Source of the DNA: Pyrenophora tritici-repentis
Taxonomy: Eukaryota > Ascomycota > Dothideomycetes > Pleosporales > Pleosporaceae
Direction of reading: 5' to 3'
DNA length: 64,000 nt
Assembly (NCBI RefSeq): GCF_003171515.1
Contig: NC_089392.1
Coordinates: 2,108,001 to 2,172,000, forward strand
Below the pieces are notes generated by a model. That model saw only the letters and a program-made list of their open reading frames with translations. It was not told the DNA's origin and did not search any database. Positions 1 through 64,000 of the stretch are shown here, piece by piece; position 1 is the stretch's first letter; each line of letters opens with the position of its first letter. Made by a program: the position numbers and the translations under genes.

Positions 1-369
1 CTAGACATGTTTGCGATCTCGCCTATGTCGGATGAATGCGAACGTCTTTTTAGTAGCGCGAAGCTTACTATCGTCGATCGCCGTGGTAGGCTGAAGGCAG
101 ATATTATAGAAGCGTGCGAGTGTCTCCGGGCCTGGTATGGAAAGCCCCAAGCTGAGGGGAACAGCGATATCGAGGATAGTGAGAACGAAGACTACTAGAT
201 TGACAGTCAGTAGTAAAACACATTTCCTCGGCTTCCTTCTTTGCTTCAGCCTCATTCTTGGCGGTCTTGTTGGTCGGACCGGTCTGGTCGGACCGGTCCT
301 TATGTAAGCACCTGGTCTGGTCTGGTCTGAGGGTACAGACCAGACCAGACCAGACCATTCCGATCACTG
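1..369 (+). mobile_element. hAT transposon, 3' end only (copy 3)
   Basis: This is the 3' end of the same hAT family that is complete at 52,125-54,855. It carries the last ~65 codons of the transposase, including the hAT C-terminal dimerisation motif (SPMSDECERLFSSAK), stop at 196-198, then GGTCTGG-rich subterminal repeats and the terminal inverted repeat ending ...CCGATCACTG at 369. The 5' part lies outside the window, so intactness is unknown. The 8 bases after the end (AGCAGACC, 370-377) are the expected target duplication but the left copy cannot be seen. The last transposase codons match copy 1 (GACTAC) rather than copy 2 (GACGAC). Confidence 0.92.
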
Positions 370-2383
370 AGCAGACCCCTCGTGCTAGGGTCTGCTCAAG
401 GGTTGTGAGGTGTGGATCTGAACACTTTTCGGCTTTATGAGTTTGGAGGGGGGTTGGGACATTACTGTGAGAGAGTGATGGAGTTTGGGGTAGGGAGGGG
501 AGTTTGAAGGTGGGCTGGAAGGTTGGAAAGATGGGGTTTGGATGGATAGAGGTTTGGGATTGGGATAGTATGTGGTTTTTGGATGTGATGATGAGAATAA
601 AGATAAGAAGGAGTACTAGGGATGGGGCAGGATAGGAGGTGTAGAGGAGGGATAGGAGGATACCGGTGCTGGGTTGGAGAGAGGGTTGGGAACGACTGAA
701 TACACGGCGCCATAGACGACCGGCCTCGCAGGGGATATAAAAAGAAATTTGTAGAAAAGGAGGAAGACGGTGCTGTGAGAAAGATAGAATACACAGCGCC
801 ATAGGCGACCGGCCTCACGAAGGATACAAGAAGAGAGCGGATGATGCCGTGAGAAAGGCAGGAAGCACAGGGCCATAGACGGCTGGCCTGTTACAAAGGA
901 TGATGCTGGAGGAATTCCGGGGGCAAGGGGACGTGCGGCATGGCCAAGAGTAAAGTCGTTGAAGGATAATGAATACGGACCGCGGGCAGAGATATTGGAT
1001 AGGAGGAAAGCGCACATGGTAGCAATAGGCATCGCAGAACCTACCTGTTCTTCTACGAAATAGCATGAATCAGACCCTGCCCTTTCAAGTTTATACGCCT
1101 TCTTTCAGCCATGCTGGAGGTCAGTGGAGATTAAGAACGATATGACTGTCTGATCGACAGCCTCGGAGACAGTACTCTTGGACATATAGATATGGTCTTC
1201 GAAATCTCAGGGATAATTTTGGAAGGTGTTGCCGGCGTAGGAGGTATAATGTAATGTCCAGTTTATGCCGGAAGTTTAACACTAATAATTTCTGAAATTA
1301 CCGTAAAGTATAGCTGTTTATTAGTTGCCTACCTTCTCAGCACCAAGGTTCTTACATTGTTCTAAGAAGATTTCTGGCTGTGTTATAATGTTTCTTAGCA
1401 TATTACTTTGTCGTTAAGATGTCAGTGGTGTCATAGATGTCAACTAGTTAATACCCGTGTCACTGACAACATGCCACAACATGCCAGATATGTCAAAAAT
1501 GCTACAGATCGACGTCTAGCCATCTCCTCGCTACCGCCATCTTGTCGTCGTTCTCCGCCATATTTCCCAAATGACAAAGCCTGCGGACAAAGGGGGCATC
1601 TTTGACAGTGACAAACTTGGTCTCAGGGAAGTTTGCTCTATACAGATAGGAGTGTATCGTCTCAGGAGTCGTTCATGTGTTATGTTGTAATTCGGATTTC
1701 ATTCCGTTTCCACAGAAGCGGTTAGAAATATTACAGACGAAATTGTAGTCGTTGTCGTAGATAGTTTCGTCTCACAGCATGCTCACCATGCTTTCAAAGC
1801 AGAAGTCATGTCAGACGAATCGTGCTGTTGTGCTATCTCTTCGAGGATATCTGCGAGTATCACATTCCAATCTTGATCCGGCTCTCTATGCTTTCCATGG
1901 TCTTTCATGTGCATGCTGACGCGCCTCAAGACACCTGAGCATGCTTAAGGGGCTGAAAAGGGTCAAGCAGACGTCTGGGCTCTCGGGGAGTGCAATATTC
2001 AGCGTGATGTACTGGTATTCTCATATCTCGTGGTGTATCATCTATTGCAAGACGTGGCGAGCTCACTGGCACTTTCCACACGGCTTGTGTGCTGTTGTTC
2101 TGCCAGAGCGAGGAACTGAAAGCAGGCACCTGAGCAAACACAGCAAGTCTGATTTTGAAACTTTGGCATGCTTCCAGAGCCGTATGTTCAAGTACAATGC
2201 TGTGAGCTCATTGGCGCTGCTCTCTATGCAGTTATTTGTTGCACGTCTACTGCCGCAAGGAGGACATGGCTTGAGATGGCTGCTTCTGCATTCCCTAGCC
2301 TACAAAGCCTGCAGACCAGAAAGTCTATGGCTACCAGCTGCCATATAGGTTCACTGAGGCACTCGCATTACTGCAAACAGCCC
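370..2383. other. gene-poor flank, no supported gene
   Basis: G-rich sequence follows the hAT end, then the short tandem repeat described separately, then about 1.3 kb in which I recognise nothing. Open frames of up to 232 codons occur (for example on the minus strand at 104-802), but they are low-complexity Ser/Pro/Leu translations and show no family motif. Confidence 0.5.
698..900. repeat. degenerate ~75-89 bp tandem repeat, three units
   Basis: Three related blocks start near 698, 787 and 862. Each contains a variant of GCGCCATAGRCGACCGGCCT and is followed by a purine-rich stretch. Units are 89 and 75 bp apart and clearly diverged. Confidence 0.7.
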
Positions 2384-3910
2384 CCTGAGAGGAGCTTACT
2401 AGCACTCTAAACACAGGTCTTTGCGTGTGTGCCTGCTGAGATGAGGAGTAGCTAGCATGCAGACGCCCAAGCCAGCCCTGGAGAGTTGCGGACCATAGAG
2501 GCTGTGGCCACAGGCTAATAGCGTCTAGAGAAATACACTTCTACTGGGACTTCTGCTGTACTTGGACTGCCCCTGAGAAGAGCCTAATACTGTTCTCTAC
2601 CTCGCAGGTTTGCCGTTTTGGACATCTGCCGAGGCGCGGAAGTAGCTGGCTTAGCTTGACCATTTTTGCGCCCAGCATGCAGCCACCTAGGCCAAACTTG
2701 CAGAACATAAAGGCTATGGTCACAAGCTCTCGACCTCTGCTGCAATTTACTTTTACTGAGAAGTCCACCTCATAGTTCGCATGCACCTGAGGCCAGCTTG
2801 CCGGCGCTTTCTACACGGATCTTTCGTGTTGCAGATCTGCCGAGGCACGAGTAGTTGGCTTGGATGGCCGTCCCTCTGCCTTAAGCATGCGGCCACCCAA
2901 ATCAATGCTGCAGATCTGCATACTGTGAAGGTTGTAGCCATAAGATGCTGTTACATAACGCTTTTCGTCTTTGTAAGGCCCTGCATCACTTGAATTGCCC
3001 CTGAGACGTCACCGCCACCGTCTCTGCAGTAGCGGGTAGATCGTGGGGTGCATATCTGCTGGCGCAGAAGCAAGCAACTTGGGATAGGCACTCCCGCGCA
3101 GTCAGCATCTGCAGTGGTCTGCCTTTACTTAGATGGCTTTTGCATGCAAGGCCCCTGAGGTCTCAACTCTGCCGTTTGTGCAGTTGCAGTGGAATTTCGC
3201 GGACATGTCTGCCAGATCTCGCTGTGTAAGCTTGCTGGCGAGAGAATGGGGCAAGTCGGGATGGCCAGTTCTTCTTTCTCGACCTGCAGACGTAGCCAGA
3301 CTTGTGAGCTATGAATCTTGTGCCTACAAGCTGCCGGCACTTGGGATTGTACACCTTTACTCAAGCTCCCGCCTGACTTGACCATGTTCTGAGACCTCAG
3401 TGCCGCCGCTTGTGTAGATGCAGCAGTTTGTGCGCATATCAACCAGATCATGTTGTGCAAATTGCCGGCACAAGGAGATAGCTTGGGATGGTCACATCTC
3501 GTCCCTTGCCAGCATGCAGATGCAGCCATGGATTTTGTGCCTGCAAACCACCGATACTTGGGACTACCTCCTTTACTGAGCCTTTCGTCTCACTTAAGGA
3601 TGTCCTGAGACTCTACTGCAGCCGCCTGTGGAGCCACAGTAGTTTCGACAAGGGGATGGCCAAGAGCAAACATGCGGCAAACATCTCAGAGCCCTCCTGA
3701 TGAGCCTGAGCGACTTGCTGCACCCTTTCCAGAGAAACCCATCATAGCGGCAGTGATCCTTGACAGCCCCCCATAGCCGGCTAGGCGAGATTTTGAGCCA
3801 ATGGCAATTTTGCAGCTGTGGTGGCCTCCTTACTTCCGTGGCCTCTGCTGCAGCAGCTTGGTCAAGGAGACTGCCAAAGACCAATATGCAACAAACACTG
3901 CACATTTCGC
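2384..3910. repeat. decayed tandem array, ~155-235 bp period
   Basis: A CCTGAG-type anchor followed by a similar context recurs near 2384, 2572, 2786, 2999, 3154, 3388 and 3604, with later weak copies near 3705 and 3908. Between anchors, blocks such as GCCGAGGC..AGTAGYTGGCTTRG (2629 and 2838) and AGCATGCRGCCACC (2670s and 2880s) recur in the same order. The units are too diverged to be a fresh satellite. No convincing protein is encoded, since frames are short and change from unit to unit. Confidence 0.6.
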
Positions 3911-5165
3911 CTGAGCGCCATCCTCACTTCTTGCCACAGACACCAATTCCACAAGCAGCCACGCTCAAGAATTCCTTCTCACATTCACCGCGGGGGTTCC
4001 AGGCCCAAGACGCTCTCTCAGTTGGTGTGGGCCTGTGCGCAGACGAGGTTGGTGAGTTAGCTTTGAAAGTAATTCTTCTTCGCCATCCTCATCCCACCCA
4101 ACAACCCACGACACCACAATCTTCTCCCACCACCATAGCCAACATGAGCTTCTTGCTTCTCTCTTTCTCATGGGCGATAGCTTGTTGCTACTCCTTACTG
4201 CTTCTTGCAATGCTATGTACCTAGCTTTCGCCGCACACGAGGCAGCAAGTCTGAGACGACACCCCCGCTTCTCCAGAGCTTCAAGGTAAGAAGCGTACCG
4301 TCGAGGAGCTTGAGGATCTTTTGCGGTGGTCGACACACTCAAGGTATGTACTGAAACTCCTTCCCGTTGCTGGCAGTTGCCTTCGGTGGCGTAAGAGCTT
4401 GCAGACCGTCTGGAGTTACACCTGAGCTTCTCGCATCCCCACACTCGTGTCGGCAGCGAGATACCTGAAGGGGGCCTTCAAATGTTGGCACCTTGCTATC
4501 CTCAGCTACTTGCAGCTGCGTCGTCGCAGAGTCCACCTCCACTGAAGACAAGTAAATTGTGCTAACACCTTCACCTTCACAGATGATCATGACCCCGCAC
4601 ACCACTTGACTTCAAGAAGACCTTCGCACTAAGACCTTCGATACCCCGGTGGCTCCTGGGGTCGCGGTGTCAACATCCTCCGTCGATCGCGGCCGGTTTG
4701 CAGATTTTTTTTCGTCGACTTCCCGGGCAACACAGTGAATACTACCCCGCCTGCCTGACAAAGACCCAATGGAATGACCTTGGAAACCAGAAACCGACGC
4801 AGGGAAATATTCGCCATGGTCACTGATCAACTCCGTCGCAGTCTTTTCAACCTAGTCGACAAAGTAATCATGCCGAAGGCTACCCCGCCTTCAGTGCCCT
4901 TCGTTGTCGACCAAAACTTGATCATATCAAGTTCATCATACAATGTTCGTAAGTCTTCCTCATGTTCCATGAAGATGACTAGACTGACATATCCACAAAG
5001 CAGACATCCAGGTTGCCCAGTCTTCTGAGCCATGGCTGGCAGGACTACCCCACCTTCGGAGAACTTCGCTCGTCATCAACTCCCCTCCCATCATGAACTT
5101 CTGGCGGATATATACTGCCAGTTTGCCATAGTAGCCACCTTTTCGTCTGTACAGCATGGATCTCT
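3911..5165. other. non-coding or unrecognised accessory sequence
   Basis: I see no gene. Short open frames occur on both strands but none exceeds 160 codons or resembles a known family. Since recognisable gene pieces begin just downstream, undetected, more degraded pieces may also lie here. Confidence 0.4.
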
Positions 5166-5400
5166 GAGGATGAGCCGTTCCGAAAGAACTTTTACACTGA
5201 GCCAGCGGAAATCTCTCAGATGGAACCCAAGATTTCCGCTGGCTCCGTTTCGAATTGGACGGCATCAAGGTAAATCCTGATAACGTTCCCCGGCCTGTAA
5301 CAAAGTGGGCCCAGATGGGCCTGCTTCAAGCGACTGTGGATGTCTTTACGCAAGTACTGTATGAAAAGCCTACTGCGATTCAGTCACAGGCCATATGGGT
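5166..5400 (+). pseudogene. fragment of PRP5/DDX46 DEAD-box RNA helicase
   Basis: Two frames together resemble the region just before the helicase core of the spliceosomal ATPase PRP5. Frame one (from 5166) reads [19 protein letters not shown]. After a garbled ~30 bp, frame two (from 5249) reads [20 protein letters not shown] followed by the Q-motif segment [11 protein letters not shown]. Similarity stops at the point where the Walker A region should follow. PRP5 remodels the U2 snRNP at branch-point recognition; this piece cannot make a functional protein because it is frameshifted and lacks every catalytic motif. The identification rests on my recognition of the family's Q-motif region. Confidence 0.75.
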
Positions 5401-5759
5401 TAGGACAAAGCCAGAAAAACTGTACGTTTACAGTCTCCGCTTCGGCGGGTGAGATGCTGCATCCCCGGCCAAGGCAAACGCCGCCAACTCGCGGTACGAA
5501 ACTGCCGTTAACGGCGCAAACAGGTCCTTGGGACTGGATGGTGCCACACCGAGAGCTACGCCAGCAAGGAAAGAGATTGCAGCACCTTAGAGTAGCATAC
5601 CTGCTCGTCGATTGTTTATCCGGAACGATCAAAACGCCTTATTCCGCCTAGGCGGATCCGCTTCGTCACGAACGTCCAAGCTCACAAGATCATGGAAGGA
5701 TCTCTTCGTCCAGCCCATCAAAGGCGCACCCGGTATCCACGAAAACCGTCCCATCGTTT

Positions 5760-6085
5760 GCTTCGGCCAAAGACATGGGCTTCGGCCAAAGAAGTGGCTT
5801 CGGCCAAGCGTCGGCTTCGGCTGACCTAAGTATGGACGTGGGCTTCGGCCCAGTGTCAGCTCCGGCTGACCAGAGTACGGATGTGGGCTTCGGCCCAGTG
5901 TCGAACATCGACATTCTACGGGACAAGCGCCGCCTCAGCTACCTCCAATTCCTCGATCATTTCGACATCTTTACCCCTCCAGAGCGTCAGAAGAAGCTCA
6001 AGTCAGAAGATTAGGCTCCGGCCAAAGACGTGGGCGTCGGCTTCGGCCAAAAAAACTGGGCATTGGCTTCGGCCAAAGACGTTTT
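5760..6085. repeat. interspersed CTTCGGCCAAAG-type short repeats
   Basis: CTTCGGCC recurs many times between 5760 and 5900 and again between 6015 and 6085, usually followed by AAAGA or CAGTG and preceded by GTGG. Two ~57-bp units containing GGGCTTCGGCCCAGTGTC are almost identical (near 5840 and 5885). Confidence 0.65.
5913..6014 (+). pseudogene. possible SF3A3/Prp9-like fragment
   Basis: An open stretch ending in TAG at 6012-6014 reads RRLSYLQFLDHFDIFTPPER near its start. This resembles the SYLxxLDxFDxFxPP segment of the splicing factor SF3A3 (yeast Prp9). The match is short and I am unsure of it. It lies between GC-rich repeats and close to the PRP5 piece. Confidence 0.3.
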
Positions 6086-6120
6086 GATGGACGTGGCGGT
6101 TGTTGATCGCCTTGTTCCGC

Positions 6121-6226
6121 CTAGGCGGATGTGCTTCGGCACAACGCTTCGTCTAGGTGGATGTGCTTTGGCACAATGCTTCTACCTAGCTAGATGTGCT
6201 TCGGCACAACAATTCGCCTAGGCGAA
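6121..6226. repeat. 32-bp tandem repeat, three units plus part
   Basis: Units begin CTAGGCGGATGTGCTTCGGC, with diverged successors about 32 bp apart. The palindrome CCGCCTAGGCGG at the array edge also occurs once near 5645. The repeat is GC-rich and not protein-coding. Confidence 0.7.
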
Positions 6227-8439
6227 GGGAGGGGGTGGGGGCAAGACAGTGACTAGTGTTGCTAATAGTATGCACCCCCACCACTCCCAACCATGAAACA
6301 GATTCCGGTGCCTCAAAGGCCAACGGTAGCATCGAGCGCCGAGCAAAGGTGCTGACACAGACGAAGACCGTGATAGGCACCAGCGTAGCAAGTCCCGCGA
6401 CCGCGATGACTTTTACAGTGGTGGTGGGCGCCCGCGTTCCAGGTCGCCTCATGAAGACGGAATTTGCAATCGGTAAGAAGTTATCCAGACAGACTCCGGC
6501 ATTTACTGGATGTTGCGCCAAAAGGCCTTTCCGGACTTCCACAAGAAGCTCGCTCTTCAAGGTCATGGGTCGGCCGTGCCGATCCGCAACCTCAGGATAT
6601 CTCCTCAGCGAGGTACCTGCCTCGACGAAAAGATTTACGACAGAATTGTACGAGGCCGGTCATCCCAGCACGAACAACCATTGCTTCACTACCACGAGAG
6701 GACATAGGCAGAGCTCATCGCTTCTTTCACCGCCGCGCAGCACACGGAAACACGCACGTAGTCACGGTTGCCGTCGAGGTTCTTGCCACTGTCGACACAA
6801 ACGGTAAGTTTGACCTGACTCGTCAAGAAGGCGCGGCCGTGGTGGGGCGTCCTATTGACCAGACTATACCAACGGCCCTCGTTGAGGTAGGGGTGGTTTC
6901 ATGAAGACTGCTCCTCATGAGCGCGCTTTGCTTACCCATCGCGACGCTGGTACCCCTGAGCGCACCTTTGGTGTTGCTGACGGCTCCCACCGTTTCAACG
7001 ATCCAGCAGATTCAGGTTCTGTCTACCAGGGGCCTCGGCTCACCCACAAGCCACCTCAGTGATGAATTTGAGGATACGTACAGCCCGGGTCGCTACTAGA
7101 ACAGACTTCTCCTGATACCTACTAGTAAAACTAGTCTCAGCCGGTTCAGACCGGGTCGTATTATGCATTGAAGACAGAGAGTCCTACCAATGAGGGGTTC
7201 AATGGACATGCGATGGTGGCCAACGAAACTTCCAACAGCTCCGAAGCTGTATGTTGTCAAGTCTTTGTAGGCACCCTGCGAGAACTAGTCCTGGTTCCCC
7301 AAGAGCAGCACCTAGCAGCAAGTCTGTCTTCGGAAACACCAACGGAACGATCATGCATTACATCGCAGCTATCGGTATTGCACTTCCGTTGCTCACCATC
7401 GGCGTACGCGTCAGCCACCACAAGAATTAAGAACGAACCTCCGTTCGCGTTTTTCGACTTCGACGCTGCGTCCAAGACGGCCCCTACGGGGGCTGGCCAT
7501 AGGGAACATGGGACGTGGTTGATTCCAAGGTTTTTGGTAGTTCGTCTCGGCTCCAAAGCCATGGGGCGTGGGGGGTGGTGGGCGCCCCTGTGCAAAGACA
7601 AAATTTACAACCGCTACCGCTACCGTGAGAAGTCGGGCGACCGTCGCCACAACAGAGTTCGCGCGACCTTCAACTACAGTGGATTATGAAGGAACGGAAG
7701 AGGCGAGTGGGTCGACCGTTGCCGCAACAGCAGCGATGAACGTCGCATATCTCGCCTCCCAACTCACCGCCTTCAGATACTGGCGGAGTCTGGCCGGACC
7801 AAGACGGGCTGTGAGCTCATCGAGTGCATTGGAAGTACGGAAATCCACCAGGTGTAGTTGGAAGTACGAAAATCCCCCAGCTACACCTGGAACAACTCCA
7901 AGAATTTTCCCTTCGCATCCGGGTCACGAAGGCGAAAATCAAGAGCGTTAAATTGGACTCCGTCCTCCAGCACATCGAAGAGATCAAGGACAAGAAGGCC
8001 ATTGTGTGGGCCCTCCATCATAAAGCTTTCCCAGACTTCCACAAGAAGCTAGCCCTGCAGACGGCGGCTTTTCTTTGGATATAATAGCAGAGTACGAGCC
8101 TGGATCTGCGTAGGACTTGGCAACGACAAGTTTACACCAGAATCGACGGCTAATCTTTTACGCACCTTCTCACAGCAGGCCTATTCCTACCTAGGCTCTG
8201 CTTTTAGCGGTGCACGAGGTTCACAGCCGAGTCAATAGCGGACCTTCTCCGCAACTTCTCACAGGAGTCCTGGTCACAGACCCAGTCGTACCAGGGCTCT
8301 GTCTTCAGTGGAGTTGGTGGACGCGGCAATTATGCCGGTGAAAGCGGACGAACTTTTGATCGCATACATGCAAAGAATGACCGATTTGCATTCTGGCGCC
8401 ACGGCATCAACGAAGTACAAAGTTACGGAGATCAAAGAT
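6227..8439. other. mosaic of short broken coding pieces
   Basis: No intact gene is present. Pieces with protein-like composition appear in changing frames: an RS-rich stretch at 6345-6475 containing RSKSRDRDD and PRSRSPHEDG, typical of SR-type splicing proteins; a duplicated motif KAFPDFHKKLALQ near 6525 and 8025; and a stretch around 7430 reading KNEPPFAFFDFD, loosely like an RRM RNP1 segment. I could not assign the other pieces. Near 7829 and 7858 a ~29-bp block (GGAAGTACG..ATCC) is directly repeated. Confidence 0.45.
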
Positions 8440-8650
8440 CTCGCAAAGGCCGCTGGCCTTGCACATATGATCAGCACGATGCGCCCAGATTTGGGCCACC
8501 AAGATGAGTATGTGCGAAATACTACTGCTCGAGCGTTGGCAGTTGCCGCATCCAGTTGTCGCAGCCGCCCTCGGGCATCCCTGCGCTGCTACCCTTCCTC
8601 CGTGCCGTTTGCAGGTCGAGGAAGTCGCAGCACGCACGTCATACTGGTGT
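8440..8650 (+). pseudogene. fragment of SF3B1/Hsh155 HEAT-repeat splicing factor
   Basis: The frame starting at 8440 reads [18 protein letters not shown] and then [17 protein letters not shown], the signature of an early HEAT repeat in SF3B1. After a frameshift near 8550 the next frame continues with [18 protein letters not shown] and ARHTGVNIV, the next segment of the same protein. SF3B1 sits on the branch-point adenosine in the U2 snRNP. The piece is about 70 residues of a ~1,200-residue protein and is frameshifted, so it is dead. Confidence 0.85.
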
Positions 8651-8700
8651 CAATATTGTACATCAAGACCACCGCAAGTATTGCTGCGACGGTGTCGCCG

Positions 8701-8860
8701 AATGAACATGGCATGGAGCTCAAGGAACTCAAGGTTGAAGTCAGGGCTGAATGCGATAAGGAAATATGGCAAGGTCGTACAATTCTGATGTTGATACCAT
8801 CAGCGATGGCGAGGTCTTCGTCAAATTCGATTCAGTCACCGGGGGCTCTAGGCTCAAGGC
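8701..8860 (+). pseudogene. fragment of U2AF65 C-terminal UHM/RRM3
   Basis: One frame gives [11 protein letters not shown], a second gives KYGKVVQF, and a third gives [10 protein letters not shown]. These are in the order and spacing expected of helix 1, strand 2 and the RNP1-like strand of the U2AF homology motif. Two frameshifts separate them. U2AF65 binds the polypyrimidine tract and recruits U2 snRNP. The call is by eye and moderately sure. Confidence 0.55.
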
Positions 8861-8960
8861 ACTGCTCGACGTCGGTTGCAAGACAGCTGCAAGCAAGAGC
8901 AAGTCCCCAGATGAAATCCGAAAGATGTTCAACATCCAGAACATCCAAGGCGACTTCGCC
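8840..8960 (+). pseudogene. fragment of SKP1 C-terminal domain
   Basis: The frame reads [11 protein letters not shown] and then [14 protein letters not shown], matching the F-box-binding C-terminal helices of the SCF ubiquitin-ligase adaptor SKP1. The family's VANMI segment is corrupted and the reading ends soon after. It is fused directly to the U2AF65-like piece, making a chimera of unrelated genes. Confidence 0.75.
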
Positions 8961-8984
8961 CGCAGTACGGTACATTGCCGGTGA

Positions 8985-11073
8985 GAGGATTGAGATAGAA
9001 TGAGGAAAGCCATACTGCGCCGTGGAGGATGCTTGGCATTGGGAGAAGTGGAGGAGTTATATGCTTTGCTTTGCGATGAAGAATAATCAAAGACAGTGAT
9101 TTAATGTCCTTGGATGTATGCTTGAGGCATGCCGCTGACTTTGGTCCAGATAAATGAAAGTTTCAATAACCTTGCTGTGTTCTCTTGTTCGTGATGTCGA
9201 AGATGGATAGATCTGATGAGAGCAGAGAAAGGTGACTGCCGATACCAATGCTTCAGCAAGCTGCGACCGGGCTCGATGTTTGGTGCAAGATGTATGTCCA
9301 CTATGGTCCGCTACACAGCCGGCTCTGATGTGCCAAGTACAAATTCCCTTCTCTTATATTGCCAGAGCTAACTTTGCGACAGTCGAACTTGCATGATGTT
9401 GTGGATGAAGCGTTCCAGTATGTTGAAGCGCTTCAGTCTCTCATTACTGAGTCCATATACGACTGAAGCCTATTGAGCATTGCTCGGCATCGGTATGCGC
9501 ATGTCGCATTGTGCATCGATTGCCCTGTGCGGGTGGGTTGATGGATGCAGCAACCTTCCAGTAGGCCGACGAAGACGAATATTCTGGCATCTCTACCAGA
9601 CCGGTATTCGACCAAGGTACTCATGAGCCTTCACACTGCGATCCTTCGTACGAGTAGCATCTTCTACAAGTACCGTGGATCCTTGCATATCACATGAGGC
9701 CGCCCAGGCGCTCGATGCGGCATGCAAGGTATACAACGGCGACATGTATAGAGGCGACCCAATGTGCGCGATCTCCCAACTGTATGGGTACGGTATTGGT
9801 GTCCTGGTCTGTTCGAGTCATCCGAATGTGAACGATCAAGATTGTCGGCAGTCCGGGTCTTTATTGATGGGCTCCTGTATGCAGCGTCCGATGCCAGTGG
9901 CCCGCAAGGGTGTCTTCGCCTTGCCGGTAACAAGGGAGCTGTGTGCGCGGTATCGACCTGCTGATGTGCCATTGTCTACTGCTGCAGGTGGTACTTCACC
10001 AGAGGGAATGAGACACATTTCTTCCGTTGCCCATACATCGGCGATGAGTATCGTCTGCTTGAGCATCCCGGTTGGAGTTACCAGTCCAGGTAAAGGCCTC
10101 TTGTCCGTCGCATGCTTCAGTGGACGTGAGGATAAAGGCATCGGTTGCAGCCCCAAAACGCCGACAGGAGAGCACGAAGGCAGTAGGGTGTACGTGTGAG
10201 AAGAGCCCGAAGTAACAGGATGCATATTGCCACTTGGTATCAGTGTTCCAGCCTTGTCATATGAGGTGGTCGTAGGGTACCACCGGAGAAGAGCAAGTCT
10301 GAAGGCGTAGCAGGGGGAGTCGACGCTCCCGAAGACACTGAGGAAGACTTACTAAAAGTATGAAGAGTGTCCGTGCATCTCTCTTAACGCGATAAACGCA
10401 CGTAGAAGGCGGGACGAAAAAGATCAGTGTGGGGCGGTAGAAGGGGGTGCTGCGATGGCTCTGCAACACAAGACTTCGAGGACTCGCGCTAACGCAACAT
10501 GATGTCCCACATGGTGTCGCTCATGGTGTTCGGCATCCTGCTGGTGAGGCTAGACAGGCCATTCTCAAACTCTGCATTTGGTATCTACTCCATGCTGGGG
10601 TGAGGCATCGAGTAGAGGCGGACACTGCAGCTTGAGGACCTTGGAAGACTTCTGCGGTGCCATGCTGGCGTCGAAGGCGATAAAGGTGTGAAAAATAAGA
10701 AGCTATGAGAGACATGACATTAATCTTAATGCTCTAAACAGAAGTGCAAGACAATCGCAGGGGTTCGAGGTTGATGTTGTGTTGGTGCGGGGCAAGGGAA
10801 TGTGGTGATAGACCCTTTGGTGTTGCGCCGAACTTCAATGAACAGTGTAGACCGTGCATTGTTCAGAATCACCAAAGCTACTTATACGCTACTGCACCTA
10901 CGCCACCTCTACCTCTGCGCTTATGGCTTGTACTCTCACTCAACTTCGAAGTGGCTACGCAAAGGCTCCTTCCACGCCTTGGAATGGTAGGCCATTCCTA
11001 CAATATCGTCGTGCTCAGCTCGAGTCCACCAGCCCCTTCCCCGCAGTATAAAGCCGCCCCCCGTCGCGTCGCA
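8985..11073. other. unrecognised region upstream of SLX4
   Basis: Open frames of up to 174 codons occur (for example + strand 9,675-10,199) but none resembles a known family, and codon patterns are irregular. Parts may be further decayed coding pieces like those at 8.4-9.0 kb. The 3' end contains the SLX4 promoter; a TATAAA at 11,047-11,052 lies only ~25 bp before the chosen SLX4 start. Confidence 0.4.
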
Positions 11074-14004
11074 ATGCCCGCATCCTCGCCTCTAGCCTTC
11101 TCTCCTGCTGCGAGCCCGATCGAAACGACAATCGGCGCGTCTAGGATCAATTCGAGAGCTGCCGCTATCCCCGAGGGCGTTGTGAGAGGTTTCGCCACCG
11201 TAGCAAGCCTTGTACGCTCTGAGCATTTCACAACCGGAATCGACAATGAGCGAGCCGAGGCAAAAGAAGTGCCGCTCGGGGAATTGCCCGATGACGTAGC
11301 GCCTGCCACAGTTACTGAGAAGCCTAAAAGGCGATCTACAAAGAAAGCTACTGCTGCTGCAGATGGGTCTGAGAAGCCCAAACCCAAGCCTCGAGCGCGC
11401 AAACCAAAACCCAAGTCAGACAGAGAAATCCCGGACTCGGAAGATGAGCTACGACTTCCTCCCCAACCCACAAAATCTCATTTCTTCAATGGGCATGGAC
11501 CGGAACATCCCCCAGTACCTCAGGGCGATGCAGCAAATGCGCCCAAACTTACAAAATCGGGCAAACCGCGAAAGATACGGTCAAAGAAGGTATCCAACGA
11601 GGGTGGAGATGGCGGGGAAGTGCCCGTTCCTAAGCCAAAGCAGACAAGAGTTGCAAAACCCAAGGCAGCTGGAACAAGGGTCAAGGGCGGGAAACAGCAG
11701 GATGCATTGACTGTATCTGCGCATTTCCAGGACAACACACAAAAGCGCGAGAGTCCGGCAAGACTAGGCACAAGAGCACGCATAGAGGAACATGATGCGC
11801 CTGTCGAATATCCCTCGATATGGGATGTACCCGAGAGCTCACAGCCGAAGACGAGTGCTGCAGTCAAACAACGAGTACCGAGTCCCGTCACAGAAGGGCT
11901 AGACTTGGAGGAAGCGGTTTTCCGGAGGCGGGACTGGACACCGCCACGTGACAGCACTATTCCGTCCCTATGCACTGCCTCAACTGGAAAAGAGAACAAG
12001 GCGCTAGTGCCGGGTGCAGACGGTACTTTCACTAACATGATTTCCAACTTTGCCTATGCACAACCCCCTTTGGTACAACCCACAGAGGCAATGGTTGACT
12101 CAACTATGGAGGGCACATTAGCAACAAAACGGCGACGAGTTGAGGTAAGATGAGCTGCAACCGTGTTGTATGAAATGTGTTCACTGACTAGTTAACAGCT
12201 CGTGGAAATACGTAACAATCAAATTAACTCAAGAGACTCTTCACCCGAAAAAGGCAAAGCACCAAAGAAGAAATCGCGCACCATCACAGATATCATGACT
12301 GAAAAGTATGCTGTTAGGGACACTGAACCAGGCACGGTTGAGGCCTCTGGTGCATTCTTTGAGTCTCGAGCCTCGACAACCAAGATACCGCTCAACGATA
12401 CAGCCACTCTTGATACCAATGCACCTTTAAAGAAGCCGCCATGCAAGCGCAATGCTTCAAAGTCTGTATCTAGTAAAGCGGATGCGAAAGCAAAGCCCAA
12501 GAAGACGTCCGCCAAGTCTGCTAAGCCAAAGCTTGTTGCGGAGAAGCTGCTCAGCCCGACTTCTGCATTGTTCCGTTTGAGCAAACAAGATGTGCTCTTC
12601 GGTACATCTAGTCAATTGGCACTTGATGAATCGCCGACGATGATCCGCCAAATTCAGTCTGCAATTAAAGAGTCAGAGCAGGATGTCGACAGCTTCGCCA
12701 CTCCTGCACCACCGCACTGGCCGAGGCGGGGCCAGTTACAGAGCAAAAGAGGTCTATGGGCTGCTAGTTCACGAGACGATGAGGGCGGGATGCTTGAGCA
12801 CATGTCAGACATGTATATACCTGAGCCTGATCGGACACAAGACATACCCTTGCTCATGGATGGTGCTGATGACAAACCTGACGAGGTAGCTGATGATGCA
12901 TCTTCGTTCATCGATATCGACGATATCATACCAGACTATCCATCGGCGATACTCATCTCCTCGGACTTACCCACACCTCCGCGCAACTCATCACGAACTT
13001 TACAAACAACTGAACACAGCAACGACGATCGTGAGATGACTGATGTGGGGTTTGAGGATATCGACAATTTTGAACAGGAGCCTCCACCTTCCAATCAGAA
13101 CGCCGACATGGACAATAGCTATATAGATATCGATGGCATTGACATCCCGCCTTCAGCTCAGATACGGCACTCGCCCACGATGAAATTTAAGCCCCCGGTG
13201 TCCGTGTCCGTGACAGACAGCGGGTCACCCAAGAAGCTTAGGCAGCCACCAAAGTCTCTCGCTCCCATAGCAGATGTCTCCACTTCAATACTATCATTGA
13301 AACCCCCACCCTCAAAGACCAAGATGAAGTCAAGGGAAAAGCCCAAGAGTCCTATGACACCACTGAAGAGCTCGGGACGATTCATCAACATAGACGAGAT
13401 CCTTGACTCTGAAGACGAAGATCTCGCAGCACTGTCGCCTACTCCGCCCCAATTACGCAAGCACCTTGACTCGGGACCCTTGCCTCTAATATCGCTCTCC
13501 CCCACCACGTCCCCAAGCAAGGCCAAGAAGCTAGCTAGGGGCAAAGACAAGGCTCTTCCTATTAATACAGACGTCACACCTGTATACCGCATAGCCACGC
13601 GAATGCTAGAATGGACGCACATCAAAGCCAGCATCTTCTCACAGTTAACATCTCACATCCGCTCCCTTCCACCCTCCACGGACCCCGCAAAGCCCAGCTG
13701 GCACGAAAAGATCCTCATGTACGACCCCATTGTACTTGAAGACTTCACGCGATATGTCAACGCCCACACTACCATCCGCGCGTACAAAAAGGCCACACAG
13801 AAGCAAGCCAAAGCATGGAACCAGCAGATGAAGGCTGACGGGGAGCCTTTGCTGACCATAGACAAAGATGGCCATGGCGACGAGGTTTTGGCTGTAGAGA
13901 GGGAGCTGGAGGGGGTTATGCTACAAGCTTGGTGCGAGAGTTTGAGTGTATGTTGTATATGGGGTGAGGGACGGGGGAAGGGCGGTGCGAGGAAGGGGTT
14001 GTAA
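11074..14004 (+). CDS. slx4: SLX4-type structure-specific endonuclease scaffold
   Basis: SLX4 activates the SLX1 nuclease and cuts branched DNA during recombination and fork repair in the nucleus. I place exon 1 at 11,074-12,144 and exon 2 at 12,199-14,004, joined by a 54-bp intron (GTAAGA..AACAG) in phase 0; the product is about 958 residues. Evidence is the conserved C-terminus (YDPIVLEDFTRYVN..., then ...LQAWCESLSVCCIWGEGRGK), which is the SLX1-binding domain of fungal SLX4. The rest is long, Lys/Pro/Ser-rich and disordered, as usual in this family. The start MPASSPLAFSPAASP fits the family; the frame is open further upstream to 10,744 but without family resemblance. SLX1 itself is not in the window. 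Confidence 0.85.
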
Positions 14005-14922
14005 TTGTCGCAGTATATGCAGTCAATCAAAGTGTGTCCGCGCGAGGCAGTCATCAGTGTATATTGTGTTCTTGTGTCTGTTGTTGTGCTGTCATGGCCA
14101 CCTTATATGTAGCCATAATCAGGGTCTATTTACATGACGTATCTCTGATGTTGGTAAGGGGAGAAGGTGCTCATGGAGGAGAGGGAGGAGCGCCAGGACA
14201 ACGCACGTGACATGCGCAATACCCTTGCCTCACAAACCGCAACAGTAATAGATGGCAGGGTCATGCGGAACGAGAAGCTATTAGTATCTTTTTGTTTAGA
14301 TACATGAGCATACGATAATCACGCGGTATATATATAGATAGGTACATAATGAGAATATGAGAGTTCTATCCTAAGATGTGGTCGCTCCATGCAGGTGTAG
14401 AGTTGAACCGTACCCTCGGACACCACCCAACAGCAATTCAATTCCATTGAAAATCTCCGGGTCAACCATTTTATTTATACAGCGATCACCAACATCACCA
14501 ACATCACCAACATCACCAACTTGAGCGAAACCAAGCAGGATGTGGTCGCTTGGCAGATCGGGCGATGGATTAAGTCAGCAACTACGCTAACTGCATTTAG
14601 GAAAGCTTGCGAGGGGTGATGCATGCTCGCCACCCGCTGTCGCACCTCTGCTATCGATACGCGAACTATCGATGCTCGCTGTGTCCAACTCGTGGCATCG
14701 GATATATGCTTGTACAAACCTACGACGATGCAGGAGCTTCGTATTACTGCATATGCCGACTGTACTATTTTATACGAGAAGATTTTCCAAGCTGACCCTG
14801 AACACTTCCCGGGGCGGCCCTAGGCAGCCACATTGTGAAGCTTGACCAATTCACAATTATACAACCTGACACGCTGCCTTGATGTCTTGATTCATACTGC
14901 CGATATCCACGCAACATTCATC
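14005..14922. other. intergenic, SLX4 to Zn2Cys6 gene
   Basis: No gene is seen. A 9-bp microsatellite (CACCAACAT, about four units) lies at 14,484-14,520. The last part is presumably the promoter of the transcription factor gene. Confidence 0.6.
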
Positions 14923-17355
14923 ATGACACAAACTGGGAAATGTGACACATGTCGTCAGCGGAAGGTCAAGGTAAGGCATTCATCCTGGTGTTCCAACTCA
15001 AGCCTTTGCAATATTATTTCGCTTATCTATAATACTTGTCCGGACTCTAGACTAACATAGAACAGTGTGATGAAGAGCGACCAAAATGCGCATCTTGCAA
15101 GAAAAAGGATCGACCATGCACATACTCCTATGGCAAACTCTCTGCATTTGTGGTGCAAGATCCAAAGCACCTGACTAAATACGGAAAGTCAAGAACAGCA
15201 CCCATAGTCTACTCTCTCAGTTCCTCCGAGGCTGAGACCGCTTCTTCTTCTTCTTCTTCTTCTTCTTCTTCTTCTTCTTCTTCTTCTTCTTCTTCTTCTT
15301 CTTCTTCCCCGCCATCCGATTTACGTATCACCACTGAGAGACATGCTGAAAATGGCCAAGGCTTCTTCCAGACGCTGGCACCGCGCTCCAAATCCAAGTT
15401 ACAGGCGTCAAAGAAGAAGTCCAATCTACAACAGCATGCATTTGAGGCTTACCTAAAACAATTACAGGAAACGTCTGCTGTCGTATCATACTCGCCAGTC
15501 TCGCCTGAAACCACATTAATCTCCCGATATGTTGGAATGTTGGGGTCCGATCAAGTGGGCAAGCAGCCGCTCGCCATCTTGGGAACCTGGATACAGTCGA
15601 TACCATCGCGCATCGGGTCCAATCGGACACTCGATCTCGCTGTGGAGTTTCTAGTGAATAGCTATGCTGCTTATCGAGACAGGATGCATTCCAAGCGTAA
15701 ACTTGCAGCACAGTCCAAAGCAAAGGCGTTGAGGGAGCTGCAGCTTGTCGTCTTGGGTGTCCAGAGTACGACGACATATGATGTTGTGCTTGCTACAAAG
15801 ATGCACTTTGCAGCTGAAGTAAGCGCTTCTCAATTTATGTGTTCTAGATTGTGGCTAATGCTTGTTAGGCGCTCATGGGTATTGACACTATGTATCATGC
15901 GATCCACGCATTTGGTCTTGCAGAATTGCTCAAGTCCGGCACAGTTTCTGATGTCGACGATGAGCACTTTTGGAACTTGATTGACAATACGTATATCGAT
16001 GATGTAAATAGTTGGTCCAGATGTTCGATCTCATGGGCTAACGAGGGCAGGTCAATGAAGCCATGCTTGCAGGCCGCAAGTCAGTATACGATAATGATTT
16101 CTACCTTTCAGCAACATATCCGCCGCCTATTGACTCTACTACAATACTGCTATCGGCTACTCAACGAGCATCGATATCAACCATGCATGTCTTCATCCAA
16201 TGTCCTCGCGCAGTCTACCTGATACGACATGCGATCCTGAATCCCGATGATGCAGGCGCACTTGCAGCGGCCGTGTCCCACATGGAGTCTTTGATTCAAG
16301 TCGACCTCTCACAGCACGTTTCCGAACTGATGCAAGCAGCTGTAACAGTCGCCGCTATCCCACCTTGTCCAGAGATCGCCGATATAATGCCCAACACGCT
16401 AGAGTTCGACTGTGTGCAAAGCATGATACTATGCACGCGATACTGGATGTTGCAGAACGTTCTCTGCGGCCTCGCCGACTCGCTATACCGACACTTCCCA
16501 GCCGAGGCAGCATTGTCACTCATTCCACCACCAGACAGACTTCGCATCATCGACGTCGACAGCGCATTACACCTCGCAAAGTCCCTACGCTGGGCAAATT
16601 CCATATCCCAGAACCTTCCTCTCGTCCCCCTCCGCCTACACACCCCGCTGCAAATCTCCATCGGCCCATGGTACAGAATCCTCCGCAACATTTCCTTCCA
16701 ACACCCACACTCCCCACATATTGATCTCCTGTCCGAGACCGCCTTCGAACTTTCCCGCGCCGCACGAATGAAAGCCTGGATAATCGCACAATGCAATCTC
16801 ATCCACACCCAATGGGACGTCTCTATCGTAGAAGAGTCTCCCCTCCTCGAAGCCCTTGACGCCATGGCCGGCGAGCCCATCCCAGACTGGCTCCCTATAC
16901 GCGTGCGCTTCGAAGCTGAGGATGGCGAAATGGTCATGAAGCTCGACTACGAGAATAAAACCGGGAGCTACTCTGAACGCTACGACGTCAGTGAGCCATC
17001 GCCCAGGGAACGCATGCCGCATCCTGGTATACCGGGGCAGGAGTGGCAGAGGCAGAACATCGGCGTTCAGTCACTGCCTTTCCGAGAAGATCGTGGTGGT
17101 GGTGGTCACGGCGCGGGCTTTGATAAGCGTGGCAAGAATGCTTGTCTAGCACCGAGTTGGAGTCCCAGGGCGGTGGATGTCTTGCATAGTACTGGTAGGA
17201 ATCTCTGCTCCACGTCTGGGTGGTGGCCGGACAATGAGAGGACGGGTACAGTGTTGTTGGATAGTACGCATAAGGTCTCGGTCTTCTCGAGGGTAGAGGA
17301 TACTGGTGCTGGGGGTGGTGTTGTATTCGGCAATGGAGGACAGAGGCATGGGTAG
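14923..17355 (+). CDS. Zn2Cys6 fungal transcription factor
   Basis: The four-exon model is 14,923-14,970, 15,066-15,818, 15,869-16,003 and 16,051-17,355, giving about 746 residues; all junctions are GT..AG and keep frame. Intron 1 splits the DNA-binding domain: exon 1 ends CDTCRQRKVK and exon 2 begins CDEERPKCASC, together a canonical Zn(II)2Cys6 cluster with all six cysteines at residues 7-34. A run of about 22 serines at residues ~76-97 is coded by a TCT microsatellite at 15,241-15,306. The body resembles the helical regulatory region common in these factors. The target pathway cannot be told from sequence, and no metabolic cluster surrounds it. Confidence 0.88.
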
Positions 17356-17379
17356 ATGCGATGTCTTAGCATGGCGAGG

Positions 17380-17700
17380 GGTATGGTAGGGTAGAAATGA
17401 GGTACGTATGGCGATGTTTTGGGGTATCCCAGGATGCTACAATAGTGTCTTCCTATCGTGTCAGTGTAGCTAACGCTATGACAGCGAGGAGTACGACAGG
17501 GTAGCTCTCAGGTACGTGCGGTGATAGTATAGGCATGCCAGGATGATACAATGGTGTCTTCCTGTCGTGTCAGCGTCGCTAATGCTATGCCTGCGAGGGG
17601 TACGACAGTGTGAATTAAAGGTATCTGTAGTGATAGTATAGGCATGCCAGGACACTAAAATGGTGTCTCCCTCTCGTTTCGGCATCACGAAAGCTATGCT
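17380..17700. repeat. 109-bp tandem repeat, three units
   Basis: The block GTGTCTTCCT...CGTGTCAGYGTMGCTAAYGCTATG recurs with starts at 17,445, 17,554 and 17,663, exactly 109 bp apart, together with AGGCATGCCAGGA and GGTACGTRYGG elements. It lies just after the stop of the Zn2Cys6 gene and may be part of its 3' UTR. Confidence 0.85.
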
Positions 17701-17876
17701 AAGGAGAATTCAGTGTCTTAAGACAGGGACCCACACATTTTGTCCCAAAAGCATCATTTTTGCAAAACCCCACGTTCCATTTTATTTTCTTATCTTTTTA
17801 GACATCTTCTATATATATCTCTCTCTTATAGGAACATCACATTTATCACAATTGAAAGAAGCTTCGTGTCATGGTA

Positions 17877-18557
17877 TCATTTCATTACTGTACAAAAAAG
17901 CCCCGAACGCCAAGCAGCAGTAAGTGTTGAACTGTCACCCTCACCCCCACTCAATCCCAACGAGAGGGACGCGAAACACGGGCCTCGTCCTCCTTGTCCT
18001 CCTCCTCCTCCTTCTCCTCCTTCTCCTCCTTCTCCTCCTTCTCCTCCTTCTCCTCCTTCTCCTCCTTCTCCTCCTTCTCCTCCTTCTCCTCCTTCTCCTC
18101 CTTCTCCTCCTTCTCCTCCTTCTCCTCCTTCTCCTCCTTCTCCTCCTTCTCCTCCTTCTCCTCCTTCTCCTCCTTCTCCTCCTCTCTCCTTCTCCTCCTT
18201 CTCCTCCTTCTCCTCCTTCTCCTCCTTCTCCTCCTTCTCCTCCTTCTCCTCCTTCTCCTCCTTCTCCTCCTTCTCCTCCTTCTCCCACTTCTCCTCCTTC
18301 TCCTCCTTCTCCTCCTTCTCCTCCTTCTCCTCCTTCTCCCACTTCTTCTCCGCCTCTTCCATCTCCTCCATGAGCTCATGCCATTTCTTGTATATTCTGC
18401 CCTCCTCCTTGAAGGCCTCGATAGAAAGGCAGTAGATAACGAGCTCGCGGGCGTCGTTGATGACCTCGTCACAACAGACTAACTCCCGCTGGATGGTTAG
18501 GGCATCTCGGGGGAGCCGGTCAGTGGTAGTAGTGGTGGCAGTGGGGGTAGAAGCCAT
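17877..18557 (-). CDS. hypothetical protein with Glu/Lys- and Gly/Glu-rich minisatellite tail
   Basis: A minus-strand ORF of 226 codons starts at 18,557. The first ~70 residues look like an ordinary helical protein (RDALTIQRELVCCDEVINDA, then IYKKWHELMEEMEE). The rest is coded by a 9-bp minisatellite, read first as repeated EKE and then, after an irregular unit near 18,181-18,193 changes register, as repeated GGE. The strong charge suggests a coiled or disordered tail. Whether the C-terminus is genuine or introns remove the array is unclear. I do not recognise a family. Confidence 0.5.
   Translation of the reverse strand: MASTPTATTTTTDRLPRDALTIQRELVCCDEVINDARELVIYCLSIEAFKEEGRIYKKWHELMEEMEEAEKKWEKEEKEEKEEKEEKEEKWEKEEKEEKEEKEEKEEKEEKEEKEEKEEKEEKERGGEGGEGGEGGEGGEGGEGGEGGEGGEGGEGGEGGEGGEGGEGGEGGEGGEGGEGGEGGGGGQGGRGPCFASLSLGLSGGEGDSSTLTAAWRSGLFCTVMK
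17994..18345. repeat. 9-bp minisatellite (CCTCCTTCT)n
   Basis: About 35-38 near-perfect copies of a 9-bp pyrimidine unit run on the + strand. An irregular unit at 18,181-18,193 shifts the register, and CCCACTTCT variants lie at ~18,286 and ~18,338. All six frames stay open through the array, so long open frames here are not by themselves evidence of genes. Confidence 0.95.
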
Positions 18558-18912
18558 GGTATTTGTTGATTAAAGAGTTTTTTGTGTGTGGTTTGTGGGA
18601 TGGCGGTGGTTTTGGTGGGATTTGGGGCTTTTATGTGCGGGGTGGGGGTACGTGCTCATGCTCACCTACGCTGCCGGTTTGCTCTTGAAATTTTTCCTAT
18701 TTTTAGGGTTAGCACGCGGGGAAGCAAGTGGTGGAGGTGAGATTGCAGTTCGGGAAGTGCTTTGCGGGGTGTGTCTTGTCACTGGTGAGGAGCTGTGAGC
18801 TTGAGGATAGATAGCTTACTTGAGAAAATACGTAGGATTACAAGAAGATATGTGAATATGAACACTTTACTAAAACACTTATTTACAAATACTGAACACC
18901 TCTCTCTACGAT
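18558..18912. other. short intergenic region
   Basis: This is the space between the minisatellite ORF (leftward) and the photolyase 3' end. No gene is visible. Confidence 0.6.
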
Positions 18913-21033
18913 CTAGGCTGTATCCCTCCCAATCCCCTCCTTGTACCTCTTCAAACACCTCGCTCTCGCAACCGTATGTTCAACAATTGGCTCAGGATAC
19001 CCCATCCTCCTCGCTGTCTCCATCGCCCTCCCACCCGCCTTATATGGATTATGCACATCCTTCCCCTGTACGTCCTTCAACTCCTCCACCCACGTCCTAA
19101 TAAACTCACCATCAGCATCGAACTTCTCTGACTGAATCCACGGATTGAAGATACGGAAGTACGGCTGCGGATCCACGCCTGTCGAGGCGCTGAAACCCCA
19201 TCCACCGTTGTTACTAGCAAAGTCGCCGTCGATGAGGTGCGAGAGGAAGTATTGCTCGCCGAGGCGCCAATCCAGCAGCAGGTGCTTGGCCAGGAACGAG
19301 GCGGTTATCATGCGCAGCCGGTTGTGCATGTAGCCTGTGTGGTTCAGACAGCGCATTGCAGCGTCGACGATGGGATAGCCAGTTTGGCCGCGGGTCCAAG
19401 CAGTGAAGTGAGCCGTGTTATATTCCCAGTCGATGTTTGTGTATTCGTATTTGAATGGCTTGTTCATGCTGCGTGGTGGGTGTGTTGGTTAGCTTTTTGC
19501 AGTGTTTGGCGGAAGGATTGGTGTGAGAACTCACCACACATATGGCCAGTGTACTAGAACGTGTCTGTAAAAGTCTCGCCAGGCTACTTCTCCAATCCAG
19601 GTTTTCACGCCGTCTTTGCCACCGTCGAGCTTCTGGGCACTGTTGATGTCGCGGGCCATGCGTATGCTGGTTCGGGCTGCTAGCGTGCCGGCGGCATGGT
19701 GGACACTTACCCGCCCAGTACTGTTCAGAGCGGGAAAATTGCGGGTGTCTTTGTACTTCACGATTTTCTCCACAAGGAAGCGTTCGAGTCGGTCAATGGC
19801 TGCGGCTTCGCCAGCGGGCCACAGGCGGCTGAAGCGTTCCTTTTCCTCGGGTGTTAGAGATTTGGACTCTGGAATACTGGGTACCGAGGCGTCGAATAGT
19901 TTGCTGAACTTGTTGCGGAAGTTGGCTGGGTTTTGTCCTGGCATCGGGCGCTCTATTAAAAGATCTGGATGTGAGTGGAGATGAGCAATCCATGCGCGAC
20001 ACCAGGGACTGTATACTGCGTATTGTTTCCCTGCTCCTGACTTGAGACTTCCAGGTGGGACAACACAGTCATCATGGTATGGATCGAAGCCAATGCCTTT
20101 TTCCAACATCATACGCACCAATCGCTCCTCTCTACGTAGCTCATCAGGTTCGTATTCAAGGTTACAAAAGACGTTCTTCACATTCCACTCCTGCGCCAGC
20201 TCCACCAATCGCTTCGTCACGTTCCTTCTCTCCGGTATAGTCTCAATATAAAGTGGTATATCCAGCTCCTCCAGCTCTTTCTTCAGCAACTCCACTGATC
20301 GGAGTTCGAAATCGCACTTTGGTGGGCTGACGATATGTGCTTCCCAATCCTGTGGGCTCATTAGCCACACGCCAATAACTCCAATGCCTCTTTCTTTGGC
20401 TAATTCGGCTGCCTTGGACAGGCCAGTGTTGTCCCGTATCCGCAGGTCACGTTTGAACCAATGTACAACTGCCTCGCCGCTGCCATCTTTCCCAAGTCGA
20501 ATCTTCTCTCTGGCCTGACTTGTGGTGTGCAAGGTCTTCTCCAGAATCTCAATCGGTCGCGGTATCTCATTGGCGTTATACATTGCGCAGCGCTCATTGC
20601 TGATTTCAGCTGGATAGTATCGTCGATCAACTATGCCTGCTCGTTCTTCTGGTCTGGAATGATCAAAGTGCCCGGCCTCCTTCTTCACTGCCTCTCCTGG
20701 CGCCCCATTTTCAGCAACTTTTGCAGTATCTTCTATCGGCGATGTGCTCTTCGTAGAGGCTTTCTGGATAGGTTTGGCAATGCGCGAGCGCTTGTTGGGA
20801 GCATCTCCGGATACATCCGTGTATTTGATCGCGGATTTGGCATTTGCTGGAATATCTGCTTTGCGCTTGGTCGGCATAGTGGCTACCTTCGTCGCTGAGG
20901 AGATGTGGGAAGATTGGATGGAACAAAGCGCAGATCGCGACACAGAGTGAGAAGTACGGGACTGTAAAGGGGAATTGGCAAATGTGAGTTTTGACAACGT
21001 GGAATTGATAAAACGATGCATGCGATATATCAA
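18913..21033 (-). CDS. phr1: class I CPD DNA photolyase
   Basis: The enzyme uses light to split cyclobutane pyrimidine dimers. Exon 1 is 21,033-19,535 and exon 2 is 19,468-18,913, with a 66-bp intron; the product is about 684 residues. The antenna domain begins VVHWFKRDLRIRDNTGL. The FAD-binding C-terminal half shows WTRGQTGYPIVDAAMRCL, HNRLRMITASFLAKHL and NNGGWGFSASTGVDPQPYF, diagnostic of fungal CPD photolyases. The first ~52 residues (MIYRMHRFINSTLSKL...) are basic and Ser-rich like a mitochondrial presequence. An in-frame second ATG at 20,877 opens MPTKRKAD, followed by basic clusters like a nuclear signal. Two start codons would allow dual targeting. Confidence 0.93.
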
Positions 21034-23502
21034 CTCAACTTAATTGACTACCCCTAGGAGTTGAATGTAAGAAACCAAATACGTTCTGCTGCTCTCCCCT
21101 CGACGCGTTCAGCGGTCGCGTCTCCTAGTACCGATCGATGACACACATGGTCCCTGAAACCTGAGGATCCAGATCGGGTCCCAGATTAGCGAGTCGACCC
21201 CTGTCAATGCCACGCGACAATGAATTGGTGCCTGAATGATTGGTGCCTTATCCTTCTCGTACTTAGCCATCTTGTTTTGAGCGCGCAAGCTATGAAGTTT
21301 ATAGTCGCAACATTGAGTTGTGCATTGATTGGTAAGAGTAACCCTAAAGGGTGTTTGATGACGCTGAATTACTGATGACTTGCTGAATGTCCGATCATGC
21401 GGTTCCTCCTCCTACTAGACCATCGTCTCCACCAATATCAATGGCTGCGCACGTCACGAAATAGAAGAAACCATAGGGCTCGTAGTCCATGTCAAGTAGA
21501 AGATGTACGAGAGCTTATCCGAAGCTTGACTGCATCTTTTGTGAGGAGATTGTGAATGCAATGTGCAGTCCAAATCGCGGCAGCATCCCATAGAATTGTA
21601 GAAGAGTTTCAAATAGCTGATATCCATATACATCTATACAGATCTTGATAATGTGAGCTGATTTCACAACCAAGCAGACCTGTCTACATCCACAGCAACC
21701 CAGAAACTTGATCGATACTTGGCTTTTGTACACGTGTCCTGGGCAAGTTATAGTATCTGCATGTTAATGAGCCGATGAAAGTAATCCGAATAGTTTCGGA
21801 TTATCACGAGGTTAGTAATGTCTGGTGTTGTGATTACAAACCTACCCAATTGAACCAGCTGCATGCTTGCCAGGAGTTTGCAAATTCACATCTTCATCCC
21901 ACGTCATAGTCTTCGGGTCTTATTCTCTGCCCTTCTCAAGTACGACTGCATCGAAAAGGGCGGAGGTATGACGAAAATGGCGTAATATCTCGTAAGAAAC
22001 GATTGACCGGTGACGAACAAGGTGATCGTTCAGTAATGCCTATGCTCCGAGGGGCCGAATTGTACAAAAAACTGTATACTGATTCTTGGCTATAAGTCGG
22101 TGAGGTTTTGAGAACATTTCCATCACGAGACCCATAAGCAGTTGTGAAGATGAAGCTAGAGGAAGGCATCAACGTTTGCGCCTTGGTGGAGACGCTGCGC
22201 GTGCACTGCCATTGGCCCCCCGGGAATCCTCCGGCTTACCATAGCGTGGTAGGACGAGGCAGACATGATCGAAGACACGAGTCATAGCCCGGGAATACCG
22301 TTACGGCTCCACTAAGGTTCTTATTTTTATGACTGAGATAAGCTGCCGATGCTGGTTGACCTGGATTCTGGGCCTTCCGAAGAGCTGGATGATGGAATCG
22401 GCCGCCGCGTGGCCATTTCGCCGACGCAAAGTACGCGCGACATGTCCAATCGTAATAGAGCAGTATGTTTCTCGGGGGTTAAAGAATACGAGGAGAGTAA
22501 GAATACCAACGTTGTGTACTGATGATGATGACGTTGGTTTGTCAACGGTGTCATGGTGGGGGTTTGGCACCAGGGCAGGTACAAGCCGCGTAGTTAGCGA
22601 GCGTCGAACTGGTGCACATCAGTCACAATCATCACACAAACCATTCCCGACTCTTCGGAAATGCTGCATACTCGTCTTGTCCGTCACCTGTGATTGAAGG
22701 CCTTATTTGAGCAATACCGCCATGGTGGCGGCCTACGGTAAGACTTGGTCTTCGGCCCTACAAGGCGTCTACCAGGCGTCCAACGAGCTAAATCTGACTA
22801 GTGGGAGATGGCACTCTGCTTCTCGATCCTCGCAATGCTCACACCACAGCAAAATGCAGCTTTCGGGTCGCTAAGCTTATGCAATACTGAAGACCAACGG
22901 CGGAAGACGATTTGGTCGGGAGGGGCTTGCGGTAGGTGGCTGGAAGGAATGGCTCGACCCTGACCGTCTTCAACTCGTCCATCGGAATTCCTCACAATGT
23001 TCTTCGCTATACACACAGCCACAGCACCCTGACATCTTCACGGACAATTGCCCGCCTGAAGCATCTAATTCGATCACGTCCGGCCTCGCAGCTCAGTACT
23101 CGTGCGGGAAATATTCAAGACATACGAAAAAGCTTAAATGTTGAGCCTCCTCAGGCAACCTTCTGACTAAACCCGATCGCTCCGATGGCTGCCTCAAACT
23201 ATACTCAGTCAGGATATGGGCCATCCAAACATAGACCTACACATCCAAAGCACGTTCTGGCCGGGGTTCCAACGTGGTTTTGGTGCGTCTTTGCACGTGC
23301 GAATGTTCTACTCATGTCGGCAAGGAGCCGGTAGGATCATGGGGCCAAAGTGGGCGAGCTCGATTGTGTGAAGGCTGTGACTCTATCGAGTAGGCAGAAG
23401 ACCGCTAGTAAAGGTGCACAAGCTGATGCTGAGATGAGAGGGCCTTATTGTGTATATAAGAGCTTGGGGACGGAAGACTTGAAGGAATCAATCACTACCA
23501 AT
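21034..23502. other. long intergenic region
   Basis: About 2.5 kb without a gene I can support. The part next to 21,033 should hold the photolyase promoter. Open frames are all under 125 codons and look random. Confidence 0.55.
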
Positions 23503-24288
23503 ATGAACACCATGGACATGACATCTTCCCCTGTACTCACCAAGAGCATTCTTGAACCCTATAATCCCGTTATTCAAGATCCTACACAGTCACCACTAAT
23601 CGATTTGCACCCGTTTATGATCGCTCAAGCTTTCTTCGTGGCGGAAACATATCGCCTTCTCCCTGAGATCTACGAGTTACTCTGGCAGACTCTCTACAAA
23701 CTTCAGTCTCAAGAACAAATGGCCCGTCAATCGCGGCCAGCAGCAACACATGGCCGTCGGAGAGGTGCGCCATCACCAGACCCAGAACCAGCCGCACCAC
23801 CGTACGTACACCCACCATCAGCCCGTTACCTCTCGATCAAAAGAAAGAGTCACATCAACGCCCCCAGCTTTCCGCCCCCGACCATTCACCACCACCAACG
23901 CCCTACCTAACTAACCACCCAATCACAGCATCATCATTCTTTCCCAATCCGGACCTGCACGTGTGCCCCGCTTTCAGGTACCAGCAGCAGACGGCGGCGC
24001 TGATCAGGGTCCCTATCCCCAGCCCCAAAAGCCTACGTCATCTCCCTCGTACGTTGAGAAGCCCTCGTATATTCCTTCCACTTGCCAAACCGCTTATCTC
24101 CCGCATTTGTCGTTTTTCACGTGCGTTCATCTTATCTGACCTATATTTCTCCACACAGTCAGCAACGTCCTGCACGGTACCACCTCAGGAGTTACTCCCG
24201 CAGCAACAACAACAGCAGAGCAGGTGGAATCGCAACTTCCAATCCGCCGAATAAGCCGCCGCCTGAACCGCATCCAGCGCCGCCGTAA
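23503..24288 (+). CDS. hypothetical protein, Pro/Gln-rich, three exons
   Basis: My model joins 23,503-23,801, 23,929-24,048 and 24,159-24,288, with GT..AG introns of 127 and 110 bp, giving 182 residues in frame. The N-terminal half contains a hydrophobic-helical segment (HPFMIAQAFFVAETYRLLPE, then IYELLWQTLYKLQ); the C-terminal half is Pro, Gln and Arg rich and ends PPEPHPAPP. No family is recognised. The exon 2-3 boundary is the weakest point, since an alternative donor at 24,121 would give a 38-bp intron. Confidence 0.45.
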
Positions 24289-24702
24289 GTTAGCATTTCA
24301 TAGTTTTGTTTTGTTTTTTCTTTTCAAAAGGGAATGGCAGCATTGGTCTTGGTGGGGAGGGCGGGGCGCACGCGACACCCTTCGCAACGCGTTCCCGCCC
24401 CAGAAGCCGGCTCAAGCTAGATTTCTTTGCGCGCGTTACGCGCTCGGCCGCGATAACAAACGGAAAGGGGGTTCAAAGGAGTTAAAAGCGCTGACGGATA
24501 AATTAATAGTGTTATTATCCTCTCCACCAACATCAATACCGCAACAACATCTCCACCTCCAGCGCGCCCCGCTTCAACACCCACATCCACACCCGCATTT
24601 CCAGCTCCAGCTCCAGCGTCTTCCAACCCCATCACAAATTCTCCACCCACCAGTCCTCCCTCAACTTCTCCACCACCCCCGGCTTCACAACAACCACACA
24701 CA

Positions 24703-24882
24703 ATGGGTTCCAAAGTCAGCAAACTCAAGGAAAAAAACGCAGACGGCAAACTGCAGCCCTCGCAGGCCCGCCAGGACAAGGAGGAGATGAAGGAGCCGAG
24801 CAATTATTACACTACGAGGAGTAAGAGTATGCGCAAGAAGGCAAAGGCGGGTGCACCGGGTGCGGCGCCTGGGTTGCCGTAG
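24703..24882 (+). CDS. small basic protein with N-myristoylation motif
   Basis: A 59-codon ORF begins MGSKVSKLKEKN and ends GAAPGLP. The first residues fit the N-myristoylation pattern (Gly2, Ser at position 6, basic residue following). The rest is Lys/Gln-rich, with YYTTRSKSMRKKAKAG near the C-terminus, suggesting a basic membrane-attached peptide. The start context is CACACAATGG. Upstream 24,289-24,702 holds a C/A-rich leader-like sequence with no other clear gene. Confidence 0.5.
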   Translation: MGSKVSKLKEKNADGKLQPSQARQDKEEMKEPSNYYTTRSKSMRKKAKAGAPGAAPGLP

Positions 24883-25651
24883 GATTGAGGGGGATTGGAA
24901 GTGGGTATAGGGGAAGGGTATAGGGAGGGGGATGGGGAGGTACATGAAGGGGATGGAAAGGGGGCATAGGGGAGAAGATTGAAGTTTTCCAACGGAGGAG
25001 GGCTTAGGAGTTTCTACATCTCCTTCACATTCGAAATCCGATAGATGGAGGTGTATGTAGTAGGGCTGTTCTATTCCGGCGCATTTCCCCAGGCGTTTTT
25101 CTTTGTTCAAAACTCCCTTCTTACCCATTTCAAGCAATTCCGTCGTTTTCGGCACAGCATTAACACATTCCCTGCTTTGTTTTTTTTGGTAGAAATGTGA
25201 TCTTCTACTCATCGACGTTACATGTCCTGAAACTGTTCATTGTAGTGGTGTCACAGATGCAAAGTGCTTGAAAAATTCGAAATATGTGAGATATAGTAAG
25301 CGTGTGTAACAATAAGCTATGATACACCAAAGAAAAAAAACCATCTCTCGGACAAAAAACACTATCCATCACACACCAGCCCTCCATGCACAACAAGGAT
25401 AATGATATAAAAACCCCGTCTTTCCATCCACCCACCGAGCCTCTCTACCCAATGCAAGAACCGAAAAAAGAAACCCTCCCATTATTGCTCTCACGCCTGC
25501 TAGTTCTTCCATGCAAACCCTGACTGCACCTAATACACACACACGCACCAAAAAAAAGTTACACGAAAACAAACGCTTTATTTTACTCAAGAATCCAGAT
25601 GTCATCGCCGTCTTCTCCTATTTTCTCCTTACGATGAGATGGAGGACGCAC
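24883..25651. other. convergent 3' ends, no gene
   Basis: This is A/T-rich 3' flank shared by the small rightward gene and the large leftward gene. No supported ORF. Confidence 0.55.
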
Positions 25652-28600
25652 CTAGCGACTCCCCCTCCTCTCTGGTGCCGGCCCTGGCACCATGACCTTG
25701 AACGGCATCTCTCTGCCTAGATTAGCTGGTGCATAGGGGCTGAAATGCTGCTGTTGGCCCTGTGGCGGTGGTGGTGGTTGCTGTTGCTGCTGAGGTGGCG
25801 CCGGTGCCAGAACCTGTTGTCCATTTGTGACCGTCTTTGGTAAGCCCTGTTCACTACTCTTTGGACGTCCGCCGGCTGGGCTCTGGGGTCCGTATGGACT
25901 GGGATATGTTGGCATGCCCATTGGTGCGGGGGCGAGCTGACGGGGTGCGCCACCAAACGACCCGCCGGCGGAGTTTGGTGGCTGGGAAAGAGGGATTCCA
26001 GATTGAGGGTGGGGCGGGGCGCTGTGATGGGTAAAGGGACTTGGGTAGGACCCTGTTGGGAGAGCGGCTAGGGGCGAGTATTGCACCCCCATGTGATGTG
26101 GGGGCGGTGGTCCGCTGACATACATGTACTGCTGTGGAGGGTAGGTGGGAGGAGCCTGTGTGTACTGCAGATATGATTCCGGGGGTGCGTGACGCGGACT
26201 ATGTTGGAGAGGAGCATGTTGAGCATGATGGACTGGAGACGCTTGCTGCGACTCTGGGTTTTGAGACTGAGGCTGCGGTGTTGCGCCAGTTGCTGACCCT
26301 CCAGACTGTCGACCTCTTCTACTAGAAGAGTTTGAGCGTGATGTGGGTTTCACTGGCTTGCCTTCTTTTTCGTCTTGTTCTCGCTTCTTTGCTTTACGCT
26401 CTGCCCACCACATGGTCATTGACTGGCTCCGCTTCTCGCTCTTAACACGCGGCTTCCGTCTCGATCCGGGATTAGGTGGAGACTCGTCAACATAGTTATT
26501 TGTGTACTGACTAAGTGGGGCGGTGAGCATGTACGCATCAGGTGTACTAGACTCGCTTGGATGCGTAAGAGGAGCCTCTTGAGTCGGCGCAGAGTACTGA
26601 GGGGTACTTTGGAAAACATTCTCGGCAGAATGCTGTGGCATCAACGGTATGCCCTCTGCAAAAGGCTGCGCAATTGTAAACTGTCCTTGACCTTCGCTCA
26701 TGGAATTCAATGCCAGAGGTGGTGGATTTGGACCATGCGCTGATGGCGTTGGGGTCCCGGCTTCGCTGGTCTTCTTCCGTGGTCCCTTCTTTATGCCGTA
26801 ATCGCTACGCCTAGCAACGTTCTTGCTGCCAGCCGGACGCCCACGCTTCCGGACTCCTTCAGTATAATCATCAACATCGATTGTGGATGACTCTTCATCT
26901 CCTGAGCTGCCTACAAGAGACTCCTCTCGCATCTCTTGTATGCGTGCGTGAAGTAAGTTACTAGCTGCAGTGCGTGCGCGCTTTGTTGTCCTTGCTTCGG
27001 GCTCAGGCGTCTCTGAATTCGGCTTTGCGAATCTGCTGACGCCCTTCTTGCGCGCACCACCCCACCCGTTGTGCTTCTTGGGGGTGTTGGCACCTGTGCC
27101 GGTATCGGTGCCATCAAACTTGCGTGTAGCCTTTCGCTGTCGTTTTGAGGGCCGGCCTTCGATGTCGTTTTCTTCCCCTTCATCTTCGCTGGGTGCTGCT
27201 GACTCTAGCATGTCACGGTTACGACGTGTACGAAGCTCTCTACGGCCACCCTTCTCTGCTCCAGGTCGCTGTGCCCAAGGATCTTGACAACCTGGTGGTT
27301 TCTTTGGATCATATGTGTAGCCATAGAGATCTGCTTCTTTCATATCTTCAAAGATTTCCGGTGCCAGGGGAATGCGCCCACCATTGCAAGCCTTTTTAGC
27401 TGGGTGCATATGAGGCGCGGTCTAAGAAAATTAGTGAATGCGAAATGAAGCATTTGATTTGACTTACTCTTGCATCCAACGTGAGATACTCATCTTGCCA
27501 GGCTTTAAGGATGTGTTGGGCATTCTCTGCTAATGTATACAGGTTCGCAGTACTTCGTTGGCCAGCAGGGAATTTGGTAAGGGCAGCAATGGCAGCTTGA
27601 ACGTCAGACAAAGGCTTGAAGCGCTTGTGAAGGAGGTAATCGGCCCGATCTTCACATTCTGCCTCGATAGGTGAAGGTGCATCCTCAATGAAAGGATCTG
27701 GGAGGTCAGATTCCGATAGTACGTCCTCTTCAGGAGCTAAGAGTTTCGGAACAGCCGACTCAGCTGGTGTAGATGCAGAATCGCGCGGTGTTTGTGAAGT
27801 CGACTCCGGCAGTAGGGCGATCTTAGGAACAGAAGCCTTGTTTGACCTAGACGGCTCAGATGCTCCGTTGATCGACTCGGAATGACGCGAATCATGTTGG
27901 GCACCCCTATATTTGGGCATGGGCATGTTCTCGAATTCATCTGCACTGTCATCTTCGATTGCTTCCTCGTTGTCGTCGTCGTCGGAATCAGTACCACTGA
28001 ATGCTCGCGATGGTGGCTTGGCGCCATGGTTTGGAGTGCTCTGATTGGAGGGTTGGCCATCGCCATCTTCAGTAAAAGGATACACGGAACCAGTACTTCG
28101 AGCTGTTCTCGACGGCGCATATGAAGCAGACTTTGCAATGCCTCCTCTCCCGCGACCACCTCTGCTGCCTCTGCCCCGACCGCCTCGGCCGCGTCCTCCA
28201 CGTGAGCCTCGACCACCGCGACCGCGACCTCTTGGCGCGGGTTGGGGCGCAACCGGCATTTCAATCTCACTTTCTTCGGTGCTCTCTTCTTCCGATTCGG
28301 AACCATCTTCATCTGGAGAAGGCGAGGCTTCTAGGAGCGAGCCCACAATGGATTTCCGTTCTTTTGGAAGTTTCCCGTGATGCTTCTTGAGGCCATTGAA
28401 AAACTCGGCCGATAAGCCAAAAACCATGAAAAGCGGATGCTCATATGAGGCATATATTTCAGGTGCAGCCTCAAAGGAATTTCCGGATATGTTAGAGGCG
28501 GAACGGGTTGTTTTCCTCGTAATGGTAGGACTTAGTTTGGTAGGACTTGACTTTGAGGCGACCATGTCCGAGGTATCTGACTTTGATGGGGCTGGTTTTG

Positions 28601-28691
28601 CTCCCCGACCACGGGTTCGGGTAGGCGTGTCATCTTGGTGCGAACCGCGGCGCTGTGCTGCACGCGTAGGCGCATTTCTGGGTGGCGGCAT
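25652..28691 (-). CDS. large AT-hook/RG-rich nuclear protein, unknown function
   Basis: Exon 1 is 28,691-27,468 and exon 2 is 27,421-25,652, with a 46-bp intron (GTAAGT..TTAG); the product is about 997 residues. Residues ~150-185 form an RGRGGRG/GSRGG-rich block typical of nucleic-acid binding. A folded segment around residues 330-410 contains DYLLHKRFKPLSDVQAAIAA. Later come RKRGRPAGSKN, an AT-hook, and several basic nuclear-signal-like clusters. The C-terminal ~300 residues are Pro/Gln/Ser-rich with polyQ and polyP. This suggests a chromatin or transcription component; I do not recognise the family and give no symbol. Confidence 0.82.
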
Positions 28692-29200
28692 TGTACTGAT
28701 TCAGCGACAAAAAGCCAATAAAAGATGTTGAGTTGAGTTTGGTTTGCATCAGTGGAAGCAATGTCTCCATGTAGGGGCCAAGGGAGGCGTAGCGCGAATC
28801 GCAAGCCTGTCTCAGGGTGACGGAAAACGTGCAGTAAACAAGATGAGCAAAACCTTGGGCCCCGGCAATTGAAGCGCGCAAATCGACGATGGCAGCTAGA
28901 AAAGGGGAGCTAGAAAAGAAAAAGGTAAATGGTATAGTCCGTGGTACGGCGTGTGATGATCTTTGTTACGGGGTCGTGGCTGCTTCAGCAAAAGGCGAAG
29001 CATGATGCGCTTGGCATCTGTCCCGGGCCAATGGCGAGACGGCGCTAACTGCAACTTGCCTGACGCTGGCACGTAGTCGTCGTTCGTTTATGCTCCATCA
29101 ATAGACGCGCCATTCACCTTGGTATAGACGCTACACGCAACACTACCACTGTCATTGCTGTTGCTATTGTCTGGCCTCGCTTGTTTGTTTTGTAGTCATC
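28692..29200. promoter_or_regulatory. divergent promoter region
   Basis: About 0.5 kb separates the starts of the leftward AT-hook gene and rightward MTC1. No sharp TATA box stands out. By position it must hold both promoters; shared control is an inference. Confidence 0.45.
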
Positions 29201-30780
29201 ATGCCGCCCAAGACAGTGGAGGAGCAGCTTGCGGAGCTGGAGATGGAAGCGGAGGCTCCCGCACCGCCGCCCAAGCATGCCAAAGGGTCTCGTCCTCCAC
29301 GTCAGAAGATTAACAAGGAAGACGCCGCGGCTTTGAAGGAGCTGGAGGAGCTAGAGGCTTTGGAAAACTTCCAACAGCCAGTCGCGCCACGACCACTCAG
29401 CCGACCAAATACACCCAAAGTGTCGTCATCGTCAACTGCCTCCAGCAATCGCCGTGCTGCCGGCGTCGCCACCCCTTCTTCTACTGCCTCAGCACGTACC
29501 AGTGAAGATAATAGGCCTGCTCCCCCAAGGAAGTCGGGCGAGAGCACCCGTTCCTTCCACCAGGGCATTGTGCCCCCACTAGAAGAGCCGACCAGACAGC
29601 AAGCGCCCGAGCCAAGGGAGGAGAAGCAGTCAGGGGGCTCATGGTGGGGTGGTGGATGGGGAGGACTCGTATCAACAGCCACGGCAGCTGCAGAGACGGC
29701 GAGGAAGCAAGCCGAGGCAGCCTACCAAGAGCTTCAGAAGAACCAAGAGGCGCAGCGATGGGCAGAGCAAGTGCGAGGGAACGTCGGTGCTCTTCGCGGC
29801 CTGGGTATATTCATCCCACCTCACTTGAAGCTTTACACTAACATATACCAGGCGATGAGTTGGGCAAGCGCGCCGTCCCAACCTTTACCAATCTCCTCAA
29901 CACGCTCGCCCCACCTATTTCACAACATGAACGTCTCCAAATCCACATCACACACGATCTCATCGGCTACCCGTCGCTGGATCCCCTCATTTACCAGACT
30001 TTTGCTGGCGTCATGGCGCAAGTGGAAGGCGGTGACTTGATGGTTATCCAACGAGGCTCTGAATCAACCCAACGCGGTTCGCTCGAAGGCTACCGAGGCG
30101 GCAGTGGAGGCTGGAATGACGGCCCATGGTGGCGTCACAACGATAAGCGCGACCTGAGCGTAGTGAAGGGACTTGTGGAAGGTACCAAGCTTGCACGTGT
30201 CAGCGCAGAGTCATACGCAAACGAATTCTTCAATGCAAGAGGAGGTGTAGAAGAAGCTGCAAAGCAGGCGACTGAAGACCTCAGCGAAACAAATCCTGTG
30301 CGGAGTAGTGACATTTTCATTGCGATCCAGGCCATTAGCTACCCAGTTCAAGCTGAACTCTTCGCCACATCATCTTCGGAAGAAAAGTCGGATGAAGAGC
30401 CGAAAGCAGACGACGAACAGGTAGCTTTTGCCATTTATCTACATGACCCCATCCACGGCATCAGCTTCAAAGCCATCTCACAATCCTTCCCCTCCAAGTG
30501 GGTGGAGTGGCTGGATGCGCCTGCCAACACAGAACTCGAAGGCGAGGAAGCAAAACTACCGCAAGAGATCAAGGAGATTATCGAAAGCGGCGGCGTGGAC
30601 CCTAGGGAGTGGGTTAGTGAGTGGATGGAAGAGACCATCAACCTCAGTGTAGGCATAGTTGCACAGCGTTACGTTGCACGGAGAATGGGTGTCGGCGAAG
30701 GGGGCTTGGGAAGAGGCATGACTAGGGAGATGATTGTGGATGCTGGCGGCGGCGAGGCTGCACGAGCTGGCATTATCTAA
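29201..30780 (+). CDS. mtc1: maintenance of telomere capping protein 1 (MTC1-like)
   Basis: Exons 29,201-29,804 and 29,852-30,780 are joined across a 47-bp intron, giving 510 residues. The N-terminus is acidic/helical (EEQLAELEMEAEAPAPP) and followed by a Ser/Pro-rich linker and a WWGGGWGGL motif. The C-terminal half holds the conserved DUF5427 body: FTNLLNTLAPPISQHE, ITHDLIGYPSLDPLIY and SWMEETINLS-like segments. In yeast Mtc1 is a cytosolic/Golgi-associated protein with a genetic link to telomere capping and lipid-droplet dynamics; its molecular activity is not settled. Confidence 0.82.
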
Positions 30781-31154
30781 GCATATCTTGGTGTTGGACT
30801 TTCTTTCTTCCTTGGGTCAATGATACGGCGCTACCATTCGGAGCTCTCTCTACGAGCGGGGTACTTGAGATGCTAATGACAACACCTTCTCCTCGTATTC
30901 GGCACTTCTTCAGAGACGTCATGCAGTGCTGAAGTAATATTGTCAGCTTCGAAGCTTGATGCAACCTCTTGCAGCATCGTCCCACATGTTGGTATCCGCA
31001 CACGTCAAAATGCACCATCTCGTTGTTGTTCCTCGTGTGCTGCAGCATGGTCCAAGGCCGTCTGGCCATCCCAGAAGCAGTAGGTCATGTCCGAATACTT
31101 GTCGCATTCCACCCGCGCCTGCCGTAGAGCATCTTTACTGTGTCCCGAGTCCTT
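30781..31154. other. convergent 3' region
   Basis: 3' flanks of MTC1 (rightward) and the small DUF2462-like gene (leftward). No additional gene seen. Confidence 0.6.
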
Positions 31155-31484
31155 TCAGCCAGATTTCTTCTTGTCCCCACCCTCCTTCTTCGCGCCTTCC
31201 TTTTTGTCCCTCTTTCCTCCCTTTAGCATCTCCAAATGTCCAGCCTTTTGCGCAAGTAACTTTTCCGTCTGTCCGACTAACCCCGAACTGCTCTTATGCT
31301 TGATTTTGTTTTGCGTTATTATCGACGTCTTCTTGGGTTTGATGACACGGGCGCCGCGCTGAACGCGCTGGGTAGGTCTGAGAAATCACGTTAGTAAAAC
31401 TTGAAGAGAGGCGCTTATCGTGCGATATCGGACATACTTCTTGGGAGCCGCGGCCTTGCTCTTCTTAACTGCGCCTTGGGCCAT
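31155..31484 (-). CDS. small basic DUF2462 (C19orf53/LYDG10-like) protein
   Basis: Exon 1 is 31,484-31,438 and exon 2 is 31,377-31,155, with a 60-bp intron; the product is 89 residues. It starts MAQGAVKKSKAAAPKK and continues RGARVIKPKKTSIITQNKIK, then GLVGQTEKLLAQKAGHLEML, ending in a Lys/Gly-rich tail. This layout and the AGHLEMLKGGK motif match the small eukaryotic DUF2462 family, thought to be nucleolar/ribosome associated. Without splicing, no frame spans both halves. Confidence 0.8.
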
Positions 31485-32480
31485 TGTGCAGGTTGCAATC
31501 CTTAGAACCGAGGTAGCGGAGGGAGTCTTGTTCGTACAACCGGGTCGACGACGAACGTTCCTTACGGACAATCAAAGTCCGAGACGATGCTCACGGGGCG
31601 AATGCAGTCCAACAGAAAAAGTCGCACTAAAACAGGATTGTGACGTTGGCAAAGACGGCTGCACTGGCTAATCGGGTGAGAGAGTCGCGCTTTCCAACAT
31701 TTTTTCGCGATGCTTGGCAATCGGCCCACGACACTAGCCGCCGATGTGGACACGGCGGACTGCGGGGAAGCCACACACGTGACACATTTAGCCTTTTACC
31801 GTAACGTGGGGATGAGGCAGCCCTGTGTCCGAAAAATAGCCCATGGACCCATTTTCCAAGCGTCCGTCCTTGTGCATCTGTAGTGCAATTTCGTCTTCCT
31901 TTCCTCAGTAGATCCTCTCCATGGCCCAGGCTGATGGGATGGCATGATGGAAATGCCCGGAATAATTTCCCCGTCGCCTCGATACCCCATTCAGATATTT
32001 TGTCGGTCGATGAGCTTACTGCATAGCAGTAATATATACCCAACCACCTATCCGTACCAGATGTGTCTGTGCTCTTCAATGATCCGCATATTGGTGTGCG
32101 CACAAGCTTATCGTATTGACTGCCAAGGCGCTTCAGCTTCTCTTCTAGAATTCCTACTGCTGAAAGAAGAATGGGCAATCGCAGTTCACTTCCGTTTAGC
32201 CTTTGCACAACAACCGGTCGCGGCTGGGTCCATCCGCATCATATCGGGCCTTTGGCCAGTAGATGCCATGTCGCAAGGCTGCAGTGTTGTTAGTCATGTA
32301 CTAGTGGAGATGGGAAGGTGATGTGCGTGCATGTAGCTGGATTAGGTCGTCCAGACCGTAGAATGGGGTCATGGGTTGACCGTTTTTATGGGGAAAAACG
32401 GTCTGGGGAAATGATTCAAAAGCAGGGTAGATTCCGCGTTATTGTGGTTCTTCAGGACGTTGCTCGACTGAACAAGCACT
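31485..32480. promoter_or_regulatory. promoter region of the GH115 gene
   Basis: The sequence upstream of the GH115 start contains two TTTAGCC motifs (31,787-31,793 and 32,195-32,201), which are the reverse complement of GGCTAAA, the known XlnR/Xyr1 xylanase-activator site. It also has CreA-like SYGGRG matches (GTGGGG near 31,806 and CTGGGG near 32,403). A 193-codon minus-strand frame here has no family resemblance and is not annotated. Confidence 0.4.
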
Positions 32481-35400
32481 ATGGAGCTCCTCTCTCGTAC
32501 CGTCGTCGGCGCTCTTTCGCTGTCGGTAGCCTTTGCTGGCTCTGCTTCTGCTCTTGAGGCTTTCCGCAAGCCAACTGTGTCCACCACTGCGAACAATGGA
32601 ACCGCTCTTCTCGCCTCTCGTGGCTCCCCTGTTAGCATCCACGCTGATGCTGCGGATTGGCCTGGTGTTTTGCGCGCTGCTCACGACCTCGCGCTTGATT
32701 TTGGACGTGTCACTGGTAGCAATGGCACAATGAGAGTCACTGGGTCGGCAAAGGCCAGTGCTTCTATGATTTTCAATGTTACTGGTATCAGCAGCGACTG
32801 GAGTGTCAGTGGAAGTGCTCCTGCGAGCTCTTCTGCTGGAACCATTATCGTGGGTACTATTGGTAACTCAAGCTTAATCGACGGCTTGATTTCTAGTGGT
32901 CAACTCGATGTCAGTGGGGTCGAAGGCCAGTGGGAGGCTTACGTGAGCACGGTAGTTAAGAACGTTGGAAACATGACTGGCGACGCACTCGTCATTGCTG
33001 GTACGTACAATTGACGCGGCATTACACCATTTCTGACCCTCCTGTCAGGTAGCGATCGCCGCGGTGCCATTTACGGTATATACGATATCTCTGAACAAAT
33101 CGGTGTCTCACCATGGTACTGGTTCGCAGACGTGCCCGCCAAGAAGCACGAATCCATCTACATGCTCAACGCCACAAAGGTCCAAAAATCACCTACAGTA
33201 AAATACCGCGGTTTCTTCATCAACGACGAAGCACCTGCTCTGACCGGCTGGGCAGGTAGCAAATTCCCCAAGACCCCCAATGGTGCGACTTTTGGAGCAC
33301 AATTCTACTCCAGGGTCTTTGAACTGTTGCTCAGGTCAAAGGCAAACTACCTCTGGCCCGCTATGTGGAGCAGCATGTTCAATGTTGACGATCCGCGCAA
33401 CCAACCGCTTGCAGACGAGTACGCCATTGTGATGGGAACATCGCATACTGAGCCCATGGTACGCGCTACACAAGAATGGACCAAGGTCGCCAAGGGTAGT
33501 GAATCAGGATGGTCGTGGGCAACCAACAACGCTACTTTGTACGACTTCTTCTACGATGGCGCTAAGCGTGCTGCACCATACGAGAATGTTGTCACAGTCG
33601 GTATGCGAGGATACCACGACACCGCCATGTCCTCTGATGTACAAACCAGTGTCCTCGAGGCCGTGGTCAATGCTCAACAAGACATTCTGAGCAAAATTCA
33701 CGGAAACGCATCCGAGGTTCCTCAAATGTGGTGCTTGTACAAGGAAGTCCAGGACTACTTCGAGGCTGGCATGGAGGTCCCCGACTGGGTCACTCTCCTT
33801 TGGACCGAAGACAACTGGCAAAACATCCGCCGCCTCCCTGTTGGCGACGAGAAGAAACGAAGCGGCGGTGCTGGTGTCTACTATCACTTTGACTACGTCG
33901 GTGACTCACGTAACTTCAAGTGGCAAGACACCATCCAGCTCCAGAAGACTTACGACCAAATGAAGCTCGCCAAGGACCGTGAGGCGGACCGTATCTGGAT
34001 TGTCAACGTTGGTGACATCAAGCCCGCTGAGATTGCCATTAGCCATTGGTTCGATATTGCCTATGACATGGACTCCTACGACGAGACCTCTGTACCAGAG
34101 TGGCTGACTGGTTTCGCTGCCCGCAACTTCGACGCTGAGCACGCTCAGACCATCGCCGATATTATGGATGAGTACGGTGCGCTCGCCAACATGCGCAAGT
34201 TTGAGTGGGTCGAGCCATCATCCTTTAGCATCCACAACTACGAGGAAGCAGACCAGATTCTTGCTCGATGGGAAGCACTTGCCGAGAAGGCCAACGCAAT
34301 CAGCAGTGCACTCCCCGCCGAGCAGCAGCCTGCTTTCTACGAGGTTGTTCTCCACCGCGTACTCGCCGGAGGCAACATGGTCGATATTCAGGTATCTGGT
34401 GCAAGGAACATGGTATATGCGCAGATGGGACGCAACAGTGCCAACCAATGGATGCAGCGTGTAATCGACGGCATGAACAAGGACCACAACCTCACAAAGC
34501 GATATCACGCACAACTCAACGGAAAATGGAACCACATGATGGACCAAACCCATCTTGGCTACCAGGGGTACTGGTGAGTTTGATACCGTTTCAAGATTCT
34601 CAAGAAGTGAATACTAATATACCCAGGCAACAACCCATGCGCCAATCCACCCCCGACCTCCGCTGGGTCCAGACTCTCGAGGACTCCCTCGCAGGCAACA
34701 TGGGAATCTCCGTCCAAGGTTCCAACGCCACCATCCCCGGCGACGACCAATACCACAGCAACGGCGGCTCCTCACTCCCCCTCCCAGACATGACACCCTA
34801 CACGCCGCGACGCTGGATCGAAATCTCCCACCGTGGCACCGAAACCTTCTCCTGGAACATCAGCGCCGACCCCTTCATCGTGCTCTCGCAAGCCAAAGGC
34901 ACCCTATCCCCCACCGACCCCGACGTGCGCGTCTACGTAACCGTCGACTGGACTAAACTGCCCGCCGGTTTCAGCGCCACCAGCAAACTAAACTTCAGCG
35001 CCTCCACCCCGTTTATCGGCGGAAACCCCCAGGTAACATTCGCCGTAAACAAAACCTCCATCCCCTCCTCCTTTGCGAGCGGCTTCGTCGAATCCTCCGG
35101 TCAATTGGCATTTGAAGCCGAACACTACACCCGTATCACCCCAGGCACCTCAAACAACACATACACCACACTCCCCAAATACGGCCGCACACTCTCCGCC
35201 ATGAAGCTCAAGAACAACCTCGCTGAGGGCCTCACCACTGAGTCGGCGCCTGCACTCGAATACGACTTCTACACTTTCACGCCCACGACCGCGAACAAGG
35301 GCCTCAACGTCACCATGATACTCACCCCAACACACAACATCAATCCCAAAGCACCGCTGGCCTATGTCGCGCAGGTCGATGATAAGACACCGCAGCGCAG

Positions 35401-35632
35401 GCAGTTTGTGATTGATCAGCCGCAGCCGAATTTCCCGGTTGGATGGGGCAAGGCGGTTGCGGATTCGGCGTGGTATAACACGACGAATTTCGGGGCCGTG
35501 GCACCGGGGAAGCATACATTGAAGGTGTGGTTGGTGGAGGCGAATGTTGTGTTGCAGAAGGTTGTGCTGGACTTGGGGGGTGTGGTTGGGAGTCATAATG
35601 GGCCGCCGGAGAGTTTTAGGGTTGGTGCGTAG
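32481..35632 (+). CDS. secreted GH115 xylan alpha-1,2-glucuronidase
   Basis: GH115 enzymes remove (4-O-methyl-)glucuronic acid side chains from xylan. Exons are 32,481-33,000, 33,049-34,573 and 34,627-35,632 with two ~50-bp introns; the product is about 1,016 residues, normal for the family. A signal peptide is visible (MELLSRTVVGALSLSVAFAG, cleavage near SALEA). Family blocks include RRGAIYGIYDISEQIGVSPW, KYRGFFINDEAP, LRSKANYLWPAMWSSMF, LLWTEDNWQNIRRLP and YYHFDYVGDSRNFKW. The C-terminal beta-rich domain (FEAEHYTRITPGT) follows. Several N-glycosylation sites fit secretion. It probably acts on plant cell-wall xylan during growth on plant tissue. Confidence 0.92.
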
Positions 35633-36420
35633 TTGTTTCTTAGGGAAGGGTTAGGTTAACAAAGTATTATGTTTGTTTTTTGAAGATGCTGTTTGTGTTG
35701 TGACAGTGAAATTGTTGCTTTAATGTGGCTATTTAATGCCGTGTAGTGAGCTCAGATGTCACCCCTTTCTCCTTTGCCGGATGGGTGATGGTACCTGAGA
35801 CATCTCAATGTCGTTACAGATGCAAAGTCATCTTGTGGGCTGTTCCTAAAAAAAGCCAGAAGTATTTTGTAACAAACACGGGGGGTTTTTTTTGCTTAAG
35901 GTTTACTGAATCGTGTATAAATAGGACTCAACATATTTCACTTTTCTCAAATAAAGGCAATTTTCTATAGCATAGTATCCATTATGTGCTTATTTCAGAC
36001 TTTCCTTCTTATAGTATATACAATGTCTAAGCCTCAGCCAGATCATAGATTATTCATGCTCTCTTACACTACTACTACATAGAACAAGGCAATTCCTACC
36101 CGTGAAATCAAGTACGAGTGAATATACAAAACTATAGGCTAGATACTCATCCACCATATACTATGTAACGTTCGCTCGGTCCTCTTTTCTTTTCTTTTCT
36201 CATCTTCACTGATAATTCCCTAGTCCAAGGTAAATTCTCGTACTTGTTTGTTTTGTAACTAGCCTGGTTCTGCTAGCGCCAAAAATAGCCCTTCTCGTTT
36301 CTGTTTACCTTGTCTTACCCAACTAACTCACCTCTAACGTACTCAACTATACCGCGCACGTAGTACTAGCGAAATACTCCCACCCAATACAAGCCATATA
36401 GTACAGTCCCACAATCCAAT
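35633..36420. other. A/T-rich intergenic region
   Basis: 3' flank of GH115 and presumed promoter of the ORF starting at 36,421. A short (TTTTC)n tract lies near 36,183-36,199. No gene seen. Confidence 0.6.
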
Positions 36421-36602
36421 ATGGCCGAGGCACCTTCAAGCAGAGAGCAGAGATACAAGTCTTTCGACGACTCATGCACCGCACCATCGAGCACGCATCT
36501 ATATGAAGGCAACACCCAGCCTCTAGAGCAGCACCTAGATGAGTCCGAGGGCTTGAGGAAACTTTTGAACACCGAACTCTCCACCATCGACCCCTCAGCT
36601 TC
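36421..36602 (+). pseudogene. 5' part of a host-type ORF split by Copia insertion
   Basis: The frame opens with MAEAPSSREQRYKSFDD and runs to STIDPSAS, where the Copia LTR begins. The 5 bp before the LTR (GCTTC, 36,598-36,602) is the target duplication. The same frame resumes on the minus strand at 47,970 as SEDAEQQEYTQEQP after the other Copia end. Joining the two across one GCTTC keeps frame exactly. The protein family is unknown to me. The gene is disrupted and its two halves are now in opposite orientation, ~11 kb apart. Confidence 0.8.
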
Positions 36603-36725
36603 TGTTGCACGCTAGCAGGGCTATCCCTACACTCTCTCATTCCTCACATATATATAGCTTCCCTCGTTCATAGCTATACAATCAACTCAGTCCTTCATCT
36701 CTTCTTCCATATCACATACGTGAGA
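36603..36725 (+). repeat. 5' LTR of Copia element (123 bp)
   Basis: Starts TGTTGCACGCTAG and ends ACATACGTGAGA, with a TATATATA box in the middle. It appears identical over its full length to the inverted copy at 47,971-48,093, implying a recent insertion. The left target duplication is GCTTC (36,598-36,602); its partner is GAAGC at 47,966-47,970. Confidence 0.93.
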
Positions 36726-36738
36726 GTTATGAGCCCGG
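36726..36738 (+). promoter_or_regulatory. Copia primer binding site, half-tRNA type
   Basis: GTTATGAGCCCGG follows the LTR directly. It is complementary to the anticodon-stem/loop end of an initiator tRNA-Met 5' half (CCGGGCTCATAAC), the primer type known for copia-like elements that use a cleaved tRNA fragment. The tRNA match is from memory. Confidence 0.6.
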
Positions 36739-36845
36739 ATTTGCCTACTGCAATCTTTTAACCACTGAAGTTCACTCAACTGCCATCTCTTTGGCATCTA
36801 TCTCCCGACAACCTATCCCAACTTTGCGATACTCTGCTATCTAGA

Positions 36846-38216
36846 ATGGCATCAGTTGAAACCCAGAGGTCTACTAAGACCGTTGTCATCCTGACAAAAC
36901 CAGAGGACTGGTCCCTTTGGCTCTTTCAACACAAGGATAAGGCAGTGTCACATGGAGTATGGGAGTACTGTAATCCAGCAGTCTCTACACCACCCACTCT
37001 TACGCCAAAACCTGAACGCCCTATACTCCCAGATGGAGACCTTACGGCCGAAGTTCTTCAAGTACAGCGAATGAAGCTCAGCGAGTGGGAATGGAAGTAC
37101 AAGGAGTGGCACCAGAAAGACAAAGCTCTCAAGGAGATCTGCACTGACGTGGCATCAACAATCTCCACTTCTTTGATTCCTCTCATCCAGAATGACGCAA
37201 CTGCACACGCACGACTAGCCAAGCTCAGAGCCCACATAGCCCCATCCGACCCTACCCGAAGAAGAGAGCTTAGGGTGAAATACGACGCTCTACGATCACC
37301 TAAACCGCGCAACACAAGCGTGGACAAATGGCTAGACGAATGGATACGCGTCACTGACCTCATGGCTATGCTTGACATGCCTGAGATGAAAGGAGGACAA
37401 GTTCAAGAAGAATTCCTTGTCACAGCCAACAAGCTACATGAGACCTGGGCTACAGCTGAGCTCCGCAAGCTTTTGGATCTACAGGAAAACCCAGCGGTAA
37501 AAGACTTAGATCTACCGACAATCAATACCCTAGTTGCTAGCTTCCGTCAATTTCTCCGCATTATAAAACCCCAAGGATCGACCTTTGGAACATTCGGCGC
37601 CTCTCTCGGCATCGCTGACAGCAGCGGGTCTACCAAGGCCAATACTACCGAAGAAGGACCTAGCCAGAATCAGAAACCTCAAGCGAAGCATAATCATCCA
37701 CCAGGCAAATGCATCTGTTTAGAAGAACATTGGTATTCAAACTGTCCCTACATCAATCCTGCAGTTCGCCGAGCAGGATGGACACTAGACCCAGAGATTG
37801 AAGCCAAGTTTAAAAAGGCTAAGAAGAATCCAAGAATTGCCAAGCAGCTTCAGAGAGCTGCGGAAAGGCAAAACGCGAAGGCTACATCCGAACCAACCAC
37901 AACGCCTATTGCCTTTGATGCCCAAGCCCATGGCGATCATCAACCCCACAGCATGGCTTGTTCTTTTCAGGCCTTCTCTACCAATCATGTATCCAACCCA
38001 CCTTACATCAACCGATGGATCATGGATCCTGGATCAAATGTTCACGTCATCAACTCCAAATCATGGAGATGGACCCACACTCGGTACAGTACAGCTGACG
38101 AAGCTTTGTACGCTGGCTCACAGTCAGTCTCTATCAGCGAATGGGGAAATGTTATCATTCCAGTGAGGACACCAAATGGTATACAGGACATCCAGCTTAC
38201 CCACGTTGCCCTAGTG
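36846..38216 (+). pseudogene. Copia Gag-protease, truncated by hAT
   Basis: The frame starts MASVETQRSTKTV and contains a Gag domain (residues ~1-260). It then has a Cys/His knuckle variant (CICLEEHWYSNCPY, ~290-303) and an aspartic-protease start, WIMDPGSNVHVINSK. DPGS replaces the usual DSG/DTG and may be a family variant. Coding stops making sense at THVALV, where hAT copy 1 begins; the continuation EGFFANILSLSR is found at 52,116 on the minus strand. Confidence 0.9.
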
Positions 38217-38387
38217 CAGTGATCGGAATGGTCTGGTCTGGTCTGGTCTGTACCCTCAGACCAGACCAGACCAGGTGCTTACATAAGGACCGGTCCGACC
38301 AGACCGGTCCGACCAACAAGACCGCCAAGAATGAGGCTGAAGCAAAGAAGGAAGCCGAGGAAATGTGTTTTACTACTGACTGTCAAT

Positions 38388-40843
38388 CTAGTAGTCTTCG
38401 TTCTCACTATCCTCGATATCGCTGTTCCCCTCAGCTTGGGGCTTTCCATACCAGGCCCGGAGACACTCGCACGCTTCTATAATATCTGCCTTCAGCCTAC
38501 CACGGCGATCGACGATAGTAAGCTTCGCGCTACTAAAAAGACGTTCGCATTCATCCGACATAGGCGAGATCGCAAACATGTCTAGAGCGAAGCGAGCGAG
38601 ATCTCGTTGGGAGTCGTAGCGAGATAGCCAGTACGCAATAGCCTCATTGCAACCTGCCTCTTCGTTATGAAGCCGGTCAGTAGAGATGTATTGTTCATAC
38701 AAATCAGTTGTAGAAACTGGAGCGTCTATTCGAATGCGCTTATGTTCCCGCTGGCGATCAAATGCTGGGTCAGGATCTCTCTCCTTCCTGGCTGGTGGTG
38801 GCAGCATCTCGACAGGGTACCTTCCCTTATACTCTGTCTCCCAGAGATGCTTCACCGCTAATTGTGCGTTTTCAAACCACCTCTTCTTCTCTTCGTCGCC
38901 ATGAAGAACCCACTCTTGCCTGAACCATCCCCACTTGCGATATGGATTAAGGATTTGAGCCGCATAATATGCCGGTGGAAGGTCAGTATCTTCAGGGAAT
39001 CGATTTTGCCAATTCAGCTGCTGATTGTTATAGTACTCAACGCACTTTAACTAAGCAGCATCAGCGCAGCCTTGAAGGTACTTCCATGTAAAGTTGTTAT
39101 CGTCCTCAGTCTGGATGTCGTGGTAGTGATCCTTCGTCTCGCTTATCTCCCGGAGAAGGCAGTCCAAAGTTGAAAACCAGTCCGCAAGTGACGTCTTCTT
39201 ACCTTCAGAAAGCAAAGTTGTAGCATAGAAGTCTTTGAGAGCGAGTTCAATCTTTTTAAGCTCAAACCAGTGCTGTCCATCAAGCTTAAAGTTCGCGATC
39301 CCTACGGAGCCCTTTCCAGGTACATGACGAGCCGAGAAGATGTAACGGTGTGAGGAGAGGAGGAGGACTGCGTTGCATTGTGTAGCTATGGAGGAACTGC
39401 AGCTATATAGGTGTGTGTGATGAGAAAGTGTGGTAGCGATGGCCGTACCCAACTCTCACCCAAGTCGGTCTTGGCAAGTCCCAAACCGTTACAGAAGAGC
39501 TCTAAACGTTCTCGAACATTTAATGCACGTGTAATCGAATAAAACCATGAGTTCCAGCGGGTCGAGTTGTTCTGGATAAGCTCAAGCCCGTCGAATTGCG
39601 AAAGATCTCCGCCGATAATAATTGTAGCAAACTCCTTACGCCGTTGTGGAGTAAGCCTGATGTATCGCACCAGGTTGTGAAGACGACCCAAACATCCGAA
39701 CTTCTTCCAGAGCTCTTCCACCTTCGTATAGTCGCCACGTTGATGATGCTTCTCCAGCTTCGCAAGATACTTCTCACAGTTTCGCCCCATAAGGAACGCC
39801 TGGCAACAGAGGTTGATGACATGGCCCAAGCAACGCAGCCGGCGATGACGACGTTGTTTTGACTTCATCCATGGGCAGAGATCCTTGAGTATAAACTCAA
39901 CAGCGGTATCATTTGCCGAGGCATTATCCAGCATAAAGTATCCAATCTGATCTCCGCTAATGTCGTATTCTTCCAGCAATTCAAGGACCACCGATCCAAG
40001 ATTCTCTCTAGTATGTTCGCCGTATATACGTCGCATACCTAAAGCGGTAACACGTCGCATGCCGGTAGTATTAATCCACATAGCGACGACGCCTAGGATA
40101 GCGTAAGGGTTTGGTGAAGTCCAGAGATCAAAGGAGATAGAGATCCTACTCCGTGAATGGTGTAGGTCCTCCCTAAGCTGTTGCTTCTTCGATATGAATG
40201 CATTTATTACCCAGCTTCGGATAGTCTTCGCAGCCTTCGGGAGGTGGTTGAGTAGTGCCGGATTTAAAAAGAGGAGTAGTTCACGAAAGTACTGGTTCTC
40301 TAATTGAAAGAAGGCGATATGGCAGTACACAATCCAACGAATTAGAAGCTCTTTAAACTTCTCTACTGACTCCTTCTAGAAAAAGGTGCTGGAAGCAGCC
40401 CCATCCTTTTGCTGGTCGATTATAGACTTCCGTACAGAACCCTTTCGCTTGATGCCACTCTGGGGATCAATCTGGTGCTTCTGTTCCAGGTGATTCCGGA
40501 TCCTAGAAGTGCCATTGATGACAAACAACTCTTGCTTGCTCTTCCCAACCCTGCACTCATGGCAGTAATACACCTCTTTCTTATCGCTATCTCGAATGTA
40601 TTGGAGTCCGTACTTCCAGATGTGTGATGTACCTTGACGGAAATCCTTCCTTGCAATTATTGCACGTTTCACGTACGTGATACCGCCCTGCACGAACTCA
40701 TCTGGAGATTCGTGATATTGAATAGGAGTGGGTGATAGTATAGGGGTGGGTGATGACGTGGGGATAGGAGATGGAGTAAGAGACGTTAAATCTAGTCTTA
40801 TAATATTCGATGGGGACGGTGAGGTTGGTGTTGAAGGCTCCAT
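38388..40843 (-). pseudogene. hAT transposase, inactivated (copy 1)
   Basis: Same 765-residue transposase as copy 2 but broken in three places: TGG->TAG at 40,376-40,378 (FFWKESV in copy 2), the solo LTR at 39,341-39,493, and TGG->TAG at 39,051-39,053 (DAAWLKC in copy 2). Other amino-acid differences against copy 2 are mostly G->A in the coding strand. It cannot make full transposase, but its termini look complete, so it could be moved in trans. Confidence 0.93.
39341..39493 (-). repeat. solo LTR inside hAT copy 1 (153 bp)
   Basis: A TG...CA-bounded sequence with short inverted ends (TGTAACGGT / ACCGTTACA), flanked by a perfect 5-bp duplication GAAGA (39,336-39,340 and 39,494-39,498). It is absent from copy 2 at the same place. 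In minus orientation it contains CTATATAG followed by a C/T-rich tail, similar in design to the 123-bp Copia LTR. A full element probably inserted and then lost its interior by LTR-LTR recombination. Confidence 0.85.
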
Positions 40844-41105
40844 AACAATAGTATATAAGTAGGTTGTTAAGGACTTGATTGTTCTATGTAAGTAGAAGAC
40901 TTACCTTGATCTTAATGACTCATATTGTGCTAAATTTTCTGGCTAGATTAGTCTAAGATCTAGTCACGTGGACCTATTTATAGCCGGACCGGTCCGATCA
41001 TCTAGACCGGTCCGACCACGGTCTCAAAAAATCGCCAGACCAGACCAAGTCTTGGCGGTCTAGACCAGACCAAGACCAAGTCAGACCAGACCATTCCGAT
41101 CACTG

Positions 41106-41290
41106 GTGTGTGCAGTCTGGTAGGGTAATTTCCGCCAGTTGAAAAGACTCTATCTAGGTTCCGGGCTGTGGGGCTGTAGATGTGTTGAGCAATGAAGCAG
41201 AGCTCTTGTTCTAGGGCTAGTAGGCCTAGGGCGTTAGCGTTGAAGCTGGGGGAGGAGGTGTAGAGGTGGTAAATGAGCGAGGGACTGATG
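41106..41290 (-). pseudogene. 3' coding remnant cut by hAT and LINE insertions
   Basis: Minus-strand frame reads LIYHLYTSSPSFNANALGLL, then EQELCFIAQHIYSPTARNLD and VFSTGGNYPTRLHT up to the hAT boundary. Across the second hAT, at 54,864, the frame continues LPTPKE and stops. The upstream end merges into the 3' UTR of the LINE fragment. It looks like the C-terminus of a lost gene; the family is unknown. Confidence 0.4.
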
Positions 41291-42445
41291 ACATAGACAT
41301 AAGCGGCTAAAGGCCGCCTAGTAATGTGTTTTGTAATGCCGAAACTAAAATTATCGCCGGCAGATTGTTGTGAAGTACTTGGTGAGCTCCAAAAGTGACT
41401 CGAAGTGTTCAGGCTCAGTAAGTAGAGCCTTAAGGTACCTGACGGCCTCTTTCATATTGCTTGGGGGGCTGGATGGTCGGAGCGGCCATCTGCTAAAAGA
41501 GCGTCTTGTTTTTCTGCAGAAGAGCATGTGCTCAGGTGTTTTGAGTCGCCCGCAAGAACAATTCAATTCTGCTGTGTCGTGTCTGAATTTGATGTGGTAC
41601 CATGCAAAGTCCCCATGTCGTGACCGGATGGCCAGCAGATGCGCGAGAACAGGGCGCGGAAGCGTCAGTTCGATTGGTGTCTTTGTGGTTTGGTAGGGTA
41701 GTTCCCATTGCCGGTACCAGGCCGACATTTGGGTCCGAGTTTGGTCCCACCAGCGCTGCCTGGCAGCGTTGAGCAAGGACTTAGCGATTGAACGCACCCT
41801 AGATGCTGTCGGTTCCGCGGCCATGCCGTAAGGCTGGCTGGGTGCTTTTGCTTCGGCATCGGCAAGGCGGTCTGCTGCCTCATTCCCAATAATCCCGGTG
41901 TGGCCTGGCGACCAGCGTACTTGTATGTTGAAGACTGCCATTGCTGCCTGGCACTCAAGGAATGCCCATTGCGACGATGTGGGGGCGTTGCCCCGTATAC
42001 CCCAGATAACTGACGTTGAGTCAATACACATCCATAGCCTGCGGTGGCCATGGGGGGCTAGTCTGATAGCGTGCTGGAGACCTCTCCAAGCACCCACTGC
42101 TTCGGCATCGAATACATGGGATTGGGGATTAAGCGATCCCCTCCCTATGGCAATCTGAGTCTGGGCCTGGTATATCGCGTAGCCGTAGGTGACAAAGCGT
42201 TCGCCGTCAGTGCGCTGTTCTGATCCATCAGAGAAGATGGTGACGTCCTGGTTGGTAAGGGTGTCCCACCACTTCGTAAATAATTTGGCGGCCTCAGCCT
42301 TGGCTATACCGTTTGTTGGGTCAGTGCGGCACCCTGGAGAGTAGTGCGGCGCTATGAGGGTGTGTCTGGGAATGGTAGGAAGAATCAACCCAAGTCGCTG
42401 GACTTTGGAGTGTGGCTTCTGCAAACCTCCAATTTTTTTGCTCAC
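41290..42445 (-). mobile_element. 5'-truncated LINE (Tad-like), RNase H end
   Basis: The minus-strand ORF 42,445-41,351 contains an RNase H domain: VTIFSDGSEQ, FDAEAVGAWRGLQHA, LWMCIDSTSVIWGI and VRWSPGHTGIIGNEAADRLA supply the DEDD residues. It ends in a zinc motif CSCGRLKTPEHMLFC, typical of the C-terminus of fungal Tad/I-clade LINE ORF2. Endonuclease and reverse transcriptase are absent, as in usual 5' truncation. The 3' UTR contains GGCGGCCTTTAGCCGCTTA. I found no clear target duplication. Confidence 0.88.
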
Positions 42446-43114
42446 GTGAGAGTACTAAGTGTACCATAGTTCATCTAAAACACAACCACAGAACGCGACA
42501 TTATGAGCCAATGACGCGTCTTGAAATTTAAAAATTTAATGTAGTTGTAATGAGTACGTTGAGTGTCGGACTCATCGCTATCCCGCATACGATGATCCGA
42601 AACGATCATGGTGCTGAAGATGGGGCATATGAGATACATTGTGCTATGTAAAGATGTTGATAGGGAGTAGATGGGTCGACGAATGTGGCTGCTCCCGAGT
42701 ATAATTACAGAATAGTGGCTTCATTTTTATCGAACGAGTTCAAGGTTGTGTGCTTGGAAGTCCATCCTTCAGCTGTGTGGTCTCTCAGCGGACGCCGTTT
42801 TTGTACCCCATCGGGACTTACCCAAAACAAAATATCAAGCAGCTGACATACCATTCTTCACATTATCAGCTAAACTTCTCAAACTTTAAAGCGCCTTTGC
42901 TCTACGCCGCATATTGGAAAGTCACTCAGCCGCATCTGTCTTCAAAATAGACGCGCTACGGCTCAGCTGAACGCCCAACCCGTACCACACCCGACATTCC
43001 GCTATACCATATGTTCGGCCATGCAGTTCCTATCCTCGATTCTTAGTATAAATTTTACTGCCAACTGATCCTCGTTTTAGGCAGAACTATATACTTTGAT
43101 ATCTCCTTTTCACA
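42446..43114. other. intergenic, no gene
   Basis: A/T-rich with nothing recognisable. It lies within the inverted segment. Confidence 0.5.
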
Positions 43115-44255
43115 ATGGTCGTTGTCTGTGAAGCCCTCATCCACCATCACCAGGCTGGCAAACCCATCAGGGTCAAAAACATCTTCCACAGAACAGGATG
43201 GCGATTCATGCTTTACATACGTGGAATTCACCAATTCGTAATTGCTATCACTCGAATAAGTCCGTTCTATTTTGTATGGCGCATTATCTGGGGCGTCTCT
43301 TCTTTCGTCCGCCATCAAGACTTCGACATCAAAGACTTTTACGACAACAGCCCTTTTCGTAACACCATCTCTGTACGTACATTTCCATTTATCAAACGTT
43401 GGAATTCTATCAACTAACCCTTCCAATCGTCTAGCGTACTTGGATTAACCTCCTATGCAAAGATGGGACGTCTGGATGGTCATTCTTCTGGTACCTCTAC
43501 TTTTTCTGCGCAGAAAACCAAGCAGATTTCATGAATGACTACCGCGAAGCATAGAGTATACAAGTAGAGTTTGACAGAGAGATTATACTCTTTATAGATA
43601 ACGGGGAAAGGGTTCTTGTCCCGTGCTCGAGCACAGCGGAGGATAAAGACATACTAGAGCACTTGCGCATCTTTTACAATCTCACGCATTCAAGTGGCGG
43701 TATATTCGAGCTATTTGGTGCAAAATCCAGCCAGAGAATTGATATCGTTGAGGTAAGTGCACCTAGTGCTCTGCTCCGCGAACGTCTTAGTCGCGTCTTT
43801 TTGTACAGTTCTCACTGACATTATCCAAAAAATACTAGCTACAAGACTCTACCGTAGGCGATTGCGTGGGCCCTCCCTTAGGACTAGGTCGTCATGGAAC
43901 GTACAGTCGGCAGATCCATTACTTCAGAGATCCTTCGAGTTTGAAGGGGTTGGCCATCACAAACAGACTTATTGCGGAGAATGTTTTGACAGCAGTTGGC
44001 CAGCATACGCATGCACTCAATATTGTAAGGAGTTGGGACCCGTACGTAACGAGTCTGATGGTTCTCTTGCCTGTGGCACTGAGCCTCGGTGCATCAATTA
44101 CCTGGTCGGCTATAGCAAAGCTATACTTTAATGTTGATGCCCAAGCAAGTACTCAGACGGGATTTACGATTGGAAGCTATATTATTACGGCGGGAACTTT
44201 GCTTATTGCGCTTGTTGCTTTTCTGGATACAAAAGTTAAATCAGGAGAGCGATAG
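43115..44255 (+). pseudogene. two-helix membrane protein gene with internal TAG
   Basis: My model joins 43,115-43,372, 43,435-43,752 and 43,839-44,255; all three junctions are in frame, giving 330 codons. Text such as RTWINLLCKDGTSGWSFFWY and GGIFELFGAKSSQRIDIVE is protein-like. The C-terminus has two membrane helices (LMVLLPVALSLGASITWSAI and GSYIITAGTLLIALVAFL), a layout frequent in Pleosporalean unknown membrane proteins. An in-frame TAG at 43,552-43,554, flanked by EA and SIQVEF, interrupts it; a TGG->TAG change is likely. A minus-strand ORF at 43,055-43,426 overlaps exon 1, so the strand of that part is less certain. Confidence 0.5.
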
Positions 44256-44747
44256 TCGCATGAGACGGCCGAACTGATCGGAATGGTTATCCTCTTCGCT
44301 GTAAAGTCACAAGTCCCACGTTTCTATATATATTCTAATCTTTTGGGTGATTTGGAATGCAGAAAATACACGTACAAAGACAGAGACTGATGTCCTCGCT
44401 TTCAAGATTGGGGTTTGAGCTTACACACCATTCAAATCAAACCGCGCTGCCTCTGGCTTGCGTTTCGCTCCTCGACCGAAATGATGATGTACTGAACGGC
44501 AAATCCCAAGAGAGTACTCGCAAAAGACTGATCTCATGCTAAGTCTCCAAGGTGCCAATTAGTATCGTGTATACGTGTGAGTGGATTGGGCTCAAGGGTA
44601 GAGGCTAGACTCGCTTGAGAAGAACATCCCTGTCGAAAATGACGTAGCGGGGCCTAGCCGCATCCCACTTCCACCCATCGAAGTGAACCTGCATGTCGCC
44701 TTCTTAAGACCCTTTTTACCGGCTTCAATCCTCCTCAAAATATCATA

Positions 44748-45707
44748 ATGGCGCTTCCACTAAGCATCTTCCTTGGCGGCTGTGTCGTCGCCATCCCCGT
44801 AGTAACAGGCGTCGCCCAAGGCGTGGAGCACCAAAAGAAACAAAACGAAGAAGCAGCCAACGAGTCGCGCATGTGGAAGTTCAACTGCCTTGTCAGTTGC
44901 GCCGATCCAGATCCCATTGCCCAAGAAGAGGTGGATCATGGTATCCTAGTCGTGCGACATGATAAAGTCTGGGTAGTACCGAGAGATGAGGACAATAAAC
45001 CTCAGTGGCCGGAAGGCTATGATGGAGAAGGGAAAGAACCGATGCATCCTTTCGCCGGCTTCTATATTGCGTATCCAGATGAAGATAGGAGTCCACCCGA
45101 AAGAGGGTTGGTGACTACCATCAGCGATGATCCACCAATGTTGAACTGGGTTTACTGTGATAAAGAGACGTATGAATTACGGTACTCGAACCGCACAGGC
45201 AGCATCGCGCACCATGTCGGCGTCTGGGACTGGACAGAAGATGAAACGCACCTAACCTTTGACGGATGGGAAGGCTTCGTCGCCGTCGACGAATGGGACG
45301 GAGCTGACGAAGACCCGTCCACCCCTTGGGGCAAAGAAGGACTACGCTGGGCAGTATACTACGACAAAGACGACAACGGTCTACGTGGTAAACAAAAGGG
45401 AAGAGACATGTTTGAGATTAGTCTCAAGAGGCGGATTCAAAGTGCGGAAGAACAGCTGAAGCAAAATGAAGCGGCGGAGAAGAAGATGCAGGTTAAGAGT
45501 CGGGGTGGGCTGAGCACCTCATTTGCGGCGCCGCAGAAGGAGAGGGATAAGGAGTGGGAGAAGAAGTTTGGAGAGAAGGCGCGATTGGAGCTGGAGAAGA
45601 AGTTGGCAAAGGATAGGGAGGAGGGGCAGGGGCCCGAGTGGGCGAGGGGGAGGTGGGGAACGTGGGGGAGTGATGAGGGAGGGAAGAATTGTGAGACGAT
45701 GGGATAG
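44748..45707 (+). CDS. conserved-looking fungal protein, unknown function
   Basis: A single-exon ORF of 319 residues. It starts with a hydrophobic segment (LSIFLGGCVVAIPVVTGVA) like a signal anchor, then a Trp- and Asp-rich central domain (GFYIAYPDEDRSPPERG, HHVGVWDWTEDETHLTFDGW), and ends in a charged coiled-coil-like stretch (KEWEKKFGEKARLELEKKLA). The frame is intact and codon use is even, so I take it as a real host gene carried inside the inverted segment. Family not recognised. Confidence 0.75.
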   Translation: MALPLSIFLGGCVVAIPVVTGVAQGVEHQKKQNEEAANESRMWKFNCLVSCADPDPIAQEEVDHGILVVRHDKVWVVPRDEDNKPQWPEGYDGEGKEPMHPFAGFYIAYPDEDRSPPERGLVTTISDDPPMLNWVYCDKETYELRYSNRTGSIAHHVGVWDWTEDETHLTFDGWEGFVAVDEWDGADEDPSTPWGKEGLRWAVYYDKDDNGLRGKQKGRDMFEISLKRRIQSAEEQLKQNEAAEKKMQVKSRGGLSTSFAAPQKERDKEWEKKFGEKARLELEKKLAKDREEGQGPEWARGRWGTWGSDEGGKNCETMG

Positions 45708-46828
45708 AATCGTCGACGCAGCGGTGTGTCTGTGTCACCTTGGCATCACCGTCTGCACGACTATGCCACGCGAAATCACGTGATCTTGGCAAAGAGTTCT
45801 GGACTGTCTGGTGATGATGGAGATTCCCAAAACGGACGCTTCGATAGAGATGGTACATCGGCTCTTTTCTCTCCTAGGAAAACCCCTGCCCGGATCGTTC
45901 ATGCAAACGCTTTCATGGGCCTGGGATTATTCTTGCTACAATCATGGTCAACCAGCGTTCCGCAGTGACTATTCGACTGCATCCATCAGTATGAGCACGG
46001 AATATGCCGGATCCGTCCGTCTGAAAATATTTGCGGAGATTCAGAATATCCTCAACGAAGTTGAACAAGGGAGGTACTTGATTGTCATGAAGGTGGATGA
46101 GTTGGATGTCTAGAGGATTGGTTTCGTAAATTACCGTCGGTCTCAAATATATTTGATGATGGCAAAATAAGATACACGGTAGAGATGAAAAGTTTAGATT
46201 CTCTAGGGTCTAAGAAAGGGACTTTATGTTGTAGGAAGTAGCACTCTCACAAGATAACTAAATTAATTGGACTGATATCAAGAAGCGGATTCATCTATTC
46301 GTTAGGCATTAGGTGAGGCACTTTAGAACAGTATGGAACTCACTCATAAGTACGTGGGAGTGATCAAAAAAATGGTCATGAACTGAAACGGTATCTAGTC
46401 CGGTATCATCACGGCACTACCAAGATCATCATCCTTGCTAAACAGTATATAATCATCACTTCCTCTCCATCTGCCCCATATCTCTCTTATCCCAGACCAT
46501 CGTAGTCACCCCCACCCCTCAATCAATCCTCCTGCTCATCGCCCAGTCCCGCATTATCATGTGTACGCTTTGATGATGGTCCCACTGGAAGTGCAGCCAA
46601 ACTAAAGTCGCCGGGCGTAGCGCAGTACCTAGTTATGATAGACTCCCAATCATCTTCTGCAACTGGGCTCCGCGGGACAGGGGGGTCGGGGTGCTGGTGC
46701 ATAGTGCTGGATAGGTGTCTGTGATGCCATTGCAGGGGTTGACTGTGGGGGATCTGCTGTTGGGTACCGGAGGCTTGGACTGGGCTCGGGCTCGGGTTTG
46801 GGTTTCGGCTTGGTGAAGGAAGGGGCTG
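45708..46828. other. intergenic, no supported gene
   Basis: 3' flanks of two convergent genes. Short frames only. Confidence 0.5.
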
Positions 46829-47970
46829 CTATGAGGGATATTGTTGAGGCAACTGAGATGCCTGCTGCTGCTGCACCGTCATCTTGACCCTATTCAATCT
46901 GCTTTCCTTCAATTTCCAGTCTGTCAAGGCCACAAAGGTCTCTACCCCATCCCCCTCCAACAAAGAATCAACCTTGCCCTTTGTAAACCGCAAAAAATCG
47001 CACATCACAGCCATCCTCTCCTCGAAGCTGAGATCCTTCTCCTTGACTGCTTGATCGATCATGGCCTGGTCCTAGATGTTGAGGGAAGCCAGTCCGTATG
47101 TATGGAGCCGCTCTGTTGCCTTGAGGATACCCCAGCTTGCGAGCTCAAATGACTCGAGCGGATAGCCATAGTGACCTTGGGACTGGGAATTGAGCCATCG
47201 CTTTTTGAAGGCCGTACCGGAGGGGAGGTCTCGGGCGGAGGTAATGTCTTTCATGGCTGTGACCAGGCGCTGGACGTACTGGACGCGCTCGCGGTCGGTG
47301 CGTGGGAAGGTCGGATCGTTCCCGCGTGGCGGCCATTGGAGGTTGCGGGCATGTTGGGCAACTTCGGCGGCAGCAGGGGAGTTGTATAGAAGAGGTGCGG
47401 GAGGGACTTGTGGCGCGGGGGTGGTGATGGATGGTGCGGTGTTTGTGCCCATGAAGCTGGGGCGTATGCCGGTCGCAGGGCGCGGAGGAGGTGGGCCCAT
47501 AGGCCTAGGCGGCGGAGCTCCCATGAAGCCAGAGGAAGGAGGGCCCCTAGGTATAAGAGGTGGTAGCTGCGTCGCCCCAGGAAAAGGTGTGAACGGAGGA
47601 TTCATGGCGCCGGCGGGAGGAGGCACATATCCAGAGGGTAGACCATTCATAGAGTTTTCTCCACCGAAAGTAAACCTATATGTAGCCTGCCAATCCAGAA
47701 ATTTCAGCTCATTCGGAGCGGATACAAACGTGAACCCGGTTGTAGGACCCGCGGGGTTACTCTCGCTAGCCATGCACGCTCTCTCTCTCCTAGCCCATTC
47801 CATAGCGAGTGGAATATTCGACCATAGGGTGTGTTATGAGGGTTATTCTGAGCATCAACGCCGAGTTGAATGAGAATTTGATCCCGGGTATGATAACGAA
47901 CGTCTTCAAGCGTGTCAGTTCCAATTGGTTGCTCTTGAGTGTATTCCTGCTGTTCGGCATCTTCTGAAGC
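46829..47970 (-). pseudogene. 3' part of the host-type ORF split by Copia
   Basis: Continues the frame begun at 36,421: SEDAEQQEYTQEQPIGTDTL, RYHTRDQILIQLGVDAQNN. A frameshift near 47,805-47,815 moves reading to MEWARRERACMASESNPAG, then a Pro-rich middle and TERLHTYGLASLNI. A TAG at 47,072-47,074 precedes DQAMIDQAVKEKDLSFEERM, which continues to a stop at 46,829. The TAG is most simply a former TGG. The gene therefore has three lesions: Copia insertion, frameshift and nonsense. Function unknown; the Gly/Pro/Met-rich middle suggests a multi-domain protein. Confidence 0.7.
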
Positions 47971-48093
47971 TCTCACGTATGTGATATGGAAGAAGAGATG
48001 AAGGACTGAGTTGATTGTATAGCTATGAACGAGGGAAGCTATATATATGTGAGGAATGAGAGAGTGTAGGGATAGCCCTGCTAGCGTGCAACA
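47971..48093 (-). repeat. 3' LTR of Copia element (123 bp)
   Basis: Reverse complement of the 36,603-36,725 LTR with no difference I can find. In element sense it is preceded by a G-rich polypurine tract and followed by the target duplication GCTTC. Confidence 0.93.
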
Positions 48094-49260
48094 CACCCCC
48101 CCAGACTGTAGTGAAGCGTAAGGCTGTAGTGTAGAGACTAAGGTAGCTGTCTCCAGTTTAAAGGTGAAAAGGAGTGAATAAAGTCCATGTATTAGAACCA
48201 GCCCGCTGTATTGCTGGGTAGTTCAGGAGTTTTAGTTGTTGTGAAGACTGAGGAGACGTTTAGTGATATCCTCAAGTCCTAGTTGACGTGTGAAGTTAAC
48301 GTGCTTTTGCTTTGGTAGTGCCTTTGTAAGACCGTCTGCAGGCATTTGGGCAGTAGAAATCCATTGTACATTCACCTCTCCTCTCTCAACTGCTTGACGT
48401 AGCCAGAGTTGGTGAATATCGACGTGTTTGAGCTTGGTTTGAAGTCTTTCTGTGGCCTTTGTCACAATTCCCACTGTCTGCTTGTTATCACAATAGATGA
48501 CTGGGGTGATGTCTGTTTTGAAATTAAGCTGATCAAAGAGATTGTTCCACCAAATGAACTCTGACGCAGCACGGCTGAGAGCGTAGAGTTCGGCTTCTGT
48601 AGTTGACTTTGTAACAGACCGTTGTTTCGTAGCTTTCCAGTCAATTGGCATTCCAAAGAGCTTGAATAGATAGCCATCTGAGCTACGTCTAGTAGACAGA
48701 TCGTCTGCAAATGAAGCGTCTGCAGCTCCAAAGAAGATAGGCTCAGGGTTAAAAGCAGTCCCGGGGATTGAGTAACCAGTGTTGTCAGGAGTGAGTGCTG
48801 AGGCTTTTAAGGCGAAATTGCGTGTCTTGACCAAGAAGCGCCAGGCATGAATTGCAGCGCGTAGGTGTTGTTCTCCAGGATTGTTGAGATACCGGGAGAG
48901 AATTGAGTGGGTGAGTGAGATGTCAGGTCTTGTGAACACTGAGATGTAGGCTAAGGAGCCAACTAATTGCTGGTATCTTTTCTTTAGTGCTTTGTCTACC
49001 ACAGTGTTTGGCTCAAGGTTGGTTTCAGCCATTGGAAAATCAGGTAAGGTAGTTGCTCCTTCCATCAAGTTGTACTTATGTGCTACCTTATCAATAAAGG
49101 CGTCTTGAATCAGCCAAGTTGATTGTTGAGAGATATCGCGAACTACGCGTATACCGAGGAACCAGTTGAGTTGACCCATCGATCTAAGCTCATACTTCTT
49201 GAAGAGCTTGTCCTGGAATTCCTTGTGGATGTCCAGCTTCGATGGATGTACTAGGACAAC

Positions 49261-49418
49261 CACAGTTGTCAACAAGCAAGTCAAGTCTCAATCAAGTCTC
49301 TATCGATAAGGGATCAGACCATCCTATGGGACGTGTCCTCGTGCACGGTTATCCCTATGGTCTGTTTGCCACTATCGATAACAATCAAGTCGGCTTGACT
49401 TGCTTGTTGACAACTGTG
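49261..49418. mobile_element. hAT-type MITE 1 in Copia RT (158 bp)
   Basis: Perfect 25-bp inverted ends starting CACAGTTGTCAACAAGCAAG, with an 8-bp duplication AGGACAAC at 49,253-49,260 and 49,419-49,426. It has no coding capacity and is placed directly after the YVDD catalytic motif. Confidence 0.92.
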
Positions 49419-50196
49419 AGGACAACTATATCATCAACATAGAAGAAGACAATAAGACTGTTGTTGGCAAAGAGACATGGCGTATTTGGGATTTGTTTGA
49501 GGCCAAGATCTTGGAGTGTGTTGGCCAGGTCCTGGTACCATAGTAGAGGTGCTTCCTTTAGGCCATATAAGGCTCGGCGGAGGAGAAGCAGAGCTCCAAA
49601 TTGAGTTGTGAAGCCTTCAGGTGTGTTGCAGTACAGTTTCCTAGGTACCCGAGCATTGAGAAATGCGTTCATGGCATCGTATTGGAACATAAGTAGTCCA
49701 AACTTAGTTGACATTGCGATGAGAGCTCGAAAGGTTTTAGCTGCTAGTGTAGCAGCGTAGGTGTCACCCCATTGTGTTTGGAGATCACCTCTGACCACAA
49801 GTCGCGCTTTAGCTTTCAAGAAGTAGCCATCTTCGTCAAACTTGTTAGTGTATACCCACATGAGGGGCAGAGTCTCTGCATCAGCAGTGAATGGAGTTAC
49901 TTTGGTGTTCTCGAAGCAACCTTTCTTCCAACAGTCGTCCATCTCCTTTTTCATGGCGTTCCAGTACAAATCGGCCTGGGGATGAGAAACGACGTCTTTG
50001 AACCGCTTAGGTGGTTCAGGCATCTGATCTCGATGAAGCCTAGTCTTTGGAGTAATGGCTGTAATCTTCTCATAGAGTGTTGGGTGAAGGGAAGTTGCAA
50101 AGGTTCCATAGTAGGTAAAGAAGTTTGATGAAACTCTGTCTTGTCCCTTCTTAGCGCGGCTGCGTCTGCTTCCAGTAATTACATTGTGATTGTAAG

Positions 50197-50358
50197 CACA
50201 GTCCGCAACAATCAATTAAGTGGGTCCTAGAAGGTTCAGATTGGATTGATTGATTACCGCTTTAAGCCTAGTAGTTACCTATAGGAGTTTAAGCCCTACC
50301 TAGATAGGTAAGTGGGTCTAGGAGAGTGACCGGATTGAATTGATTGTTGCGGAGTCTA
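50197..50358. mobile_element. hAT-type MITE 2 in Copia integrase-RT linker (162 bp)
   Basis: Inverted ends CACAGTCCGCAACAATCAAT / TAGACTCCGCAACAATCAAT (three mismatches in the outer five bases), with an 8-bp duplication ATTGTAAG at 50,189-50,196 and 50,359-50,366. The ends resemble those of MITE 1 (CACAGT...CAACAA). Confidence 0.85.
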
Positions 50359-52124
50359 ATTGTAAGGGGCTAGACCCCAGCGGCTGTATCGATGACGATA
50401 CACAGATGACTGATCAAGAGATGCCTTGTAACAGAGTGGATTTGACAAAGAGCTACAAAAGGATGCTAGCTGTACATAAATACAGGAGCGGACCGAAGAT
50501 GGGCCGAAGTAGAATTAGATGGATGATGACAGAAACCTATAGATGTATCTCGAAGGAATCGCATGACGACAGCTACGCACACAGCGTAGCGCATGTAATA
50601 GGCTCAGCCTGTTACAGTGATCTCCAATGTCTGGATGCAAAGCTTGTGGTGCATTGTTGTTGTGCCGATCTGGGAGATAGCCAGGTATGTCGTATGCATG
50701 GCGAGATTCCATTGATGGAGTTGGGCGCTGTAGGACAGCTATTGTTGAGTTGGTTGGTGATGGTGAGCGTGAAGGACTCATGGTTCCTTTAGTTAAGTCC
50801 ATTGGGCTTCTGTCCGAATATGCGGCGGAAATCTCTATTTCTTCAAGATGCTGGTCCAGTTGCTCAGTGGTGTAGAGATCTTTAGCAGTAGCAGTGAAAT
50901 GAGGTTGTTCGAGATCTAGAGTCTCTACCTCTTGTTCAGTGATCTTGTTTGTAGTGATGTTGTTGAGTTTATCGTCCTTATAAGAGAATTGCCACTTAAA
51001 GATAACGTCTCTAGTCCTAATTACGCGGTCGAGTGTCGGTATCCAGACTCTGTAGATGTTTGATGAGTCGTATCCAACGAGGTATCCGATGTGAGCTCGT
51101 GGCTCAGTCTTGTCAGCAGCTTTGATGTCTCTGCGATAGACATAGGCTCTGCACCCAATAGGTGAGTAGTGAGCTACCGAGGGCTTTGTATTGAAAACAA
51201 CTTCATGAGGTGTCTTCCATCCAAGTGAATGGACTGGTGTAGTGTTGAGCAGCTGTACTGCTGCGACAGCGAGCTCATTAGTGAGGTCTTTTGGCAGTCC
51301 TGATGAAATGCGCAGAGCGCGAGTGCGCTGCATAATAGTCCTGCCTGCTGCCTCTTGGAGACCTTTTTGCTCATCAGTGTTCTCAGCCGTTGTTTCAATC
51401 TTGATTCCAATGCTCTTGCACGCTGCAGCAAAGTCGCGACCAAGTCCTTTCTCGTTGTCAGATCTAATGATGATGACAACGTACTTGTAGCCAAGCTGTC
51501 GCTGGATCTTCTCAATGAGATTGAAGACAGCGGGAATAAGAGTGGTTTTAAGTCGATTTGGAAGGCAAGAGATCTCATGCCACTTAGAGAATTGGCAGAC
51601 AGCGTGTAGAGCGTATTTGTCGCCGTTGTAGCATTCTTCTCCTTGAGGGACTAGGTATACCAGGTCAATAGCGATGCGTTCGAATGGCCGAGTAGAGACC
51701 GTGTCTGGTGTACGCCGTGAGATTTGTTTGTTCATCTTTGTAAGAATGCAGTCTTCGCATTCCTTCCAGGATTGTGGAGGATCACTACCTTGGAGTTTGA
51801 AGCCTCGAACAGCTGCTTCAAGATGGCGGATGGTATCTGGCCCTGGGTGGGCCCAGATGTGATGTGCTTCAGTAGCAGTAGCCTTAAGATGAGGCTTTGG
51901 ATCATGTGATGGCCTAAATGCAGCCATGGATTGCAGTGAGTTGGCGTTTGGACGTTTCCCATCATCCGCGTCTATGAGCCAGTGACCTGCGTGGTAGTCT
52001 AGGAGAGCAACAACGTTGTTTGGAGTCGCTTGGTATAGGTGATTCTTTCCAGAATCAAAGTGAATCTTCATGTCCTTGCAGCGTGAGAGGCTGAGGATGT
52101 TGGCAAAGAAACCCTCCACTAGGG

Positions 52125-54855
52125 CAGTGATCGGAATGGTCTGGTCTGACTTGGTCTTGGTCTGGTCTAGACCGCCAAGACTTGGTCTGGTCTGGCGATT
52201 TTTTGAGACCGTGGTCGGACCGGTCTAGATGATCGGACCGGTCCGGCTATAAATAGGTCCACGTGACTAGATCTTAGACTAATCTAGCCAGAAAATTTAG
52301 CACAATATGAGTCATTAAGATCAAGGTAAGTCTTCTACTTACATAGAACAATCAAGTCCTTAACAACCTACTTATATACTATTGTTATGGAGCCTTCAAC
52401 ACCAACCTCACCGTCCCCATCGAATATTATAAGACTAGATTTAACGTCTCTTACTCCATCTCCTATCCCCACGTCATCACCCACCCCTATACTATCACCC
52501 ACTCCTATTCAATATCACGAATCTCCAGATGAGTTCGTGCAGGGCGGTATCACGTACGTGAAACGTGCAATAATTGCAAGGAAGGATTTCCGTCAAGGTA
52601 CATCACACATCTGGAAGTACGGACTCCAATACATTCGAGATAGCGATAAGAAAGAGGTGTATTACTGCCATGAGTGCAGGGTTGGGAAGAGCAAGCAAGA
52701 GTTGTTTGTCATCAATGGCACTTCTAGGATCCGGAATCACCTGGAACAGAAGCACCAGATTGATCCCCAGAGTGGCATCAAGCGAAAGGGTTCTGTACGG
52801 AAGTCTATAATCGACCAGCAAAAGGATGGGGCTGCTTCCAGCATCTTTTTCTGGAAGGAGTCAGTAGAGAAGTTTAAAGAGCTTCTAATTCGTTGGATTG
52901 TGTACTGCCATATCGCCTTCTTTCAATTAGAGAACCAGTACTTTCGTGAACTACTCCTCTTTTTAAATCCGGCACTACTCAACCACCTCCCGAAGGCTGC
53001 GAAGACTATCCGAAGCTGGGTAATGAATGCATTCATATCGAAGAAGCAACAGCTTAGGGAGGACCTACACCATTCACGGAGTAGGATCTCTATCTCCTTT
53101 GATCTCTGGACTTCACCAAACCCTTACGCTATCCTAGGCGTCGTCGCTATGTGGATTGATACTACCGGCATGCGACGTGTTACCGCTTTAGGTATGCGAC
53201 GTATATACGGCGAACATACTGGAGAGAATCTTGGATCGGTGGTCCTTGAATTGCTGGAAGAATACGACATTAGCGGAGATCAGATTGGATACTTTATGCT
53301 GGATAATGCCTCGGCAAATGATACCGCTGTTGAGTTTATACTCAAGGATCTCTGCCCATGGATGAAGTCAAAACAACGTCGTCATCGCCGGCTACGTTGC
53401 TTGGGCCATGTCATCAACCTCTGTTGCCAGGCGTTCCTTATGGGGCGAAACTGTGAGAAGTATCTTGCGAAGCTGGAGAAGCATCATCAACGTGGCGACT
53501 ATACGAAGGTGGAAGAGCTCTGGAAGAAGTTCGGATGTTTGGGTCGTCTTCACAACCTGGTGCGATACATCAGGCTTACTCCACAACGGCGTGAGGAGTT
53601 TGCTACAATTATTATCGGCGGAGATCTTTCGCAATTCGACGGGCTTGAGCTTATCCAGAACAACTCGACCCGCTGGAACTCATGGTTTTATTCGATTACA
53701 CGTGCATTAAATGTTCGAGAACGTTTAGAGCTCTTCTCGGCTCGTCATGTACCTGGAAAGGGCTCCGTAGGGATCGCGAACTTTAAGCTTGATGGACAGC
53801 ACTGGTTTGAGCTTGAAAAGATTGAACTCGCTCTCAAAGACTTCTATGCTGCAACTTTGCTTTCTGAAGGTAAGAAGACGTCACTTGCGGACTGGTTTTC
53901 AACTTTGGACTGCCTTCTCCGGGAGATAAGCGAGACGAAGGATCACTACCACGACATCCACACTGAGGACGATAACAACTTTACATGGAAGTACCTTCAA
54001 GGCTGCGCTGATGCTGCTTGGTTAAAGTGCGTTGAGTACTATAACAATCAGCAGCTGAATTGGCAAAATCGATTCCCTGAAGATACTGACCTTCCACCGG
54101 CATATTATGCGGCTCAAATCCTTGATCCATATCGCAAGTGGGGATGGTTCAGGCAAGAGTGGGTTCTTCATGGCGACGAAGAGAAGAAGAGGTGGTTTGA
54201 AAACGCACAATTAGCGGTGAAGCATCTCTGGGAGACAGAGTATAAGGGAAGGTACCCTGTCGAGATGCTGCCACCACCAGCCAGGAAGGAGAGAGATCCT
54301 GACCCAGCATTTGATCGCCAGCGGGAACATAAGCGCATTCGAATAGACGCTCCAGTTTCTACAACTGATTTGTATGAACAATACATCTCTACTGACCGGC
54401 TTCATAACGAAGAGGCAGGTTGCAATGAGGCTATTGCGTACTGGCTATCTCGCTACGACTCCCAACGAGATCTCGCTCGCTTCGCTCTAGACATGTTTGC
54501 GATCTCGCCTATGTCGGATGAATGCGAACGTCTTTTTAGTAGCGCGAAGCTTACTATCGTCGATCGCCGTGGTAGGCTGAAGGCAGATATTATAGAAGCG
54601 TGCGAGTGTCTCCGGGCCTGGTATGGAAAGCCCCAAGCTGAGGGGAACAGCGATATCGAGGATAGTGAGAACGAAGACGACTAGATTGACAGTCAGTAGT
54701 AAAACACATTTCCTCGGCTTCCTTCTTTGCTTCAGCCTCATTCTTGGCGGTCTTGTTGGTCGGACCGGTCTGGTCGGACCGGTCCTTATGTAAGCACCTG
54801 GTCTGGTCTGGTCTGTACCCTCAGACCAGACCAGACCAGACCATTCCGATCACTG
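52125..54855 (+). mobile_element. complete hAT transposon (copy 2)
   Basis: 2,731 bp with terminal inverted repeats CAGTGATCGGAATGGTCTGG.. and ..CCGATCACTG. GGTCTGG/CCAGACC subterminal repeats form hairpins at both ends. It carries an uninterrupted transposase. Left flank CACTAGGG (52,117-52,124) and right flank GCACACAC (54,856-54,863) are the reverse complements of the flanks of copy 1. A TATAAATA box (52,248-52,255) precedes the coding region. Confidence 0.96.
52387..54684 (+). CDS. hAT family transposase, intact
   Basis: A 765-residue single-exon protein that cuts and pastes the element by binding its termini. Residues ~75-125 form a BED-type zinc finger (YYCHECRVGKSKQ..., RIRNHLEQKHQID). 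The catalytic core contains ISFDLWTSPNPYAILGVVA, then GYFMLDNASANDTAVEFIL and RLRCLGHVINLCCQAFL. The C-terminus holds the hAT dimerisation block ARFALDMFAISPMSDECERL. No frameshift or stop is present, so this copy may be active and could also move copy 1 and copy 3, whose ends match. Confidence 0.94.
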   Translation: MEPSTPTSPSPSNIIRLDLTSLTPSPIPTSSPTPILSPTPIQYHESPDEFVQGGITYVKRAIIARKDFRQGTSHIWKYGLQYIRDSDKKEVYYCHECRVGKSKQELFVINGTSRIRNHLEQKHQIDPQSGIKRKGSVRKSIIDQQKDGAASSIFFWKESVEKFKELLIRWIVYCHIAFFQLENQYFRELLLFLNPALLNHLPKAAKTIRSWVMNAFISKKQQLREDLHHSRSRISISFDLWTSPNPYAILGVVAMWIDTTGMRRVTALGMRRIYGEHTGENLGSVVLELLEEYDISGDQIGYFMLDNASANDTAVEFILKDLCPWMKSKQRRHRRLRCLGHVINLCCQAFLMGRNCEKYLAKLEKHHQRGDYTKVEELWKKFGCLGRLHNLVRYIRLTPQRREEFATIIIGGDLSQFDGLELIQNNSTRWNSWFYSITRALNVRERLELFSARHVPGKGSVGIANFKLDGQHWFELEKIELALKDFYAATLLSEGKKTSLADWFSTLDCLLREISETKDHYHDIHTEDDNNFTWKYLQGCADAAWLKCVEYYNNQQLNWQNRFPEDTDLPPAYYAAQILDPYRKWGWFRQEWVLHGDEEKKRWFENAQLAVKHLWETEYKGRYPVEMLPPPARKERDPDPAFDRQREHKRIRIDAPVSTTDLYEQYISTDRLHNEEAGCNEAIAYWLSRYDSQRDLARFALDMFAISPMSDECERLFSSAKLTIVDRRGRLKADIIEACECLRAWYGKPQAEGNSDIEDSENEDD

Positions 54856-54863
54856 GCACACAC

Positions 54864-55628
54864 TGCCAACACCCAAAGAATAGGAGCACCTGAGTACCAT
54901 ACAGGGCGCTACCCGTCTTTCATGCCCCCTGGGAGGCTTTCATAGGACGTTAAACAATACATACATACATACATACATACGTGAGCAAAATTGCTGCCTA
55001 GGACAAGGCAGTATAAGAAAACCTTTTGCTCTGCAGAACTGTTCGTCTCACACAAAACAAGCCATCCTACCCACCATGCCACCAACAACCCATCTTCAGC
55101 CCCAAACACGCCTCTATCGTCGCCTTCACACCCACATCCTCCCGAAAGGTAGGGTAGCGTATCTTCGCTGCAATTCCATCCATCTCCACCCTCTCTATCC
55201 CCTCTCACGCTTTTCCTGCAGTCATCAACACTACACCCACCATGTTTCTCAAGCTCCATCGTCCCTTTTGCTCAGAGATTCAACATTCACGCAACCCAGT
55301 ACCCATCTCTCCCTCAAGGCACTCCCTCAGAGCGCATCACCCAAGAGTCACCTAGACAATCTTCCACCAAATACTACCTACAATACAGACCCCAGATAGA
55401 GGAACTCTTCTCGCTCAGAAATCTAAGAACTTGGACTACCTTCGTATCCGTGTCTTGCATGAAGCTGCTATCTATCTGTGTAGGTTATATCTGAAAATTT
55501 AGGCGATGAGTTATAAAAGCTACCCAGATATATTCTCACCATGGCACTTTTTGTGACAAAGTGTGATAGAGTCTGAGGTACGATTTCGGCGACGTCGTTT
55601 CCTCGACCACTCTCGAACGCCATTTGAA
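54864..55628. other. flank of hAT copy 2; possible small gene
   Basis: An (ACAT)n tract lies at 54,957-54,980. On the + strand from 55,076 a frame opens MPPTTHLQPQTRLYRRLHTH. A possible intron (donor near 55,148, acceptor CTGCAG near 55,219) leads to alternative frames, one of which reads FAQRFNIHATQYPSLPQG and later KYYLQYRPQIEELFSLRNLR. I cannot decide the structure and do not annotate a CDS. Confidence 0.35.
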
Positions 55629-57056
55629 TTAAGCAATGAGGCTACTGCTGCCTAATTCTGCGTCAGACGTCCCCTGGCAGATACGCGGATAGCCAGCGCT
55701 ACTATCTCTCGTCTTCCGGTCATTCCGTTGAGTATGCAAGCAGAGCTCGACATGATCGGCATACCTAAAACGTCTGAGGAAATTGAACGGCATGCGTAGA
55801 AAGAAACGATCCCCCTCATAAGTCATCTCGAGATTGTCTTTTGGTAGTATTAGCGTATGAACCGGGTAAGAATTGTACCAGTACGTTATATGCCGAATGA
55901 CACCAGTGTCTCGGTCCCGGGATATACTAATCGTACTAGTACATGGACAAGTATTACAATACGCGGTTCCGATCGGGTCTCCCCAGCTGAGACATGTTAG
56001 TTCTATTGGTGATAGCCGAACGAGACTGTACATATACCATGGTAATTCAAGACAGGGAAGGGTTGTTTTAGGATTGATGAAGGGCGGCTCTGTGTATTCG
56101 ACCCCTAGGGCTTGTGCGACAAATACAGCTGTACAAAAGCAGAAAGAGCTTGGACTTTGGCGTAGAACCTCTGCAGCTAGTTCGGCTCGAGAGATACCGT
56201 AGTCGACTTGCAGATCCTGGCCTTCACCACGGACCAGCGATAAGAGTGAGAAGATGCGGTCCCGAGGATCGTAGCAACGCGCATGGCGGAAACGGATCAG
56301 CATGCAGATCAAGTCTCCGTATTGATACGACCTCCTGTCCCATTTTTCTAGAAAGTTGTCAATCTCTTGGTAAAATGGTTCCACGCGGTAGACGACGTCT
56401 AGACTTATCGCCAGATCTGCGAATGTCATGCACCGGTCATTCAACCACACAATAATGTGTGAAGCAAGCATGAATTCCTGTATGATCCACGCCCGGGTCC
56501 AATATCCATTCCCTACGACGCAGGTGATGAAGTCTCTGCAAGCCACCTTGTTCCGTAGGAATCGCTCGCTGGGAGATGTCTTCTCGTTTCCCTGTTGTAT
56601 GACCGGTGCAATAGAAAGCACATCCATCTTTCCGAGCCAGATATAGACGCATCTAGCCCCAGCATAAATCTTACTCATTTGAGCAACCTGGTGGTTTCGC
56701 TCCAGCACATTCGATTGGTCAATACATAAGGCGTCCATCCAATACGGCCCTAGAGCAGCTGGGCCCTCAGATGCAGCCTTATCATGCGCAGCTGTGAAGA
56801 AGTTGAAAAGATTATGGGGTATGGTGAAAATCTTACCATCAATCAGGATGGTGTGCGTTGGGGTTTTGTCGCGCCATTGATAAGACAGGCATTTATATTC
56901 AGCGGAGGTGGTGGTATGAGTGATAGTACATTGTATTCGGCCATCGTCGGATAGCTCGGGCAGTATTTGAATGAGTCGGATTGAGGGTTCAGATCGATCG
57001 AGGGGACGGTATTTGAAATCGATGTTATCATCTGACGTGGACCTTGGGAATTGCAT
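55629..57056 (-). CDS. HET-domain (heterokaryon incompatibility) protein
   Basis: Single exon, 475 residues. HET proteins trigger cell death after fusion of incompatible fungal strains. HET blocks are all present: YKCLSYQWRD (~54-63), YWMDALCIDQSNVLERNHQV (~105-124), MSKIYAGARCVYIWLG (~127-142), the WTRAWIIQEF motif (~187-195) and DPRDRIFSLLSL (~265). No WD, ankyrin or NACHT partner domain follows, so this is a short stand-alone HET protein. It lies next to the transposon complex, a common setting for this fast-evolving family. Confidence 0.9.
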   Translation of the reverse strand: MQFPRSTSDDNIDFKYRPLDRSEPSIRLIQILPELSDDGRIQCTITHTTTSAEYKCLSYQWRDKTPTHTILIDGKIFTIPHNLFNFFTAAHDKAASEGPAALGPYWMDALCIDQSNVLERNHQVAQMSKIYAGARCVYIWLGKMDVLSIAPVIQQGNEKTSPSERFLRNKVACRDFITCVVGNGYWTRAWIIQEFMLASHIIVWLNDRCMTFADLAISLDVVYRVEPFYQEIDNFLEKWDRRSYQYGDLICMLIRFRHARCYDPRDRIFSLLSLVRGEGQDLQVDYGISRAELAAEVLRQSPSSFCFCTAVFVAQALGVEYTEPPFINPKTTLPCLELPWYMYSLVRLSPIELTCLSWGDPIGTAYCNTCPCTSTISISRDRDTGVIRHITYWYNSYPVHTLILPKDNLEMTYEGDRFFLRMPFNFLRRFRYADHVELCLHTQRNDRKTRDSSAGYPRICQGTSDAELGSSSLIA

Positions 57057-57568
57057 GTTGGTAGGCTTGCAGGTTGCGATGACCGGGCGGGACCACGCTG
57101 ATATATGTGTGTGAAAGTCACAAGGCTAGAGGCTATCAATATCGGCTATCGGTTGGATGCCTGATGAAGTGGCTTGGGTTTCCAGAATTTCTAGGCCCGA
57201 TTTGGCTTTCTACTCAGCCTCGTGTAACTGTACATGCACCTAACGACATGTCATTTCTTCAACAAAACACCAACTTTTGAGCTTCGACAGAACATAACTC
57301 AACACCAAAAACCAATATTGGAATTTTGAAAAAAGCTCGAAGACTAACACATAGACTGGCTTTCGTAAGATGCATGCAAAGTAGCCTTTTTGGTTGTAGT
57401 ATTAAGTTATTATGCATTATTATGCATTATAGGTTCATACAGACCCATGTCTTGCTCCGTCGTATGTATGTGACGAAACGGGTATTCCTGAGGGACATAG
57501 CCTCGTATGCCTCCACCCAAAGCCCCGTATTCCTGAGCGACACAGCCAAAAGTACCGATGAATTCTCA
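57057..57568. other. intergenic
   Basis: Promoter side of the HET gene and 3' flank of the next leftward gene. A tandem TATGCATTAT pair near 57,411-57,431 is the only feature seen. Confidence 0.55.
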
Positions 57569-58102
57569 TCATCCCTCAAACTCCCTCCCCCCGCCCACGT
57601 CCGTCTCATTCTCCTCTCCCCACGCATCCTCAAAGCTAGCAAGCTTGACCCCCCACATATCTGCTGTCTTGCCCTTGCCGATATCAAACTCATCTTCCCC
57701 GTCCCAGGTACCATCACCAGCCCAGCGAAACGCCAACACGGTACCGTCTTTCAGACCAGCACCCTTTGGACATTGTTTGACATTCCCCGTTGCCTTTGCC
57801 TTTCCTTTACCCTTGCCCACATCCTCGTCTTCTTCCGCGTGTGAGTATTCCCATTCGCCAAGCTGGAAGCCTTCGTTTGCGTCGTTGAAGTTGACTGGTC
57901 GACCGAGTTGGATGTCTGAGGCTGAGGCGGGGAGTGGTATTGATTCGTCGGTCTCGGGGTTCTTGAATCCAGTCTCTTGTAGAGCGTCGTAGAGGGAGCT
58001 TTTGATCGATTCGAATGTCGTTAATGGATCGACGTGTAGAAGGACGGTGGTTTTGTGCGATTTGAGACGGAGTGTCCATGTTAGTGGCGAAGGTGTGACC
58101 AT
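57569..58102 (-). CDS. hypothetical protein, possible ubiquitin-like fold
   Basis: 177 residues from the second in-frame ATG (58,102), which I prefer because MVTPSPLTWTLRLKSHKTTV begins the conserved-looking part; the frame also opens at 58,189. The N-terminal LRLKSHKTTVLLHVDPLTTF..IKSSL and later GLKDGTVLAFRWAG suggest a beta-grasp (ubiquitin-like) domain with an acidic insertion. Unknown function. Confidence 0.65.
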   Translation of the reverse strand: MVTPSPLTWTLRLKSHKTTVLLHVDPLTTFESIKSSLYDALQETGFKNPETDESIPLPASASDIQLGRPVNFNDANEGFQLGEWEYSHAEEDEDVGKGKGKAKATGNVKQCPKGAGLKDGTVLAFRWAGDGTWDGEDEFDIGKGKTADMWGVKLASFEDAWGEENETDVGGGREFEG

Positions 58103-58707
58103 TGTGTGATGTGATGCAGGGTTGGAGGCTTCGAGTGGGAGCTTGTGAGAGAGTTGTACGCGTGTTTTCAGTGTCAGATAGTAACTCAAAGTAGAGTTGA
58201 AGTATTTGAGAAGAGTAAACGCGTTGTTGCTGGAATGATGGTGGGGTGCGCGGGGGAGGGAAACCGCGACTTGACCCTCGTACGTAATCTTGGTATTCCG
58301 ATCTCACCTGCTCAAACCCAGCGACCTTCACTCCACCACCACATACAACAGCACACTCTAATAACGGAGACACTGAATAAATAGCCTCGTGTTATCCTGT
58401 AGATTCATTGGCGGAACACACTCATCGAACATTGCCCCAAACATCGGCAATCGCAACACCAAACCATCTCCGCACCACTTCCGTCCCACATCGCAAACCC
58501 AGCAATACACCCACCCGGACGGTCGCACAGCCATTCCCCGCCCCAAAAGGGCTACCAGACCCATCCAAACGCACACCACCCAGATATGGCCGCCCAAACT
58601 ACCAGAACGACCACAATGTCCACACCACCCTCTCTCCCACCGAACCCACAGTCCCACGCACAATCACACCCCCCACCAAACCCCCTCTCCACGTCCCCCG
58701 CCTCGAC
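58103..58707. other. divergent promoter / leader region
   Basis: The frame of the Tim17-like gene is open but lacks ATG back to a stop at 58,378. This C-rich stretch is either 5' UTR or contains a missed first exon; an acceptor-like CTGTAG lies at 58,397-58,402. Confidence 0.4.
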
Positions 58708-59328
58708 ATGCCCTTCGACCGGCGCCTCCTCCTAACAACAACCCTCTCTTTCCTCTCCGGCTTCACACTCGGCTCCCTCTCTGCCGGGCACATGGCCTCT
58801 TTACGTTTCCGCGCCGAAAACGCGCACCGACTCCCCGTCTCGAACCCCGGCTGGTACCTCTACCACAAATCCAAAAACTACTACAAGTGGCGCTACGGCA
58901 TCGTCGAGGGCCTGCGCAAGGGGACGTACATCGCAGCCTGGAGTTCCATCTTCTTCATCGTAGAGGAGAGTCTGGATGTTTTTCGCGGCACGTGGAGGGC
59001 GGGTCGCACGGTCGAGGAGATGGAGGGCGTGGACGAGTTGGATATTAGGAGGATTGATAGGGGTGTTGCAAGGAGTAGGGATGCGGGAAGTAGTGCGTTG
59101 GCGGGTATGGTTACGGGGGGCCTGTGGAGTGCATGGCATCAGTTTCCGGTTTCGACGGCAGCAAGGACGATTCGCATGGGGTTGGTGGTGGGCGCAGGGT
59201 TTGGGCTTGCGCAGGATGGGCTGGTTTGGGCGAAGAGGAGGTGGGGTGGGGAGGAGAGGGAGAGTTGGATTTATAGAGGCGCGAGGAAGAGGAGGGGGAC
59301 CGAGGAGGGGAGTGATGGGGGAAGTTGA
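58708..59328 (+). CDS. Tim17/TIMMDC1-like mitochondrial membrane protein
   Basis: 206 residues from ATG 58,708 (MPFDRRLLLTTTLSFLSGFT). It has a first hydrophobic helix, then GWYLYHKSKNYYKWRYGIVE. Further helices WSSIFFIVEESLDVFRG, SSALAGMVTGGLWSAW and GLVVGAGFGLAQDGL contain the small-residue GxxxG patterns of the Tim17/22/23 fold. The closest functional analogue I can name is the complex I assembly factor TIMMDC1, but this is a guess. The true start could lie upstream if a first exon exists. Confidence 0.65.
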   Translation: MPFDRRLLLTTTLSFLSGFTLGSLSAGHMASLRFRAENAHRLPVSNPGWYLYHKSKNYYKWRYGIVEGLRKGTYIAAWSSIFFIVEESLDVFRGTWRAGRTVEEMEGVDELDIRRIDRGVARSRDAGSSALAGMVTGGLWSAWHQFPVSTAARTIRMGLVVGAGFGLAQDGLVWAKRRWGGEERESWIYRGARKRRGTEEGSDGGS

Positions 59329-59603
59329 TGGGATGTTGGATGGACAGTATAAACTCCAAATCTACACCATGATTTTGGTCGCTCTATGCGTCGCCAAACT
59401 CAGCGGTCGTGTAAAGACACGTCACGGCACATGCAAACAAATGCTGTTCGAGAGATTGAGCTTGATAAAATGCTTTCTTGAGCACGTAGCGATACAGCTT
59501 AGTCCAGGCCTCATCAAAGAAGCTTTTAGCCCATCTGGGTATATCATTCTCACGAAACTTCATCCTATCATAACATCATTCCTTCCACACTCTCTCCTCC
59601 TAT

Positions 59604-61372
59604 CTACTCCTTATCAAACCTAACAGCAGGCTGTTCACGAATCCAGCTCAAATCGACCTTATGACCCAACAACTCCCTAATATTCGAAACCCCATACTTC
59701 ATCATAGTCGGGCGTTCCAGCGAGAGTCCAAACCCATAAACCCGCATATCCTTTGGCAGACCCATAGGTTCCAACATCTCAGGCCTAAACATGCCACTAT
59801 TACCAATCTCAAGCCACTTCTTGAGACCGGCATGGTAGCCGAAGATTTCCATGCTGGGCTCGGTGTACGGGTTGTAAGCGGGTTTGAAGCGGAGGTTCGA
59901 GATGCCCATGTTTGCGAAGAAGTCTTCTAGGAAGCGTTGGAGGCCGCCGAGGGTGAGACCGAAGTCTGCGATGACGCCTTCGATTTGGTGGAATTCCGCC
60001 AGGTGGGTGGCGTCGACTGTTTCGTTGCGGAAGACGCGGTCGATGGAGAAGTAGCGGGCGGGACGGGGGTCTTCGGCGAGGCGGTGGAGCGCCCAGGTTG
60101 ATACGGCGGTGGTGTGCGTGCGGAGGACGAGGCGGAGTGACTCATCTTCTTCCCATGGGTAACGGTCTGTAGTGGGTTAGTAGGTTATGGAATTGGAATG
60201 GAATGAGTCACGTACATCCTATTGAACCAAAAGCACCGTCTTGGTGTACCTTCTTGACGTCTGCCCAGTACTTTTCAAAGTCGCGTGGCTTCTTTTCCCT
60301 CGCCTCAGTCTCGGGTGTGGAAAAGAGACGTTTTGAACCGGCCTCCATGCGGTCCATTGTGGCTTCGCTCGCAGGGTCTAGCCGTGGCTTATCTGCTTTG
60401 GGTGGGTATGAGACGAAGAAGGTATCTTGCATGTCACGGGCGGGATGTTGCTGTGGTACGAAGAGAGCGTCGAAGTTCCAGAAGCCAGTGTCTACATAGC
60501 TAGATGATGTTAGTGATATGCGCAGATGCCGTCAAAGCCTATACCTACTGTCCTGTTGGCATCTCGACGAAACCTTGTGAGAAGAAGATATTCCTGAACT
60601 CCTGGCGGACCTTGTTCAGAGGATGTAATGCGCCAGCATCTTGGTTCGCGCCTAGGGCCGCAAAGTTGTACGGCTTGAAGTTTGCAGTCTTCCATGCATC
60701 ACCAGTGAGAAGCTCGACTGTCAGGTCGGTGTGCTCTACGGGTATCTCCTTTGCGTACTTTGGGCCCTTTGTGATGGTGTATGTAATGACTTTTGTGACG
60801 GTGACGAGCTTCTTCTTCTTGAGCTGGGCGAGGAGTTTGACGTCGTCGACGGACTCGGTGTCTTTGATCTTTTGTAACAGTTCACGGTTCTCGTCTTTGG
60901 GCTCTTCAGTCTGGAGCAAAATTATGTCACTGCCATCCTTCTTTATCCACTTGTTCTTGAAACCATTGCCTTGTCCTACACTCGCAGCTTCCTTTCCTAA
61001 GATTTTCTATTGTATTGTCAATAATGCGCCCTTGCTAGTTGTGGTTGGTGTACGCACAGGTAGTTCCGCGATCGGTACTCGCTCCTTCTCCTTGACCAGT
61101 TTCCAGACCTTGTATTCGTGACTGCCCTCGGCAACAATGCCCTCAGACTCTGGTGTGAGAATGACCTTCTCTGAGTCTAGCGACTTGTATGTGACCATGG
61201 ACCGACTGGCTAGCCTGTCCAGCGCAGCCTTGATTTCGGCCTGCGATACTGCGGGGAAGTCTTCATCGCTTTGGAGGGGCTCTTTGGTGTCTAGAAGGTC
61301 GAGAATATCTTGTGTAAGGTTCTGGCCCTTTGTCTCGAGCGGTACGGGCACAGGGCCCCGTGTTCCTGGCAT
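59604..61372 (-). CDS. FRS2: cytosolic phenylalanyl-tRNA synthetase alpha subunit
   Basis: Charges tRNA-Phe as an alpha2beta2 enzyme. Four exons on the minus strand: 61,372-61,058, 61,006-60,549, 60,499-60,216 and 60,166-59,604; introns are 49-51 bp and all phases agree, giving 539 residues. The N-terminal winged-helix DNA/tRNA-binding repeats come first. They are followed by the class II core with [20 protein letters not shown] (motif 1), [20 protein letters not shown] and [20 protein letters not shown] (motif 2). [18 protein letters not shown] (motif 3) is near the end. Length and motifs are normal. Confidence 0.95.
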
Positions 61373-63691
61373 AATTGTGATTTGAGATAGACAGTGGGCG
61401 GGTATTCAATCAACTCTTGAACGTGGGGTACTGCGATGAGTCGGACCTCGAAAGCGGAAAGCGCGTCGGAGATTTGAAGGCCCGTGATTGGCCTGCTGGC
61501 GGCGCGCAACCAGGCATGTTGCTGCACTACTCATGTGTATATCAGTCTGGAATCACTTTGACCATTTGAGAAGGTACTGGCGATATTAAGAGTTGTATAA
61601 GGGGTGTAACAGTGTGTTTTCGGTAAAGCCATCGCTGGGCAGCCGTACAACCAAGACGAGCTGCAACATTCAATGTCTCCAGAGACGGAAGTTTTTTTTT
61701 TGTTTTTTTTCGCGTCTTGAACATGTGATATGACGAACAAATAGTCCTAATGCATACATTTATTGGAAGTGGTGGTAGTATACTCTTACATGCTATAGTA
61801 CCGTGCTAACGCCGACTTGAGGCGTGGAGATGAACAAGTGCAGTGGTGCGCTAACAACCTTTGCGTTTATCCGCTTGTCAAAACGACATGGCTGAGCATA
61901 TTTGCCACTGATGAGACAAATTTCTATCGATACGAACATTTCTGGTAGCTTCGGAATCTTGTCTTGGTCTGAGTGCAACGTTGCCATGACACAGCTGCAG
62001 TGCCGCGACTTGGCCGTGGTCCCCACCGGTTCTCAGTGAGGCTCGATCTTCATATGCACGCGTACTCGGCCGCGCGCTCTCTTGTTGGAAGGTGGACATC
62101 AAACACACAAGCATGATGCGCAATGGTTTAGGGGAGTGTGGTGGTCTTGGAGGTAGTCTTGCTGGTATTGGCATGCGGGATGCGGCAGTCATGGGGATAT
62201 GGTAGACAGCATCGTCCCTGCACCTGTGGTGGATAGTGTTGGAGCTTGTGTCTCGGAGGACTTGGCACTGAGCGATAAACACAGACACGGCGGGTTGTGG
62301 TGGAAACAGTACCGGAGAGTAGCCGCGTGTTTGACGAGTGCAATTTTCCCGAGCATGATGTGGATGGCAGCTCAAACAGACTACACGCGGGTAAAACGTC
62401 ATCGTGTGGGCTTCTTCCATGTGCAATCTTCATGCAGCACGCAGCGATTTATTGGAACTGCGGGGCGTTCAGAGGGCCCGATAACGAGCGATAGTGGCTC
62501 AACAGGTGCAGGCTGTCATGTCCGCATTTCAATGCACCTGTGTCAGCCGCCTGTGTGGTCAAAGTGATTAGGATTAGGGGATTATGTGATGAGGCTTGGA
62601 CATGTAGCTGTAAGGACTCGCATTGCCGGTATTTTTAGCAGTGCGCCGGGGACGCTCTCGAACGGCGCGGCGCTGCGGGAGAGTTGATGAGGAGGACGCG
62701 CAAGCTGGCCGATGGGGGACTAGCGGGCTTAGAGCTAGCCAATCACATGCGGGGTCAAGGCTGTGCGAACGCCCAGGGGTCGTGGTGCGAGGCCGCAACG
62801 CAAGTTGAGGTATTGAAGCCAGGGGCGCGCACATTATCCATCAGGCCTATCACACATCACATCATCTCATCACATTGCGATGGGCCGTCGAGACACTTTC
62901 CGACAACTGTGGGTGTAGACGTCAACCGTACGTCGAGAGTGCATGCAAGCAACCTTGGGGCGGGAGCAGCGGCCGTTGCGCAATTCGCTGAGCCATGCCT
63001 TATGCAGGGCTGTTACAGTGTGAATTGATAGCTCTGAAAGCTTGATTGATAGCTGAGTGGCGTGTGATTTGATGACGGGCGCGCACGAAGCGAGCAGGCT
63101 GAGATAGCGTGCCAGACTGAAGCTGGAGGCAGACGACGCCGTCGAGGCAGTCGACAAAGTAGAAGAGCCAGGGCAAGTGAGGGCAAAGCTACCACTACGG
63201 TCCTGGTAGTGGCAAAGTTTGGCGTCTGGTGAGGAACTTTGCGCGTCCTTTGCTGCCGCTCGGATGCGCCGACTAGCCGATCTTTTCCGCCATGACCTGC
63301 CTCCAGAATTCGGTGCATATCCCCTGTAGGCCAGCGCTGGGCCGGCTGGCGCTAGTCTGGCCTGGGGGCGAGCAATGAGGGAAAAAGGGTCGGTCGCTCC
63401 TTCCCATCCCGCCATCTCTCTGCCAACCCTCAGCGTCACCCATAATCCGGCCCCGTCCCCCCCCCAGGACAGTCACTCGTTTCACTCTCCGCCGTCAATC
63501 GTCCCAAGTGCACTGTACCGTCTTTCTTGTACACAACACTCGCGTGGTCGAGCATACCAACAGCCAGTACTGCTTCTGCATCTTTACGCGCCAGACTAGA
63601 CGATCCGAGCACTTCCTTTGCGCAGCCTCGCCGCAGATGCGATAGGCCAACCCACACGCTGCACAGCACATCCACACGCCTAATCACAACC
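61373..63691. other. long intergenic region
   Basis: About 2.3 kb with no gene I can support. It holds a T-rich homopolymer near 61,690-61,710 and several open frames of up to 205 codons that show no family motif. The right end should contain the promoter of the gene at 63,692. Confidence 0.5.
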
Positions 63692-64000
63692 ATGGCCTCG
63701 AGATTCAACCCAGGGAAGCTGTTCATCCGCACCCGCTTCAACTACGAAAAGGTGCCCGGCCAGGACAGCCAGGCCTCGTCCCCACTGCCGCTCTTCAGCA
63801 GCAAAACATGGGGCAACAAATACCGCCAGCCAGCGTGGGCGAACCGCATCCAGCGCCCACGTCTCTCGTTTGCGCGTCTCATCACCCTTGCCGTGACCAT
63901 TGTAGTCCTCACCTCAGTTTTGGGTACTGGAATCTACAGGAGGCATAGGTGGAGTAGCCCACAACACGGTGGCGACGAAGGCCGGAAACAATACCACTGG
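63692..64000 (+). CDS. type II membrane protein, N-terminal part only
   Basis: The first 103 codons of a gene that continues past the window. A basic, Pro/Ser-rich cytoplasmic tail (MASRFNPGKLFIRTRFNYEK) precedes one membrane helix (ARLITLAVTIVVLTSVLGTG, ~61-80), then a lumenal stem. This layout is typical of Golgi glycosyltransferases and other signal-anchored secretory proteins; which one cannot be told from this part. Confidence 0.65.
   Translation, partial: MASRFNPGKLFIRTRFNYEKVPGQDSQASSPLPLFSSKTWGNKYRQPAWANRIQRPRLSFARLITLAVTIVVLTSVLGTGIYRRHRWSSPQHGGDEGRKQYHW

Follow-up and report, generated by a model that had tools for sequence, protein, structure and literature searches.

Chromosomal inversion by a pair of transposons is a known process, with a precedent in Galileo of Drosophila. 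In the parts of the Galileo report considered here (PMC2775673), the inversions 2j, 2q7 and 2z3 of Drosophila buzzatii are attributed to ectopic recombination, with opposite copies of a cut-and-paste transposon at the breakpoints and exchanged target duplications, as at the locus described below. Galileo represents the P superfamily and generates 7-bp duplications, whereas the present case concerns a hAT element with 8-bp duplications and 11 kb of a fungal chromosome. Furthermore, uninverted chromosomes were sequenced for Galileo and its inversions are polymorphic, while here the ancestral order was read from other retroelement copies. Inversions formed by reversed-ends transposition of maize Ac/fAc, in the excerpts of PMC8225341 covered, likewise display 8-bp duplications at their breakpoints; there, a new common duplication marks the inversion, in contrast to the exchange of both old duplications found here.

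For the wheat leaf-spot fungus Pyrenophora tritici-repentis itself, two inversions comprising 60% of chromosome 3 have been described in comparison with isolate BFP (PMC5913888; PMC9594970). The portions of these two reports covered concern the same species and, by inference, the same isolate (M4), deal with large-scale rearrangements and LTR beds, and contain no inversion tied to exchanged hAT duplications. The species has a reputation for rearranged chromosomes, for which the literature covered proposes LTR beds and breakage-fusion cycles as causes. Multi-copy, near-identical hAT elements are also on record for P. tritici-repentis, namely transduplication elements of 5.6 and 2.3 kb that carry histone H3 and extra genes (PMC3538342 and PMC6710886, in the sections covered). 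The element studied here resembles them in being multi-copy and near-identical and in its host, but at 2.7 kb it holds a transposase frame only.

The analyzed window, a stretch of 64,000 nucleotides, contains two copies of this element at the two breakpoints in opposite orientation. Copy 1 (38217-41105, transposase on the minus strand, 2889 bp) belongs to subfamily A and has a transposase frame broken by stops and by a 153-bp MITE-like insert (39341-39493; ends TGTAACGGT/ACCGTTACA, 5-bp duplication GAAGA). Copy 2 (52125-54855, plus strand, 2731 bp) belongs to subfamily B and retains an open frame of 784 amino acids with a Dimer_Tnp_hAT domain (PF05699; E 4.4e-7, 30 bits against a cut-off of 21.4). 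Both copies end in 33-bp termini, inverted at 91%. Terminal inverted repeats, 8-bp target duplications and the C-terminal dimerization domain place the element in the hAT superfamily, of which maize Ac is also a member.

The left flank of copy 1, CCCTAGTG (38209-38216), has its partner in the left flank of copy 2, CACTAGGG (52117-52124), and the right flank of copy 1, GTGTGTGC (41106-41113), in the right flank of copy 2, GCACACAC (54856-54863). As the initial annotation had read from the sequence, every flank reappears as a reverse complement beside the other copy: both duplications are exchanged between the copies as perfect matches, pairing a 5' end with a 3' end. A simple nested insertion was rejected, as the flanks would then match.

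The first pair of flanks interrupts a Copia element. Its left LTR (36603-36725, plus strand, preceded by GCTTC at 36598-36602; together 36598-36725) and left part (36762-38216, plus strand, cut at CCCTAGTG) lie outside the inverted segment. The right part of the same element, comprising the integrase region and RVT_2 (48094-52124), and its right LTR with duplication (47966-48093; LTR 47971-48093, GCTTC at 47966-47970 as read on the minus strand) are now inverted on the minus strand. The two LTRs are identical over 123 bp and face each other, with the 5-bp GCTTC duplications on both outer sides. In all four other Copia copies, which were checked on sequence level, the pieces split by the left ends of the hAT copies are contiguous with an overlap of exactly 8 bp. 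The second pair, at the right ends of the hAT copies, interrupts a LINE-like element. Its 3' part, which includes an RNase H domain, lies at 41106-42454 (minus strand), except for the last 125 bp, now found beyond copy 2 (54856-54980). These pieces are contiguous with an 8-bp overlap at 21 of 23 other places, 14 distinct copies having been checked on sequence level. At neither hAT site did comparison of the pieces with the other Copia and LINE copies reveal a deletion, a duplication or a footprint, the overlap being exactly 8 bp. Because the Copia and LINE-like pieces are contiguous elsewhere in the genome, the present order is, judged from the sequence, the derived one and the uninverted order the ancestral one.

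These comparisons bear out two proposals made before, that flipping 41106-52124 yields normal insertions with 8-bp duplications and that it restores the Copia, the latter now on natural Copia copies. The restoration of a separate host ORF (DPSAS to EDAEQQEY), put forward as an independent test, is indeed independent of the hAT flanks; it is, however, the insertion site of the same Copia and not independent of that element. The left part of this ORF is single-copy in the genome, and a protein search with the right part led to one cluster, whose 6 members lie on 2 contigs. The LINE-like site provides an additional test beyond these two and agrees with the inversion.

The two copies differ by 19 substitutions in addition to the 153-bp insert. 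Among 37 typed copies of the family, the insert and nine of the 19 substitutions occur in exactly copy 1 and three further copies (L044, L045 and L046). As these differences are shared with other genomic copies, copies 1 and 2 are not sisters. Eighteen of the differences, at element positions 720 to 2697, serve as subfamily markers, with copy 1 always in state A and copy 2 always in state B and without any switch between them; the 19th (position 1270) is a rare state common to copy 2 and two other copies. Only the blocks 1-719 and 2698-2731 are free of markers. Neither copy is visibly chimeric, unlike the Galileo 2z3 copies in the part of PMC2775673 considered, an observation which was counted against recombination. 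Given this lack of visible chimerism, a crossover must fall into the unmarked 28% of the element, which would restrict its position to the 5' 719 bp or the final 34 bp. No identical stretch shared by the two copies is longer than the former block (40387-41105 on the minus strand in copy 1, 52125-52843 on the plus strand in copy 2), and we infer that this block probably hosted the crossover.

Homologous recombination between the inverted hAT copies, as the initial annotation had proposed, is the best-supported reading of the locus, and we assign it a probability of roughly 0.86 on the basis of the sequence. An element of subfamily A carrying the 153-bp insert would have inserted into the Copia, generating the duplication CCCTAGTG; ~11 kb away and in opposite orientation, the 3' end of the LINE-like element would have received one of subfamily B, generating GCACACAC. 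The two would then have paired and crossed over within the identical 5' 719 bp by means of the homologous recombination of the host, flipping everything between the exchange points and swapping one flank per copy.

The segment between the copies spans 11,019 bp (41106-52124). It corresponds to the inverted segment as previously delimited, although the exchange points need not coincide with the element edges; since the subfamily markers confine the crossover to the inside of the elements, the moved segment most likely includes part of each hAT copy as well. Host genes at 43.1-45.7 kb had been considered to be carried along. This holds for 44748-45704 (plus strand), which encodes a conserved Dothideomycete protein with a best match, among those listed, of 92% identity in Alternaria. 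The gene itself found no match in a Pfam profile search, while relatives of its protein carry the precomputed Pfam PF28325; none of the 120 matches listed (of 234) was a protein named for P. tritici-repentis. The other candidate (43058-43444) is an ORF, for which no Pfam match was found.

Extension of the flank comparison to the whole genome covered 92 two-ended copies of this hAT family, 59 with identical 8-bp flanks and 33 without. The latter and 10 single ends provided 76 flanks, which yielded 11 partner matches from one copy to another that were exact over 8 bp. Chance was rejected as an explanation, since shuffling the letters within each 8-mer (2000 runs) gave 0.095 matches on average and never more than 2; 8-mers further out gave 0 matches in both controls. 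Seven partner matches with one mismatch, all between contigs, were left uncounted, as about four are expected from 76 x 194 ends. Ten of the exact matches pair opposite ends (5' with 3'): six derive from the three reciprocal pairs, three from half-matching pairs and one from a tandem or nested copy on C9. The only 5'-5' match, between C3:2149105 and C5:2416001, was rejected as a translocation in view of its end polarity, a GT-rich 8-mer and differing outer flanks, and is taken as chance.

Fully reciprocal swaps characterize three pairs, the present one, C1:6813342/6869608 and C1:7600937/7614907, and the same double exchange at the two other inverted pairs supports the recombination reading. 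The copies of C1:7600937/7614907 are one base apart and both bear a variant present in 3 of 42 typed copies; the old order was not found elsewhere in the genome, both tested flanks (of C1:7600937) being single-copy. Those of C1:6813342/6869608 differ only by insertions of 688 and 169 bp and a 25-bp deletion, which may post-date the exchange. Insertion as sister copies was not rejected for these two pairs. Three further local inverted pairs (C4:3080679/3085386, C5:2416001/2423251 and C5:1115849/1134548, the last with single ends), unlike the present one, have just one duplication in common and unmatched outer flanks. At a distance below 12 kb, four out of five inverted pairs have exchanged flanks (both duplications in common in two pairs, one in the other two), compared with 1 of 16 at 12-60 kb. 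Judging from these flanks, the 11-kb inversion is probably one of several events caused by the same family.

A wrong crossing of the near-identical inverted repeats by the assembler, resulting in a flip that exists in the file only, would be indistinguishable from a true inversion by the signature alone; calling the inversion proven, as was done initially, was therefore too strong. Over 1613 and 1124 bp the repeat arms share ~99-100% identity, and in our judgement the optical map may be too coarse for a flip of 11 kb. The published M4 assembly method nevertheless makes an assembly error unlikely: according to the part of PMC5913888 covered, PacBio reads with a mean of 15 kb, which cross the 2.9-kb repeat, were assembled by Canu, polished with Illumina data and combined with two-enzyme optical maps. 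In addition, the window is free of any N, and exchanged flanks concentrate in the closest inverted pairs, those best resolved by long reads. We infer that the flip took place in the fungus.

Aberrant transposition, in which the transposase joins the ends of two hAT copies at a new site and thereby inverts the segment, deserves consideration in a family that looks recent from its 59 perfectly kept duplications, all the more as the three pairs with one common duplication display the pattern derived for reversed-ends transposition from the part of PMC8225341 covered. For the present pair it is already contradicted and very improbable. If the ends of two different copies had been used, one new common duplication, two unmatched flanks and a deletion or duplication would be expected (PMC2775673, in the part considered), whereas both duplications match here. 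The sister-copy form leaves the same exchanged duplications according to that source, but needs identical copies and was rejected on the 19 substitutions and the 153-bp insert; it would become viable again only if one copy had afterwards undergone gene conversion over its entire length. Repeated recombination back and forth, with the present order as one of two coexisting states, would fit the finding that, among the five inverted pairs closest together, four have at least one exchanged duplication in common, which is what frequent recombination of close pairs should produce. One assembly depicts one state, and we consider such alternation at this locus highly improbable.

In comparison with the single inversion between copies 1 and 2, the genome-wide hAT pattern is the more interesting observation. 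This one nearly identical family might constitute a genome-wide shuffling system, in which the DNA between inverted copies less than ~12 kb apart has in most cases been flipped, by two routes, homologous recombination (the three pairs with full exchange) and reversed-ends transposition (the three one-duplication pairs, plus copies with duplicated flanks); we regard this wider interpretation as tentative and rather doubtful. If it is true, flipped segments may be polymorphic within the species or switch back and forth. Exchanged hAT duplications provide base-exact, polarized records of individual events; a single assembly suffices to list these, and other isolates can be used to test them by PCR or reads. 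With its size and near-identity, the family lends itself to questions on the frequency at which close inverted repeats flip and on the route involved, recombination or transposase.

The two hAT copies, copy 1 (38217-41105, subfamily A) and copy 2 (52125-54855, subfamily B), are inverted relative to each other and spaced by 11,019 bp, with arms matching over 1613 bp at 100% (rounded) and 1124 bp at 99%. Copy 2 has an open frame of 784 aa with a hAT dimerisation domain. Re-reading of the sequence showed the exchange of 8-bp flanks between both copies, as claimed in the initial annotation, to be exact. Copy 1 is inserted in a Copia element. The two pieces of this Copia, one to the left of copy 1 and one to the left of copy 2 (taken as reverse complement), served as separate queries against the genome. 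Each piece was found in four other genomic places with 99-100% identity (five weaker 68% matches to the piece left of copy 2 were excluded from the count); all four places hold the two pieces on a single strand, with an overlap of exactly 8 bp that was checked in the sequence. The LINE-like element hosting copy 2 was handled likewise, the queries being the piece right of copy 1, reverse-complemented, and the piece right of copy 2. Here, the second piece adjoins with exactly 8 bp overlap in 21 of 23 other places, the exceptions being C1:9839977 (without second piece) and C2:361708 (a 46-bp fragment); the sequence check of this overlap covered 14 distinct LINE copies. The Copia LTRs are identical, 123 bp long and inverted to each other, with GCTTC at both outer sides. 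Since the pieces of both elements are contiguous elsewhere and the LTRs inverted, the combined evidence fits a single inversion of what lies between the hAT copies and makes the present order the derived one. The previously proposed inversion of 41,106-52,124 agrees with the contiguity of the Copia pieces at 4/4 other places.

Ends of this hAT were located genome-wide by exact 30-mers, a search missing copies with altered ends. All 194 ends (95 5' and 99 3') were read, yielding 92 two-ended copies and 10 single ends; 91 of the 92 combine one 5' with one 3' end. The 8-bp flanks were identical in 59 and non-identical in 33 two-ended copies. Three of the latter, named here by contig and start position, are probably ordinary insertions because the mismatch is one base (C3:2249802, C10:3223106) or looks like a one-base indel (C7:220576). 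No exact flank partner was found for 15 further mismatched copies; hypothetically, loss of a segment between direct copies would give such copies. Both duplications are exchanged in three pairs, namely the window pair and the reciprocal inverted pairs C1:6813342/6869608 (C1:6813342-6872482; 52,847 bp between) and C1:7600937/7614907 (C1:7600937-7617636; 11,239 bp between), implying putative inversions of ~52.8 and ~11.2 kb on C1. One duplication is common to a 5' and a 3' end in three inverted same-contig pairs: C4:3080679/3085386 and C5:2416001/2423251 (two-ended copies) and C5:1115849/1134548 (single ends). These fit either reversed-ends transposition or recombination of an already mismatched copy.

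The effect of distance was assessed on two-ended copies no more than 60 kb apart, whether or not they are neighbours; these make 42 pairs, 21 inverted and 21 direct. Exchanged duplications appeared in four of five inverted pairs below 12 kb (both shared in two, one shared in two; the fifth, C6:3010073/3013323, has no shared duplication) and in none of the direct pairs, one of which shares a duplicated flank. Of the 16 inverted pairs spaced by 12-60 kb, one has exchanged duplications and two others share a duplicated flank. A misassembly flipping the 11-kb window segment would give the same appearance as a true inversion, but is very improbable in light of this clustering in the closest pairs, which are those best resolved by long reads, of zero N in the window, and of the M4 assembly having been built with Canu from PacBio reads averaging 15 kb, with optical-map support, as described in PMC5913888. 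The genome containing the window (C3:2108001-2172000), taken to be that of isolate M4, comprises 40.9 Mb in 41 contigs; PMC5913888 likewise gives 40.9 Mb for the published assembly of M4.

Concerning the mechanism, PMC2775673 describes chimeric copies with exchanged duplications as the product of ectopic recombination; when a hybrid element forms from copies sharing one site, its insertion is said to give a strikingly similar result, except that the copies are identical. A new duplication is made by reversed-ends transposition, not by recombination (PMC8225341). In total 42 of the 92 two-ended copies were typed (37, then five more). Copies 1 and 2 are separated by 19 substitutions and by an insert of 153 bp, or 158 bp with its 5-bp duplication. 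The insert and nine of the 19 substitutions occur, among typed copies, in exactly copy 1 and the hAT loci L044, L045, and L046; the remaining copy 1 states recur in one, four or five other copies; the rare state at element position 1270 belongs to copy 2, not copy 1. As L044-L046 each have their own perfect target duplications, the A-type features are older than the insertion of copy 1, and copies 1 and 2 are not sister copies. Copy 1 carries the A state, and copy 2 the B state, at 18 of 18 A/B markers (positions 720-2697). Neither copy is thus visibly chimeric, with no type switch at these markers, and none of the typed copies offers a separating marker in 1-719 or 2698-2731. Given the constant type across 720-2697, any crossover would lie in one of these two stretches, the first being the longest identity between the copies (719 bp) and the other very short (34 bp). 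We would place it in the 719-bp block, where the invisibility of a chimera is the weak point.

Near the 3' end, the six bases flanked by palindromic arms (positions 2692-2697) are TACCCT in 32 of 37 copies; five (copy 1 and L044-L047) have its reverse complement AGGGTA, a loop inversion. On the assumption that type B is ancestral, each of the nine G-to-A changes in copy 1 stands in TG context, and the pattern of copy 1 and L044-L046 resembles mild one-strand RIP; RIP was reported in few repeat families of the P. tritici-repentis genome (PMC5913888). The 153-bp insert of L044, L045, and L046 falls within the transposase frame, and these copies were apparently mobilised in trans, since perfect target duplications surround copies with an interrupted frame. 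Window positions 1-369 belong to a third hAT copy (C3:2105481-2108369), which lies 38 kb from copy 1, is of subfamily A and has an intact duplication. Among the 37 copies, a variant at 1727 occurs only in these two, which are probably related by a local hop.

Flanks duplicated from other hAT copies were found in C3:140107 (partner C3:195992), C9:189252 (C9:153733 and C9:204749), and C15:10883 (C7:287820 and C7:220576). C9:189252 joins the 5' flank and 166-bp insert of C9:204749 (at element position 1308; present in locus L054, too) to the 3' flank of C9:153733, so that an exchange 3' of 1308 is likely in its origin; an 18-bp deletion in C9:204749 is absent from C9:189252. On the 41-kb contig C15, the copy at C15:10883-13613 has the left flank of C7:287820 and the right flank of C7:220576, a junction such as would result if direct copies ~65 kb apart gave rise to a tandem duplication or a circle. 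C9:2162563 is a tandem/nested copy. The 2931-bp hAT at C10:2149070-2152000, with a 5' end at each side and identical inverted 20-bp flanks, is a palindrome centre, arising either as a sister-chromatid transposition product or as an assembly hairpin. Three public P. tritici-repentis proteins (P0006, P0085, P0086) join hAT sequence to Retrotran_gag_2 (PF14223) and may represent gene models spanning hAT-in-retrotransposon insertions.

Because both inversion breakpoints lie inside transposons, no host gene that can be seen would be broken by the inversion itself; the disruption of the ORF at the Copia site is due to Copia. A host gene carried within the segment, likewise proposed beforehand, is borne out by a conserved Dothideomycetes gene at 44748-45704, with its best match among the matches listed in Alternaria novae-zelandiae (92%) and zero matches in a Pfam search. 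The mechanism is already known and the structure well readable; the value of this case lies in its base exactness and in several sister cases within the same genome.
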